Source of the DNA: Methanomicrobiales archaeon
GTDB lineage: Archaea; Halobacteriota; Methanomicrobia; Methanomicrobiales; Methanospirillaceae
Assembly (NCBI GenBank): GCA_012729535.1
Contig: JAAYCY010000044.1
Span: forward strand, 1-49,459
Reading direction: 5' to 3'
DNA: 49,459 nt
Shown here: positions 1 through 49,459 of the stretch, one piece after another
Layout: every line of letters starts with the position of its first letter
How positions within the stretch are numbered: the stretch's first letter is position 1
Position numbers and translations under genes: made by a program
Notes under the pieces: model-generated
Told to the model about the DNA's origin: nothing
The model's database searches: none
The model's input: only the letters and a program-made list of their open reading frames with translations

Positions 1-2
1 AT

Positions 3-77
3 GAGTTCGATAATGATTGGATGATATTTTCGGATATGGTCCTGTTCCTCATCACTAAGTTCCATATTGAAATCTGA
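3..77 (+). CDS. Possible C-terminal tail of a gene truncated by the window edge
   Basis: An open frame enters from the left edge and ends at TGA 75-77. It gives about 24 residues with a mixed acidic and hydrophobic make-up, including the segment DNDWMIFSDMVLF, which looks more like a protein end than random AT-rich sequence. No family can be recognised from so short a piece, and a chance open frame is a real alternative. Confidence 0.3.
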   Translation, partial: EFDNDWMIFSDMVLFLITKFHIEI

Positions 78-511
78 ATAATAGATTTGAGCTCATAGTA
101 CTAAGAATTCTCGGCCAATTAAGGACGAATTAGTTGTTGAGAATCAAATGTAATTTATTTTATTTTTAGTATGGCTGAATAGTAACAAATAATCAATATC
201 CTAATTTCCCACCATATAATTCTATTGAAATAGAAGAAGGAGAATCATTTTTTTATAAATTGAAAAACCGTATGTTGAAAATTTTCATCTTTTTTAAATT
301 TGACATTTCAATTTTAAGGGTAAATTAAAATATATTTATTATCTTTTTATGAATCATATTTTTTAGAAAAGGGATGAAATTCGTTATTGCCATTTTCATA
401 GATAAAAGGGCATAATTTTTGTTCACATAAATCTAGGTAGGTTGATTATTGGCAAGAATTTTCAATCCATTATTAAAAAGTTTCAATCATTCTTGAAAGT
501 CAAAAATAAAA
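78..511. other. AT-rich stretch without a recognisable gene
   Basis: These bases are very AT-rich and broken by stops in all frames. They presumably hold the promoter of the restriction endonuclease gene that follows. I see no RNA gene, repeat array or attachment-site copy here, and no convincing box A at the right distance. Confidence 0.5.
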
Positions 512-553
512 GTGGTTATACTACCCCACCTAAAACTTTTATTGAATAACTCA

Positions 554-1165
554 ATGTCCGAAATTATTCTTGAAAAACATCAGTATAAATCACCTACTTT
601 TAAAGGGATTGTGGAGGATGCAATATCATTTTTAGAAAAAACTCCATCATTAGAACTTCCACCAGATACTCAGTTTGAAGGGTCTGGAGTGTACGCATTA
701 TATTACTTTGGCAATTTTCAATTATATCAGGATAATATTAAGAAGGATTCAGAAGAATTGATTCCGATTTATGTTGGAAAGGCTGTACCTTCAGGTTGGA
801 GAACAGCTAGGAATTCAAGTTCTACTCAATCATCTTTATCTCGTAGATTGAGAGAGCATGCTCGAAGTATAGAGTCAACCACCAATTTAAATGTGGATGA
901 TTTCTCATGTAAATTTATTATACTGGATGGATTGGAAGGCGATTTGATTGTCCCAATAGAAGCAACATTGATCCGTTTTTATATGCCACTATGGAATTCA
1001 GTTATTGATGGATTCGGAAACCATGATCCAGGTTCTGGTCGATATAATCAATCAAAATCAGAATGGGATGTTCTTCATCCAGGAAGAGGTTGGGCAGAAA
1101 GATTAACAGGTGTTCCTCCCTCATATGAACGAATTATTGATAAAATAAAGAGAATAAATCTTTAA
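554..1165 (+). CDS. Eco29kI-like GIY-YIG restriction endonuclease
   Basis: Predicted type II restriction enzyme that cuts unmodified DNA. In the 203-residue product the first GIY-YIG element is GVYALYY (45-51), the second is IYVGKA (72-77), the conserved Arg lies in RRLREH (about 97-102), the catalytic Glu in PIEATL (about E137) and a late Asn in PLWN (148). The GVYALYY...PIYVGKAVP spacing is what I know from the Eco29kI branch. I chose ATG 554; an in-frame GTG at 512 would add 14 residues with no better ribosome site. The gene converges on a DNA methyltransferase and overlaps it by 4 bases, the usual arrangement of a restriction-modification pair. The cut site cannot be told from sequence. 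Low GC suggests horizontal transfer. Confidence 0.85.
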   Translation: MSEIILEKHQYKSPTFKGIVEDAISFLEKTPSLELPPDTQFEGSGVYALYYFGNFQLYQDNIKKDSEELIPIYVGKAVPSGWRTARNSSSTQSSLSRRLREHARSIESTTNLNVDDFSCKFIILDGLEGDLIVPIEATLIRFYMPLWNSVIDGFGNHDPGSGRYNQSKSEWDVLHPGRGWAERLTGVPPSYERIIDKIKRINL

Positions 1166-2514
1166 ATTTTTTCTAATTCGATTATTGACTCATACAATCT
1201 TGATCTTTTTGGTGTATTACCAATTCGCACACTGGAATTAATTATACTATTACCATTTCTCTTTTCACGTGGAATCGCTATTTGGTTTACCTTTAATCCC
1301 ACTTCTTCTGCAATTTCTCCTAAATATTGGTCAGTATTAACAGGAATACCTTGAATTATACTATTTCCAATGACAATGAATGCTTTGCCTGAAATGTCTA
1401 GTAATTCATCAATTATACGGCAAAAAACCATACAATCGTTGAAATATTGAGAGGCATAATTTGCCCATCCAAATCCTCCATAGTTTTTACAATTTGGATT
1501 AGCTGCCTTTATTTTGTTGATAGTTTCAGGCAAATCTGATCCGGGAAGAGAGAAATTTAATTCAATTTCTTCTTTATCTCGAACAGTTTGCCAAAACTGT
1601 CCAAAATTTGACAGTTCATATTGTTTAAGATCTTTAGAACTCTGTACTAAATCAAGCCAAAAAAGTTGAGGTCTTGTATTTCGATTATAATGATAATTAT
1701 TCAAGTAAGGAGGAGAAGTTATAAGAAGATCAAAAGAATTTGAATTAAGGTATTTTTTAAAATTAACAAAGGAATCTTGAATTACCATTGAAGTGGTAGT
1801 CTCTTCAATAGATCTTTTTCTTTTAATATTTTTAATATCTTCAAGAATTGAAAATAATTTAGCTGTTATTTCTTCATTTACAGAGTAATCAATGATATCA
1901 TCTTTGCCAGAACCTTTCCGAGTTCCTAAACTTGGTTCATATGAATAATTTGAATATCTTACCATTGTTGAGGCAAAAGCCATCATAAATAGATTTTTTA
2001 TATCCAAATTTTCGATTGAATTTATATAATCCAAAGAGATTAGAACCTTCAATAATACCTTAGGGCTGTAAAATGGAACTTTTGATCTAAAACCTTTTGG
2101 GGGTTGAGTAGTTGGTTTCTCTTTTGATAATAATGATTTTAAATAGTACTTTTGATACTCATCAATGCAGATTTCCAAATCATATGGATCAATGTTAAAA
2201 GAATTTAATTTTGTTTTTGAGACAAAAGCAGCATATGGATTAATCTCAAATCCAACGGAGTTACGATTATTAGTAAATGACTCAACTAGAGTAGTACCAA
2301 CACCACAAAAGGGATCAATTACATTTGCTTCTTTATCCGAATAATTATCTAATATTGTTTTAACAAAACTGCAAGAGTAACCAGCTATCCAAGGTACCCA
2401 TCGATGGATTGGTACATCTCTATTGGCCGTAAAAGAAACTTCAGAAAAAGAGAGATCGAAATTCCCTGGAAATTTTGGATCACTGGCTTCAATTTTTAAT
2501 TTTGATTGAGTCAT
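1162..2514 (-). CDS. DNA amino-methyltransferase (N4-cytosine or N6-adenine), restriction-modification partner
   Basis: Predicted to methylate an exocyclic amino group and so protect host DNA from the neighbouring GIY-YIG nuclease. In 450 residues, motif I is DPFCGVGTT (67-75), followed by the acidic FEINPY (89-94) for S-adenosylmethionine binding; catalytic motif IV is TSPPY (266-270). SPPY is more typical of N4-cytosine enzymes, while N6-adenine enzymes usually have D/NPPY. About 190 residues between the two motifs probably contain the target recognition domain, so the order resembles an alpha-class enzyme. It is convergent with the nuclease gene. The well-known Eco29kI system instead pairs with a C5-cytosine methylase, so this partner choice is unusual to my knowledge. 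Confidence 0.85.
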   Translation of the reverse strand: MTQSKLKIEASDPKFPGNFDLSFSEVSFTANRDVPIHRWVPWIAGYSCSFVKTILDNYSDKEANVIDPFCGVGTTLVESFTNNRNSVGFEINPYAAFVSKTKLNSFNIDPYDLEICIDEYQKYYLKSLLSKEKPTTQPPKGFRSKVPFYSPKVLLKVLISLDYINSIENLDIKNLFMMAFASTMVRYSNYSYEPSLGTRKGSGKDDIIDYSVNEEITAKLFSILEDIKNIKRKRSIEETTTSMVIQDSFVNFKKYLNSNSFDLLITSPPYLNNYHYNRNTRPQLFWLDLVQSSKDLKQYELSNFGQFWQTVRDKEEIELNFSLPGSDLPETINKIKAANPNCKNYGGFGWANYASQYFNDCMVFCRIIDELLDISGKAFIVIGNSIIQGIPVNTDQYLGEIAEEVGLKVNQIAIPREKRNGNSIINSSVRIGNTPKRSRLYESIIELEKI

Positions 2515-2591
2515 ATTATTTTTGAAAGTTGCTCAAATTTCCATCTGTTGTTTTTTTTAAATAATTCTCATTATTAGTGAACCTTGATTTG

Positions 2592-2601
2592 CTATATATA
2601 T
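2592..2601 (-). promoter_or_regulatory. Possible box A (TATA element) for the methyltransferase gene
   Basis: On the minus strand the sequence reads TATATATAGC about 80 bases before the methyltransferase start at 2514. The region 2515-2870 between this gene and the helicase end has no other credible gene. The assignment is tentative because AT-rich DNA gives many TATA-like strings. Confidence 0.3.
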
Positions 2602-2870
2602 TGTTACTATAAGAGAAAAAAAATTCCCGAATTTTTATGGGATTGGATATTCGGAATTACATTTGCCATTTTGAATATTGATCATTAGAGGCTGTCCTGT
2701 GAAGGAACTCTCTCAATAAATGTTTCTCATTTTTTTTCAATCCCTATTCAATAAACTTCGACAATCATCGTCACTTGTAAACCGGTACCTTTATCAGGTC
2801 GCAAATCAGCCAATAGAGTCTTTGTATCAGAGACAAATGAAAGCAAGTAATTATTATGAAATCTTATTTA

Positions 2871-5800
2871 TTAAATTCCCTCTAAAATTTCCCATACCTT
2901 TTTATAAATACCTCCCCTTTCTTTTCCAAGGGATGTAGACCATATCTCTTCATCCATGTTTCTAATAAAATTCCTTACAGAATGAATAGGTTGATCTAAC
3001 GAGTCTTCTATCGTGTGGGATAATGGGATTGCAGCAGCCCTTGGAATTCCAAGTAAACGAAGAGTTAATGCTGGTGTCTCATTTACTCCATAATAGACCT
3101 GTGAAGGGAAATTATTGAGATCTCTTTTTTGCTCATCATCCAAATTTCCCCCCAACATTGCAAATATCGCCCCAAGTCCCCAAGCCGCTGTTTGTGTTAG
3201 TTTTCCATACAATACCGTTCCACATTTCGTTATTGCAGTAGTTGAGTCGTTTCCTTCTTCCATGAAATATCTGGATGCGATTTCTGGAATCGATGAGCCA
3301 TTGACCCATTCTTTTAGTATTACCGCAAGATTCTCTTCATTATTTGGACGATTTAATGTAATTTCCTGGAAATTTTTGCGTAATTCAGGAACTTTTATTA
3401 GAACACCCATCAAATTTTGTAAAATTCGATTATCTTGGTTGAATAATGAATTTTGTAATACTAACGAAGGATTAATTCCTTGATTATGGATATTTTGTAA
3501 CACCGATTTAACGGTTTCTAGAGAAAATCCAGTAGTGTCAACTAATTTAAGTGGAAGATTTGGATTCTGAAGTTCGCGTGTATAATTATTGACCCCATCC
3601 AACAATTGATTGGCTAAACGAGAATCTTCTTTACGCAATTTCTCAAAGCCCAATGTACCTCTTAAAATTTGTTCGATTTCATTTGTATAATGTTCAGGGC
3701 GTCCCATTTGACGATAAGAATGAACAATGTACTGAACAAATGATGACCATTGTGGATCTTTATAGACTATCTGTCCTAAATTTGAAATATCGCCTCTTGT
3801 TTCGCGAACTAATGTTAATAATGCTGAATTAAGTTCCCCTGTTTGTTTATTTATAAATTCATGGAGCGAATTTACCCTTTCTTGATCTTGTGCAACCATA
3901 GCCACAATTCCAAGATTATTCTGATCAATCCTTCCTGCTCTTCCCACAATGTTCCAAAAATCTTCAGGGGGCATATCAATTCCATATGGATATTGATGTG
4001 ATGCCATCACAACGCCAGTTATTGGAAAGTTTACTCCCTGTGCAATAGTTGTTGTAGCAACAAGAAATTTTAGTTCATTGCATTCAAACAACCATTCCAT
4101 TAAAGCTCTTACATCATCTGACAATCCTGAGTGATGCACACCAATACCATAGGATAATAAATTAATTAATGAAAATTCAGACCCGAATTCAAAAGTAAGA
4201 AAATCCTGCACCAGTTTAATTTTTTCTGATACAAATGGGGACAAATTTTCTTCAATTTTTAACTTTTCTGCTAATCCCCAGACGAATTGGGGATTCATAT
4301 GCATAATAATTAATGGACCCCTTTTACTTAGCTGTTGTGCAGTTACAGCCGCAAGCGAGGTTTGATTAAGTACCTTACTATATGTTGGAGCGATTTTTTT
4401 ATTACTGTCCAATGGGAGATTATTTTCAATAAATAGTGTATTTTTTGTTGTTTGAACTAATTCCATCTCTAGTCTATAATCAAAACTTCTCTTATTAATT
4501 GCATCGCCTTTCTTTGCTTGAACAATTCCAATAATTCGATCATTGGGTTGCCAATCAAAAGAAAGACTAATGTCATCTGAATTAATTCCACCCAACCATT
4601 TGGATATTTCTTTACTATTTTGAATGAATGGAGTTAATAATAAAAATTGGGCTTTTTCACATTCGTTATTTATTGTAGCTAGTAATAGCTCAAGTTTTAA
4701 TCCCCGATTAACACTTTGGATATTATGAGCTTCATCAACAATTACTAGTGTTAATGGACGACCAATTTTCTCTTCCCAACCCTGACGTAGCATGAGGTCA
4801 AGTTTTTCAGGTGTAGTAACTAAAACACGAAACTTTTGTTCCTTCTCTTGTAGTAATTCCGCTTCAATATTATCTATGTCAAGGGCGGGACTTACTTGTT
4901 CAACTACAATATTAAGAGGTTCGAAATCCCTTCGAAGTCGTCTAGTAATTTGATTTACTAAAGTCCTAGTGGGAGCGATATAAGCAACCCATCCTTCATC
5001 ATAATCAAATTGATTTAATGCTTGTAAAATCCTAAATTGTGCAATAAGGGTTTTCCCACTTGAAGTAGGCAAACTGAGAACGATTGCTCTTCGGCTTGAT
5101 CCTAATAAGCCCTTTTCATATAATGTCTGACGTTGAGGTGGGAATACATCAAATATTGCACGGTTACCTCTACCTCGATTTACTAATTCTTCAACAAATT
5201 TCCTTACTTGAGAATTTACCGATCGCGTAACGGTCCAGATGGAATTATCTGCCATCTGACGTGAACAAGCCGTAAGAAGACGTGCTAAAGGTTCTAAATC
5301 AAGCAATTGAGAGTGCTCGCATATTGCTGAAATCCGGTCAAAATGTATTTCTAATAACTGATGAATTTGATATTTTCCATCAACAACACCATCCGTTATA
5401 TAAAGAGCGAGAACTTCTGCAGCTTTTGCTAAATGGTAAAGACCAATTAATTCAAAAGCTATTCCCTTAGCTAATATCGGATCTTGTCCTTTTAAAAATT
5501 GTGACTCTAATATTTCTTGCGAATTGCGTAACGAAGCAACTCGCTCAAGAACTAAATCTCTATCCTGCCAGCCTTCTTTTCTTATCAACCTCAACCAAAT
5601 ATCAATTATTGTAGACCAAGTCCTCTTTCCCCAATCCTCAGAATTGATAGGTAATTCAGGCCATCCCTCTTCTCGAAGAAGTCGAGCAGCATCTGCTCCC
5701 ATATCTCCCAATACTGCCAAAGAACTAGCACGGAGTATATTAATTGCATTTTCTAATGGATCATCAAATTGAGGCAAACTCCGAAATAGCCTAAATGCAT

Positions 5801-6029
5801 CAGATGCACAGGAACGCATCTCATTTAACTTCACAACATCAGAAAATGTGTTTTCTTCAGTTACAAGGTCGAGGACGACCATTTCTAATGTTTCAGCAGT
5901 ACTGCGAATTAGAGATATATCTTTGATAACAGGAGAGTCTTCAAATTCTTTAAATATCTGTATTTGATTTGCGAGTTTAATCGCTTGAGTTCTATTCTCT
6001 CCTAATACCTCAAGCAACCAATGTCCCAT
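2871..6029 (-). CDS. hamB: HamB-like DEAD/DEAH-box helicase of a Hachiman-type defence system
   Basis: Predicted ATP-dependent superfamily 2 helicase (Ski2-like) of 1052 residues, partner of the nuclease encoded just before it. Walker A is PTSSGKT near residue 322, motif Ia is APTRTLV, the DEAH box is VDEAHN near 431, the C-terminal RecA domain carries HHSGL and TTTIAQGVNFP, and motif VI is GRAGRI near 695. An N-terminal region of about 300 residues without clear motifs precedes the helicase core. The start is fixed by a strong AGGAGGT site in the 3' end of the upstream gene; the stop and start overlap by one base (TAATG), so translation is likely coupled. Length and pairing fit HamB. A stand-alone repair helicase is the alternative. 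Confidence 0.75.
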   Translation of the reverse strand: MGHWLLEVLGENRTQAIKLANQIQIFKEFEDSPVIKDISLIRSTAETLEMVVLDLVTEENTFSDVVKLNEMRSCASDAFRLFRSLPQFDDPLENAINILRASSLAVLGDMGADAARLLREEGWPELPINSEDWGKRTWSTIIDIWLRLIRKEGWQDRDLVLERVASLRNSQEILESQFLKGQDPILAKGIAFELIGLYHLAKAAEVLALYITDGVVDGKYQIHQLLEIHFDRISAICEHSQLLDLEPLARLLTACSRQMADNSIWTVTRSVNSQVRKFVEELVNRGRGNRAIFDVFPPQRQTLYEKGLLGSSRRAIVLSLPTSSGKTLIAQFRILQALNQFDYDEGWVAYIAPTRTLVNQITRRLRRDFEPLNIVVEQVSPALDIDNIEAELLQEKEQKFRVLVTTPEKLDLMLRQGWEEKIGRPLTLVIVDEAHNIQSVNRGLKLELLLATINNECEKAQFLLLTPFIQNSKEISKWLGGINSDDISLSFDWQPNDRIIGIVQAKKGDAINKRSFDYRLEMELVQTTKNTLFIENNLPLDSNKKIAPTYSKVLNQTSLAAVTAQQLSKRGPLIIMHMNPQFVWGLAEKLKIEENLSPFVSEKIKLVQDFLTFEFGSEFSLINLLSYGIGVHHSGLSDDVRALMEWLFECNELKFLVATTTIAQGVNFPITGVVMASHQYPYGIDMPPEDFWNIVGRAGRIDQNNLGIVAMVAQDQERVNSLHEFINKQTGELNSALLTLVRETRGDISNLGQIVYKDPQWSSFVQYIVHSYRQMGRPEHYTNEIEQILRGTLGFEKLRKEDSRLANQLLDGVNNYTRELQNPNLPLKLVDTTGFSLETVKSVLQNIHNQGINPSLVLQNSLFNQDNRILQNLMGVLIKVPELRKNFQEITLNRPNNEENLAVILKEWVNGSSIPEIASRYFMEEGNDSTTAITKCGTVLYGKLTQTAAWGLGAIFAMLGGNLDDEQKRDLNNFPSQVYYGVNETPALTLRLLGIPRAAAIPLSHTIEDSLDQPIHSVRNFIRNMDEEIWSTSLGKERGGIYKKVWEILEGI

Positions 6030-6820
6030 TATTGACCTCCTGATATCCTATTATAAAGATCAGAAATGCTGCATGGAAGATATATTGCTATTAAGAGGCA
6101 TGAAGTGGGATCATTAAGTTTTACAGATAGATCTTTTCCTCGGTTTTTAAGATCCTTGTGATTTGGTTTTGTATCTCTAATCAGAATTCCGAACAAAGAT
6201 ATGGCCTTATTTCCTGAATCTAAAAACTTCGTAACTGCAATTTTATAATAATTTTCGTAATTTGTCCCCTTACAGCGATGGTAGAGCCATTCTAATAATT
6301 TGTGAATTTTACCTAAATTATTAGCAAGTTCATCTATTTGGTGGATCATCCCACCTCGACCTTTCATTGCACCAGGAGGAGCGTTATCCTCGCTAGATGT
6401 TTTTACTTCACCAAGGACAAGACGTATTTCAGTAGAATTAATTTCAAAACCAACTAAATCTGCTCCAGGTAAACTGGCCTTAGGGTTTCTCTTGTCCCTC
6501 TCCATATTCCAAGGCCAAAAAATCCCATGTTTTTCTTTTAAATAAGCTTCAGCAATTGATTCTCCAATCGCCCATTCGCGTTCCTCATTGATTACTGCAT
6601 TTAAAATTTCATTGAGATTATCTTCAGCAAACCCAGTTGAAGCTAAACCATGTAAAAATGATTCAAAGTCCTCTTTTCCTTCTTTATCAAATAAGCGCGA
6701 AGAAACATCTTCTTTTAAAAAAGAATTAAAAGGATCTCCATCAAAAAAACTAGTTCCATACCAAGTAACTTGTTTTAATTGATCCTGATATTCTATTGTA
6801 AAATTTTCAGAATCAATCAT
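6029..6820 (-). CDS. hamA: HamA-like PD-(D/E)XK nuclease (DUF1837 type), Hachiman partner
   Basis: Predicted effector nuclease of a two-gene antiviral system. The 263-residue protein has a helical element GESIAEAYL (86-94), then PGADLVGFEI with the metal-binding Asp at 121, then LVLGEVKTS with Glu 138 and Lys 140. Together these form the D...ExK core of the restriction-endonuclease fold, and HamA/DUF1837 proteins share this order. It starts at ATG 6820 and overlaps the helicase gene by one base. In known Hachiman systems the helicase senses DNA damage or invasion and releases the nuclease; whether that holds here is inference. Family assignment rests on motifs, size and partner only. Confidence 0.72.
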   Translation of the reverse strand: MIDSENFTIEYQDQLKQVTWYGTSFFDGDPFNSFLKEDVSSRLFDKEGKEDFESFLHGLASTGFAEDNLNEILNAVINEEREWAIGESIAEAYLKEKHGIFWPWNMERDKRNPKASLPGADLVGFEINSTEIRLVLGEVKTSSEDNAPPGAMKGRGGMIHQIDELANNLGKIHKLLEWLYHRCKGTNYENYYKIAVTKFLDSGNKAISLFGILIRDTKPNHKDLKNRGKDLSVKLNDPTSCLLIAIYLPCSISDLYNRISGGQ

Positions 6821-6903
6821 TAAATCAGCATACCTTTGTGTTTTTCCTCTAAATATGCAAAGTGAGAATACTATTTCAGATATTGAATTTGAAAGATATT
6901 ATC

Positions 6904-6916
6904 AATATATATCTTT
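6904..6916 (-). promoter_or_regulatory. Possible box A for the hamA-hamB operon
   Basis: The minus strand reads AAAAAGATATATATTG about 85 bases before the HamA start. Bases 6821-7122 contain no other gene that I can support. Tentative, since the whole stretch is AT-rich. Confidence 0.28.
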
Positions 6917-7122
6917 TTAATAGAAAACAATACTCATTTATGGCTCTATTTATATTCTCTCATCTAGGTAATTATTGAATTCATTTTGTCTGAAAATCTA
7001 TATGAAATCCTGAATGAAACCTAAATTGAAAACGTCCATCAGGCTTGAGGGTTTGTATAATTGAGAGTGAATATCGATTTATCTAAATACACTGTTCACA
7101 ACTCATGAAATTTCAGACTCTG

Positions 7123-7272
7123 TTATAAATCACCTCTCCCCTCCCCCTTCTCCTCCACAAACACGTACCCACACTCTTTACACTGATACTTCTGCCTTTT
7201 CCCCCCGGATCGGATAGCAAATCCACTCTTTATTAACTTCCCGCCACACTTGGGACAGGAATCTGACTCCAT
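7123..7272 (-). CDS. 49-residue zinc ribbon protein
   Basis: A small gene read from ATG 7272 to TAA 7123. The product has two CxxC knuckles, CPKCGG at 6-11 and CKECGY at 31-36, separated by a basic stretch (RSGGKRQKYQ). This is a classical single zinc ribbon like those at the N-termini of some transposases and in small archaeal regulators. GC content is far higher than in the flanking AT-rich DNA and similar to the DUF2637-like gene beside it. It starts only 25 bases from the divergent start at 7298. It could be a free-standing DNA-binding protein or the remnant of a larger transposase-like gene. Confidence 0.55.
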   Translation of the reverse strand: MESDSCPKCGGKLIKSGFAIRSGGKRQKYQCKECGYVFVEEKGEGRGDL

Positions 7273-7297
7273 ATATACACCTTACACCCCGGAGATT

Positions 7298-7983
7298 ATG
7301 AATTCGGTAGGTAGGTCGGTAGGTAGGTCGGTAGGTATTTTTACCCCGAGCTCCCACTCCTACTATCCAAACTCCCCAAAGGTGATCCCATCCCCACAAC
7401 CCCATCCATCAAAAAAATCGAATCACTTGTCCCGGCTGCAACCGGAATACTCACCCTTGTCGTCGCCCTCTGTTCCTTTGTCCTCTCCTTTTCCAACCTC
7501 CGCTCATCAGCAATCGAAGCCGGATTTGATCCTATCCTCGCCTGGTGTTGGCCGATCTGTATCGATGCTCTCCTCATCTCCGGATCGCTTATGGTCCTCC
7601 GGTCCAATGTGCAGGGGTCATCCTCGGCATTCGGGTGGGGGGTCCTCATTACCTTCACAGGGATCAGCACCGGGTTTAACATCGCCCACTCTCCGGGTGG
7701 GTTTTTGTATCAGGCTTCCCATGCAATCCCGCCCATTTCGCTGTGTATTAGTGTGGAAGTATTGATGAACATCATCCGGTCAGACTTGACAGCTGAGGTG
7801 ACAGCTCCTATGACAGCTTCACCGCAGCTGAGTGACAACGGGGACCGGGGTGAACGTATCAGGAGTTACATAGAGCTGCACCCGGAGGTAACGGCTGCTG
7901 ACATAGCCCGCAGCTTTGGTATAACACGGCAGACAGCTTCAAGGCACCTGAGTAAAGTGAGGGTGTTACAGGGGGAGGGATGA
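7298..7983 (+). pseudogene. DUF2637-like membrane protein with C-terminal helix-turn-helix, frame-interrupted
   Basis: The coding signal for a DUF2637 (SpdB-like) protein lies in the frame ending at TGA 7981-7983. It has hydrophobic segments (ATGILTLVVALCSFVLSF, DALLISGSLMVL, GWGVLITFTGIST), then a tail with EVTAADIARSFGITRQTASRHL, a helix-turn-helix. That frame is open from 7327 but has no good start before ATG 7591, which lies inside the domain. The well-placed ATG 7298 (GGAG seven bases before) is in another frame. One extra GGTA unit would join them. A -1 slip at A_AAA_AAA (7411-7417) would also join them. DUF2637 proteins are usual on plasmid-like elements. It may be a phase-off gene, a frameshifted gene or a relic. 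Confidence 0.6.
7306..7337 (+). repeat. Tetranucleotide tract, eight GGTA/GGTC units
   Basis: Eight consecutive 4-base units run GGTA GGTA GGTC twice and then GGTA GGTA. The tract begins six bases after an ATG (7298) that is preceded by GGAG (7291-7294). Because the unit is 4 bases, each gain or loss changes the reading frame. Confidence 0.9.
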
Positions 7984-8132
7984 TATGACATCTGATAAAA
8001 CAGCCAGAAAATAAGATTTATTGGAATTTACGATGTAGATTGATAATCCTTCTAAAAGGGTAAATTGGGTTCTTTAAATTATGTGAGAGGGGAATACATA
8101 GACAGTTAAATTCTTTATGTGATATCTTTAGT

Positions 8133-9749
8133 ATGGATCAATCAGGACAGATTATCCTAAAAAATATCATCAATAATTATGGACCCACCATTTATCAAGA
8201 GAAAAAGAAGTTAGAAGCACTTATTAGAGATCTATTTCCTCAAGGATTTGTTCGAGAACGGAATGCCCTTATTATAACTGTGAAAGCGGGACTAATTGAG
8301 GATTATTTTGTAAAACAATCAATTGATTGCTCGTACTCGCAACTATTTCATTTATTAACAAACGAATATTGCCTTGATCCTCAATTATCGAATTGGGTCA
8401 TTCGTGCATGGCGGTATGCTTTAGGTGATGATTCATCAATCGAACCTCAAAATAAATTAACAATTGAAAAAAAAATTAAGGTCAATATTCATGAATTTAG
8501 AGAGTTGTCCCAATATGGAAGTTTTTTAACCAATTATATTTGGGTTAGCAATAATAACATAAATGTAATTCTTTCACTATTTGGTAATCATCAGTTTAAT
8601 TTTCACGAAATAAATCGCTTTAATGATCAAGAGAAATTTGAATTTCGTAGGTCTATAGAAATAGGAATGTTAGATGGTATTCAAAAATCAGATTTTATTC
8701 ATTATATACTTAATTTTGATATAAATAAAAAGGTTTTAAAAAAGGCAATTAATTTAAATTCAACTAAAAATATTTCCATTACCAAGGATTTCATTATTTC
8801 AGGGGGAAAAACACTCCGTAAGCTAATTATGACAAATGACCAGCCAGTTATAGATTGGTCTTTTAATTTGGTTGATGATTATGGTGCCATTACTCCCGCA
8901 GTAGGCGATTCATCACTAGTTACAGTATTATATAGCACTGAATGGGAACTTTTTAATTGGGATTATACAGAACCTAACCCTAGTATACCTACATATGAAC
9001 TGGTTAATCTCACTAAAAATGATGGAAAAATAATAAACCGATATTCAATTCCTTATGAAAATACTACAACATATTCTAATTTGTGTATAGGGGATGTTTT
9101 TTATTTAGATCATTGGAAATATAACCCATATCTTGTTCGAAACATTATTGCGATTAACATAAAAACCGGAAAAATACTCTGGGAAAGTGAATATATACCT
9201 CAGGGTAAGATAAATGATAAACCGTTTTTTGTTTACTCAAGTTCGATTATTACCGATAGAGAATTTCTATACTATTGTCTCGGAAAAAAAATTATTGTTC
9301 TAGATTGTATTACTGGAAATATTAAATGGGAACACATTCTTCCAGAAATGCCGGATGAATACTATTTCGGCTGTGAACAGCGAATATTAACTCACGATAA
9401 TAATATAATAATCGCAGGATCAGAAGAAATTTGGGCAATAGATAGGAAATCAGGGAATTTAATCTGGAATTATAAGGCAGAATATAAGGATGATCTTTCA
9501 GAATTTACATCAAATCCACTTATCTATAATGAAAAGATAATCATTGGTAGAGGTGATGGAGAGGTTGAAATTATGGATCCTTCGATTTACTGGGAATACT
9601 ATATAGATATAATCGACCTAAATACTGGATATGAATTATATAAAATAAAAATTGACTTCAAATTAGAAGGAAACCCGAGGATTGTTGGCAATAAATTGTA
9701 TTGCTGGAGTGAAGATTCTCTAATTGAGATTTCATTATTTTATGAATGA
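8133..9749 (+). CDS. Adaptor-domain protein with PQQ-like beta-propeller
   Basis: A 538-residue protein. Residues 1-105 form a helical domain ending in LSNWVIRAWRYALG that matches the N-terminus of the TPR protein (16159) and the C-terminus of the GTPase (13304). From about 215 onward come PQQ/WD-type blade repeats with the signatures INIKTGKILWE, LDCITGNIKWE, IDRKSGNLIWN and IDLNTGYELYK. There is no signal peptide or membrane segment, so it is probably cytoplasmic and unlikely to be a PQQ dehydrogenase; the propeller is more likely a binding or sensing platform. It is the first gene of the rightward cluster with kinase, vWA and phosphatase. Role as sensor or effector scaffold is inference. 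Gene is AT-rich like its neighbours. Confidence 0.75.
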   Translation: MDQSGQIILKNIINNYGPTIYQEKKKLEALIRDLFPQGFVRERNALIITVKAGLIEDYFVKQSIDCSYSQLFHLLTNEYCLDPQLSNWVIRAWRYALGDDSSIEPQNKLTIEKKIKVNIHEFRELSQYGSFLTNYIWVSNNNINVILSLFGNHQFNFHEINRFNDQEKFEFRRSIEIGMLDGIQKSDFIHYILNFDINKKVLKKAINLNSTKNISITKDFIISGGKTLRKLIMTNDQPVIDWSFNLVDDYGAITPAVGDSSLVTVLYSTEWELFNWDYTEPNPSIPTYELVNLTKNDGKIINRYSIPYENTTTYSNLCIGDVFYLDHWKYNPYLVRNIIAINIKTGKILWESEYIPQGKINDKPFFVYSSSIITDREFLYYCLGKKIIVLDCITGNIKWEHILPEMPDEYYFGCEQRILTHDNNIIIAGSEEIWAIDRKSGNLIWNYKAEYKDDLSEFTSNPLIYNEKIIIGRGDGEVEIMDPSIYWEYYIDIIDLNTGYELYKIKIDFKLEGNPRIVGNKLYCWSEDSLIEISLFYE

Positions 9750-9873
9750 AATTTAAAAGGGGGACTCGTAGCAAAAAATAGTTGACTGTTTTAATAAATA
9801 AATCTTATCTCAAAAAATTCATTATCAAAACATAATCACAAAATTCTTTAGCCTTTATTCTCCTACTCATGGT

Positions 9874-11196
9874 ATGCAATCAATTCTGAAACCTGGGCAG
9901 ACAATCAATTCTTCTTTGGGACACGAATATATTATTAAAAATTTTATTGGATCTGGAGGACAAGGAGAAGTCTACCAAGCAACAGGAAAAGGAAGGGATT
10001 GGGCAGTAAAATGGTATTTTTCTCATCAAGCAACAGATGAGCAGAAAAAAATATTAGAAAAATTAGTTGCTGATGGTGCTCCCAATAAAAATTTCTTATG
10101 GCCGTTAGAACTCTTATCAGTACATTCTATTAAAGGATATGGCTACATTATGCCATTACGAGAAAAACGATTTAAAAATATCGTTGATCTCATGAAAAAC
10201 CGGATAGATCCCTCTTTTTATACTCTTACCACTGCAGCATATCATTTAGTTGATAGTTATTATCAGCTCCATATGAGAGGGTTGTGTTATCGAGATATAT
10301 CATTTGGAAATGTTTTTTTTGATCCAAATACAGGAGAAGTCTTAATCTGTGATAATGATAATGTTTCGACTAATAATGTTAACATAAAATCATCCGTTCT
10401 TGGCACTCCCAGGTTTATGGCTCCTGAGATTGTAAGAGGAGAATTAATGCCAAGTACCAATACTGATTTGTTTTCATTGGCAATTCTACTCTTTTATCTT
10501 TTTCATATATCTCATCCATTAGAGGGCAAAAAAGAAACCGCAATTCATAGTTTTGATGCACCTGCAATGAAAAAAATATATGGAGATAATCCGATTTTTA
10601 TTTTTGACCCAAATAATATCTCAAATCGTCCAGATCCGGCAGTACATAAAAATGCTGAAATTTATTGGAAAATTTACCCCAATTTCTTCAAAGAATATTT
10701 TATTAAGTCTTTTACTACAGGACTAAGTGATCCACAACATGGAAGAGTTCGTGAGAGTGAGTGGAAAACTGCTCTACTAAAATTACGGAATAGTATTACC
10801 TTATGTCCAAATTGTAAGAGCGAAAATTTCTTTAATCTGCAATCTTCAGGCACTAATTCAACATTGATGAAATGTTGGAATTGTAATACTTCACTATCTT
10901 GTGATTACAAAATTTCTATTGAAAATAATGTAATTTTATTGAATAGGGGTTCGAAATTGGTTCGGGCACACATAGATCCGTCATCCTCAAATATTGATGA
11001 AATAATTGGTGAAATTAGTGTCCATCCATCTGATCCCCGCATACTGGGAATTAAAAACGTTACTGCAAAAAAATGGCTTGCAACTAAACCAGACAATTCA
11101 CTAATTGAGGTAGAACCAGGTAAAAATATAAAAATTAGTGATGGATTAAAAATAGATTTTGGTAATGCCAAAGGAATAATCGAAAGGGTTATTTAA
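9874..11196 (+). CDS. Ser/Thr protein kinase with zinc ribbon and FHA-like tail (TerY-P triad kinase)
   Basis: Predicted to phosphorylate proteins in a TerY-P signalling triad. Of 440 residues, the glycine loop is GSGGQGEVY (26-34), the ATP-binding Lys is in AVKWYF (46), the catalytic loop is YRDISFGNV (Asp 141) and CDND (159-162) replaces DFG; APE is at 183-185. A zinc ribbon follows with CPNC (311-314) and CWNC (334-337). The last 90 residues are beta-rich, with VHPSDPRILGIKN and a final PGKNIKISDGLKIDFG, and resemble a forkhead-associated domain, which binds phosphothreonine. The kinase, zinc ribbon and FHA-like order is known from triad kinases beside vWA and PP2C genes, exactly the neighbours here. 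Confidence 0.85.
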   Translation: MQSILKPGQTINSSLGHEYIIKNFIGSGGQGEVYQATGKGRDWAVKWYFSHQATDEQKKILEKLVADGAPNKNFLWPLELLSVHSIKGYGYIMPLREKRFKNIVDLMKNRIDPSFYTLTTAAYHLVDSYYQLHMRGLCYRDISFGNVFFDPNTGEVLICDNDNVSTNNVNIKSSVLGTPRFMAPEIVRGELMPSTNTDLFSLAILLFYLFHISHPLEGKKETAIHSFDAPAMKKIYGDNPIFIFDPNNISNRPDPAVHKNAEIYWKIYPNFFKEYFIKSFTTGLSDPQHGRVRESEWKTALLKLRNSITLCPNCKSENFFNLQSSGTNSTLMKCWNCNTSLSCDYKISIENNVILLNRGSKLVRAHIDPSSSNIDEIIGEISVHPSDPRILGIKNVTAKKWLATKPDNSLIEVEPGKNIKISDGLKIDFGNAKGIIERVI

Positions 11197-11221
11197 ATAA
11201 AAAAGGGAAATAGGAATAACT

Positions 11222-11920
11222 ATGGCAAATAGACCTGGTGGAGAATTAGCAACAAGACCTCTTCATTTCATCTGGATATGTGACTGCTCTGGATCAATGG
11301 CTGGAGATAAAATATCAGCACTTAATACTGCAATTAAAGAAGCTTACCCAGCTATGAAAGACGCTGCCGAACAAAATCCAAATGCACAAGTTTTAGTTAG
11401 AGCCTTAAAATTCTCAAATAGTGCAGAATGGGTTGTTGAAGCACCAACACCTGTTGAGGACTTTAAATGGATTGATTTAGATGCAGATGGAGTAACGGAT
11501 ATGGGTAAAGCTCTTTCTTTAGTTGCAGACCAATTAAAAATCCCCCCTATGAGTGATAGAGCACTCCCCCCGGTTCTGGTACTAATTTCAGACGGACAAC
11601 CAACGGATGATTTTGATTCAGGACTGAGTAAACTAATGGGCCAACCATGGGGTAAAAGAGCAGTAAGAATCTCGATTGCAGTTGGAAAAGATGCAGATAA
11701 GGAAGTACTAGCAAAATTTATTGGAAACGTAGAATTGAAACCGATTGAGACAAACAATGCACCTGAACTTGTCCGACAAATTCGATGGGTTTCGACTGCA
11801 GTTCTTAAGGCAGCATCGCAACCGCCAAGTCAAACACCTGATCAAAAATTGTCTTCAAATGTACCTTTACCGCCGCCATTAGAGCCAATGAATGATGCAG
11901 ATATTCATGATGTATGGTGA
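11222..11920 (+). CDS. terY: TerY-type von Willebrand factor A protein
   Basis: A 232-residue vWA protein, the metal-binding member of a TerY-P triad. The MIDAS motif DCSGS is at 21-25, followed by a conserved Thr in GVTDMG and an Asp in LISDGQPTDD. The vWA domain fills residues about 15-195; a short Pro-rich tail with PPSQTPDQK and PLPPPLEP ends the protein. Full TerY proteins often carry a C-terminal TerY-C zinc domain. That domain is missing here and appears instead as a separate gene at 12837-13217. No signal peptide is seen, so it is cytoplasmic. It starts 25 bases after the kinase gene and is probably cotranscribed; it likely docks kinase and phosphatase partners. Confidence 0.85.
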   Translation: MANRPGGELATRPLHFIWICDCSGSMAGDKISALNTAIKEAYPAMKDAAEQNPNAQVLVRALKFSNSAEWVVEAPTPVEDFKWIDLDADGVTDMGKALSLVADQLKIPPMSDRALPPVLVLISDGQPTDDFDSGLSKLMGQPWGKRAVRISIAVGKDADKEVLAKFIGNVELKPIETNNAPELVRQIRWVSTAVLKAASQPPSQTPDQKLSSNVPLPPPLEPMNDADIHDVW

Positions 11921-11938
11921 TTTTCGATATTGAATAAT

Positions 11939-12829
11939 ATGACATGGGGTCTTATTGGAGCAAGTATTCAAGGCTACTCTCACTTAAGGTCTAATAAAAA
12001 AAATCAAGATTCATTCAATATTTTTCCTAATGAGCCAATTACCCCTCCCCCAATTATTTTTGCTCTTTCTGATGGCCATGGTGGTGAGAAATACTATCGT
12101 AGTGATATTGGGTCTAAATTGGCGGTTGAGAGCGCAATAGAAATATTAACGGAATTTACTAAATCACCTCTCATTGAGGAAATTAATACTGAAAATATTG
12201 AGGAGATGAACAAAAAAATAAAGAATACGGTCTGTCTAGATATTGTTAAAAATTGGAGAAAAAAAGTAGCTTCTCAAGAAAATCCCGAAGATATCAAAGG
12301 GGATTTTAATAGTATTCAAAGAGAGAAAAATCGACCATCTATAGTTGATAAACAGTTGGAACCATATGGCTCAACTTTACTCATTGCAGTCATCTGTACA
12401 AATTGCGGAATTTTTATTCAATTGGGTGATGGAGATATTCTATTTTTATCTGGGAAAAACCAAGTAGAACGCCCAATTCCTAAAGATGAGAATTTAATTG
12501 CCAACGAAACGTATTCTTTGTGTCTCCCTGGAGCTGAGCATTACTTTAAAGTGAACTGTATTTTATTTGGCAATAAAAATGAAATAGATAATTCAAGTGA
12601 TCCATCGTTAATAATGTTATCAACGGATGGGTATTCGAATTCCTATACTTCTGATGAAAATTTTGAAAAAGTTCTTATTGATCTATCAAAAATAATTTTT
12701 GAAAATCCTGAAGGATTACAAAGCGGAATAAAAAATATTAAAGATAATTTAGAATCATGGTTACAGGAGACTAGTAAATTAGGAAGCGGAGATGATATCA
12801 CAGTTGGGCTTATGGTAAATTTGAATTAA
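11939..12829 (+). CDS. PP2C-family Ser/Thr protein phosphatase
   Basis: Predicted metal-dependent phosphatase that reverses the kinase of the same cluster. Signature blocks in the 296-residue product are KNQDSFNIF near the N-terminus, ALSDGHGG, GSTLLIAVIC, GDGDILFLS, LSTDGYSNS and the terminal GSGDDITVGLM; the acidic residues in these blocks bind the two catalytic metals. I chose ATG 11939; a TTG at 11930 would add only three residues. It lies 18 bases after the vWA gene on the same strand, completing the kinase-vWA-phosphatase triad. About 50 extra residues with charged KKIKNTVCLDIVKNWRKK sit between the second and third blocks. Function is well supported by motifs; the substrate is unknown. 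Confidence 0.88.
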   Translation: MTWGLIGASIQGYSHLRSNKKNQDSFNIFPNEPITPPPIIFALSDGHGGEKYYRSDIGSKLAVESAIEILTEFTKSPLIEEINTENIEEMNKKIKNTVCLDIVKNWRKKVASQENPEDIKGDFNSIQREKNRPSIVDKQLEPYGSTLLIAVICTNCGIFIQLGDGDILFLSGKNQVERPIPKDENLIANETYSLCLPGAEHYFKVNCILFGNKNEIDNSSDPSLIMLSTDGYSNSYTSDENFEKVLIDLSKIIFENPEGLQSGIKNIKDNLESWLQETSKLGSGDDITVGLMVNLN

Positions 12830-12836
12830 GTCTCTA

Positions 12837-13217
12837 TTACCTATCTGATCCAATATCCATTTCTGTAACAGGTCCTGAAAGCGGTCCTGAATTCCCACAC
12901 CACGGACAGGTGAATATTTCTTCATTAGAATTATGACAACTTACTTTTCCACAACAACAATAAACATAATTGTTATTGCCACAATATGGGCAGCCCGGAT
13001 ATTCTGGACTGATTAAAAAACTCCCCGCAATTTTTGTTTTATCATAACCTTCTCTTTTTACCACATCTTCTTTGATTTTAAAAGCCCAATTACTAACCCA
13101 ATTATCATTATTAATATTTTCAGTTCTAATTCCAAATAATTCTTTAAATTTTGAGCATTTGGCAATTATAATTCCAACTTTTATCTTTTTTTGAGGTTTA
13201 TCATTATTTTCGATCAT
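12837..13217 (-). CDS. Standalone TerY-C-like zinc-binding protein
   Basis: A 126-residue protein whose second half carries CPYCGN, CCCGKVSC and CPWCGNSG, then ends in VTEMDIGSDR. This order of three cysteine clusters and a closing Asp-Ile-Gly is what I recognise as the TerY-C metal-binding domain, normally fused to the vWA domain of TerY. Here it is an independent gene on the opposite strand, convergent with the phosphatase gene (7 bases apart) and divergent from the GTPase gene. The first 75 residues (KIKVGIIIAKCSKFKELFGI, then WAFKIKEDVVKREGYD) have no recognised fold. It presumably joins the TerY protein in trans; that is inference from the family architecture. Confidence 0.65.
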   Translation of the reverse strand: MIENNDKPQKKIKVGIIIAKCSKFKELFGIRTENINNDNWVSNWAFKIKEDVVKREGYDKTKIAGSFLISPEYPGCPYCGNNNYVYCCCGKVSCHNSNEEIFTCPWCGNSGPLSGPVTEMDIGSDR

Positions 13218-13303
13218 ACGATTAATGTCTTTATTAGTCTATTAAAACCCAGTGATTTCAAATAATCATTTCAAACACTTTTAATAACATTGAAATCTTT
13301 TGT

Positions 13304-16051
13304 ATGAAAAGAATAACTGATGAGTTGATGAACCCTAATAATCAGGTAAAAATATTTTATAAATTAAATTCCTGGTATGTTCAATATATACATCCTAAAA
13401 TCCCGAATCATAAAGGAGATTTAGGACGTAATGTAGAAATAAACATTCACACCCAAATTGAAAGTGAAGCTCAAAGTATTAAAAATAAAATTTTTCACAT
13501 TTTAAATACACCATCACTTCAAGATTTGCAATCAAATATTGGTATAGAAGACCCACAACTCTACTATTGTTATTATCGTCTAATTGATGAATATAAAAAT
13601 AATATTAATGATCCAGACAAATATCGAGATTTATTATTACCTCTGCCATCAGCAGATGCGGATGTAATTTTTCTTGGCGCAACGGGATCGGGGAAGACTT
13701 CGTTAATTAGACATGTAATTGGAACAGATAGTTTAAATTTCCCCTTAAAAAGTAAAAGTAGAGCAACAACTTCAGATATGGAAATTATCATACGTGATAA
13801 TTCCTTTAGGATGGTTATAACTTTTTTTCCTTATCCTAAAATTAATCTTTTAATTAAAGAAAGAGTAATGGATGCAATAATAGCATCATTTTATAATGAA
13901 GATTTGTCCTATATTTTCGAGAAATTAAAAGAGAATAAACCCCAAACATTTAAACTACATCATATTATCGGTAATTATTCTGAAGATCAGAAAGAAGCAT
14001 TTGTTAATCGATTATTAATTAATATTTTACACTTCTCAAAAGAACTAAAAACAGATAGTAAATTTTCTCAAATTTTGGATAACACTGATGCACAATTTGT
14101 TAATGAATATCCTGAATCTTTTTTGGATCTTATCAAAAATCATCAAAACTTTGAGATCCTCACTAAATCTATTCTCACCTACATCCAAAATATATTTAAT
14201 AATGTAAAAATCGGGTTTTTTCAATACGATGAAAATGGATGGCCATTGTATTGGGAGTATGAGGAAGATAAACAAAATAAAGAAATTTTAATAAAAAATA
14301 GTAAAAGATTTACATCCAATTACTATAAAAATTTTGGAAAATTGTTGACCCCTCTAGTCAGTGGAATTCGTATTGAAGGTCCATTTTATTCTGATTTCTT
14401 CCCTGTAAATACAAAAGTTGTCATATTAAGAGACGGACAAGGGTTGGGTCATGAAGGTGATTTAGATCTTGCATTATCCATAAAAACTCTTGATTTGCTT
14501 AAAAGGGTAGATAAGATTATTTTAGTTGATAATGGGGAGCAGCCCATGATTGGCCTGACTCTTATTGCTTTAGAACAAATCTTTTCTAGAGGATTATCAT
14601 CAAAATTAGCAATTGCATTCACCAGATTTGATTTAATTGTTGCTGATGATCTTCCTTCTTTAAAAGATAGACAAAACCGTCTCAAAAATCCAATTCTTGA
14701 CTCGTTAAACCAAATATTCAAGAAAAATAAATCAAAAACCACGTTTGAATTTGCAAAAAAAATTGATGAGCAGGTATTTTTTTTAGGAGAACTTCATAAG
14801 CCATCAGATAAGATCACAGGATTCTATAAAACTGAGTTACAGAAATTTTGCTCTTTTTTTTTTATAAAAAATGAGAAAGAGTTAGAAGAAATAATCCCGC
14901 CACTAAATCCTATTAAAGAAAAAGAAATCTTAATTAAAAATCCTAAACAAATTTTGAAAATCGATTATCAAATACTAAGATCCTTCATTGATTTACAATA
15001 TACAAATTATTTTCAAGATTTTGGAAGTAATCATAAAGAAGGTTCAAAGAACAAACTTCAATTAAATTTTAAAATTGAAAAAATTACAGAATATATCCTT
15101 CGAGCAAATATACAGTTTAGAATTTTGTGGGATATGCGTTTATTTGGGAGAACTACAATCAAATCTCCATTCACATCTCAATTTGGTCAAATTGGTAAAG
15201 AAAACTGGTCTGTTGTTAAAGCACTTACTCGTCGAATCGTATCATATAATGAATATGAATATCGACATTTAAAACCTGTTTCAGAATTGAGTAGTTATAT
15301 TGCTACTGAATTGTCTTGCTTTTTTTCTGATAACATTCTTTGGAATAATTATGTCCCTTTGCCTGCAGATAGTATAAAAGTCCTAGACCGAATGAGATTT
15401 GATACGACAAGAAACTCTGATTTGTTCGTATTTGATTCTTTAATTCGTAAAAACATTCATTTATGGGAAAATGCTTACCAAAAATCGGGAACAGGATCAG
15501 CAACACAACGAGCCAATGTTCTCAATTCCATTTTTAATTCTGCTGTTCCAATTGATCTATCATGTAGTCAATGGAACGATTTAGAATTGCATTATAAAGG
15601 GATCATTCAGAAATCTTTCCAATTATTAAATAATGAGATCGAAACGGGCAAAATCTCATTTTCCGACACTACTAAACAGGATTCCAACGTCACAAAAGTT
15701 GATGAAAAAAGCACTAAACAAATTGTTCAGTATATTGTTGAAATCCTCATAAAGAACGATTTGAAGATCCTCAATCGCTCAAAACTATTTATTGGATTAT
15801 TGGATGATTATTGTAAAAATTCTTTTGAACCAGAAAGGAAAAAAATAATATTATCAATAAATGAGGGGATTCCAGAGAGAATTTTATCAGAATCACCTCA
15901 CCTTTCTGAAGAACTGATTATATCAAAATTCTCAAATCAATTAACGATTACTGGAATCTCTAATGAATTTGCTGAATGGATCGTAAAATGCTGGATTATT
16001 TCTTATAATGTCTATAATGAGTTTAAAGAGAAAAATATTGCAAAATTATAA
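13304..16051 (+). CDS. Large P-loop GTPase with C-terminal adaptor domain
   Basis: A 915-residue GTPase-like protein. G1 is GATGSGKTS (125-133); a switch threonine may lie in RATTSD (153-158). A helical insertion of about 200 residues separates it from the G3-like RDGQGLGH (376-383), and TRFD (440-443) fits the G4 base-specificity motif. The hydrophobic strand KIILVDN lies between them. Residues about 450-790 are mainly helical with no recognised family. The last 110 residues repeat the adaptor domain of the propeller and TPR proteins, ending in FAEWIVKCWIISYN. The split layout recalls dynamin-like or septin-like conflict GTPases, but I cannot place it in a family. Its start is divergent from the TerY-C gene, 86 bases away. 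It may be the switch or effector of the cluster. Confidence 0.75.
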   Translation: MKRITDELMNPNNQVKIFYKLNSWYVQYIHPKIPNHKGDLGRNVEINIHTQIESEAQSIKNKIFHILNTPSLQDLQSNIGIEDPQLYYCYYRLIDEYKNNINDPDKYRDLLLPLPSADADVIFLGATGSGKTSLIRHVIGTDSLNFPLKSKSRATTSDMEIIIRDNSFRMVITFFPYPKINLLIKERVMDAIIASFYNEDLSYIFEKLKENKPQTFKLHHIIGNYSEDQKEAFVNRLLINILHFSKELKTDSKFSQILDNTDAQFVNEYPESFLDLIKNHQNFEILTKSILTYIQNIFNNVKIGFFQYDENGWPLYWEYEEDKQNKEILIKNSKRFTSNYYKNFGKLLTPLVSGIRIEGPFYSDFFPVNTKVVILRDGQGLGHEGDLDLALSIKTLDLLKRVDKIILVDNGEQPMIGLTLIALEQIFSRGLSSKLAIAFTRFDLIVADDLPSLKDRQNRLKNPILDSLNQIFKKNKSKTTFEFAKKIDEQVFFLGELHKPSDKITGFYKTELQKFCSFFFIKNEKELEEIIPPLNPIKEKEILIKNPKQILKIDYQILRSFIDLQYTNYFQDFGSNHKEGSKNKLQLNFKIEKITEYILRANIQFRILWDMRLFGRTTIKSPFTSQFGQIGKENWSVVKALTRRIVSYNEYEYRHLKPVSELSSYIATELSCFFSDNILWNNYVPLPADSIKVLDRMRFDTTRNSDLFVFDSLIRKNIHLWENAYQKSGTGSATQRANVLNSIFNSAVPIDLSCSQWNDLELHYKGIIQKSFQLLNNEIETGKISFSDTTKQDSNVTKVDEKSTKQIVQYIVEILIKNDLKILNRSKLFIGLLDDYCKNSFEPERKKIILSINEGIPERILSESPHLSEELIISKFSNQLTITGISNEFAEWIVKCWIISYNVYNEFKEKNIAKL

Positions 16052-16158
16052 GGAAGATATTTTCTTGATATTATGGTGGGTAAAAATTTAATTGCAGTTA
16101 CAACAATTCATCGGACATATTATTTCACTGATTACAAGAAGGTTTGTTGGACGTAAAA

Positions 16159-17880
16159 ATGACTGAAGATCAATGTGTGTTAATCCTGCGTGAGCTTATA
16201 GAGCAGTACGGTTTCCCCTCTTCTGAAGAACCCACCCGAAATAAAAACCTCTTACGAGATTTCTTTGGTAAATATCCCCGCGAGATGAACCTCCTGATTA
16301 CTGGGTTAGAGGAAGATATTCCAGGACAACTTCATGCAAAAAGAGGAACGGAGCTGTATCAATTTGGTTACGGTCACATAATTAAACGGTTACAGACAGT
16401 CAGGGGGATTGATCAACAAGCTGCAATGTGGATTGTTAAAACCTGGGCTTGTGCAATGGGCTGTGATGTTATTGATGTTCAAAAAACAGAAAACGCCATT
16501 AACCTGACCGATCAAATAGCAGGGACGACTATAAAAAGTGTATTACATAGTATTGAGGAAGGTCGCCTTAAGAATGATACGGAGGATGCTGGCTTCTGGA
16601 ATGATAAGGGTCTTAACTTACAAAACCTTGACAGATATGACGAGGCGATAGAAGCGTATGAACAAGCCTTGAAGATAGATCCGGAATCTGATTGGGCATG
16701 GTATGGGAAGGGTTATTCTTTAAGAGAAATTGGTAAACCTGAAGATGCAATAATTGCATTAGACAACTGCTTAAGAATTAATCCTAATTTTAAGGAAGCA
16801 TGGGCTAACAAAGGGAGTGCTCTCAATGATCTTGATAGAAATAAAGAGGCAATAAAAGCTTATGATACCGCAATTAAGGTGGATCCAAATTATTCAATTG
16901 CATGGGATTGGAGAAGTTATGCACTTCTATGTCTCAATAAACCCCATGATGCATTAAATTCTGCTGAAAAAGCGATCCAAATTGATTCTAATTATGCAAA
17001 CCCTTGGGAAAATAAAGCGCAAGCCTTGTTAAAAATAGGCAAAGAAGATGAGGCAATGCAAGCATTTGATCGTGCTATTCAAATTGATCCAAATTTTTCC
17101 AGAGCTAGTAATAACAAGGGGATTGCCTTATTTCGTCTTGGCAGATATAACGAGGCGGTTGAAGCGTATGAACAGGCCCTGAAGATTGATCCAAGATCTA
17201 CTTGGGCATGGTTAGGAAAGGGTCTTGCCTTACAAAACCTTGGTAGGTATAAGGAGGCGATTGAAGCGTATGAGCAGGCCCTGAAGATTAATCCGGAAAA
17301 TACAGTGGCATGGCATAGTAAGGGTCTTGCCTTACAAAACCTTGGTAGGTATAAGGAGGCGATTGAAGCAGATGAACAGGCCCTGAAGATTGATCCGGGT
17401 ATGGAAGCAGCATGGCATAGCAAGGGGGATGCCTTATTACGTCTTGGTCGATTTAACGAAGCGATTGAAGTATACGAACAGAGCGTAAAGATTAATCCGG
17501 CAGATGCTTTGGCATGGCAGGGCAAAGGGGCTGCTTTACTTCGTCTCGGTCGATATAACGAAGCGGTTGCATCATACGAACAGGGCCTGAAGATTGAACG
17601 GGATTATTACTGGGCATGGTTAGGAAAGGGTCTTGCCTTACAAAACCTTGGTAGGTATAAGGAGGCGATTGAAGCGTATGAGCAGGCCCTGAAGATTGAT
17701 CCAGGAAAGGCTGAGGCATGGTATAGCAAGGGGATCGCTTTACATGAACTTGGCCGCTATGATGAGGCGATTGAAGCGTATGAACAAGCTCTGAAAATTG
17801 ATCCCGGATTTACAAAGGCAAAAGATAAACGAGAGATAACCTTAAAGAAAAAAAACTCGTTTTGGAATAAATTTTTTTAA
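16159..17880 (+). CDS. Adaptor-domain protein with about twelve TPR repeats
   Basis: A 573-residue protein. The first 110 residues form the same adaptor domain as the propeller and GTPase proteins, with NLLRDFFGKYPREMNLLI and AAMWIVKTWACAMG. From about residue 140 run roughly twelve 34-residue TPRs of the AWxxKGxALxxLGRYxEAIEAYEQALKIDP type, a superhelical protein-binding scaffold. I chose ATG 16159 because it begins the conserved domain; TTG codons at 16144 and 16147 are alternatives close to a GAAGG element. Several repeats are nearly identical in DNA, so the array has expanded recently. It ends the rightward cluster, 107 bases after the GTPase, and probably recruits targets. Cytoplasmic, no signal peptide. 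Confidence 0.8.
   Translation: MTEDQCVLILRELIEQYGFPSSEEPTRNKNLLRDFFGKYPREMNLLITGLEEDIPGQLHAKRGTELYQFGYGHIIKRLQTVRGIDQQAAMWIVKTWACAMGCDVIDVQKTENAINLTDQIAGTTIKSVLHSIEEGRLKNDTEDAGFWNDKGLNLQNLDRYDEAIEAYEQALKIDPESDWAWYGKGYSLREIGKPEDAIIALDNCLRINPNFKEAWANKGSALNDLDRNKEAIKAYDTAIKVDPNYSIAWDWRSYALLCLNKPHDALNSAEKAIQIDSNYANPWENKAQALLKIGKEDEAMQAFDRAIQIDPNFSRASNNKGIALFRLGRYNEAVEAYEQALKIDPRSTWAWLGKGLALQNLGRYKEAIEAYEQALKINPENTVAWHSKGLALQNLGRYKEAIEADEQALKIDPGMEAAWHSKGDALLRLGRFNEAIEVYEQSVKINPADALAWQGKGAALLRLGRYNEAVASYEQGLKIERDYYWAWLGKGLALQNLGRYKEAIEAYEQALKIDPGKAEAWYSKGIALHELGRYDEAIEAYEQALKIDPGFTKAKDKREITLKKKNSFWNKFF
17110..17810 (+). repeat. Near-identical 102-base units inside the TPR gene
   Basis: The string GGTCTTGCCTTACAAAACC with its downstream context recurs at about 17220, 17322 and 17628, spaced by multiples of 102 bases, which is one TPR. 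Flanking repeats are more diverged. This is recent tandem duplication or gene conversion and would allow copy number to change by recombination. Confidence 0.8.
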
Positions 17881-17904
17881 GAGAGGGACTTTAAATGTCA
17901 AGTT

Positions 17905-17919
17905 CTACCGGAATGGTAG
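17905..17919 (+). terminator. Hairpin after the TPR gene followed by T-rich DNA
   Basis: CTACC and GGTAG form a 5-bp stem with a 5-base loop, 25 bases after the TPR stop, followed by GATGATTTTTC. It could end the rightward transcript. The rest of 17881-18183 is AT-rich, then becomes GC-rich after about 18110, and shows no other gene or tRNA-like attachment copy. Confidence 0.35.
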
Positions 17920-18183
17920 GATGATTTTTCTCATTGATCATTAAAATTTGACATAAATTTTTTAATATTTCTTCGCAATTTTGCATTCTTCTATGGCAAC
18001 TCCTTTACACTAACAATCCATATGTCCAGAATGGTTCTCCACAACAGTAATCTTTACTGCTTACCCAAGATTAATCTATTTTGTAAGAACAATTTGAAAA
18101 TAATTGATTCCCCTACCCCTTTATTTTAATGCGAATCCCAAACTTCTCCCAAGTAAGTAACCGGCCAACCTTTAGGTACTGAC

Positions 18184-18441
18184 TCATCCATTCCTCCACA
18201 ATTTTCCCACATTTTCCATCCGTGGAAACGGAATATGAAACACTAACCGGCAATTATAGCAGCAATAATGAGGAGCCGGAGCGTTAAGCGTCCAAACCGG
18301 CTTACCCCACCAGAAAATCCCCCCGAGATTACATCGGGGGCACGATAATTCAGGAATGACATTGTCCGGATACCTCCCCGGAGGGGGAAGAAAGGATCTA
18401 CGGGCGGAGAGCCGCCAGTATCCCAGGGTAAACACACCCAT
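18184..18441 (-). CDS. Small zinc-ribbon-like protein at the end of the element operon
   Basis: A minus-strand frame with CPRC and CYNC knuckles about 27 residues apart, surrounded by aromatic residues (GIFWWGKPVW, HYCCYNCRLVFHI). The best ATG (18441) overlaps the glutaredoxin-like gene by 44 bases and gives 85 residues; an upstream start at 18468 is also possible. The cysteine pattern suggests a zinc ribbon with an unknown partner. The N-terminal part before CPRC is Arg- and Pro-rich and may not be translated. Confidence 0.45.
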   Translation of the reverse strand: MGVFTLGYWRLSARRSFLPPPGRYPDNVIPELSCPRCNLGGIFWWGKPVWTLNAPAPHYCCYNCRLVFHIPFPRMENVGKLWRNG

Positions 18442-18652
18442 CCGGGGTGAAGATCTCCCTTGACTCATAGACGTTCTTCTCCGTCATCAATACCGGAGCT
18501 TCCTGGGCGAAACATGCCCGGCACCGGAGATCAACCAAACTATCTCTCGTCTGCATATCCCGTTCCTCAAACTCGATCCCCGCCTCGGTAAGTGCGGTTT
18601 TCAGTCTTTCGCAGTTCGGGCAGACGTCTAATGTGTAAACAATTGGTATCAT
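18398..18652 (-). CDS. Glutaredoxin-like redox protein
   Basis: An 84-residue protein of thioredoxin fold. The redox motif CPNC follows VYTLDV at residues 9-12, as in glutaredoxins, and EAPVLMTEKNVYE fits the cis-proline glutathione-binding strand. Two further cysteines (CRACF) in the middle are unusual. The ATG at 18652 overlaps the stop of the gene before it by four bases (ATGA), so the two are translationally coupled. It lies on the integrated element behind the primase, so it may reduce a cellular or element-encoded partner, for instance a ribonucleotide reductase; that is speculative. The longer open frame from 18709 is not needed. Confidence 0.7.
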   Translation of the reverse strand: MIPIVYTLDVCPNCERLKTALTEAGIEFEERDMQTRDSLVDLRCRACFAQEAPVLMTEKNVYESREIFTPDGCVYPGILAALRP

Positions 18653-18960
18653 GCTGTTTTCCTCCTCACCGGACAGACTCCGTATGTTGTTTCCCCGACC
18701 TGGACACAAAACACATCCCCGATCTCATCAGACCGGTTCGGGTTATTCTCCGTCATCCGCCAGAACGAGAGCCGGATATCTCCCCGGTCCTTCTCCGGGA
18801 ATTGTTCTCCATGTCGCTCAATTATCTCAGAGAAGAATTCGAGAAGGATAGCCCCATCAAACCAGCCTGAGCTTACCTGTTCAACCATCCGGCCTTCAAA
18901 AGACCGGACCACTCCGGCACAACCGGGAGTTCGTTGTAAACAAAAATCTTCGACGAGCAT
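18649..18960 (-). CDS. Conserved-looking element protein of unknown function
   Basis: A 103-residue product starting at ATG 18960, preceded by GGTGA at a good distance (the longer frame upstream has no support). Features are MLVEDFCLQRTPG, a central acidic and aromatic stretch (SGWFDGAILLEFFSEIIERHG), DRGDIRLSFWRMTE and a closing GDVFCVQVGETTYG that looks like two beta strands. No family is recognised. It starts 34 bases after the primase-helicase stop and ends in an ATGA overlap with the glutaredoxin-like gene, so it belongs to the same leftward operon. Confidence 0.6.
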   Translation of the reverse strand: MLVEDFCLQRTPGCAGVVRSFEGRMVEQVSSGWFDGAILLEFFSEIIERHGEQFPEKDRGDIRLSFWRMTENNPNRSDEIGDVFCVQVGETTYGVCPVRRKTA

Positions 18961-18994
18961 GACAATCACCATAAAAAGGGGCAAGATAGCGAGT

Positions 18995-21900
18995 TCATAC
19001 GGTCGCCTCTGTCTGTTTCTGTTCCCGGGAATAACAGACTTTACAGATCTTCTGTTTTGTCTCCGGATCCACCCAGGTAGCAGCCCCGGTATTACAGACA
19101 TCACACCGGCCCAGATCTTTGTTTGCCAGGATCATAGTCCCGGTATTCAATAGACCTGGAAGGGCGGTAAAGGACCAGCACTTTCTGGCAACCGCCTTAC
19201 TGTAACATTTCTGGCAGATTTTATGAGTGAACCGTCCTTCTTCCTTCTGTTTTTGCGAGAACTTCTCAGTATATTGGATCCACTTCCCACCACACACAGC
19301 ACAGGGACCGGACCACACTCCATTGATAGGGTGGAAGTCATCCGGGTCAAGATCTGTTAGCGGAAGATCCCCCTGTTTCGCGGAAGTGAGCGGATCATCT
19401 CCGCTAATGGGGGAAGCCTCTGTTTCGTTATTGCTCTTCGATATGTTCGTAGATGAATTCTGATCAGATCTGTTCGCGGATAAGCGGAAGGTTTCAGGTG
19501 CAGAGGTATAGGCGACAGTGGGTTCGTGTGTGCTCTGTACATTCTCCTCTTTCCGCGTATACTCAGTCTCTAAGTTAGTAAGAGAGTTATTTTGAATTTC
19601 ACTCTCATTCTGACTTCCATTTGTTAGCGGAATACTTCCGCTAACGTTCCGCGAACTTCCGCTAATTCCGCTAACATTGTCATCATCAGGATCATCATCA
19701 GACCCATCAGATCCCTCATCCAACCAGCACCCTCCGCCAGAGATCCATGATTCGTATTGATGGCGGTTCCAGGTGTACACCTTCTGCCTCTTGGACACTC
19801 CATCTGAAGTTGAGTCAGTCCGGTCCAGGTACGAGATAGCCGGGCACTTTTCGAGAAGTCCATCATAGTGAATCTGATGACTGCTCCCACCGTGAAGGAT
19901 CTTTTTGATAGCATTGTAGGATTTTTTTCGCGGGTGTGTGAGATCGATAAGTTCCTCCATCGTGAACTCTGTTCTACCGGATGCGTGCATCTGAACTGCG
20001 AGAGCTGCTTCGCCCCTGGTCAGCTTAGACGCCTGACTTCCACACTCCCCGTTCAATGCCAGGTATATCTCACAAGCCTTACGGAAGTCATCGGTCGTCG
20101 CATAGATAACATCTCTTCCCCGAACACGGTTCCTCTCTCGCTGATACTGGTAGAGAGCGGCAACCGACTTGATGAGGTCAAGGAGCATCCCCGGATTTCT
20201 CCGGTTGGCTGATGATGAGAACCGGATCCGCTTCGCGTATGGAATAACCACATGAACCGGTGTCAGCTGATTCCAGATGTGATGACACACAACCGTCTCA
20301 AACCTCAGGTCATCCTCATCGGCTGGAAGTAATGCCGCCGCTTCCAATTCCCTTTCAAGAACCTTATCATCCTGTTCCTGGCTGTCATCGATCCAACAGG
20401 TGAGCATCCTGTTCCACACCTGATCGTCTCCGGACCCTTCCACCTTCGCAACCCACCAGACACACCGTTCAGGAATAATGCATGTCTGACCTTTCCGGTC
20501 CTTGTTGACCGTCCGGTAGATGAACGGTTTCTTAAAAGAGGTCGTGACTCCCTTCAGCGTCTCCTGCATCTGATCTGAAAGTCCCACATCGTCCAGGCAT
20601 ATTGCGGATCCTGCTCTGATATCCTCTGCATAAAAGAGGGCCTTGTCTGACAGTCGCCCACCAAGCCGGAACTCCTGGGGAATGTGCGTGAGCATCGTGT
20701 CAAAGGTGTGACTCTTCCCCTTGCCTGAGTCACCGGTCACCAGAACATGCAGCCCGTTTGAGTTGATCACAGATCGGGATGCGAATGACATGATGAGACA
20801 CCGGGCCACAATGTCATCCCCCTCATGATCCATCTTGAACGAGTTCAGGATGTATTCAGCCGGGTTTCCTTCACGAAGGATCCGCGCTGCCTCAGCGGTA
20901 TGGTCTATCGGTATGATGTCAATAGATTGATCTGAACTCTTCGGAATTTCCGAAACGTTCCCATAATACTCGGCCTTCGCTTCCGCCTTACTCCGTGCAT
21001 CCTGTTTCCTCTTCTGGTCAAACTCCTCGGCGGTCATCTGGCTCGGTCGTCGCTTCGCTCCTCCCTCGCGGCACCCCTCGAACATCTCCCGGAGTTCTTT
21101 CCATCGCTGCTCTCCTCCTCCACAGGAATTATGATGACAGCCAGCGAATATTGCCCCACTCACGAATTGGATCGCATACGCTCCGTCTTTATGAGCGCCG
21201 GAGAAGGGACACTCATCTAAGACAAAGAGCCGACCACCAGAGTACGGTTTCTCTTCGTATCCGATTCCGTGTGAACTGAGCCAGTCGCCCAGGTCGATAT
21301 TACTGGTGCCACTATTCCCACCAGTAGCATTACTCCCACTTTTCTTACTCTCATCACCCGTCATCAGGGATGCAAGGAGCATCAGGTCTGACACTTTAAC
21401 CGGAATGAGGTCTTCCGGATGTTCGAGAATTTCAGATCGCCGGTGCGGGCGGTCCTCGGTATTGTCTCCCTTTCTGGATACCGTCCCGTAAAGTTTCCAG
21501 ATACGTGAGGCGTTATGGTTCGCAATATCCACTGATGATCGCGCATCGGTGAAAAACTGCGAGAGGGTTGTCAGACAATCCTTCACCAGTTGGGTAGCCT
21601 CGGCATCATTCGGTAGATCAATCCGGTAAAGGAGGTGCGCTCCGTTTCCAGAGTCGGCGAGAATGGGAACCGGCCATCCCATCTCAGAAAGAAATCCCCT
21701 GATCTTCTTCGCCTTGGTCAGAGCTTCCTCATGTTCCTCGTTCGAGGAGGAGATCCCTGATGGCCGTGTCGGATCGATATCAACCGGCAACCACCTCCGC
21801 CGGGTGATGTCCTGGTCAGAAGTCGAGGCGTCGGTCTTCCCCTGTTTTGATATCCGGTTCACCTTCCGGGCGAGGAGTGCAGGGTTCACCGGGTTCAGTG

Positions 21901-22078
21901 TGAAGTATATCCCCTTGAACTGGGGGGTTGAGTCCAGGGCTTCTGCATCAGCGGCGAGCCTGTCAATGTCATTGTAGTACCCGGAGAATGTCCCCGTGTC
22001 CGAGAGTGCCCGGACCTCTACGACCTGACCTGGAGCAAACAGGAATTCACATGACCCCCGGATCTGTTCCTTACTCAT
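18995..22078 (-). CDS. Primase-helicase replication protein of an integrated element
   Basis: Predicted replication initiator of 1027 residues. A primase-like domain has the metal site VDIDPTRP (about 99-106), SGNGAHLLYRI and ASRIWKLYGTVSRKG, as in archaeo-eukaryotic primase families of plasmids and viruses. A Cys/His segment (CPFSGAHKDG, CHHNSC) follows. The helicase part has Walker A GDSGKGKS (about 443), Walker B ICLDDVG (about 494) and KPFIYRTVNKDRKGQ, and is of the D5/MCM-like AAA+ kind. A Ser/Asn-rich linker then leads to two C-terminal zinc fingers (CAVCGG...CQKCY and CDVCNT...CKVCY). ATG 22078 overlaps the previous gene by 8 bases; an upstream start at 22150 lies inside that gene. Confidence 0.85.
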   Translation of the reverse strand: MSKEQIRGSCEFLFAPGQVVEVRALSDTGTFSGYYNDIDRLAADAEALDSTPQFKGIYFTLNPVNPALLARKVNRISKQGKTDASTSDQDITRRRWLPVDIDPTRPSGISSSNEEHEEALTKAKKIRGFLSEMGWPVPILADSGNGAHLLYRIDLPNDAEATQLVKDCLTTLSQFFTDARSSVDIANHNASRIWKLYGTVSRKGDNTEDRPHRRSEILEHPEDLIPVKVSDLMLLASLMTGDESKKSGSNATGGNSGTSNIDLGDWLSSHGIGYEEKPYSGGRLFVLDECPFSGAHKDGAYAIQFVSGAIFAGCHHNSCGGGEQRWKELREMFEGCREGGAKRRPSQMTAEEFDQKRKQDARSKAEAKAEYYGNVSEIPKSSDQSIDIIPIDHTAEAARILREGNPAEYILNSFKMDHEGDDIVARCLIMSFASRSVINSNGLHVLVTGDSGKGKSHTFDTMLTHIPQEFRLGGRLSDKALFYAEDIRAGSAICLDDVGLSDQMQETLKGVTTSFKKPFIYRTVNKDRKGQTCIIPERCVWWVAKVEGSGDDQVWNRMLTCWIDDSQEQDDKVLERELEAAALLPADEDDLRFETVVCHHIWNQLTPVHVVIPYAKRIRFSSSANRRNPGMLLDLIKSVAALYQYQRERNRVRGRDVIYATTDDFRKACEIYLALNGECGSQASKLTRGEAALAVQMHASGRTEFTMEELIDLTHPRKKSYNAIKKILHGGSSHQIHYDGLLEKCPAISYLDRTDSTSDGVSKRQKVYTWNRHQYESWISGGGCWLDEGSDGSDDDPDDDNVSGISGSSRNVSGSIPLTNGSQNESEIQNNSLTNLETEYTRKEENVQSTHEPTVAYTSAPETFRLSANRSDQNSSTNISKSNNETEASPISGDDPLTSAKQGDLPLTDLDPDDFHPINGVWSGPCAVCGGKWIQYTEKFSQKQKEEGRFTHKICQKCYSKAVARKCWSFTALPGLLNTGTMILANKDLGRCDVCNTGAATWVDPETKQKICKVCYSREQKQTEATV
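19356..19675. repeat. Iteron-like repeat cluster (TTCCGCKAAC) within the primase-helicase gene
   Basis: About ten copies of TTCCGCTAAC or its complement occur in 320 bases. A perfect inverted pair has 10-bp arms GTTAGCGGAA (19623-19632) and TTCCGCTAAC (19636-19645). It is followed by head-to-tail copies TTCCGCGAAC (19647-19656), TTCCGCTAA (19657-19665) and TTCCGCTAAC (19666-19675). Looser copies lie at 19356, 19377, 19400, 19472 and 19481. They sit in the part of the gene that encodes a low-complexity linker, so DNA function may be what is conserved, for example a replication origin. Confidence 0.6.
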
Positions 22079-22292
22079 GAGATGACTCCCAATCCTCAGC
22101 GCGCCTCTTCCATCCGACCGCTGCAAATTCCTGTAACTTCTCGTTTGCAACGGTGTTTGTGGCCATAACTTCAGACAATTTCAGAGCGCATTTTTCACAC
22201 TGATAATACCCGACCTTATGAGAGCCCCCACATTTTTCGAGCTTAAACACCGCCCGGCCTGCACACCGTGGGCACGAATTCACATCATTCAT
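22071..22292 (-). CDS. Lar-like zinc ribbon protein
   Basis: A 73-residue protein with CPRCAG at 7-12 and CEKC at about 32-35, then an Ala-rich helix and a terminal GWKRRAED. This CPxC...CxxC...WxRR layout is that of the Lar (restriction alleviation)/DUF family of small phage and plasmid zinc proteins. Its start overlaps the stop of the gene before it by ATGA, and its end overlaps the primase start. Restriction alleviation is a guess from family resemblance. Confidence 0.65.
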   Translation of the reverse strand: MNDVNSCPRCAGRAVFKLEKCGGSHKVGYYQCEKCALKLSEVMATNTVANEKLQEFAAVGWKRRAEDWESSHE

Positions 22293-22555
22293 GCAAGCAC
22301 CTCCGGGGTTATCAACCAGGCACCGTTTCGCCAGTTTGTAGAGAACGGTTCAAAGTGCCGGTCACAAACCATCGTTATCCACTTACGGCGTTCAGAGAGG
22401 TTATACCGTTTTAACGCTGGATAATCCCGAGGGTTCTCCATTATCTCAAGACTGATAACCGTCCGGGCAATGACAATCTCATATTCCCCTGACTTTTTGT
22501 ATACGGTCCGGACCGCATGGAGGATCTCACTTTCGATATCTGGGGTGATTCTCAT
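22289..22555 (-). CDS. Small element protein, unknown function
   Basis: An 88-residue product from ATG 22555, which overlaps the previous stop by ATGA. It begins MRITPDIESEILHAVRTVY and contains YEIVIARTVISLEIMENP, then LSERRKWITMVCDRHFEP and a closing GAWLITPEVLA. The mixture of helices and a W-rich end could be a winged helix; I do not recognise the family. The longer upstream frame from 22651 would overlap the preceding gene by a hundred bases and is less likely. Confidence 0.55.
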   Translation of the reverse strand: MRITPDIESEILHAVRTVYKKSGEYEIVIARTVISLEIMENPRDYPALKRYNLSERRKWITMVCDRHFEPFSTNWRNGAWLITPEVLA

Positions 22556-22812
22556 TCGATCCACCCCTCTTCCTTCGCCCACCCGAGGATGTGGAGAGCA
22601 GTACCGGTGGATATCTTCCGGGTAATCTTCGGACCAGGCATATGATTCCAACTAATCGGAACCGACCGACACCCCTGAGGTGAATCAATTACCTCAGTGA
22701 AGGCCTTGACATACAGCCAGGGCACCCGAAGCCGGTGACATTTCTCCGGAGTTTTCAGGAAGAAGTATTCTGGTAGTCTGAGCGGTCCGTATCGTGGAAA
22801 TTCTTCACTCAT
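22552..22812 (-). CDS. Small element protein, unknown function
   Basis: An 86-residue product from ATG 22812, overlapping the previous gene's stop region (GATGAGTGA). It has RYGPLRLPEYFFLKTPEK, HRLRVPWLYVKAF and a closing ALHILGWAKEEGWIE. No family is recognised. Overlaps on both sides place it in the leftward operon. Confidence 0.5.
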   Translation of the reverse strand: MSEEFPRYGPLRLPEYFFLKTPEKCHRLRVPWLYVKAFTEVIDSPQGCRSVPISWNHMPGPKITRKISTGTALHILGWAKEEGWIE

Positions 22813-22993
22813 CCTGCACCTCCGGGAATATCTGCCGCATTCCTTCAATCAGGACACAAACCCAGAATGTATCTTCTTCAATGAGAACGGGCCTGGCTCC
22901 ATTACACCCAGATCCCCGACAATAGACAATGAACTGACCGGATGAGATGAACGGGCAGATACGGCGGCGCAATTGTGCATCAGCATGTGGCAC
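22805..22993 (-). CDS. Small element protein with two or three cysteines, unknown function
   Basis: A 62-residue product with ICPFISSGQFIVYCRGSGC and a short hydrophobic strand TFWVCVLIEG. The cysteine spacing could bind a metal. It overlaps both neighbours by 8 to 14 bases on the same strand. Function unknown. Confidence 0.5.
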   Translation of the reverse strand: MPHADAQLRRRICPFISSGQFIVYCRGSGCNGARPVLIEEDTFWVCVLIEGMRQIFPEVQDE

Positions 22994-23258
22994 AATGCAC
23001 CCCCGTCTGCTTTTGAATGATCCATACCCGTGCGGCAGGTTTCTTTCCGGTCTGGTTTAACAGGGGGAACCGCTGGTTCATGATTTGAGAGACGACGTCG
23101 CCCCGGGTCCGTTCACCATGCCGGATCATCGCTGGAAATGAGAGTGGATTTTCCCCTATGGTGTCAACAATACAATTTCGCGAAATCAGACTCTGACCGG
23201 ATGACTCAATAAAGGTGAGGACTTCCGCAGTCTCCAGAGCGTTTGGTTTCCGGGTCAT
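22980..23258 (-). CDS. Small element protein, possible winged-helix DNA binder
   Basis: A 92-residue product from ATG 23258, which overlaps the previous gene's stop by ATGA. The segment ALETAEVLTFIESSGQSLIS, then FPAMIRHGERTRGDVVSQIMNQ, is helix-rich and followed by ARVWIIQ, a layout that could be a winged helix-turn-helix. That fold is a guess. Starts upstream of 23258 lie deep within the previous gene. Confidence 0.5.
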   Translation of the reverse strand: MTRKPNALETAEVLTFIESSGQSLISRNCIVDTIGENPLSFPAMIRHGERTRGDVVSQIMNQRFPLLNQTGKKPAARVWIIQKQTGVHCATC

Positions 23259-23626
23259 GCGGGTACCCCTCCATGAGCCGGAGATATGTCCCATTGCTCT
23301 ATGGGCGAAGCTCCACCGGTTGTTACCCTCCACCGTGACCAACCAGGACGACGATACACCCAGAGCTGTACATCGCCGGGGGCCGGTAACGTGGTGATCA
23401 TTTTTGATATGGCCTGGATGTAATCCCTAAAAGCGGAAAGCTTTGCCTGTCTGGATGAGCGAACACAGATACAGAGAGTGCGGCCAGTTCGCCATGCGAT
23501 GATATCGAATATCTTCGGATAGGTAGACACTCGCTCAGCATGATACCCAGCGTTTTGCAAAATATCCATTGCCTCATAGACAGCAGATCGTTCGACTTTG
23601 CCGGGGTTGATCAAACTGACCACCAC
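23255..23626 (-). CDS. Degenerate nuclease-fold (Hjc/PD-(D/E)XK-like) element protein
   Basis: A 123-residue product with a GTG start at 23626. Helix AVYEAMDILQNAGYHAERVS is followed by KIFDIIAWRTGRTLCICVRSSRQ, which resembles the strand pair of small restriction-endonuclease-fold proteins (DxxAW...xxIQVK), but the usual ExK is replaced by CICVRS. It then has VQLWVYRRPGWSRWRV. It may bind DNA without cutting it, or use other residues. It overlaps genes at both ends in the leftward operon. Family placement is tentative. Confidence 0.5.
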   Translation of the reverse strand: MVVSLINPGKVERSAVYEAMDILQNAGYHAERVSTYPKIFDIIAWRTGRTLCICVRSSRQAKLSAFRDYIQAISKMITTLPAPGDVQLWVYRRPGWSRWRVTTGGASPIEQWDISPAHGGVPA

Positions 23627-23745
23627 CAGGTTACGCTATCATTATTGCCTGTAAAAAGAAATCTAGGACTAGCCCCTGCCGCCATCCCTCGCCTTCCAAA
23701 CGTTGAGATGTGCTGGGGCTCTATTCTGTTGCGACGTTTGGACAT
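23611..23745 (-). CDS. 44-residue basic protein of the element operon
   Basis: A short gene from ATG 23745 to TGA 23611, with GGTGAT five bases before the start. The product is basic (SKRRNRIEP, FGRRG) and ends NDSVTWWWSV. It overlaps the gene upstream by 25 bases and the gene downstream by 16 in other frames. Support is the ribosome site and the operon fit; function unknown. Confidence 0.45.
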   Translation of the reverse strand: MSKRRNRIEPQHISTFGRRGMAAGASPRFLFTGNNDSVTWWWSV

Positions 23746-23867
23746 TGTATCACCTTTTCAATCATGACAATTGCTCCTTTTCGTTCCAGAAATTCTCCAA
23801 ACCCAAAAAATCCGGTTCGGTGTTCATATGCGAGAATGTCTTCTCGCCGAAAGTGTATTGGGGTCAT
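23721..23867 (-). CDS. 48-residue leader gene of the element operon
   Basis: A short gene from ATG 23867 to TAG 23721, preceded by GGCGAT. The product contains FRREDILAYEHRTGFFGFG and ERKGAIVMIEKV, which looks like a real small protein rather than a chance frame. It is the first gene after a box A and two palindromes, so it may be a small regulator such as an early repressor; this is inference. Confidence 0.45.
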   Translation of the reverse strand: MTPIHFRREDILAYEHRTGFFGFGEFLERKGAIVMIEKVIQCPNVATE

Positions 23868-23877
23868 GAAATCGCCC

Positions 23878-23931
23878 GCCTAGACAGTTTTCTAGGCATC
23901 CTGTAAGTCTAACTGGTTAAGACTATAAAGG
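23878..23931 (-). promoter_or_regulatory. Promoter and palindromic operators of the element operon
   Basis: On the minus strand a box A-like CCTTTATAG lies at 23931-23923. Just downstream are two inverted repeats: AGTCT...AGACT (23906-23924) and GCCTAGA...TCTAGGC (23878-23884 and 23891-23897, six-base loop). The second falls where transcription would begin, about 25 bases after box A, so a repressor bound there would block initiation. The first gene starts at 23867. Confidence 0.5.
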
Positions 23932-23991
23932 TTATTCTTAAAATTGTAATAAAGTTTAAATAAAAAGAGCGGGGAGGGGATGGTTATCTTT

Positions 23992-25224
23992 TTAAAGTGG
24001 TTCTACTATTGGCTGATCGCCGCCATTTGCTTTCCGTTCCTGTAAATACTCCACTAACAAATCGGAATTATTTAATATGAATTGGTGGAATGCTTCGCTA
24101 GAGTGTATTGCATTCTCACTGAGTGCATGGCCGCAAATATGGCAGTGATGTGAGACAGGGCTGTTTATTTCCTTACAATAGGCACAGATTTTTGGTTCAA
24201 GTTTTTCAATAGATGCCTGCGGCGAGGTTTCCATACCATACAGTTTGAACATCTCCCGATCAACGTCCGACCCGGTTAGATGGGCGTAGTTAATAAACAT
24301 ACGAGATTCGATAGTCCCCCACATCATCATTTTCACAACCGATTCATTTACGCCCTGTTGAAGGAGGTGAGTAATCCGGGAATGCCTGAAAATGTGTGGA
24401 GTAATGTGTTTGGTTATCTTGGCAAGTTTCGCGGTCCGATTTACTAATTTCGCGATAGTCGCGTATGATAATGGGGTCCCCTTTTCTGTCACGAATACGT
24501 AATTTTCATCAGAATATTCGAGAGGGTATTCGCTGCGCCAGGTAATCACATGCTCACGAGCAAGAACAAGCCGGACATACCGGTGCTTATCGGTTTTAAA
24601 AATGACATGAACGATTAAACCGGCGTTGTCAACCTGGATATCCCGCCATTTCATCTGACCGATTTCCCCGGCTCTGAATCCGCCTTCATACAGCATCATC
24701 AGAATGGCCCGGTTTCGGGTATAGGTGCAAGCGGCGAGCATGGCTTCAACCTCCTGGACCGATAAGATGTCGGCGGCGTCCTTGGTGGCTACCTTTTTGG
24801 GAACCTTAATCGCCTGAATCTTTTTTTCCGGAACGTTCTGAAGATACCCGTTTTCTATCATCCACAAGGTGAACGCCTTCAGGATGAGAATTAAGTCGCC
24901 CCTGGTATTTTGGGCGTATTCTCCTCCGGTCCGTGGGCCGCCGCTTTGTATCCGGCTGATCCCCTGATAGATGTCCAGGTAGGTATTTTCTGCATATGGG
25001 CCGAGAAATCGTCGGCAGGAAATGAGAGATGAAACAATTTTGTGAACACGCTTGGCTTTTATCCCATTCGTGATGGTCCGCTCATAGACGTACTCAAGAA
25101 TGAGTTCCTTATCTCGCTGATTTATTTCCCCGGCTTTTAAAGCGAGCTCAAATGATTTCTCGGGTGTATCAGACTTTCTCGAATGGAAACGGTCGTTTTC
25201 ACCGTTCACTGGAATCAAGGGCAT
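23992..25224 (-). CDS. Tyrosine recombinase (integrase) with C-terminal zinc ribbon
   Basis: Predicted site-specific integrase that inserted the element into the adjacent tRNA gene. In 410 residues the catalytic set is Arg 184 (GGFRAGEI), His 277 and Arg 280 (HIFRHSR), Trp 302 in the fifth position and nucleophile Tyr 313 (INYAHL), with an N-terminal SAM-like core-binding domain at about 25-135. The tail has CAYC (347-350) and CHIC (361-364), a zinc ribbon seen in many euryarchaeal integrases. It starts 60 bases from the 3' end of the tRNA gene. No zinc or catalytic residue is missing, so it may still be active. Confidence 0.9.
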   Translation of the reverse strand: MPLIPVNGENDRFHSRKSDTPEKSFELALKAGEINQRDKELILEYVYERTITNGIKAKRVHKIVSSLISCRRFLGPYAENTYLDIYQGISRIQSGGPRTGGEYAQNTRGDLILILKAFTLWMIENGYLQNVPEKKIQAIKVPKKVATKDAADILSVQEVEAMLAACTYTRNRAILMMLYEGGFRAGEIGQMKWRDIQVDNAGLIVHVIFKTDKHRYVRLVLAREHVITWRSEYPLEYSDENYVFVTEKGTPLSYATIAKLVNRTAKLAKITKHITPHIFRHSRITHLLQQGVNESVVKMMMWGTIESRMFINYAHLTGSDVDREMFKLYGMETSPQASIEKLEPKICAYCKEINSPVSHHCHICGHALSENAIHSSEAFHQFILNNSDLLVEYLQERKANGGDQPIVEPL

Positions 25225-25284
25225 GCACTAAACCTCATCCCCTTTATAAATAAAATAGCGTAGGGATCCGGACAAAATGTCCAA

Positions 25285-25374
25285 TGCTGTTGACGGGATC
25301 CGAACCCGCGACCTCCAGATATCTCAGTCATAAACTTATGAGTCTGGCGCCCTAACCAGCTAGGCCACAACAGC
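25285..25374 (-). tRNA. tRNA-Met (CAT, elongator-like) with a 16-nt intron
   Basis: Read on the minus strand, GCTGTTG pairs with CAACAGC (acceptor), GCCT with GGGC (D stem), CCAGA with TCTGG (anticodon stem) and GCGGG with CCCGT (T stem, loop TTCGGAT). Anticodon CAT lies at 25340-25338. Between loop positions 37 and 38 is a 16-base intron (25321-25336). CTCA pairs with TGAG to make a 4-bp helix flanked by 3-base bulges TAA and ATA, the canonical archaeal splice motif. CCA is not encoded. Initiator and Ile2 identities are less likely but not excluded. It is the probable attachment site of the element. Confidence 0.93.
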
Positions 25375-25468
25375 ACAAATTGCATTATAAGAAAGTCGTC
25401 TAAATTGATAAATCTGACGATCTAATGGATCAGTAGTCCTGATGAAATAGAAAAGAAAGATCTGAATC

Positions 25469-25801
25469 ATGAACAAAAAAGGCAGCCAGGGTGCAATGGT
25501 GGTTTTCTGCACCGTCCCCTCTGAAGTAGCGCGTGATATTGCCGGCCAGATCATTGATAAAAAACTTGCAGCCTGTGTCAATGTCTTTCCAGTCCGGTCA
25601 ATATTCCGGTGGGAAGGCCGGATTTGTGATGATACTGAAGAACTTCTGATCATAAAAACAACCTGTAGTGCAGCAGATGAATTAACAAAGTTCCTGGTTT
25701 CTATTCATCCCTATGATCTTCCTGAAGTGCTCTGTCTGCCGGTCATGTCTGGTCATGAGGAGTTTCTAAACTGGGTTGCAGGTGAGGTTGACTTTAATTG
25801 A
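25469..25801 (+). CDS. cutA: CutA1-family divalent cation tolerance protein
   Basis: A 110-residue protein of the CutA1 family, small trimeric ferredoxin-like proteins linked to copper and divalent metal tolerance; their exact biochemical role is unsettled. Family landmarks are VVFCTVPS at the start, AACVNVFPVRSIFRWEG in the middle and LPEVLCLPV near the end. Length is typical. It stands alone, rightward, just past the tRNA gene, and ends 3 bases before the convergent NimA-like pseudogene. Confidence 0.9.
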   Translation: MNKKGSQGAMVVFCTVPSEVARDIAGQIIDKKLAACVNVFPVRSIFRWEGRICDDTEELLIIKTTCSAADELTKFLVSIHPYDLPEVLCLPVMSGHEEFLNWVAGEVDFN

Positions 25802-25804
25802 GGA

Positions 25805-26270
25805 TCAGGGGGAAATAGTTACTGATCGTCGTCCGGTACATGAAATTATCGCGACTTCAATGACTGACAGGTTAGTTATCTTTTCAGCCGGGTATGGGCC
25901 TCCTTTTGTATCGGGGTATCGTAAAGCAATAATTTCCAGGCCCTTTTGTTTTGCTTTGCCTTCCAAAAAAGTAGTCATTCCCTCAAGTATGACACTTTCA
26001 TATGCCATTCCATATCCACATGTAGATTCGGCTTTAATTATCGAACAGTTAAGTTCGACAACGATACAGACCAGATGATTTTTCTGAAGAATTCAAATTT
26101 TTTTCCCCTCATCTGCTGAATGCAGGTATATCCTTCCCTCATGGTACGCAAAACACATGGGAACACAATAGGGCTCATTGTTGTCACACAGCGCGACATG
26201 ACAAAAAGGAGAGAAAGAAAGGATATCGTTTATACGCGATAGATCTGACAATATTATCTTGTCTTCTCAT
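25805..26270 (-). pseudogene. Decayed NimA-like flavin-binding (pyridoxamine phosphate oxidase fold) gene
   Basis: The minus strand carries most of a NimA-like split-barrel protein: LSFSPFCHVALCDNNEPY, HEGRIYLHSADEGKKI, ILQKNHLVCIVVELN, MAYESVILEGMTTF and the closing IISCTGRRSV. An in-frame TGA at 26095-26093 follows DEGKKI, where relatives continue without a break. The ATG right after the pycA stop (TAAATG, 26270) begins MRRQD, like family N-termini, but is one frame off, so there is a frameshift too. A TTG start downstream would avoid the shift but not the stop. Intact relatives bind FMN or F420 and reduce or oxidise small molecules. Only the last 67 codons after the TGA would give an intact frame. 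Confidence 0.7.
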
Positions 26271-27749
26271 TTAGATCTGTCGGTTTTTTTCAATTACTGC
26301 TGCAAGACCGGCGGCGATTGCTGCCACTTTTTTGTCACTTCGCAGCGGTGTTGCAAGTTGTGTCATCCTGGTCTCTTCATCCTGGATGTATCGCTTGAGC
26401 GTTTTACTGATATGCTCTTCCTGGAGGAAGTGTGTGTGCGTATTGCCTGCAATAAATTCTGGATTATGAATAACGGCATGATGAAGTGGGAGGGTTGTTT
26501 TTACACCAAGGATAACATATTCATAAATTGCTCTTTTCATCCGCGCAATTGCATATTCTCTGCTCATTGCCCATGCACACAGTTTAGCAATCATGGAGTC
26601 ATAGAAAGGCGGGATGGTATACCCTGCATGAATACCTGAATCAAGCCTGATACCCGGACCACCTGGTGAACGGTACCTGGTAATTTTACCGGGATCTGCT
26701 GCGAAATTATTCAACGGATCTTCAGCGTTAATACGGCATTCAATGGCATGACCTTTGAGTGTTATATCTTCCTGATGATATTCAAGAGGATCACCGGATG
26801 CAACGATAATCTGTTGCTTTACAATATCTATCCCGGTGACAAGCTCGGTGACGGTATGTTCCACCTGGAGACGGGTATTCATCTCCATGAAATAATACTC
26901 CCCGTTATTATAGAGGAATTCCACCGTTCCGGCATTTACATAGTCTACCGCTTTTGCGACCCGTAATGCAGAGTCAGTCATTTTTTCCCTGAGTTCAGGT
27001 GTCATCACCGGACAGGGTGCTTCTTCGATCAGTTTCTGGTGTCTTCGTTGAATTGAGCATTCACGCTCAAACATATGGACCCTGTTATCATGTTCATCAC
27101 AAAATACCTGAACCTCTACATGACGGGGTTTTTCCAGGTATTTTTCAATGAATACCGTCCGGTCACCAAATGCAGATTCTGCAATCCTCATTGCCCCTTC
27201 AATAGCAGATTCAATCTCTGAAGGATCATGGACAATCTGCATCCCGATCCCCCCGCCACCGGCACTCGCTTTAACAATAACCGGGTACCCGATCTTGTCC
27301 GCGGTTTTTGCAGCCTCATCCAGGTCATTAACGCCTCCATCTGTCCCGGGAAGTACGGGGACACCAGCATTTTTCATCGTCTGTTTTGAACGGATCTTGG
27401 ATCCCATTGCCGCAATTGTCCTGGACTTCGGGCCGATGAACGTGACACCTTCTTCCTCGCACAACTTTGCAAAGTCAGCATTCTCAGCAAGAAACCCATA
27501 GCCCGGATGAATTGCCTCTGCCCCGGCTTTTTTTGCTACCGAAACAATCCGCTCCTTGTTCAGGTAAGATTTGGATGGAGGTGCCGGACCGACTGGAAAC
27601 GCCTCATCTGCATAATGGACAAAAAGAGAGTCCTTATCTGCTTCTGAATAGATGGCAACGGTGTCGATCTCAAGTTCGCGACAAGCACGCATCACGCGGA
27701 TCGCGATCTCTCCCCGGTTGGCGATGAGGATTTTTTCAAAAAATTTCAT
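26271..27749 (-). CDS. pycA: Pyruvate carboxylase subunit A (biotin carboxylase)
   Basis: ATP-dependent carboxylation of the biotin arm of subunit B, the first half-reaction of pyruvate to oxaloacetate, which feeds the incomplete TCA pathway in methanogens. In 492 residues the start KILIANRGEIAIRVMRAC is diagnostic, the ATP-grasp glycine loop is SAGGGGIGM (about 162-170), and the catalytic region MEMNTRLQVEHTVTE lies near 290. Length fits the archaeal two-subunit enzyme. It overlaps pycB by four bases (ATGA) and is the last intact gene of the biotin and pyruvate carboxylase train. Confidence 0.95.
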   Translation of the reverse strand: MKFFEKILIANRGEIAIRVMRACRELEIDTVAIYSEADKDSLFVHYADEAFPVGPAPPSKSYLNKERIVSVAKKAGAEAIHPGYGFLAENADFAKLCEEEGVTFIGPKSRTIAAMGSKIRSKQTMKNAGVPVLPGTDGGVNDLDEAAKTADKIGYPVIVKASAGGGGIGMQIVHDPSEIESAIEGAMRIAESAFGDRTVFIEKYLEKPRHVEVQVFCDEHDNRVHMFERECSIQRRHQKLIEEAPCPVMTPELREKMTDSALRVAKAVDYVNAGTVEFLYNNGEYYFMEMNTRLQVEHTVTELVTGIDIVKQQIIVASGDPLEYHQEDITLKGHAIECRINAEDPLNNFAADPGKITRYRSPGGPGIRLDSGIHAGYTIPPFYDSMIAKLCAWAMSREYAIARMKRAIYEYVILGVKTTLPLHHAVIHNPEFIAGNTHTHFLQEEHISKTLKRYIQDEETRMTQLATPLRSDKKVAAIAAGLAAVIEKNRQI

Positions 27750-29479
27750 TCAATCACCAAAAGCACGTCTCCAGCCAGCACGGTGTCCCCGGCATCAACA
27801 AAGATGTCCTTAACCACTCCGTCACGGGGACTTGTGATAGGATTTTCCATCTTCATCGCTTCCAGGACAACCAGGGTTTCCCCGGTTTTAACCCTGTCTC
27901 CCCTTCCTACCTGGATTTTCAGGACCATTCCCTGCATATTGCTTTTTACACCGCCGGGAATGTCTTCTTTTGGCGCATCAGAAGCCCTTGGTTTACCCTC
28001 TATTGTCTGATCTCCAATTGCCAGGATCCTGACCGTGAATGTTTCCCCGTCAACTTCAACCTGCATGGATGACGGAAGAGAGAGTTCAGATTCTTTTTTC
28101 TGAACTGCTGATGGTATTGGTTCTGCTTTTCTTTCTCCCTTCAGGAATGAAGGAGCAATTGCAGGATACAAAATATAGGTGAGAACGTCTTCTTCTCTTT
28201 TTATTAATCCGGCCGCACTCGCTTCGGCTTTCATCTTCTCATACATGGGTGGCAGCAGGTCTGCGGGTCTTATCGCAATCACATCTTCATGTCCGATAAT
28301 CAGGGTTCTCATTTCATCGGATATCGGGCCTGGAGGTTTTCCATACAGACCTTTTACGTAATCCTTGACTTCATTTGAGATAGTTTTGTACCGGGCACCG
28401 GTTAGAACATTGAACACTGCCTGTGTACCGACAATTTGTGATGTCGGGGTGACCAGGGGTGGATATCCAAGATCCTGACGAACCCGTGGAACTTCAGCGA
28501 ATACCTGATCAATCTTGTCAAGAGCATCCTGGTCCTGAAGTTGGGAGACAAGATTAGTTATCATCCCGCCTGGAAGCTGGTACATGAGGACATCACTGTC
28601 AACTCTTTCAGCAACCGGGGTAAAGAGGCCTTCATATTTTCTCCGGATTTTCAGGCACTCGTTCCTTATTTCCCTGAGCACAAGCAGGTCAGATCCGGTA
28701 TCACGCGGTGTTCCTTTTACTGATGCAATGATACTTTCGGTTGGCGGCTGACTGGTTCCAAGGGCAAATGGTGACATGGCGGTATCCAGGATATCCACTC
28801 CTGCACTGATGGCAGCCTGGTATGCCATGGGTGCAATTCCACTTGTGCAATGGCTGTGCAGGTCAACTAGTATATCCATCTCGTCTTTTATCCCGGTAAT
28901 CAACTCCCGTGCAACCTCCGGCATAATGAGACCTGCCATATCCTTGATGCAGACAGAGTCACAATCGCTGGCATAGAGTTCCCGTACCAGGTCTACAAAA
29001 CCCTTTACCGAGTGGACCGGGCTAGTGGTGTATGAAATGGTTCCCTGGAGATGTGCACCTGTTTCCTTTACTCTGGTCATCGGGTACTTCATGTTTCTGA
29101 TATCGTTTAACGCATCAAAAACCCTGAAAATATCAACTCCGTTTTTATGGGAGAGATCTACAAATCTTTCAACAACATCATCAGAGTAATGCCGGTACCC
29201 GACAAGGTTCTGGCCACGAAGCAGCATCTGGATAGGGGTGTGGTGTAATTCATCCTTAAGCGTCCGCAGACGTTCCCATGGATCCTCGTTTAAAAACCGG
29301 ATGCAACTGTCAAAGGTTGCTCCTCCCCATGCTTCAACCGAGAAGAAACCGGCCTTATCTATTGCCCGGGTGAGAGGAAGCATATCATCAGTTTTCATCC
29401 TGGTTGCAATAAGTGACTGATGTGCATCCCGAAGTGTCGTATCTGTTATTAAAAGCCGTTTTTGTCGGTCAGAACTCAT
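27746..29479 (-). CDS. pycB: Pyruvate carboxylase subunit B (carboxyltransferase and biotin carrier)
   Basis: Transfers CO2 from carboxybiotin to pyruvate. The 577-residue product opens with ITDTTLRDAHQSLIATRM, the metal-binding start of the TIM barrel, continues with a PYC_OADA region, then a Pro/Ala-poor linker and a C-terminal biotinyl domain with the acceptor Lys in LEAMKMENPI near the end. ATG 29479 follows AGGTG at a good distance; the frame from 29518 would overlap the ecfT region. Homologous to oxaloacetate decarboxylase alpha, but the pairing with a biotin carboxylase gene argues for pyruvate carboxylase. Confidence 0.95.
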   Translation of the reverse strand: MSSDRQKRLLITDTTLRDAHQSLIATRMKTDDMLPLTRAIDKAGFFSVEAWGGATFDSCIRFLNEDPWERLRTLKDELHHTPIQMLLRGQNLVGYRHYSDDVVERFVDLSHKNGVDIFRVFDALNDIRNMKYPMTRVKETGAHLQGTISYTTSPVHSVKGFVDLVRELYASDCDSVCIKDMAGLIMPEVARELITGIKDEMDILVDLHSHCTSGIAPMAYQAAISAGVDILDTAMSPFALGTSQPPTESIIASVKGTPRDTGSDLLVLREIRNECLKIRRKYEGLFTPVAERVDSDVLMYQLPGGMITNLVSQLQDQDALDKIDQVFAEVPRVRQDLGYPPLVTPTSQIVGTQAVFNVLTGARYKTISNEVKDYVKGLYGKPPGPISDEMRTLIIGHEDVIAIRPADLLPPMYEKMKAEASAAGLIKREEDVLTYILYPAIAPSFLKGERKAEPIPSAVQKKESELSLPSSMQVEVDGETFTVRILAIGDQTIEGKPRASDAPKEDIPGGVKSNMQGMVLKIQVGRGDRVKTGETLVVLEAMKMENPITSPRDGVVKDIFVDAGDTVLAGDVLLVIE

Positions 29480-29510
29480 GTATACACCTTTTAATCCGCC
29501 AGGGTGCGGT

Positions 29511-30173
29511 TCAAACAATAAAGGTTGAACTGGATATCATAAAAAACTCTCCCGCAATGAGGGAAAAGAGGAAAATGGCGCAGGAAAATGCTCCGGCTAT
29601 CCAGTCTATTGGTGGTGAGACAAAGGAAGGACAATGTGTTCCTCCTCTCACGTATCCCCGAAGAGTCAGGAGAGTTGCCCGTTCCTGTGCAAGTTGCAGC
29701 TGCCGTATTACTATTCCCGAGAAGACTGCCGGTATTATTCCCAGGTTAAGCCGGTTTCCTTTCTGCCTGATAGCAACTGAGACCCGTTCTGTCTCCCATG
29801 CCAGTACCTGGAGTGCTGACATGCTCAGTTCACCGATGAGACCAAGGTCAAACCCTATTCTGGTGCCCCCGAAAAATACCCCTACATCCAGTAGCTCTCC
29901 CGGATATCGTTCTGTATACATCCAGGAAGCGATAATAAGCACCGAAGTAATCCTGATAAAGTAGGAAATACCGTCTCTCCCTGAATAAATCGCTGCAATA
30001 CTCATCACTGCCGGAACGGCCAGGATAAGGATGAATACTCTGATTGATCGGATGGATGTTCTGCGCCCAAAGACTGCCCACCAGAGAAGAGTCAGAAATG
30101 CACCGGTCAGAGAAAACCATGCTGCTCCGGAAAGAAGTGCAGCTCCAAGTATTCTTATTCTGGGATCCTGCAT
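29511..30173 (-). CDS. ecfT: ECF transporter transmembrane protein EcfT (BioN-like)
   Basis: Membrane coupling subunit of the energy-coupling-factor transporter, joining two ATPases to the substrate binder BioY. The 220-residue protein has five or so hydrophobic segments (for example VFILILAVPAVMSIAAIY and AFSCAIFLFSLIAGEFF). Between them are charged cytoplasmic helices with the ATPase-contact motifs, seen here as AIRQKGNRLN and LTLRGYVRGG. It overlaps the preceding ATPase gene by 19 bases. Substrate biotin is inferred from BioY, BirA and pyruvate carboxylase in the same train. Confidence 0.85.
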   Translation of the reverse strand: MQDPRIRILGAALLSGAAWFSLTGAFLTLLWWAVFGRRTSIRSIRVFILILAVPAVMSIAAIYSGRDGISYFIRITSVLIIASWMYTERYPGELLDVGVFFGGTRIGFDLGLIGELSMSALQVLAWETERVSVAIRQKGNRLNLGIIPAVFSGIVIRQLQLAQERATLLTLRGYVRGGTHCPSFVSPPIDWIAGAFSCAIFLFSLIAGEFFMISSSTFIV

Positions 30174-30865
30174 ACAGCCTTCTCCAGGTCATATCGCGCC
30201 AGGCCTTCCAGGATGATTCCATTCCTCCACAGGTACCTGACAAGTGGGGGAGGACGGTTCCAATTTTTTAGTTCTTCTGGAACTCTCCCGATGCAGAAGA
30301 GCTTTCCCTCATCCATTTCCCAGAGATACTGAACATCCGGAAGTGAGGTGATGTCATGGCTGATGATGACTATCACCTGGTTTTCTGAAATTTCAATAAT
30401 CCGGTTAACCCATTTTCTCGCTTCATTGTCCAGGCCGGCATATGGCTCATCAAGGACGATTATATCATATTTCCCTGTAAGAATTGCAGCCAGAATAAGA
30501 CGTTTTAGTTCTCCCCTGGACAAAGAAAACAGGTCTGTATCTTTTTTATCTGCGAGACCCGCGAGTGAAATTATCTGATCGGCGTTACCATGCCAGCTTG
30601 CTGCTTCTTCGCGGACAGTTATCGTGGTGACATGGTAACTGGTATCCTGAAGCAACATGACGCGCATGTTACCTTCCCAGGAGATTGTTCCCTCATCTGG
30701 GGTATGTATTCCTGCAAGGATCTCACCAAGACTGGTCTTTCCTGATCCAACTTTTCCGGTTATCAGGTGAACACCGGGGAAAAATTCACCCTCTGCATAC
30801 AGGGTAAAGGTTCCCTTTTTCTTTACTACTCCCTGCAGATGCACCCTGTTCATCTCTCTTTTCAT
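30155..30865 (-). CDS. ecfA2: ECF transporter ATP-binding protein (second ATPase)
   Basis: A 236-residue ABC ATPase. Walker A is GKVGSGKTS (about 37-45), the signature is LSRGELKRLI, Walker B is IIVLDEPYAGLD and the switch His lies in VIISHD. It shares one base with the stop of the other ATPase gene and overlaps ecfT. The two ATPases presumably form the heterodimer of the biotin transporter; which is A1 or A2 is by convention only. Confidence 0.88.
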   Translation of the reverse strand: MKREMNRVHLQGVVKKKGTFTLYAEGEFFPGVHLITGKVGSGKTSLGEILAGIHTPDEGTISWEGNMRVMLLQDTSYHVTTITVREEAASWHGNADQIISLAGLADKKDTDLFSLSRGELKRLILAAILTGKYDIIVLDEPYAGLDNEARKWVNRIIEISENQVIVIISHDITSLPDVQYLWEMDEGKLFCIGRVPEELKNWNRPPPLVRYLWRNGIILEGLARYDLEKAVCRIPE

Positions 30866-31560
30866 CAGGAATCTCCTGGAATATGTTTATACACCCTTCT
30901 CCAGAACCAGGGATCCTGTAAGCGTTCATCGAATTCCCGGTTTCCCTTATCTAATAATGATATTTGGGAGACTATTCTGCCCTCATCGAGGATGATTATT
31001 TCGTCAGCTGTTGCCATTCGTTCAGGCCGGTGTGTAGAAAATACTACATGCCTGATATTGGACTTTTTAATGATTACATCCAGTCTGAAACAGAATTCAT
31101 CATCAAGGTGAGAATCAGTCTCATCCAGGATGAGGAGATCAGGCTTTGCTATCAGAGCTGCTCCAAAAGCAACGAGTACTAGTTCTCCCCCGGAAAGCCC
31201 CCGGATCTCCCTTGTTATAAGGTGCGTGATTCCCAAATCACTGGCTAGTGTCTTTATTGTTTGTTCAATCTCTTCACAGGAAAAATGCGCAAATCTGAGT
31301 GGAGAAGCCAGTTCATCATATACCCTGGTAAAGAGCATGTTCCGGTCAGGATATTCACCAACCCATCCTATTGTGCATCTGTCAGGGTCTTCTCCCCTAA
31401 TTATCACCGTTCCTCTTTCCGGATGGATTATCCCTGAAAGAAGTTTTAAAAAGGAGGTTTTTCCTGATCCATTTGGGCCGGTTATTGCACAGATTCCAGG
31501 TTTAATCGTGCATGACGGGATGGAGAGAATTCCTGCCATCACGGAATCAATACATATCAT
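30865..31560 (-). CDS. ecfA1: ECF transporter ATP-binding protein (first ATPase)
   Basis: A 231-residue ABC ATPase with Walker A GPNGSGKTS (about 29-37), signature LSGGELVLVAFG, Walker B LLILDETDSHLD and switch motif VVFSTHRPERM. Its start overlaps the BioY stop by four bases (ATGA). The signature and Walker B are complete, so it should hydrolyse ATP. Energy-coupling subunit for BioY. Confidence 0.88.
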   Translation of the reverse strand: MICIDSVMAGILSIPSCTIKPGICAITGPNGSGKTSFLKLLSGIIHPERGTVIIRGEDPDRCTIGWVGEYPDRNMLFTRVYDELASPLRFAHFSCEEIEQTIKTLASDLGITHLITREIRGLSGGELVLVAFGAALIAKPDLLILDETDSHLDDEFCFRLDVIIKKSNIRHVVFSTHRPERMATADEIIILDEGRIVSQISLLDKGNREFDERLQDPWFWRRVYKHIPGDS

Positions 31561-32093
31561 CGGACTGAAATCTTTCCTGTATATGGCTGGATACGCTTTG
31601 TGATAAGAAATGCTGCTGCTGCTTTTATAATGTCACCTGGAATAAATGGGAGCATACCTGCGACAATGGCCGGGACAGGATTCATCGGAACAGAGAGAAT
31701 TAGCCAGGAAAGGCCACATGCATAGATTAGCAGTGTCCCAAGGACAAGTCCTGCTATGTGGATCCGGTCATCTGTCTTCTCATAACATAGTCCCAGTAGC
31801 ACTGCTGCAGCGATGAATCCTATGAGATAACCTCCGGTAGGCCCGAGCAACACGCCGACACCTGCAGTTCCGTTATGAAAAACCGGAAATCCGATGATAC
31901 CAAGGATGAGGTACATACTCATCGGAATAATTGCATACCGTTTCATGATTGTCCCGGTCAAAAGAACCGCAAGGGTCTGCAATGTTATCGGGACCGGAAT
32001 AAAGGGTATGGAAATCCATGAAAAAACGGTAATCATCGCGATAAAAAGAGTTGAATGGGTGATGATAACCGATCGGTGATAATCCCCGGCCAT
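31557..32093 (-). CDS. bioY: Biotin substrate-binding membrane protein BioY
   Basis: S-component that binds biotin in the membrane. The 178-residue product has about six hydrophobic helices and the BioY hallmarks IPVPITLQTLAVLLTG and LLGPTGGYLIGF. I chose ATG 32093, two bases after the birA stop; a TTG at 32111 lies within birA. The ATPase and EcfT genes follow with overlaps, so a complete BioMNY-type importer is encoded here. Confidence 0.92.
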   Translation of the reverse strand: MAGDYHRSVIITHSTLFIAMITVFSWISIPFIPVPITLQTLAVLLTGTIMKRYAIIPMSMYLILGIIGFPVFHNGTAGVGVLLGPTGGYLIGFIAAAVLLGLCYEKTDDRIHIAGLVLGTLLIYACGLSWLILSVPMNPVPAIVAGMLPFIPGDIIKAAAAFLITKRIQPYTGKISVR

Positions 32094-32095
32094 GA

Positions 32096-33076
32096 TTATA
32101 TGTGGATACAATCGCCGGCAATAACCCGTTCAATTTTACCATTGTCTTTCTTTACGACCAGTGCACCGTTTGGATCAACATCAATTGCTTCGCCCTCAAA
32201 GAGGGATCGCAGGGTAATTATCCGGACCCTTCTTCCGATAGTTGATGAGAAATTTTTCCATTCCCTGATGACGGCATCATATTCTCCCTGTATGATCATC
32301 TCGTACCGATTCTCAAATTCTTTGAGTATGGCAGCAAGAAGCACTGCCCGGTCAATATCTTTGTCAACCTCCTGGCTGATGGAGGTCATGGTACCTCTGA
32401 TGGATTGGTTTAATGAGTCAAGGTTAACGTTTGCATCTATTCCCATCCCAAGCAGGCAATATTGCACCTTCTCTCCTTCTGCTCCAAGCTCCAGCAGAAT
32501 TCCCGCAACTTTTTTGTCTCCGATGATGATGTCGTTGGGCCATTTGATAAGAGCACCAATGTCATACATCTTACGCAGGACTCTGGCAACTGAAACCGAC
32601 GCGGCAAGAGTAAGCATGAATAGATGGTCAATCGGGATTTGTGGCTGCAGGATTATTGTCACCCAGATACCCCCTGCAGGAGAAACCCAGGCCCTTCCCA
32701 TTCTGCCGACTCCACCGGTCTGTTCTTCTGCGATGATTACCATCCCGCTTAGTTCGTCTATTCCTCCCTGTTCAGCGAGGTCTTTTCCATACCATATTGT
32801 CGAAGGGATGGTCTTGAAAAACCGCATTTTCCTGCCAATTAACCGGGTTTTGAGGTGACGATAAATGATATGAGGTCTGAAATCCTGGTTTTTATCATGC
32901 AGGACATATCCTTCATCATCTGAAGCGGTGATATCGTATCCGAGCTGGCGGAGTTCATTAATATGTTTCCAAACCGCTGACTTTGAGAGGGATAAAGCCA
33001 TTGCTATCTCATTGGTCTCTACTGGTTTTTCTGATGCTTCTAAGATTTCAAGGACTTTGAATGCCTGTATGTACAT
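32096..33076 (-). CDS. birA: Biotin-protein ligase / repressor BirA
   Basis: Attaches biotin to the carrier Lys of PycB and may repress this operon. In 326 residues the N-terminal winged helix-turn-helix is seen in ETNEIAMALSLSKSAVWKHI (about 18-37). The ligase core has AEEQTGGVGRMGRAWVSPAGGIW, the biotinyl-AMP loop, and IKWPNDIIIGDKKVAGIL. A C-terminal SH3-like part ends the protein. The DNA-binding domain suggests autoregulation; I could not identify an operator. The gene opens the biotin block, four bases after the DUF2111-like gene. Confidence 0.93.
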   Translation of the reverse strand: MYIQAFKVLEILEASEKPVETNEIAMALSLSKSAVWKHINELRQLGYDITASDDEGYVLHDKNQDFRPHIIYRHLKTRLIGRKMRFFKTIPSTIWYGKDLAEQGGIDELSGMVIIAEEQTGGVGRMGRAWVSPAGGIWVTIILQPQIPIDHLFMLTLAASVSVARVLRKMYDIGALIKWPNDIIIGDKKVAGILLELGAEGEKVQYCLLGMGIDANVNLDSLNQSIRGTMTSISQEVDKDIDRAVLLAAILKEFENRYEMIIQGEYDAVIREWKNFSSTIGRRVRIITLRSLFEGEAIDVDPNGALVVKKDNGKIERVIAGDCIHI

Positions 33077-33080
33077 GTAA

Positions 33081-33503
33081 TCACCGTTTTGCCCGGATCT
33101 GTTCGGTCGGAAGCGGACAGGGATCTTTTCCGCAGACTTGTTTGATTATTGCAGACTGGTGTTCCATCAGGTTAGCAAGGTCAAAGATGCCGGTGATGTC
33201 GACAACCCCGATAGCTGCCATGGTTTTGTTAGTTGCATCCTTTAATGGCGCAACAAGGACGGGGACTCCCTTGTACCGGCCGGTCAGCGGAGTCACTTTC
33301 TGAAGTTTTCCTGTTTGTATTACCTCTTCCAGGACTGGTCCTGTATAGTCTGGATCAACTACCTCACCGTTTTCAATACAAATCCCGTTTTTCTCCAGTG
33401 AACGAGCAGTAACCGGCAATTTTCCTACTATCTCGTGAACGGCCATACAGATCGGGATCCAATCTGATGCACCAGCCTGCTCAGATAAGATATACTTACT
33501 CAT
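33081..33503 (-). CDS. DUF2111-like methanogen protein
   Basis: A 140-residue cytoplasmic protein that I recognise as resembling DUF2111, found in methanogens. It has WIPICMAVHEIVGKLPVTARSLEKN, a GAF-like middle (GRYKGVPVLVAPLKDATNKTMAAIGVVDITG) and a Cys-containing end (VCGKDPCPLP). The GAF-like flavour suggests small-molecule binding, but no function is known to me. It is cotranscribed with birA, so a link to biotin or carboxylase control is possible and unproven. Confidence 0.65.
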   Translation of the reverse strand: MSKYILSEQAGASDWIPICMAVHEIVGKLPVTARSLEKNGICIENGEVVDPDYTGPVLEEVIQTGKLQKVTPLTGRYKGVPVLVAPLKDATNKTMAAIGVVDITGIFDLANLMEHQSAIIKQVCGKDPCPLPTEQIRAKR

Positions 33504-33534
33504 TATTTTCCCTCAATTATTCCCTTGTGTCTCA

Positions 33535-34113
33535 CTACAATAATCCTTCGCCTGCATGGGCGAATAAACCGGTGATGAAAGTACGGGAAGGATATTCATG
33601 AATTGTTGAGACAACAATTTTTCCCTTTCCGTATGGTACATGGATGAGAACCGGGCCTTTTTCAGTGTTAAGAATTACCAACTCTTTATCCTGGATTCCC
33701 TCAAGTGTACCGTCAATGGAAATGGTATCTGTTTCCTCTTCGATGATGGATGCACAGGGATGTGAGTGGTTTCGCACCGGATGTTCCTCACTAAAACCAA
33801 AATTATAGGAAAACGAAGGAGAAAGCCAGTCATATGCAGACGGCTTATCTGCTCCTCCACCAAAAGCGAGAATTGTTCCGCCTTCTTTTACATATCTGTC
33901 AATTCTTGAACTGATTGCACGAAGTGCAGTCAGTATCCTGATATGCTGTTCAGATGCAAATCCGGCTGGAATGACGATCCCATTGAATTTTTTCCGGAAA
34001 AACGGGGCGGCAAGAAGATGTGGGGTTACCAGTTCACAGGAGATACCACAATCTTCAAACAGCCTGGTAAAAAGTACCGGACCTTCCCAGATGAATGCAA
34101 TATGAGATGTCAT
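33535..34113 (-). CDS. Class I glutamine amidotransferase-like (BPL_N-type) protein
   Basis: A 192-residue protein with a flavodoxin-like start (HIAFIWEGPVLFTRLFEDCG), a strand and turn FNGIVIPAGFASE, and IDRYVKEGGTILAFGGGADK, as in the N-terminal domain of eukaryotic biotin-protein ligase and ThuA-like proteins. The nucleophile Cys of active amidotransferases is replaced by the Gly-rich FGGGAD, so it is probably not an amidotransferase. The stop of rtcB abuts its start. Its place next to biotin genes agrees with the BPL_N resemblance, but its role is unknown. Confidence 0.6.
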   Translation of the reverse strand: MTSHIAFIWEGPVLFTRLFEDCGISCELVTPHLLAAPFFRKKFNGIVIPAGFASEQHIRILTALRAISSRIDRYVKEGGTILAFGGGADKPSAYDWLSPSFSYNFGFSEEHPVRNHSHPCASIIEEETDTISIDGTLEGIQDKELVILNTEKGPVLIHVPYGKGKIVVSTIHEYPSRTFITGLFAHAGEGLL

Positions 34114-35547
34114 TTATCCCTTGATTACTCCCACCGGCTCGAGTCGTGCAACAAGTCGTGATATCCCCAGGTTATGAACTACTGATACCACTTCTAGAGA
34201 TGACTTGTAGGCATCAGGTGCCTCTTCAGCGATAGCGCTATCATGTGGTGCTTTAACCATGATTCCTGCTTTTCCAAGTGTCTCACGGATTGTCTTACCC
34301 TGTATCTTTTTCTTTGCCTGTGATCGTGAAAGAACACGACCAGCACCATGACAGGTAGAACCAAATGTCCTGTTCATGGCCACATCAGTTCCTTTGAGAA
34401 GATATGATGATGAACCCATACTCCCGGGAATTATCACCGGTTGGCCGGTTGATGCGTAATCCAAGGGAACATCAGGACATCCCGGTCCAAAGGCACGGGT
34501 AGCGCCTTTTCTATGAACACAGACCCGGGTGTTTTTTCCGTTAATGTCATGATCTTCTATCTTGGCAACATTATGAGCCACATCATAAACAAGGCGGATA
34601 TCATCATATGAGATTCCACACATCCTTGTTAGTACCTTGCGGATCTGGTGAGTAATTATCTGCCTGTTTGCCCAGGCATAGTTTGCAGCTGCAGCCATTC
34701 CACCAAAATAGGCTTTACCTTCCGGCGATGTCAGGGGTGCACAGGCCAGCTGTTTGTCCGGGAGATGTATGTGATATTTTGAGGTAGCCTGTTCCAGGAC
34801 CTGCAGGTGATCGGTGCAGACCTGGTGTCCAAGTCCCCGGGAGCCACAATGGACCATCATGCATATCTGGCCTTTTTCAATTCCAAAGGCTTTTGCTGCG
34901 GATTCATCATAGATCTCATCAACGGTCTGGATCTCGAGAAAATGGTTTCCCGCTCCAAGTGTTCCACTCTGTGGGACTCCTCTTGACCGGGCTTTCCTTG
35001 AAACATGGGATGGTTCTGCCTCCTTCATTCTGCCCTGTTCTTCACAATGGAGAAGATCATCTGCATTTCCGTATCCTTCTGCTACAGCAAATCCTGCCCC
35101 GTCAGCCATCATCGTCTCAAGTTGTTTATCTGAAAGACGAAGAGATGATCTGGCTCCTACCCCGACAGGGACAGCGTCATACAATGCATCCAGTATTTCT
35201 TTTTTTTGTGCAAGATCTTTGAGGGTGAGTGGTGTGGTAAGGAGCCTGACCCCACAATTAATATCAAAGCCAACTCCTCCCGGGGATATTACGCCGGTCT
35301 GATAATCAAATGCAGCAACACCTCCTATGGGAAATCCGTATCCCCAGTGAATATCCGGCATAGCGAGTGAATGATTGATTATTCCTGGCATGGTTGCAAC
35401 CTGGGCAAGTTGCTGTAAGGCCCCTTCTTCAAGGGTTGCGGTGAGTTTTTCAGAAAGAAAAAACCTGCCTGGAACAAGCATCCCTTTGACATAACCGACG
35501 GGCAGTTCCCATTCATATTCTCCGATTTTTGTTATTCCTTCTATCAT
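34114..35547 (-). CDS. rtcB: RNA-splicing ligase RtcB
   Basis: GTP- and Mn-dependent ligase that joins tRNA halves after intron removal. In 477 residues the metal and guanylate sites are seen in GVGFDINCGVRLL (catalytic Cys), TLGAGNHFLEIQ and VHCGSRGLGHQV, and the guanylated His lies in TCHGAGRVLSR. ATG 35547 follows GAGGTG; the GTG at 35559 overlaps archease. Archease, its activator, is encoded directly upstream. The intron-bearing tRNA-Met at 25285 is a natural substrate. Confidence 0.95.
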   Translation of the reverse strand: MIEGITKIGEYEWELPVGYVKGMLVPGRFFLSEKLTATLEEGALQQLAQVATMPGIINHSLAMPDIHWGYGFPIGGVAAFDYQTGVISPGGVGFDINCGVRLLTTPLTLKDLAQKKEILDALYDAVPVGVGARSSLRLSDKQLETMMADGAGFAVAEGYGNADDLLHCEEQGRMKEAEPSHVSRKARSRGVPQSGTLGAGNHFLEIQTVDEIYDESAAKAFGIEKGQICMMVHCGSRGLGHQVCTDHLQVLEQATSKYHIHLPDKQLACAPLTSPEGKAYFGGMAAAANYAWANRQIITHQIRKVLTRMCGISYDDIRLVYDVAHNVAKIEDHDINGKNTRVCVHRKGATRAFGPGCPDVPLDYASTGQPVIIPGSMGSSSYLLKGTDVAMNRTFGSTCHGAGRVLSRSQAKKKIQGKTIRETLGKAGIMVKAPHDSAIAEEAPDAYKSSLEVVSVVHNLGISRLVARLEPVGVIKG

Positions 35548-35555
35548 CCTGCACC

Positions 35556-35963
35556 TCACACATCGAACAATATATCACATGAATATTCATCCTTTTCCCT
35601 GGTGATTGAAAGATTGTGCCAGGATATCCCTTTTACTTCGGTTCCTCCGCCGTGAACTGGGGAGCAAAAGGGTTCTCCTCTCATGATAATTCGTGCCTTG
35701 TTATCCTCAATTGTTACCAGGAATTCTGAGAAGACAATATTTGCAACCTCTGATTCAAAGAGAAGTTCTGACAAAAATGAATGGAGCAGGTGCTCGGGTG
35801 TTTCTCCAACCACCTGGATGGAGATCTCCATTTCCTGTTTTGTCTGGCCCCTGTATATGGTTTTCATCAGGGCATGGCCTGCTTCAGAAAAAAGGTCTTC
35901 TAGATTTCCTGCCCTGATATGCATCAATATGTCGGCAGTATGCTCTTTCTCTTCAAAACTCAT
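35556..35963 (-). CDS. Archease, RtcB activator
   Basis: A 135-residue archease that promotes guanylation and turnover of RtcB. The family start EHTADILMHIRAGNLEDLFSEAG with its metal-binding Asp is clear, as are LLHSFLSELLFESEV and the closing ITREKDEYSCDILFDV. It ends 8 bases before rtcB, and its ATG overlaps the stop of the preceding gene by one base, so all three are probably cotranslated. Confidence 0.93.
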   Translation of the reverse strand: MSFEEKEHTADILMHIRAGNLEDLFSEAGHALMKTIYRGQTKQEMEISIQVVGETPEHLLHSFLSELLFESEVANIVFSEFLVTIEDNKARIIMRGEPFCSPVHGGGTEVKGISWHNLSITREKDEYSCDILFDV

Positions 35964-36283
35964 TACAATCCATTGTATTCTTCAGAAAATGCCTCGTCTC
36001 TCATGGTAACATGATAGGGAACAAGGCCCATGTGGATGTGGTCGATGTACCGTGCCTGGTACATCGAGATATAAATGGTCTTTTCTCCTGCTTTGAGCGC
36101 AAGATCAGTTGGTTTTGGTGGTTTATATGAAACTGGAAGGAGCACCGGACCCCCGCATGATGTGGAGATACGAAAATCTGTGTTGCGTTCCGCAATATAC
36201 TCGATCACCGCGTCATCGATAAAGATCGAGTGGAGACCAGACTCTTCAAAGAGGCTGGAGTTTTGCTCATACATCCCTCTCAT
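35963..36283 (-). CDS. Conserved-looking protein of unknown function at the head of the train
   Basis: A 106-residue protein with AVIEYIAERNTDFRISTSCGGP, PVSYKPPKPTDLALKAGEKTIYIS and QARYIDHIHMGLVPYH. A single Cys in STSCGGP and the closing His-rich stretch could bind a metal, but I do not recognise the family. Overlap with archease suggests a related role in RNA processing. A start three codons later (36274) is possible. Confidence 0.65.
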   Translation of the reverse strand: MRGMYEQNSSLFEESGLHSIFIDDAVIEYIAERNTDFRISTSCGGPVLLPVSYKPPKPTDLALKAGEKTIYISMYQARYIDHIHMGLVPYHVTMRDEAFSEEYNGL

Positions 36284-36321
36284 TTGATACCGGATGGGAA
36301 AAAATGCTTGTGATGTGCCTG

Positions 36322-36624
36322 TTATGATGCCAGGATCCGTTTCACCCGTGAAACATCCTGCTCCTTAATCCGGTATAATCGACATCCTTTTGTCTCATCC
36401 CGTTTCCCCTGTAGTATGCCGATTCGTGAAGACACAAGTCCGATCATCCCTCCTACTCCATGATATGACACCGGGTATGACCTGGCGAGAGACTCGTATA
36501 TATCTTCTATGGAGAGGTCTTTTCTATGGAGAAATAATGCGAGAGCTGCACGACGAACTCCTGTGGGATCTCCGGATATCCAGCTCCGAAGTCTCTGTTC
36601 TACAATCTGCTCTCTTGAATGCAT
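36322..36624 (-). CDS. DUF2551-like archaeal DNA-binding protein
   Basis: A 100-residue protein with SWISGDPTGVRRAALALFL, DLSIEDIYESLARSYPVSYHGVGGMIGLVSSRIGIL and a Lys/Arg-rich end, which looks like a winged helix. It resembles the archaeal DUF2551 family, but that match is from memory. ATG 36624 has GGAGGG eight bases before it; the ATG at 36630 is too close to it. It runs leftward and is divergent from secF. Confidence 0.6.
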   Translation of the reverse strand: MHSREQIVEQRLRSWISGDPTGVRRAALALFLHRKDLSIEDIYESLARSYPVSYHGVGGMIGLVSSRIGILQGKRDETKGCRLYRIKEQDVSRVKRILAS

Positions 36625-36738
36625 TGTCATACCCTCCTTTTACAAATCCAGGATCATAAGGTTTCTTGTTTTATTTTGTGATTTTTCATCCATGTCAGAT
36701 GATGGTTTAATGAGTATCAGGCGCCAACCCTTCTGCGC

Positions 36739-37617
36739 ATGAATTTTTTCACCTATGATATCAGCTCCATCTCACCGGTGAAGCTCTGTGTCATCCCGGT
36801 AGTGATCCTGTTAGTATCACTGCTATCCGTTGGGATGATGTGGATGCAGACCGGTCTTCCCGTTAGTCCGGGAATTGAATTTATGGGGGGTATCAGCGTT
36901 ACTATCGTTACTGATGAGACCCCCGAAGAGTTATCTGCCTTTTTTTCCGGATATCCTCTTATCAGTGTGAATGAAGGAATAAACAACGGTATGTACCTGA
37001 AGTTCGGGCCAATGGATGATAATACCGCGATTGAATTTACCAAAATGGTTGAAGGGAAATATAAGGGGGCAAAAATAGATCAGATAGGTTCCTCATTTGG
37101 AAAAACCCTCCAGGACCAGGCGATAATTGCCCTGATTATATCTTTTATCGGTATGGCCATTGTGGTATTTGTTGCATTCAGATCCTTTGTTCCAGCTGCT
37201 GCAGTTGTTATTTCTGCATTTGCTGACATGGTTATGACTGCCGCGTGCATGAATATTCTTGGTATTCAGCTCTCTCTTGGGACTACGGCTGCTCTTCTGA
37301 TGCTTATCGGGTACTCCGTGGATAGTGATATCCTGCTGACCTCACGTGTTTTAAAACGCAAAGGGAAGTTTGATGAAAAGATGCAGGGTGCTTTTCGGAC
37401 CGGTATCATCATGACTTCAACCACCTTTGGTGCAATCTTTGCCATGTGGCTTATCGCAAGCATTGGCGGTATTCAGATAATTTCTGAGATTGGCGCAGTG
37501 CTTCTGATAGGACTTGTATTTGATGTCATGAATACCTGGCTCACCAATGCAGGTATCCTGAAGTGGTACATGCTTGAAGGAAAGGGTCGCCTTTCATCCG
37601 TACAGCGGGGTGCATAA
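36739..37617 (+). CDS. secF: Protein translocase subunit SecF
   Basis: Membrane protein that, with SecD, assists protein export through SecYEG. The 292-residue product has one N-terminal helix, an exported domain with GIEFMGGISVTIVTDE, and five C-terminal helices; the family motif appears around GYSVDSDILLTSRVL. The stop is directly followed by the secD start (TAAATG). Archaeal gene order secF-secD is typical. Confidence 0.95.
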   Translation: MNFFTYDISSISPVKLCVIPVVILLVSLLSVGMMWMQTGLPVSPGIEFMGGISVTIVTDETPEELSAFFSGYPLISVNEGINNGMYLKFGPMDDNTAIEFTKMVEGKYKGAKIDQIGSSFGKTLQDQAIIALIISFIGMAIVVFVAFRSFVPAAAVVISAFADMVMTAACMNILGIQLSLGTTAALLMLIGYSVDSDILLTSRVLKRKGKFDEKMQGAFRTGIIMTSTTFGAIFAMWLIASIGGIQIISEIGAVLLIGLVFDVMNTWLTNAGILKWYMLEGKGRLSSVQRGA

Positions 37618-39072
37618 ATGGATAAATCAACCTTTATGGAGATGATAAAGGATTACCGGGTTGCAATTTACCTGGTTTTGCTCATAGCATCAATACTTAT
37701 CATCTTCCCGCACCCCGGACCCTCCGGTCTTGAGACAAACCTGCAGTTTGGCCTTGATCTTGATGGTGGTTCCTGGATTCAACTCGAATTTCAGTCCGCA
37801 ATCGCGACATTTAAATCCGATTTGACTGTTGATGAGTTTGTAACACAGCTTCGGACTAAACTTGATGCCGAGGTATTTCTTGTAGATGAAAATACTGTAG
37901 AAGTCAGGAAAAACATATCTGAACAAGAACTACGGGAAGTCTTCTCCGAACTGAAGACCGAACTTGTTTCTTATAATCCCGGAGTGACCAAGGAAACCGG
38001 GGAAGATGTCAAACGAATCCTTGAAAACAAGATTAATAGTCTTGGAACACGGGATGCCAAGGTCTACGTGATTACTGCACTCAATGGTATCAGCCGGTAC
38101 ATTAGGATAGAAATGGCTGGTGTTTCTATGGGTGAAGCCCAGGAGATCGTCGGGAAGCAGGGTAAGTTTGAGATTCGTATTCATACAACCGGCAACGAGA
38201 CCGAGCATGTGCTCTTTGGTGATGCTATTCAGTCGGTTGCAAACCCGGCACAAACCCCACCAAACAGCGACAACTGGGGAGTATCCTTTGTTATTTCAAA
38301 AAGCGCAGGGGAAGATCTCCGCCAGGCAGCGATTAAATCAGGAGCAACCAGATCTCCGGAAGGCCACAACCTTGACATGATCCTTGATGGAAAAGTGGTA
38401 TATTCTGCCCCGCTCTCTCCAGATCTTGCCGTGGAACTTCAGAGTAAACCAACAACAAATCTCCTGGCTTCAACCGGTTATGGGGAAGAAGGGCGTGAAC
38501 AGGCAAAACTTCTGGAAATCCACCTGCGTAATGGTGCCCTGCCTGTTGGTGTCAGTATCGCAGGTTCTGGTTCTGTATCTCCTGAACTTGGAGACCAGTT
38601 TAAATTCTGGAGTGTTCTTGCTGGTATCTTTGCACTTGTAGCAGTTGCAATCAGCGTCTATTACCGGTACCGTGAGCCCGGTATCGTGCTCCCGATGGTC
38701 ATGATTAACGCATCTGAAGTGATCATCCTGCTGGCAGCAACAGTATTTTTCCTACAGCTTGACCTTGCAACCATCGCCGGTCTGATTGCAGTGCTGGGTA
38801 CTGGGATCGACCAGCTGGTGATCATTACTGATGAGATATTGCATGAAGGAAAAGTCCCGTCCCCGAACCTGTACATGAAACGACTAAGGCGTGCACTCGG
38901 TATCATCGTTGTATCAGCAGGCACTGCATTCATAGCCATGCTTCCGCTGGCAGTCATGGACCTTTCCACCCTTCGTGGATTTGCAATAATTACCATACTC
39001 GGTGTAATAGTGGGAGTTCTTGTCACCCGTCCAGCTTATGGACGGATTATTATGTCAATCCTCTCCAAATAA
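37618..39072 (+). CDS. secD: Protein translocase subunit SecD
   Basis: The 484-residue partner of SecF. An N-terminal helix (VAIYLVLLIASILIIF) is followed by the exported P1 region with FGLDLDGGSWIQLE and AINSLGTRDAKV-like repeats, then six helices from about residue 320 (FWSVLAGIFALVAVAISVYY onward) with GTGIDQLVIITDEILHE. It starts on the base after the secF stop, so translation is coupled. Uses ion gradients to pull exported proteins, from family knowledge. Confidence 0.95.
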   Translation: MDKSTFMEMIKDYRVAIYLVLLIASILIIFPHPGPSGLETNLQFGLDLDGGSWIQLEFQSAIATFKSDLTVDEFVTQLRTKLDAEVFLVDENTVEVRKNISEQELREVFSELKTELVSYNPGVTKETGEDVKRILENKINSLGTRDAKVYVITALNGISRYIRIEMAGVSMGEAQEIVGKQGKFEIRIHTTGNETEHVLFGDAIQSVANPAQTPPNSDNWGVSFVISKSAGEDLRQAAIKSGATRSPEGHNLDMILDGKVVYSAPLSPDLAVELQSKPTTNLLASTGYGEEGREQAKLLEIHLRNGALPVGVSIAGSGSVSPELGDQFKFWSVLAGIFALVAVAISVYYRYREPGIVLPMVMINASEVIILLAATVFFLQLDLATIAGLIAVLGTGIDQLVIITDEILHEGKVPSPNLYMKRLRRALGIIVVSAGTAFIAMLPLAVMDLSTLRGFAIITILGVIVGVLVTRPAYGRIIMSILSK

Positions 39073-39124
39073 CCGATACCATACTTTTATCTGTTTTTTT
39101 AACGCACTTCTGCTAAGGTGCAAC

Positions 39125-39397
39125 ATGTCAAAACCGATTCTTATGGACTTCTATGCCGATTGGTGCGGGCCCTGTAGGCGGATGGGCCCGATATTGGAGG
39201 AACTGAAACAGAGGATGGGCGATCTTGTGGAAATCCGCAAGATAAATGTTGATGAACATCTGGCTGAAGCCCAGAATTATCACATTTCAGTAGTTCCTAC
39301 AATTATTATTGAAAAGGATGGTGTAGTAATTCAGAAATTCCAGGGTGTTACTGAAACAGATACCCTGGAATCAGTTCTTCGTCCCCTGGTGGAGTAA
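39125..39397 (+). CDS. Thioredoxin
   Basis: A 90-residue thioredoxin with DFYADWCGPCRRMGPIL (redox pair WCGPC at 13-17) and the cis-proline in SVVPTII. ATG 39125 is preceded by AAGGTG; frames starting earlier read through the secD end. Cytoplasmic protein-disulfide reductase. The F420-dependent NADP reductase gene starts three bases after its stop, suggesting a shared transcript. Confidence 0.92.
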   Translation: MSKPILMDFYADWCGPCRRMGPILEELKQRMGDLVEIRKINVDEHLAEAQNYHISVVPTIIIEKDGVVIQKFQGVTETDTLESVLRPLVE

Positions 39398-39399
39398 TC

Positions 39400-40050
39400 G
39401 TGCGGATAGGTATAATCGGTGGAACCGGTGAGATAGGAGAAGGGATGGCCATGCGCCTGTCCCGGATCATGGATGTCTGCGTAGGTTCACGTGATGTGGC
39501 AAAAGCACAGGAGACCTGTGATGTCTGCCTTTTCTCTGCAAAGGAAAACAAGTTTGAGTGCTCTGTTAAAGGAGGATCAAACCAGAATGTGGTGGATGAG
39601 TCAGATCTCATTATCCTTGCGGTTCCATTTAAACATGTCAGGTCAACGGTAGAGGGACTGACCGGCTGGGAAGACAAGATTGTAATAAGCCCGGTTAATC
39701 CAATGGAAAGAAAGGAGAGTTTTGTTTACACTCCCCCAGCTGAGGGATCTGCGGCTCTCTATTTGAAGAGTATTCTGCCAGCCAGTACCCGGATTTGTAC
39801 AGCATTTAACAATATTGCCGGGAACAAATGGCGGGATATTCATAGTGATCTTACGTATTCTGTTCCGGTCTGTGGTGATGATGCACAAGCTAAGCAGATT
39901 GTAATGGATCTTGTGGATAGGATCTCACTTCTAAAAGCATATGATGCCGGTCCGCTATCTGGTTCGCATATTGTTGAGAGTATCACACCGCTTCTTTTGA
40001 ATGTTGCCCGGTATAACCGGATGAAAGACGTTGGAATCCGGTTTGTGTGA
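39400..40050 (+). CDS. npdG: F420H2:NADP oxidoreductase (NpdG/Fno)
   Basis: Moves hydride between coenzyme F420 and NADP, supplying NADPH for biosynthesis. The 216-residue product has the Rossmann start GIIGGTGEIGEGMA, the NADP-phosphate binding GSRD (about 29-32), IILAVPFKHVRST and a C-terminal GPLSGSHIVESITPLLLN. It begins with GTG at 39400, right after the thioredoxin stop. The family is typical of methanogens and other F420-using organisms. Confidence 0.92.
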   Translation: MRIGIIGGTGEIGEGMAMRLSRIMDVCVGSRDVAKAQETCDVCLFSAKENKFECSVKGGSNQNVVDESDLIILAVPFKHVRSTVEGLTGWEDKIVISPVNPMERKESFVYTPPAEGSAALYLKSILPASTRICTAFNNIAGNKWRDIHSDLTYSVPVCGDDAQAKQIVMDLVDRISLLKAYDAGPLSGSHIVESITPLLLNVARYNRMKDVGIRFV

Positions 40051-40051
40051 A

Positions 40052-40588
40052 ATGTCTGCAGAAGAATTTGTCCGGATAGGAAAACGTCTCTTTGCTGAAC
40101 ACCTGGTAGGTGGGAATTTTGGCAATATGAGTATCAGGGATAGTGAGGAGAATTTTCTTCTCACCCGGACTGGTTCATATCTTGATGATCCAGGTGAACT
40201 TGTCCGTGTTCCGCTTTTTGGTGATGTTCCATCAGAGGCATCGAGCGAATGGAGAGTTCACCGGGCAGTGTATCAACAGACACGACACCGGGCAATTGTT
40301 CATGCCCATCCCCCGTATGCAGTCTCTGCATCACTGGTGCTTGACGAAATTAGTCCTCTTGACAGCGAAGGCAGGATGTTTTGCCCGACAATTCCCGTCG
40401 CCACAGGAGAGCCGGGAAGCAGGGAGCTTGCAGAGGACGTAGCTGACTGTCTGGCCCTTACGGGACTTTGCATTGCCCGGGGACATGGCACATTTGCCAC
40501 TGGAAAAACCCTGGAAGAAGCATATCTGTATACTTCCCTGGCGGAACATGCATGTCGGGTATTATCATTAGTCCCTTCATTTCAGTAA
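40052..40588 (+). CDS. Class II aldolase/adducin family protein (fuculose-phosphate aldolase-like)
   Basis: A 178-residue zinc-dependent aldolase. GGNFGNMSIRD begins the fold, SSEWRVHRAVYQ holds the catalytic Glu, HAHPPYA gives two zinc His and ARGHGTFATG the third. Related archaeal enzymes condense or cleave hydroxyacetone-phosphate type sugars and also make lactaldehyde for F420. Its position directly after the F420-dependent reductase gene (1 base apart) makes the F420 link worth noting, without proof. Start ATG 40052 chosen over 40031, which lies inside npdG. Confidence 0.82.
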   Translation: MSAEEFVRIGKRLFAEHLVGGNFGNMSIRDSEENFLLTRTGSYLDDPGELVRVPLFGDVPSEASSEWRVHRAVYQQTRHRAIVHAHPPYAVSASLVLDEISPLDSEGRMFCPTIPVATGEPGSRELAEDVADCLALTGLCIARGHGTFATGKTLEEAYLYTSLAEHACRVLSLVPSFQ

Positions 40589-40591
40589 TAC

Positions 40592-40966
40592 ATGACACTT
40601 GAAGAAAAAATTTTAAACCTTTCTCCTGGAATGCGAGTCCAGGTGGAGGATTATGTAGATTTTCTTCTCAGCAGGATGGACGCTGAACCTGCAATACCGG
40701 CACCATCATTGGAATGTAATAAGACGATGGAAAAAGCAGAGGATGAGAATATTCTGTCCCTATCTTCTCCCGGAAGCAGTCCTCTGTCTGACAGGATTAA
40801 GAAGAACTCTTCAGGAATTATTCTGGCAGAAGAGACCCTGTCTGATGCAAAAAATCCTGATTATGTTGACTTTGCCGATATCAACAGCAGATTTGGCCAT
40901 ACTCCAAAAAGGGAAGAGGAAAAGAAGGAACAAGGTCGGCTTAGGCGACTCCTTGACTGGATGTAA
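40592..40966 (+). CDS. DUF2281-like small protein
   Basis: A 124-residue protein whose N-terminus, EEKILNLSPGMRVQVEDYVDFLL, matches the short helical DUF2281 type often seen in antitoxin-like proteins. The rest is low-complexity and charged, with SLSSPGSSPLSDRIKKN, and a terminal basic stretch KREEEKKEQGRLRRLLDWM. No toxin gene is next to it. It starts three bases after the aldolase stop. Function unknown. Confidence 0.65.
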   Translation: MTLEEKILNLSPGMRVQVEDYVDFLLSRMDAEPAIPAPSLECNKTMEKAEDENILSLSSPGSSPLSDRIKKNSSGIILAEETLSDAKNPDYVDFADINSRFGHTPKREEEKKEQGRLRRLLDWM

Positions 40967-41590
40967 TTATACTACACGGGAAGTTGTAGAGAGTTCAATT
41001 CCTTTGGCGCCGATGATATAGGGGAGCAGTCGTGAAGGCGGCTGGATGCCGGTCATTTTTTTCACGTTTAACGTCCGGATGATCTCATTTCCCTGATTAT
41101 CTTCATGAAGATGGATAACGACATCGCATAGTCTTATCAGAAGAATCTCGTTATATGGTGCATGAAGATCTTCGTATAATGTAAAGAAGGCATTATCAAG
41201 GGATGCCTGGATTCCTTCCCTGCAAGAGACCACTCCTGTAAGGACTGGTTCGATCCCCTCACGCATGATAAGACTTGAAAGTGAATCAATGATAATGCCC
41301 CCGTCTCCGGCATTTGCAAATATTTCTGTGGTAGTCATACTTCGGGCATGAATCATATTGTCCTGGAGATATCCGTCAAGCATGAAAAATTGACGGTGTT
41401 CCGGATTAACTTCCCAAAACTGGCGTGCAAACAGGTCAATCCCGGAAGTTGCCGAACCAATAACGAGAATCGTACTTCCTGGAAGAAATCCTCCATCAAG
41501 AGCAAGATCAAATCCATTGATTCCAGTGCGGTTTCTACCTGCATATTTTCGAACCATTGTTCCGGTATTACCGTTAGAATCTTCAACCAT
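40967..41590 (-). CDS. KaiC/RecA-like protein with degenerate Walker A
   Basis: A 207-residue single-domain RecA-fold protein of the KaiC/ArlH kind. TGINGFDLALDGGFLPGSTILVIG is the classic KaiC entry, but the P-loop reads GSATSGIDLF where GxxGxGKT is expected, so the catalytic Lys is absent. A Walker B-like strand GGIIIDSLSS remains. It probably binds nucleotide weakly or not at all and acts as a regulatory partner. It is divergent from the type IV pilus operon and converges on the DUF2281-like gene, with stops adjacent. Confidence 0.78.
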   Translation of the reverse strand: MVEDSNGNTGTMVRKYAGRNRTGINGFDLALDGGFLPGSTILVIGSATSGIDLFARQFWEVNPEHRQFFMLDGYLQDNMIHARSMTTTEIFANAGDGGIIIDSLSSLIMREGIEPVLTGVVSCREGIQASLDNAFFTLYEDLHAPYNEILLIRLCDVVIHLHEDNQGNEIIRTLNVKKMTGIQPPSRLLPYIIGAKGIELSTTSRVV

Positions 41591-41767
41591 ATCCCCTAAT
41601 ACACCTGTTTAGTTTTAGATACAGACCTCGTGGAAAGGTATGCCATTATCTATATATTGGGGTTTATGTAATTATGGTAATATAGAAAAGGGGGGTGTCT
41701 CTTTTGGCATGTGATGGCTGGATGCATTGGGGGTTTTGGTATACGGTCAATCCGGCAATAATTTATT
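41591..41767. promoter_or_regulatory. Divergent promoter region between the KaiC-like gene and the pilus operon
   Basis: This 177-base spacer has TATATATTGG at 41651-41660 and GTAATATAG at 41677-41685, either of which could serve as box A for one of the two divergent genes. I cannot assign strands with certainty. Confidence 0.3.
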
Positions 41768-43600
41768 ATGAAAATCAGGGTGGGGAATCTTAAAAAAACA
41801 GCGAGGGAAGCCAAAAAGAAAGAAGTTCCAGCAGGAGATCCTTCTACGCCCGCAGCCCCGCCCCAGGGAAAACCACAAAAGAAACCTGCAATTTTTGGGA
41901 AAAAGAAAACAGTTCCAGAAAAATCCCCTGCACTCCGGCGCCTTGGGAAGAAAAAAGAGAAGGAACCTCAGGATCTAAAAGACTCGCGCGAAGAAAAGGG
42001 AAAAAAACGTTCTCTTTTTAGTTCAATCGGGAAAATTGCTCCTCTTGCAAAAAAACGTGAACAGTATGATCCAAAAGTTCACGGAATGATGGTTAACCTG
42101 AGTTATGAACCTCCAAGCGGGACTGAAGAAATTGAGGTATATCCGGTTAATCCTCCTTTTGCCTATGTCCGGATCACCTATAACTATTCTACCCATGAGT
42201 ACCTTTACGATGTGGTAGAGCCTGTCTATACAGACGCTGAAAAAAAGTTAATCGATGAATTAAAGAAAGGAATTTTTGAAAGGGTGAACGTAAACACCCG
42301 CCAGATTTCCCGTGAGACTGCAGCAGATACCCTGGAATCCATGATGAATGAGGTTCTGGCTGACTATGCGATAAACCTTGATCCCCTGACGTACGAAAAG
42401 GTTCATTATCAACTAAGAAAGGATTTCCTGGGTGATGGTCTGGTTGACCCAATCATGCATGACCGGTTCATCGAAGATATTTCCTGTGACGGAATGGAAA
42501 GACCACTTTTTGTATATCATTCCAGGTACGAGTCCATAGAATCCAGCCTGTCGTATACCAATGGGTCTGATCTTGATTCTTTCGTGACAAAACTTGCCCA
42601 GCGTGCAGGAAAGCATATATCAGTAGCAGACCCGATGCTGGATGCAACCATGCAGGACGGGTCACGAATACAGATGACCCTTGGGACTGAAGTCACCGCC
42701 CATGGTTCCACGTTCACCATCAGAAAGTTCAAGGAGGAACCGATCACTCCGACAGACCTCATAGAATGGGGAACTTTTTCTCCCCTTTCGATAGCATTTC
42801 TCTGGCTTGCAGTTGAGAATGCAAAGTCATGCATCTTTGCCGGAGGAACTGCATCAGGAAAGACCACCTCGCTGAATGCAATCTCCCTTTTCATACCTCC
42901 CCTCGCAAAGATAGTGACCCTTGAGGATACCCGTGAACTGAAACTTCCCCATGCTAACTGGATTCCAAGTGTAACCCGCGAATCATTTGATGTAAGTGGC
43001 AAAGGGGAGATTGACATGTATGAACTCCTCAAGGCTGCTCTTCGTCAGCGCCCGGAATACCTGATTGTCGGGGAGGTCCGGGGGCGTGAAGCACTCACCC
43101 TCTTTCAGGCCATGTCAACCGGCCATGTCACCTATTCCACAATGCACGCAGATTCGGTATCCTCAGCGGTTCACCGGTTGGAAAATCCGCCCATCTCTGT
43201 TCCAAGAAACATGTTGTCTGCATTAAACCTGGTCTGCGTCCAGGTTCAGGCGCGGGTAGGTGGTCAGCGTATCCGGCGAAACAAGCAGATAATTGAAGTT
43301 TTGGATATTGATCCCCGGACAAATGAACTGATCACAAATGAAGTGTTCAGATGGCGGCAGGCAACCGATGAGATCTCCTATTCGGGAAAGTCGTTTATCC
43401 TGGAAGACATCATGGAGTCGCACGGATGGGACGAGGAACGGATCCGCCGTGACCTGCTTCAGAGGCAGGAGGTTCTTGAGTGGATGCGGGAGAAAAATAT
43501 TCGGGATTTTCGTGATGTAAGCAAGATAGTTGTCTCCTACTTCAGGGATGCAGAGACACTCATGGAACAGATCCGGTCTGGTGGCAATGAATTCTTATGA
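41768..43600 (+). CDS. Type IV pilus/type II secretion ATPase (GspE/TadA family)
   Basis: Cytoplasmic hexameric ATPase that powers pilin assembly. In 610 residues the first 95 are a Lys/Pro-rich, probably disordered tail. The N-terminal domain follows, then Walker A GGTASGKTTS near 358-367, the Asp box with TLEDTREL, Walker B LIVGEVRG near 434 and the His box TGHVTYSTMHADS. Two T2SF membrane proteins follow directly, with a 14-base overlap. The split into two membrane genes points to a pilus or secretion system rather than the archaellum. No pilin gene is in the window. Confidence 0.9.
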   Translation: MKIRVGNLKKTAREAKKKEVPAGDPSTPAAPPQGKPQKKPAIFGKKKTVPEKSPALRRLGKKKEKEPQDLKDSREEKGKKRSLFSSIGKIAPLAKKREQYDPKVHGMMVNLSYEPPSGTEEIEVYPVNPPFAYVRITYNYSTHEYLYDVVEPVYTDAEKKLIDELKKGIFERVNVNTRQISRETAADTLESMMNEVLADYAINLDPLTYEKVHYQLRKDFLGDGLVDPIMHDRFIEDISCDGMERPLFVYHSRYESIESSLSYTNGSDLDSFVTKLAQRAGKHISVADPMLDATMQDGSRIQMTLGTEVTAHGSTFTIRKFKEEPITPTDLIEWGTFSPLSIAFLWLAVENAKSCIFAGGTASGKTTSLNAISLFIPPLAKIVTLEDTRELKLPHANWIPSVTRESFDVSGKGEIDMYELLKAALRQRPEYLIVGEVRGREALTLFQAMSTGHVTYSTMHADSVSSAVHRLENPPISVPRNMLSALNLVCVQVQARVGGQRIRRNKQIIEVLDIDPRTNELITNEVFRWRQATDEISYSGKSFILEDIMESHGWDEERIRRDLLQRQEVLEWMREKNIRDFRDVSKIVVSYFRDAETLMEQIRSGGNEFL

Positions 43601-44522
43601 GAGGTTCTGCTTCTCCCTGCTTGGGAACCGGATATCTGCTAAACGGCAGAAGTACTATGATCTTATTGAAAACATCAGGTCTGCACGGATGGGTATCACC
43701 TTTGAAGCCTATCTTGCAACAGCTATCGTTACATCTGTTCTTGTCGGAATAATCGGTTCCCTTCTGGTTGCTCTCCTTGTATTCCTGCTTGATGTACCAG
43801 GACTCATCACATTTCGTGCAAACATTCCAGTAGATGTTGCAGAGACGATTAACCGGATGCAGGGATTCTACCTCCTGGGAGGGACTATCCTTGCCGGTAT
43901 TGTCTCATTTGTGGTTTTTTTTGGTTTTACCTACCTGGTCTATCTCATGTACCCGTCAATTATTGCAGGCGGGAGAAGGAGAGATATTGAGTCTACCCTG
44001 CCTTATGCTATCAATTATCTGGCAGCGATGTCTACCGCTGGAATTACTCCAGCGGAGGTCTTTCGGCAGCTTGGGAATTCCACGATATATGGTGAGTCAT
44101 CAGTTGAGGCCCGGTATATTATCCTGGAAGTGGATATTTTTGGTCATGATCTCATAGAGGCGCTGAAAAACGTCTCTATGAGTACTCCAAGCCCCAGAAT
44201 GCGTGATTTCCTGCAGGGATGTATCGGCAGTGTAGCAGCAGGCAGTAATATTTCAGAATTTTTCCGGACAAAAGCCGAGCAGTATACGGGAGAGAACCGG
44301 CAGACACAGAAACAGTTTCTTGATACCCTCGCTCTTGTTGCAGAGAGTTACGTCACCGCTCTTGTGGCCGGAACCCTGTTCCTTATCCTTATCCAGTCCA
44401 TCATGGCCATTTTATCCGGTGAATCAACTCCCATGATGCTATATATTATTATCTACCTGATCATCCCGTTTGGAAGTATCATGTTCGTGGTGCTCATAGA
44501 TTCGATGACCCCGGAGTGGTGA
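43587..44522 (+). CDS. Type II secretion/pilus membrane protein, TadB/TadC-like (first)
   Basis: A 311-residue T2SF-domain membrane platform protein. Helices are seen in ATAIVTSVLVGIIGSLLVALLVF, YLLGGTILAGIVSFVVFFGF and the closing LFLILIQSIMAILS and MLYIIIYLIIPFGSIMFVVL; the cytoplasmic T2SF core has LPYAINYLAAMSTAGITPAEVF. ATG 43587 begins inside the ATPase gene end, giving coupled translation. Confidence 0.88.
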   Translation: MNSYERFCFSLLGNRISAKRQKYYDLIENIRSARMGITFEAYLATAIVTSVLVGIIGSLLVALLVFLLDVPGLITFRANIPVDVAETINRMQGFYLLGGTILAGIVSFVVFFGFTYLVYLMYPSIIAGGRRRDIESTLPYAINYLAAMSTAGITPAEVFRQLGNSTIYGESSVEARYIILEVDIFGHDLIEALKNVSMSTPSPRMRDFLQGCIGSVAAGSNISEFFRTKAEQYTGENRQTQKQFLDTLALVAESYVTALVAGTLFLILIQSIMAILSGESTPMMLYIIIYLIIPFGSIMFVVLIDSMTPEW

Positions 44523-44524
44523 AG

Positions 44525-45517
44525 ATGGGACTGTTTGGGAAGAAGGAAAAGAAAGAGTCCTCTGCAGATCTGAAAGGGAATGAGATCTATGCAAAGATAG
44601 ATACATATCACCATTATTCAGAAGGTGCTCTCCGGTTTATAAAACACCCGCTTCGGACCTTATTTGAAAAACCGGTTAATATTCTCTACGTCTCCATACC
44701 TGTAGGTCTTGTAGTTTTTTTCATTGGTCTTTTCATGGCTCTTCAGGAAGGAGGCCCACAGGCACTCCTTACAAACTCATTTATCGATGATGTCGCAGTA
44801 TTCACAACGGTTATCATTATCGGCCCTCTTGCAATAACCGACCTTCTTGAGGGGAGACGGATCAGAAGTATCGAGGTTGCACTCCCGAACTTTTTCCGCG
44901 ACCTTGCCGGAATGCATGAGAGCGGGATGACCCTTCCCGGGGCAATTCACCTGGTTTCGCAGGCAGAGTATGGTGCGCTGACCCCACATATCCGCCAGCT
45001 TGATCAGAGGATATCCTGGAATTTTGCATTTCTTGAAGCTATTCGTCAGCTGGGGAAAGAGATTCCGATTCCACTTGTAGAGCGAAGTGTCGACCTTGTG
45101 GCAAGGGCTAGTGATGCCGGGGGGGATATTGTCGAAGTTCTCCGTGCAGCAGGAAAGGACTCAGCAGAATACGTAATTATGAAGACAGACCGGAGGAACA
45201 ACATGTTCATCTATGTCATAATCATTCTTGCGTCTTTTGCCGTTTTTTTATTCGTGGTTATGATCCTGGTTTCATCATTTCTTAAAACCATGGCAGACCT
45301 TGGGGCTGAAACCGGAGCTTCCGGGCAGGCAGGATTTAATCTTGGAGGGTTTGATCTTGCCCTTTATATCAGGGTCTTTTCACATGCCGGAATGTTCCAG
45401 GGATTCTTTTCAGGTCTTGTTGCCGGGGTTATGGGTGAGGGCAGGGTTACTGCAGGCCTGAAATATTCCATCCTGATGCTCATTATTGCCTGGGCAACAT
45501 TCAGGTTCATGGTCTGA
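44525..45517 (+). CDS. Type II secretion/pilus membrane protein, TadB/TadC-like (second)
   Basis: A 330-residue T2SF-domain membrane protein. After a Lys-rich start, it has ILYVSIPVGLVVFFIGLFMAL, VFTTVIIIGPLAITDLL, the T2SF core ALPNFFRDLAGMHESGMTLPGAI and MFIYVIIILASFAVFLFVVMILV. It starts two bases after the previous stop (44525). With its neighbour it makes a two-protein version of the membrane platform that ArlJ and PilC supply as one chain. Confidence 0.88.
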   Translation: MGLFGKKEKKESSADLKGNEIYAKIDTYHHYSEGALRFIKHPLRTLFEKPVNILYVSIPVGLVVFFIGLFMALQEGGPQALLTNSFIDDVAVFTTVIIIGPLAITDLLEGRRIRSIEVALPNFFRDLAGMHESGMTLPGAIHLVSQAEYGALTPHIRQLDQRISWNFAFLEAIRQLGKEIPIPLVERSVDLVARASDAGGDIVEVLRAAGKDSAEYVIMKTDRRNNMFIYVIIILASFAVFLFVVMILVSSFLKTMADLGAETGASGQAGFNLGGFDLALYIRVFSHAGMFQGFFSGLVAGVMGEGRVTAGLKYSILMLIIAWATFRFMV

Positions 45518-45555
45518 TCCTGATGGGATGACGATTTGTGATACTGTGATGCCAG

Positions 45556-47592
45556 TTATGGATCCTGAGCCATGGTATCTGATGGACGAAAACCGCCCTC
45601 CGGAACGATTATTTCAAATCTTGCCCCAATTCCGAAGGTTCCGGTTTCAGATATGGCAATATCCGTCAGGCTGAGGACTTCCCGGGCAAAAAAGAGACCC
45701 CAGCCGGTTCCTGATCCAATACCTCTCTCAAACACCCGGTCTTTCATATTATCAGGTATTCCTTCACCATCATCCTCATATATGATAGCAAGATCCTTTC
45801 CAACGAATGTGGTCTTTATTGTTATGTAAAATACACTTTTTCCATGTTTCAGGCTGTTATCTATGAGATTATAGAATACTTTCTGGAGTAGTTGATCGGC
45901 ATACACCTCAAATGAGCCTCCCTTATAAGAGAAGGTCAGTCCCTTTTTCTTTGTCATCGCATAAGCAAGGTTCCAGCAGGTTTGGAGGTTCTGCCATATC
46001 GGTGCCTGTATTCCGGCTTTCTGGTACTCTTTTGTAAATTCAATATGTTTATTTATCCGTTCTGCTGCTTCTTCTGCAGATTCCACGAGGTTTAACACCA
46101 CCTCATCAGTAGTTTTGCGGTGCACAAGCCCAAGCATACCCCTGATTGTTGTCAGCTGGTTTACAATATCATGCCTGGTCATGCTACCAAGAAGGCCGAG
46201 TTTTTTGTTTGAAAGAAGCAGTGCCTTTTCATTGTCCTTGAAGGTGGTGATATCACTGATTACACACAGGTGCCCGTCTTCCTGCTTTTCCAGTGGATAG
46301 GGGGCAGTTATCACCTTGACATACAGGTCTGTCCCGTCCTTTTTCCGGGTATGATATTCCTGGTAAGCAGGCTGGTCCTGGAAGAGTTCTGCTGTAATTT
46401 TTCCGTCCCATCGTTCGCTTAATAGGAGTGTCATGATATCCCTGCCGATGAGTTCCTGGGGAGTCATACCGAACATGGCAGCAAGTTTCGGATTTGCAAA
46501 CCATATGTGCCTCTCCGGGCTGACAAGACAGATTCCCTCTTCAGCAAGAGCAATCAGGCGTGAAAGTCTTTGTTCGGTTGCGTGCCGCTGTTCAACTGCC
46601 TGCTCTATCTGTTCAAGCATCTGGTTTATGGATCTGCCAAGGTCACCAATTTCATCTGTGCGTGATATGTTAATTCTTCCAGACAAAAGACCGCTTTTTC
46701 CTACTTTTATCAGTTCATTATTGAGTTCTCCTAAGGGGGCGATTACAATGAGATTGATAAGGGTTATTGCAATGCCCATGAAACTGACAGCAAGGAGAAG
46801 TAGTGAAAAGAAGAGAAAGTCTCGAGTGACCAGCCCGCTTTCATAGAGCTCCCGGACCTCCTCTACCCTGAGCAAAAGTGCCGGTTCTCCAAATACATCG
46901 AATAGATGTGTTTCTGCAATAATCCTGTCTTCTGATACCAGGGTATGCGATCCGACATGAACTCGTCTTTTTTCATCAGGTGTTAGTACACGGGTAGTAA
47001 CATTCTGATGCAGTTTTTCAGAGATTATGGAAATGGCATCATCATCCAGGGGACGAGCCACCACCAATGTTCCACGGGAAGGCCCTTTTTTATCTGTCAG
47101 TAAGACTGGATTGTGTGCAAAAAGATATGCCTGGTTATTACAGGTTAAAATACCTGACTGTTTACCAGATCCCAACCCTGTTTCATTCTGCAGAGATCCG
47201 ATAATATCGGGGGAAATATCTACGAGATTATCATGATCGTCAAGGCCTTTTCCGATTACCAGGTTGCCCCCGAAATCCTGTATTAGTAAGTACCTGATCT
47301 TTTGTGCAGTAAATGTGGAAGATGCAAAATTATCAGGGAAAAAATCAGGACTTTGTGATACTACAAAATCATACATCATGTCCCATTCTGCCCAGTCGGC
47401 TGCAACTTCGCTTAAGCTGCTGATGTCCTCCCTGATCATGTGTTCTGCCCGCATCAGTTCCCTACTGACCTGCTTTTCTTCCAACGCTGAAAAGGAGTTC
47501 ATGATGCTATATTGGAATGACAGAAGGAGGATAATCAGGATGGCCATGAACATGCATCCGATAATGAGGGTCATCTTTGGGTAAAGTCTCAT
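45556..47592 (-). CDS. Membrane sensor histidine kinase (CHASE4-HAMP-PAS-HATPase)
   Basis: A 678-residue two-helix membrane kinase. The first helix is at about 8-29 (TLIIGCMFMAILIILLLSF). An extracellular CHASE4 domain follows with EVAADWAEWDMMYDFV, and a second helix lies near 258-285. A HAMP segment with INISRTDEIGDLGRSINQML and a PAS domain (about 345-455) come next, then the phosphoacceptor block GSMTRHDIVNQL and an ATPase domain with NLIDNSLKHG, DDGEGIPDNM and GTGWGLFFARE. Unlike classical kinases the H-box is of the HDIxNxL archaeal type. Its cognate regulator is unknown; the receiver protein at 47881 is the nearest candidate. Confidence 0.9.
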   Translation of the reverse strand: MRLYPKMTLIIGCMFMAILIILLLSFQYSIMNSFSALEEKQVSRELMRAEHMIREDISSLSEVAADWAEWDMMYDFVVSQSPDFFPDNFASSTFTAQKIRYLLIQDFGGNLVIGKGLDDHDNLVDISPDIIGSLQNETGLGSGKQSGILTCNNQAYLFAHNPVLLTDKKGPSRGTLVVARPLDDDAISIISEKLHQNVTTRVLTPDEKRRVHVGSHTLVSEDRIIAETHLFDVFGEPALLLRVEEVRELYESGLVTRDFLFFSLLLLAVSFMGIAITLINLIVIAPLGELNNELIKVGKSGLLSGRINISRTDEIGDLGRSINQMLEQIEQAVEQRHATEQRLSRLIALAEEGICLVSPERHIWFANPKLAAMFGMTPQELIGRDIMTLLLSERWDGKITAELFQDQPAYQEYHTRKKDGTDLYVKVITAPYPLEKQEDGHLCVISDITTFKDNEKALLLSNKKLGLLGSMTRHDIVNQLTTIRGMLGLVHRKTTDEVVLNLVESAEEAAERINKHIEFTKEYQKAGIQAPIWQNLQTCWNLAYAMTKKKGLTFSYKGGSFEVYADQLLQKVFYNLIDNSLKHGKSVFYITIKTTFVGKDLAIIYEDDGEGIPDNMKDRVFERGIGSGTGWGLFFAREVLSLTDIAISETGTFGIGARFEIIVPEGGFRPSDTMAQDP

Positions 47593-47774
47593 GAAAATCC
47601 CGCCCGAATAGTGCCGAAACGCTGTGTTACTCGCCGGCTTTTTAAATCTTCATTTTTCCTATTCCAGGGACTTGGCATCCGAATATCAGGATGAGAGGAT
47701 CCCAGGTGGTACACTGTAGGTGTATCAACGTGTATACGGTAAAAAAGATTGTTCGTGATGATGAACCGGACATG

Positions 47775-47821
47775 AACCGCTTCGCGGTTTACAGCCGAAA
47801 CCGTGAAAGTTTCATCGGTTG
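47775..47821. other. Two adjacent hairpins between the receiver and kinase genes
   Basis: AACCGC and GCGGTT (47775-47780, 47784-47789) make a perfect 6-bp stem with a 3-base loop. Just beyond, AACCG/TGAA pair with TTCA/CGGTT (about 47800-47821) around one bulge. The 288-base spacer 47593-47880 shows no gene. These could form RNA structures or protein sites. Confidence 0.4.
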
Positions 47822-47880
47822 ATATTAAATTGTGGGTGGTATGGCGGTCTAATCTCTAAATGATGATCTCACTTAAGAAA

Positions 47881-49332
47881 TTATGGTATGCTGACCGTAT
47901 GAGTAATCTCGGGCTCTTCAAGTTTGAAATCAAAGGAGGATAGGATTCCTGATTCGTTGTGAATAACACCGGTATACATGCCATATAACAACTGGAAGGT
48001 GGTATGACCCTGCATGGATGTCACATCATTGCCGACAATTTTCCCTCCGCTTTTTACCGTTACACGAATCCCCTGGGCAGGAACCCCGTCTTTCATTATT
48101 TCAATGTTTATATTACCAATTCCCTTTCTCCGTGAGGATATCTCGGGAAGAGGGTTTGAGGCAGGAACCCTGAGGTGACTTTTATCGTATATCCGACACC
48201 CGGTTACAAACCTGCCTGCTATCTCAGGTTCGGTTGGATAAAAAGTAAAGGCCTGGCTGTTTTTCAGGAACAGGACACTCCGGTCCCCATAGAGAACACC
48301 TGACCGGTCGATGTAGATACCCCCTTCCGGTTCCCCTTTAAGGAAGATGAGAAATGCACGAAAACCTTCTGCCCCGGTTGTTGAGGCAATACCATAGGTC
48401 TTCTTGGATTTCATCTCCTTTATGAGTTCAGGTAGCAGCCATGTCCCAAGAGGCCGGGTATTTTCTATGATGAAATTGAGCGGTACATTCTCATCAAAAT
48501 CTCCGATATGCTGGGGTAAATCGGTCATCGCCTGCTGATATTTCTCTTCTGATTCCTTCAGGCCGCTCCTTGCTTCATATGCAGGGGTTACGTCTTCTCC
48601 AGTTGCCTTCGCGGTGACAATGGTTCCATCCGTGCCGAAAACTCCTTCAATATGCCAGAGGATCTGCGCTGTTTTTCCGTCCGGGTAGGTGACCGGTGTT
48701 TCTATGTAAACCGCTGGATTTTCCAGGTTTAAGGATTGGATGGTCTCTAATAGATCCTTCCGTTCTTCGTCACTGAGGTCATGGAAAATCTTTTTCCCGA
48801 TAAGATCCGTTGCTGGTGTGGCATATAGCGAACCATATGCGTCATTGGCCCTGATGATGGTAAGATCCGGGAGAAGGTCTACAAAGATCTCGGTCTGGAC
48901 TGTCAGAACCGAATGATAGAGTTGTTCACGCGCTGTTAGTTCTTTTTTTGCATGATGTCCTTCATATGCCTGCAGGATTCTCTGCTCAAGTTCATTAAAC
49001 TGGATTATTGGGTCCTCTCCTTTCCTGATGTAATAATCTGCGCCGCTATTGAGTGCTGAAATGACGATATCTTCTCTCCCTTTGCCTGTAAAGAGGATAA
49101 ACGGAATACCTTCATAATTCGCCCGTACGTATTTTAGGAGGGCAATTCCGTCCATGTCCTGCATAAGATAGTCTGATACAATAACATCATACTGCCCCGT
49201 TCTTAATGCTTCTATTGCCTCTTTTCCTGAAGAAACGTCGGTCAACGTTATTTTTTCCGAACTACCAAGGTACTCCCTGGCCAGCATGAGGTGGGGGAGT
49301 TCATCATCGACGTAAAGGACTGAAACGGGCAT
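47881..49332 (-). CDS. Receiver-PAS protein with novel C-terminal region
   Basis: A 483-residue cytoplasmic signalling protein. The receiver domain (1-120) has acidic pocket VDDE (8-11), phosphoacceptor Asp 54 in IVSDYLMQDMDG and Lys in YYIRKGED. A PAS domain follows (about 140-255). Residues 290-400 (LPELIKEMKSKKTYGIASTT onward) are mixed alpha/beta and not recognised. The final 80 resemble an Ig-like or carboxypeptidase-regulatory fold (NIEIMKDGVPAQGIRVTVKSGGK). There is no kinase or DNA-binding output domain. It starts at ATG 49332. Confidence 0.75.
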   Translation of the reverse strand: MPVSVLYVDDELPHLMLAREYLGSSEKITLTDVSSGKEAIEALRTGQYDVIVSDYLMQDMDGIALLKYVRANYEGIPFILFTGKGREDIVISALNSGADYYIRKGEDPIIQFNELEQRILQAYEGHHAKKELTAREQLYHSVLTVQTEIFVDLLPDLTIIRANDAYGSLYATPATDLIGKKIFHDLSDEERKDLLETIQSLNLENPAVYIETPVTYPDGKTAQILWHIEGVFGTDGTIVTAKATGEDVTPAYEARSGLKESEEKYQQAMTDLPQHIGDFDENVPLNFIIENTRPLGTWLLPELIKEMKSKKTYGIASTTGAEGFRAFLIFLKGEPEGGIYIDRSGVLYGDRSVLFLKNSQAFTFYPTEPEIAGRFVTGCRIYDKSHLRVPASNPLPEISSRRKGIGNINIEIMKDGVPAQGIRVTVKSGGKIVGNDVTSMQGHTTFQLLYGMYTGVIHNESGILSSFDFKLEEPEITHTVSIP

Positions 49333-49372
49333 TAATGGGTTATTGTATGATTATTTCATATTAATATTATTG

Positions 49373-49459
49373 TCAGACGGTAAAGATGAAATCAAGATAG
49401 TTCGGATATATATCCGGGCCACCGGGGAAGATCACTATCATGTCTGTTCCGGGGACCGG
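49373..49459 (-). CDS. C-terminal tail of a gene cut by the window edge
   Basis: A minus-strand open frame enters from the right edge and ends at TGA 49375-49373, giving 28 residues that include IVIFPGGPDIYPNYLDFIF. The hydrophobic strand and Gly-Gly-Pro turn look like genuine protein, but the family cannot be told. It ends 40 bases before the receiver gene on the same strand. Confidence 0.4.
   Translation of the reverse strand, partial: PVPGTDMIVIFPGGPDIYPNYLDFIFTV

Follow-up and report, generated by a model that had tools for sequence, protein, structure and literature searches.

A mirror-symmetric repeat array, and probable replication origin, within an archaeal primase-helicase gene

Why should the coding sequence of a replication protein contain many copies of a short DNA motif? 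The gene in question encodes a primase-helicase and lies in a 49,459-nucleotide stretch of DNA from a Methanomicrobiales archaeon (contig JAAYCY010000044.1), hereafter the window. The original prediction was that iteron-like copies of TTCCGCKAAC, in the part of the gene that encodes a linker, may mark a replication origin or a site of self-regulation. A Ser/Asn-rich peptide repeat was named as the alternative.

A repeat array in the primase-helicase gene

The protein comprises, in order, primase (AEP) motifs, a P-loop ATPase, a winged-helix HTH domain, a low-complexity linker and C-terminal paired cysteines. It matched no model in Pfam or NCBIfam. The AEP motifs DID (residues 124-126) and SGNGxH (residues 167-172) are invariant across seven homologs. 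The same is true of the P-loop (G473-K479), the Asp pair D520-D521 and the paired cysteines C950/C953/C979/C982 and C1016/C1019/C1036/C1039. Similarity to most relatives starts at residue 25. The TTG start at 22150 is thus probably wrong, and translation probably begins at the ATG at 22078. The AlphaFold model of the full-length protein is poor (pLDDT 51). For the linker, pLDDT was below 50 at residues 810-926, consistent with the low complexity originally ascribed to it.

Allowing up to one mismatch, TTCCGCKAAC matches the window 13 times; 3.4 matches are expected, and none of 100 shuffles reached 13. Eight of these matches fall within 19356-19675. Refinement of the motif gave twelve TTCCGCKAA sites spanning ~320 bp (Table 1), and an unsupervised scan of the whole locus recovered the same cluster at 19357-19674. 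Hence, the predicted cluster is real, and larger than had been claimed. The perfect inverted pair of 23 bases, GTTAGCGGAA-TAC-TTCCGCTAAC, is also exactly as described (19623-19645). Head-to-tail copies do occur, but they number four rather than three. They start at 19636, 19647, 19657 and 19666, with spacings of 11, 10 and 9, and the third has one mismatch. A head-to-tail reading covers only half of the arrangement, because the whole array is a dyad. Its layout is mirror-symmetric: [4 + 1 opposed] - single - single - [1 opposed + 4]. Outer block B has a degenerate slot where a site is expected (19367-19375), and inner site B, the second of the two, is doubled.

Table 1. Features of the locus, in window coordinates (a point in the strand column marks features assigned to neither strand)
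Feature	Position	Strand	Remarks
Primase-helicase (putative initiator) gene	18995..22150	-	1051 aa from TTG
C-terminal region, two paired-cysteine (zinc-ribbon-like) motifs	19016..19321	-	
Linker-coding segment, disordered	19322..19735	-	residues 806-943
Winged-helix HTH domain, proposed repeat reader	19742..20035	-	residues 706-803; from AlphaFold fragment, weak PDB matches and motif-divergence tracking
Whole 12-site dyad array, proposed origin	19357..19674	.	centre near 19515
Site 1, TTCCGCTAA	19666..19674	+	outer block A
Site 2, TTCCGCTAA	19657..19665	+	outer block A
Site 3, TTCCGCGAA	19647..19655	+	outer block A
Site 4, TTCCGCTAA	19636..19644	+	outer block A; right arm of 23-base inverted pair
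Site 5, TTCCGCTAA, opposed	19624..19632	-	block A; left arm of 23-base inverted pair
Site 6, TTCCGCGTA	19551..19559	+	inner single A
Site 7, TTCCGCTTA	19481..19489	-	inner single B, one of a pair
Site 8, ATCCGCGAA	19473..19481	-	inner single B; mirror partner of site 6
Site 9, CTCCGCTAA, opposed	19399..19407	+	outer block B
Site 10, ATCCGCTCA	19387..19395	-	outer block B
Site 11, TTCCGCGAA	19377..19385	-	outer block B
Site 12, TTCCGCTAA	19357..19365	-	outer block B
AT-rich patch, proposed DNA-unwinding element	19560..19623	.	67% AT; gene 48%
Small ORF, weak Holliday-junction-resolvase match	23255..23626	-	E=0.0027
Tyrosine recombinase (integrase)	23992..25224	-	PF00589 E=1.2e-28
tRNA gene beside integrase	25284..25375	-	likely attachment side of element

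Layout and motifs across the gene family

The named relatives of the protein belong to Methanospirillum and other Methanomicrobiales. Homologs were found in 66 of the 101 genomes searched, often with 8-12 matches per genome, and the host genome has nine. We compared the window gene with 80 genes fetched from Methanospirillum and related Methanomicrobiales (81 in total). At 45 of the 81 loci, an unsupervised scan of the whole locus placed the densest repeat cluster in the linker. A set of 57 loci was drawn from these homologs, with seed motifs chosen by hand from the preceding scans, and at least eight sites were present in 44 of them. The motifs are private to each lineage (TTCCGCC, TCCCGCTC, TGCACAT, TGCAGAAAA and TGCTGAAA are among them), and mostly differ between co-resident elements of one genome. 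Conversely, the layout is constant. The pitch within blocks is 9-11 bp, the outermost and inner sites are 116 bp apart on both sides, and 76 bp separate the inner sites. A histogram of site orientation over the 44 arrays is a mirror image.

A fixed template of the layout gave p<=0.01 against synonymous shuffles in 37 of 66 long-linker homologs. Among those that failed are decayed genes and motifs to which the template is poorly suited; as a fixed 7-mer, it overlooks arrays whose spacing differs or whose motif is weaker, such as TGCAGAAAA. An orientation-scramble control is uninformative where the motif is nearly palindromic (TGCACAT and TGCATAG are examples). A clear array is absent from about a quarter to a third of homologs, some of which are decayed. 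At one locus (L091, G007:C272) the reading frame stops within the array, the sites are well kept, and the array outlasts the protein frame.

The linker is short (50-100 aa) in one Methanospirillum clade. In most members of this clade, an array of the same layout lies in non-coding DNA that has no shared ORF, 0.4-2.5 kb past the downstream end of the gene. On a tree of the primase-to-HTH part, the move out of the gene is a single relocation. Hence, the array is a DNA element that can be separated from the protein.

Base composition follows the layout. Over 31 arrays, AT content is highest (73%, compared with 44% in the gene body) at ~60 bp from the centre of the dyad, in the interval that separates the first inner site from the first outer block. 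An unwinding element would be expected to show just this kind of asymmetric patch in a constant position.

The divergence of the motifs points to a candidate reader. Motif distance tracked the distance between HTH cores better than that of any other domain (Mantel 0.39), a link that we take as support rather than proof because Mantel tests remove shared ancestry incompletely. The partial correlation was 0.27-0.31 with the primase, helicase, post-helicase or zinc region controlled for, and 0 of 500 permutations were as high. After controlling for the winged-helix HTH, distances for the helicase, post-helicase and zinc regions retained almost no signal; the primase domain kept a small partial correlation (0.17). 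An AlphaFold model of residues 655-815 has a mean pLDDT of 83 and a confident winged-helix fold. Its best PDB matches are mostly winged-helix proteins, but they are weak, with none at E<=0.001.

In two separate lineages with TCCCGC-type motifs, the recognition helix is followed by the residues SYG; at this position, others have SHG, SKG or SRG. The SYG set consists of L082, L083, L065, L071, L066, L072, L051, L055 and L078, with L061 as the one exception. Possibly, SYG at this position is a recognition rule for TCCCGC-type motifs.

Candidate functions of the array

From sequence comparison, we consider it quite probable that a small archaeal integrative element replicates from this array, which lies within the stretch of the element's initiator gene that encodes the linker and would be read by the HTH domain. 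Two observations favour an origin: the layout persists although the motif changes, and one clade has its array beyond the limits of the gene. The combination of primase, P-loop motifs and winged-helix HTH in one protein, with an integrase nearby, was also counted in its favour, as were the mostly different motifs of co-resident elements. In the proposed mechanism, the winged-helix domain, just N-terminal to the linker, would bind the twelve sites. With five sites in its outer block and a sixth, inner site ~75 bp off, each half of the dyad could accommodate six subunits. These would load two opposed primase-helicase assemblies; we infer both numbers, six and two, from the layout. Opening of the DNA would occur at the AT-rich patch within the first outer block, and after excision of the element the primase domain would begin synthesis. 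Several results weigh against this reading: the homologs that have no clear array, the small correlation kept by the primase domain, and searches that turned up no circular contig, left attachment site or full-length plasmid or phage relative (see below). The skew profile of the window has no switch at the array, which says little because the neighbouring genes of the element are all on one strand.

On balance, we lean towards a broader reading, in which the dyad of 12 sites has a fixed geometry throughout a family of archaeal origins. The recognition sequence would be rewritten in concert, at all sites and in the HTH core, giving many replicons in one genome that are distinct from each other. 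The origin would ancestrally have been in the gene and have moved out once. If so, a widespread and unstudied family of archaeal integrative elements gains a predicted origin. There would be dozens of natural pairs of initiator HTH and DNA motif from which to derive recognition rules, and an origin and a protein linker would be evolving under two codes at once. With a fixed layout and a changing motif, the number and order of loaded initiators would be directly testable.

An array bound by the initiator could instead serve copy control, autoregulation or handcuffing without being the start site itself. Plasmid iterons often do both, and the mostly distinct motifs of co-resident elements also speak for this explanation. 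However, the array was not found on the promoter side; it invariably occupies the 3' portion of the gene or lies 0.4-2.5 kb further on. In addition, the AT-rich patch at a fixed slot fits unwinding better. We regard this explanation as unlikely. Thus, of the two functions first proposed, the origin is favoured by the family-wide layout and the array outside the gene, and promoter self-regulation becomes less likely because of where the array lies. Partition sites also show repeat arrays at fixed spacing, and a centromere-like or pairing site might be read by the same HTH domain. This seems more doubtful still, since the reader would be part of a primase-helicase and no partition ATPase was recognised in the small set of adjoining genes.

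A Ser/Asn-rich peptide repeat, with the DNA repeat as a by-product, would agree with the low complexity of the linker. However, the sites lie in both orientations and in several reading frames. In the window they occupy five of the six combinations of frame and orientation, and hence encode different peptides (VSG, SRN, IPLTN, LSAN and DPLTS). At least four of the six combinations are used in 35 of 40 intragenic arrays. Synonymous reshuffling also loses the sites. When codons were replaced by synonyms drawn from the same gene, the layout score, 12 slots in the window, averaged 4.4 and never exceeded 7 (100 trials). A k-mer test that ignores layout counted 11 sites, compared with 4.6 after reshuffling.

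Conservation was measured in 15 pairs of homologs. Third codon positions were identical in 88% of cases within sites, a value inflated because sites were picked by motif match, in 71% for the rest of the linker and in 65% for the gene core. The corresponding amino acid identities were 77%, 59% and 83%. Linker DNA outside the sites is free of this bias and still changes more slowly than core third positions. Repeats are therefore kept while amino acids vary, which was the check suggested with the original prediction. Since the same layout also occurs in non-coding DNA of relatives, we rule out the peptide repeat, to which we assign a negligible probability. Chance or recent local duplication is equally implausible and likewise ruled out: the motif is short and one homolog (L112) does seem to show tandem duplication, but the slot layout recurs with unrelated motif sequences across genera and families, and linkers score 8.3 on average against 4.1 and 4.3 for upstream parts of the same genes.

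The surrounding element and comparable systems

Upstream of the primase-helicase gene are an integrase gene and a tRNA gene (Table 1). In another genome, the same tRNA likewise has related integrase DNA beside it. A left attachment site, sought as a direct repeat of the end of the tRNA, was found neither in the window nor in the genome. None of the short contigs fetched was circular. Searches of plasmid, phage and viral collections gave no full-length relative, only partial distant matches or none.

Excerpts of Makarova 2014 (PMC4158269) describe arCOG07809, a protein with primase, helicase, HTH and zinc finger that is encoded in small integrated archaeal islands, near an integrase and a nuclease. 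Mpal_2033 of Methanosphaerula palustris is an example, and the elements were proposed to be satellite viruses. The window protein likewise combines these four domains; of the two neighbours, its integrase match is clear and its nuclease match weak. The window gene very probably belongs to this family. The excerpts describe no origin or repeat array for arCOG07809. By name, the family had PMC4158269 as its sole full-text match among open-licence papers, and no published origin was found there.

Origins within initiator genes are already known from phages. In phage lambda, iterons and an AT-rich tract lie mid gene O, in the initiator's own coding sequence (PMC7466680). There are four iterons, or six in some relatives, and additional iterons simply add protein residues (PMC7466680). 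The window shares with lambdoid origins both repeats inside the coding sequence, here putative initiator sites, and an adjacent AT-rich tract. Unlike lambda, it has ~12 sites arranged as a dyad. Its putative initiator combines primase and helicase in one protein, whereas that of lambda relies on the host helicase (PMC7466680). Moreover, the window protein, lacking any Pfam or NCBIfam match, has none to lambda O. By analogy, the array would work like a lambdoid origin but is not one. The new features are that the sites form a dyad, that each lineage has its own motif and that the protein is a primase-helicase from an archaeon.

SaPI Rep and SCCmec Cch2 are helicase-initiators whose C-terminal domain binds short repeats beside their own gene, perhaps as two hexamers, as proposed in excerpts of PMC7581432. 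These origins resemble the short-linker clade with its array downstream. However, the repeats are outside the gene, the proteins differ, and a 5-1-1-5 dyad is not described in those excerpts. The pRN1 protein ORF904 of Sulfolobus is an archaeal primase-helicase with a winged helix and an origin beside its own gene, a 100-bp stem-loop downstream that is said to be without iterons (PMC4234260). The window differs in having a repeat array inside the gene and in its arCOG. Classic iteron plasmid origins have direct repeats in one orientation; the window array is mirror-symmetric.

Other repeats occur near homologs. Direct repeats with a regular period of 61-81 bp, resembling CRISPR arrays, lie near the primase-helicase genes of L061 (gene-relative 3739-4200), L101 (-2319 to -1769) and L115 (-2208 to -1720). 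Upstream of the L118 homolog, 16 TGGGGGGG-like units form a run (gene-relative -516 to -396).

Elsewhere in the window, a DEAD-box helicase gene (2871-6820, minus strand) matches PADLOC PDC-M23B (E=0) and, less strongly, Hachiman HamB. It adjoins a DNA methylase gene (1162-2514), and directly upstream is an unassigned 263-aa ORF; helicase and ORF are a candidate anti-phage defence pair. Genes for a PQQ-repeat protein, a Ser/Thr protein kinase, a VWA protein and a PP2C phosphatase cluster in low-GC DNA at 8133-12829 (plus strand). Finally, a TPR gene at 16601-17818 contains 102-bp tandem DNA repeats that correspond to exact 34-residue units.
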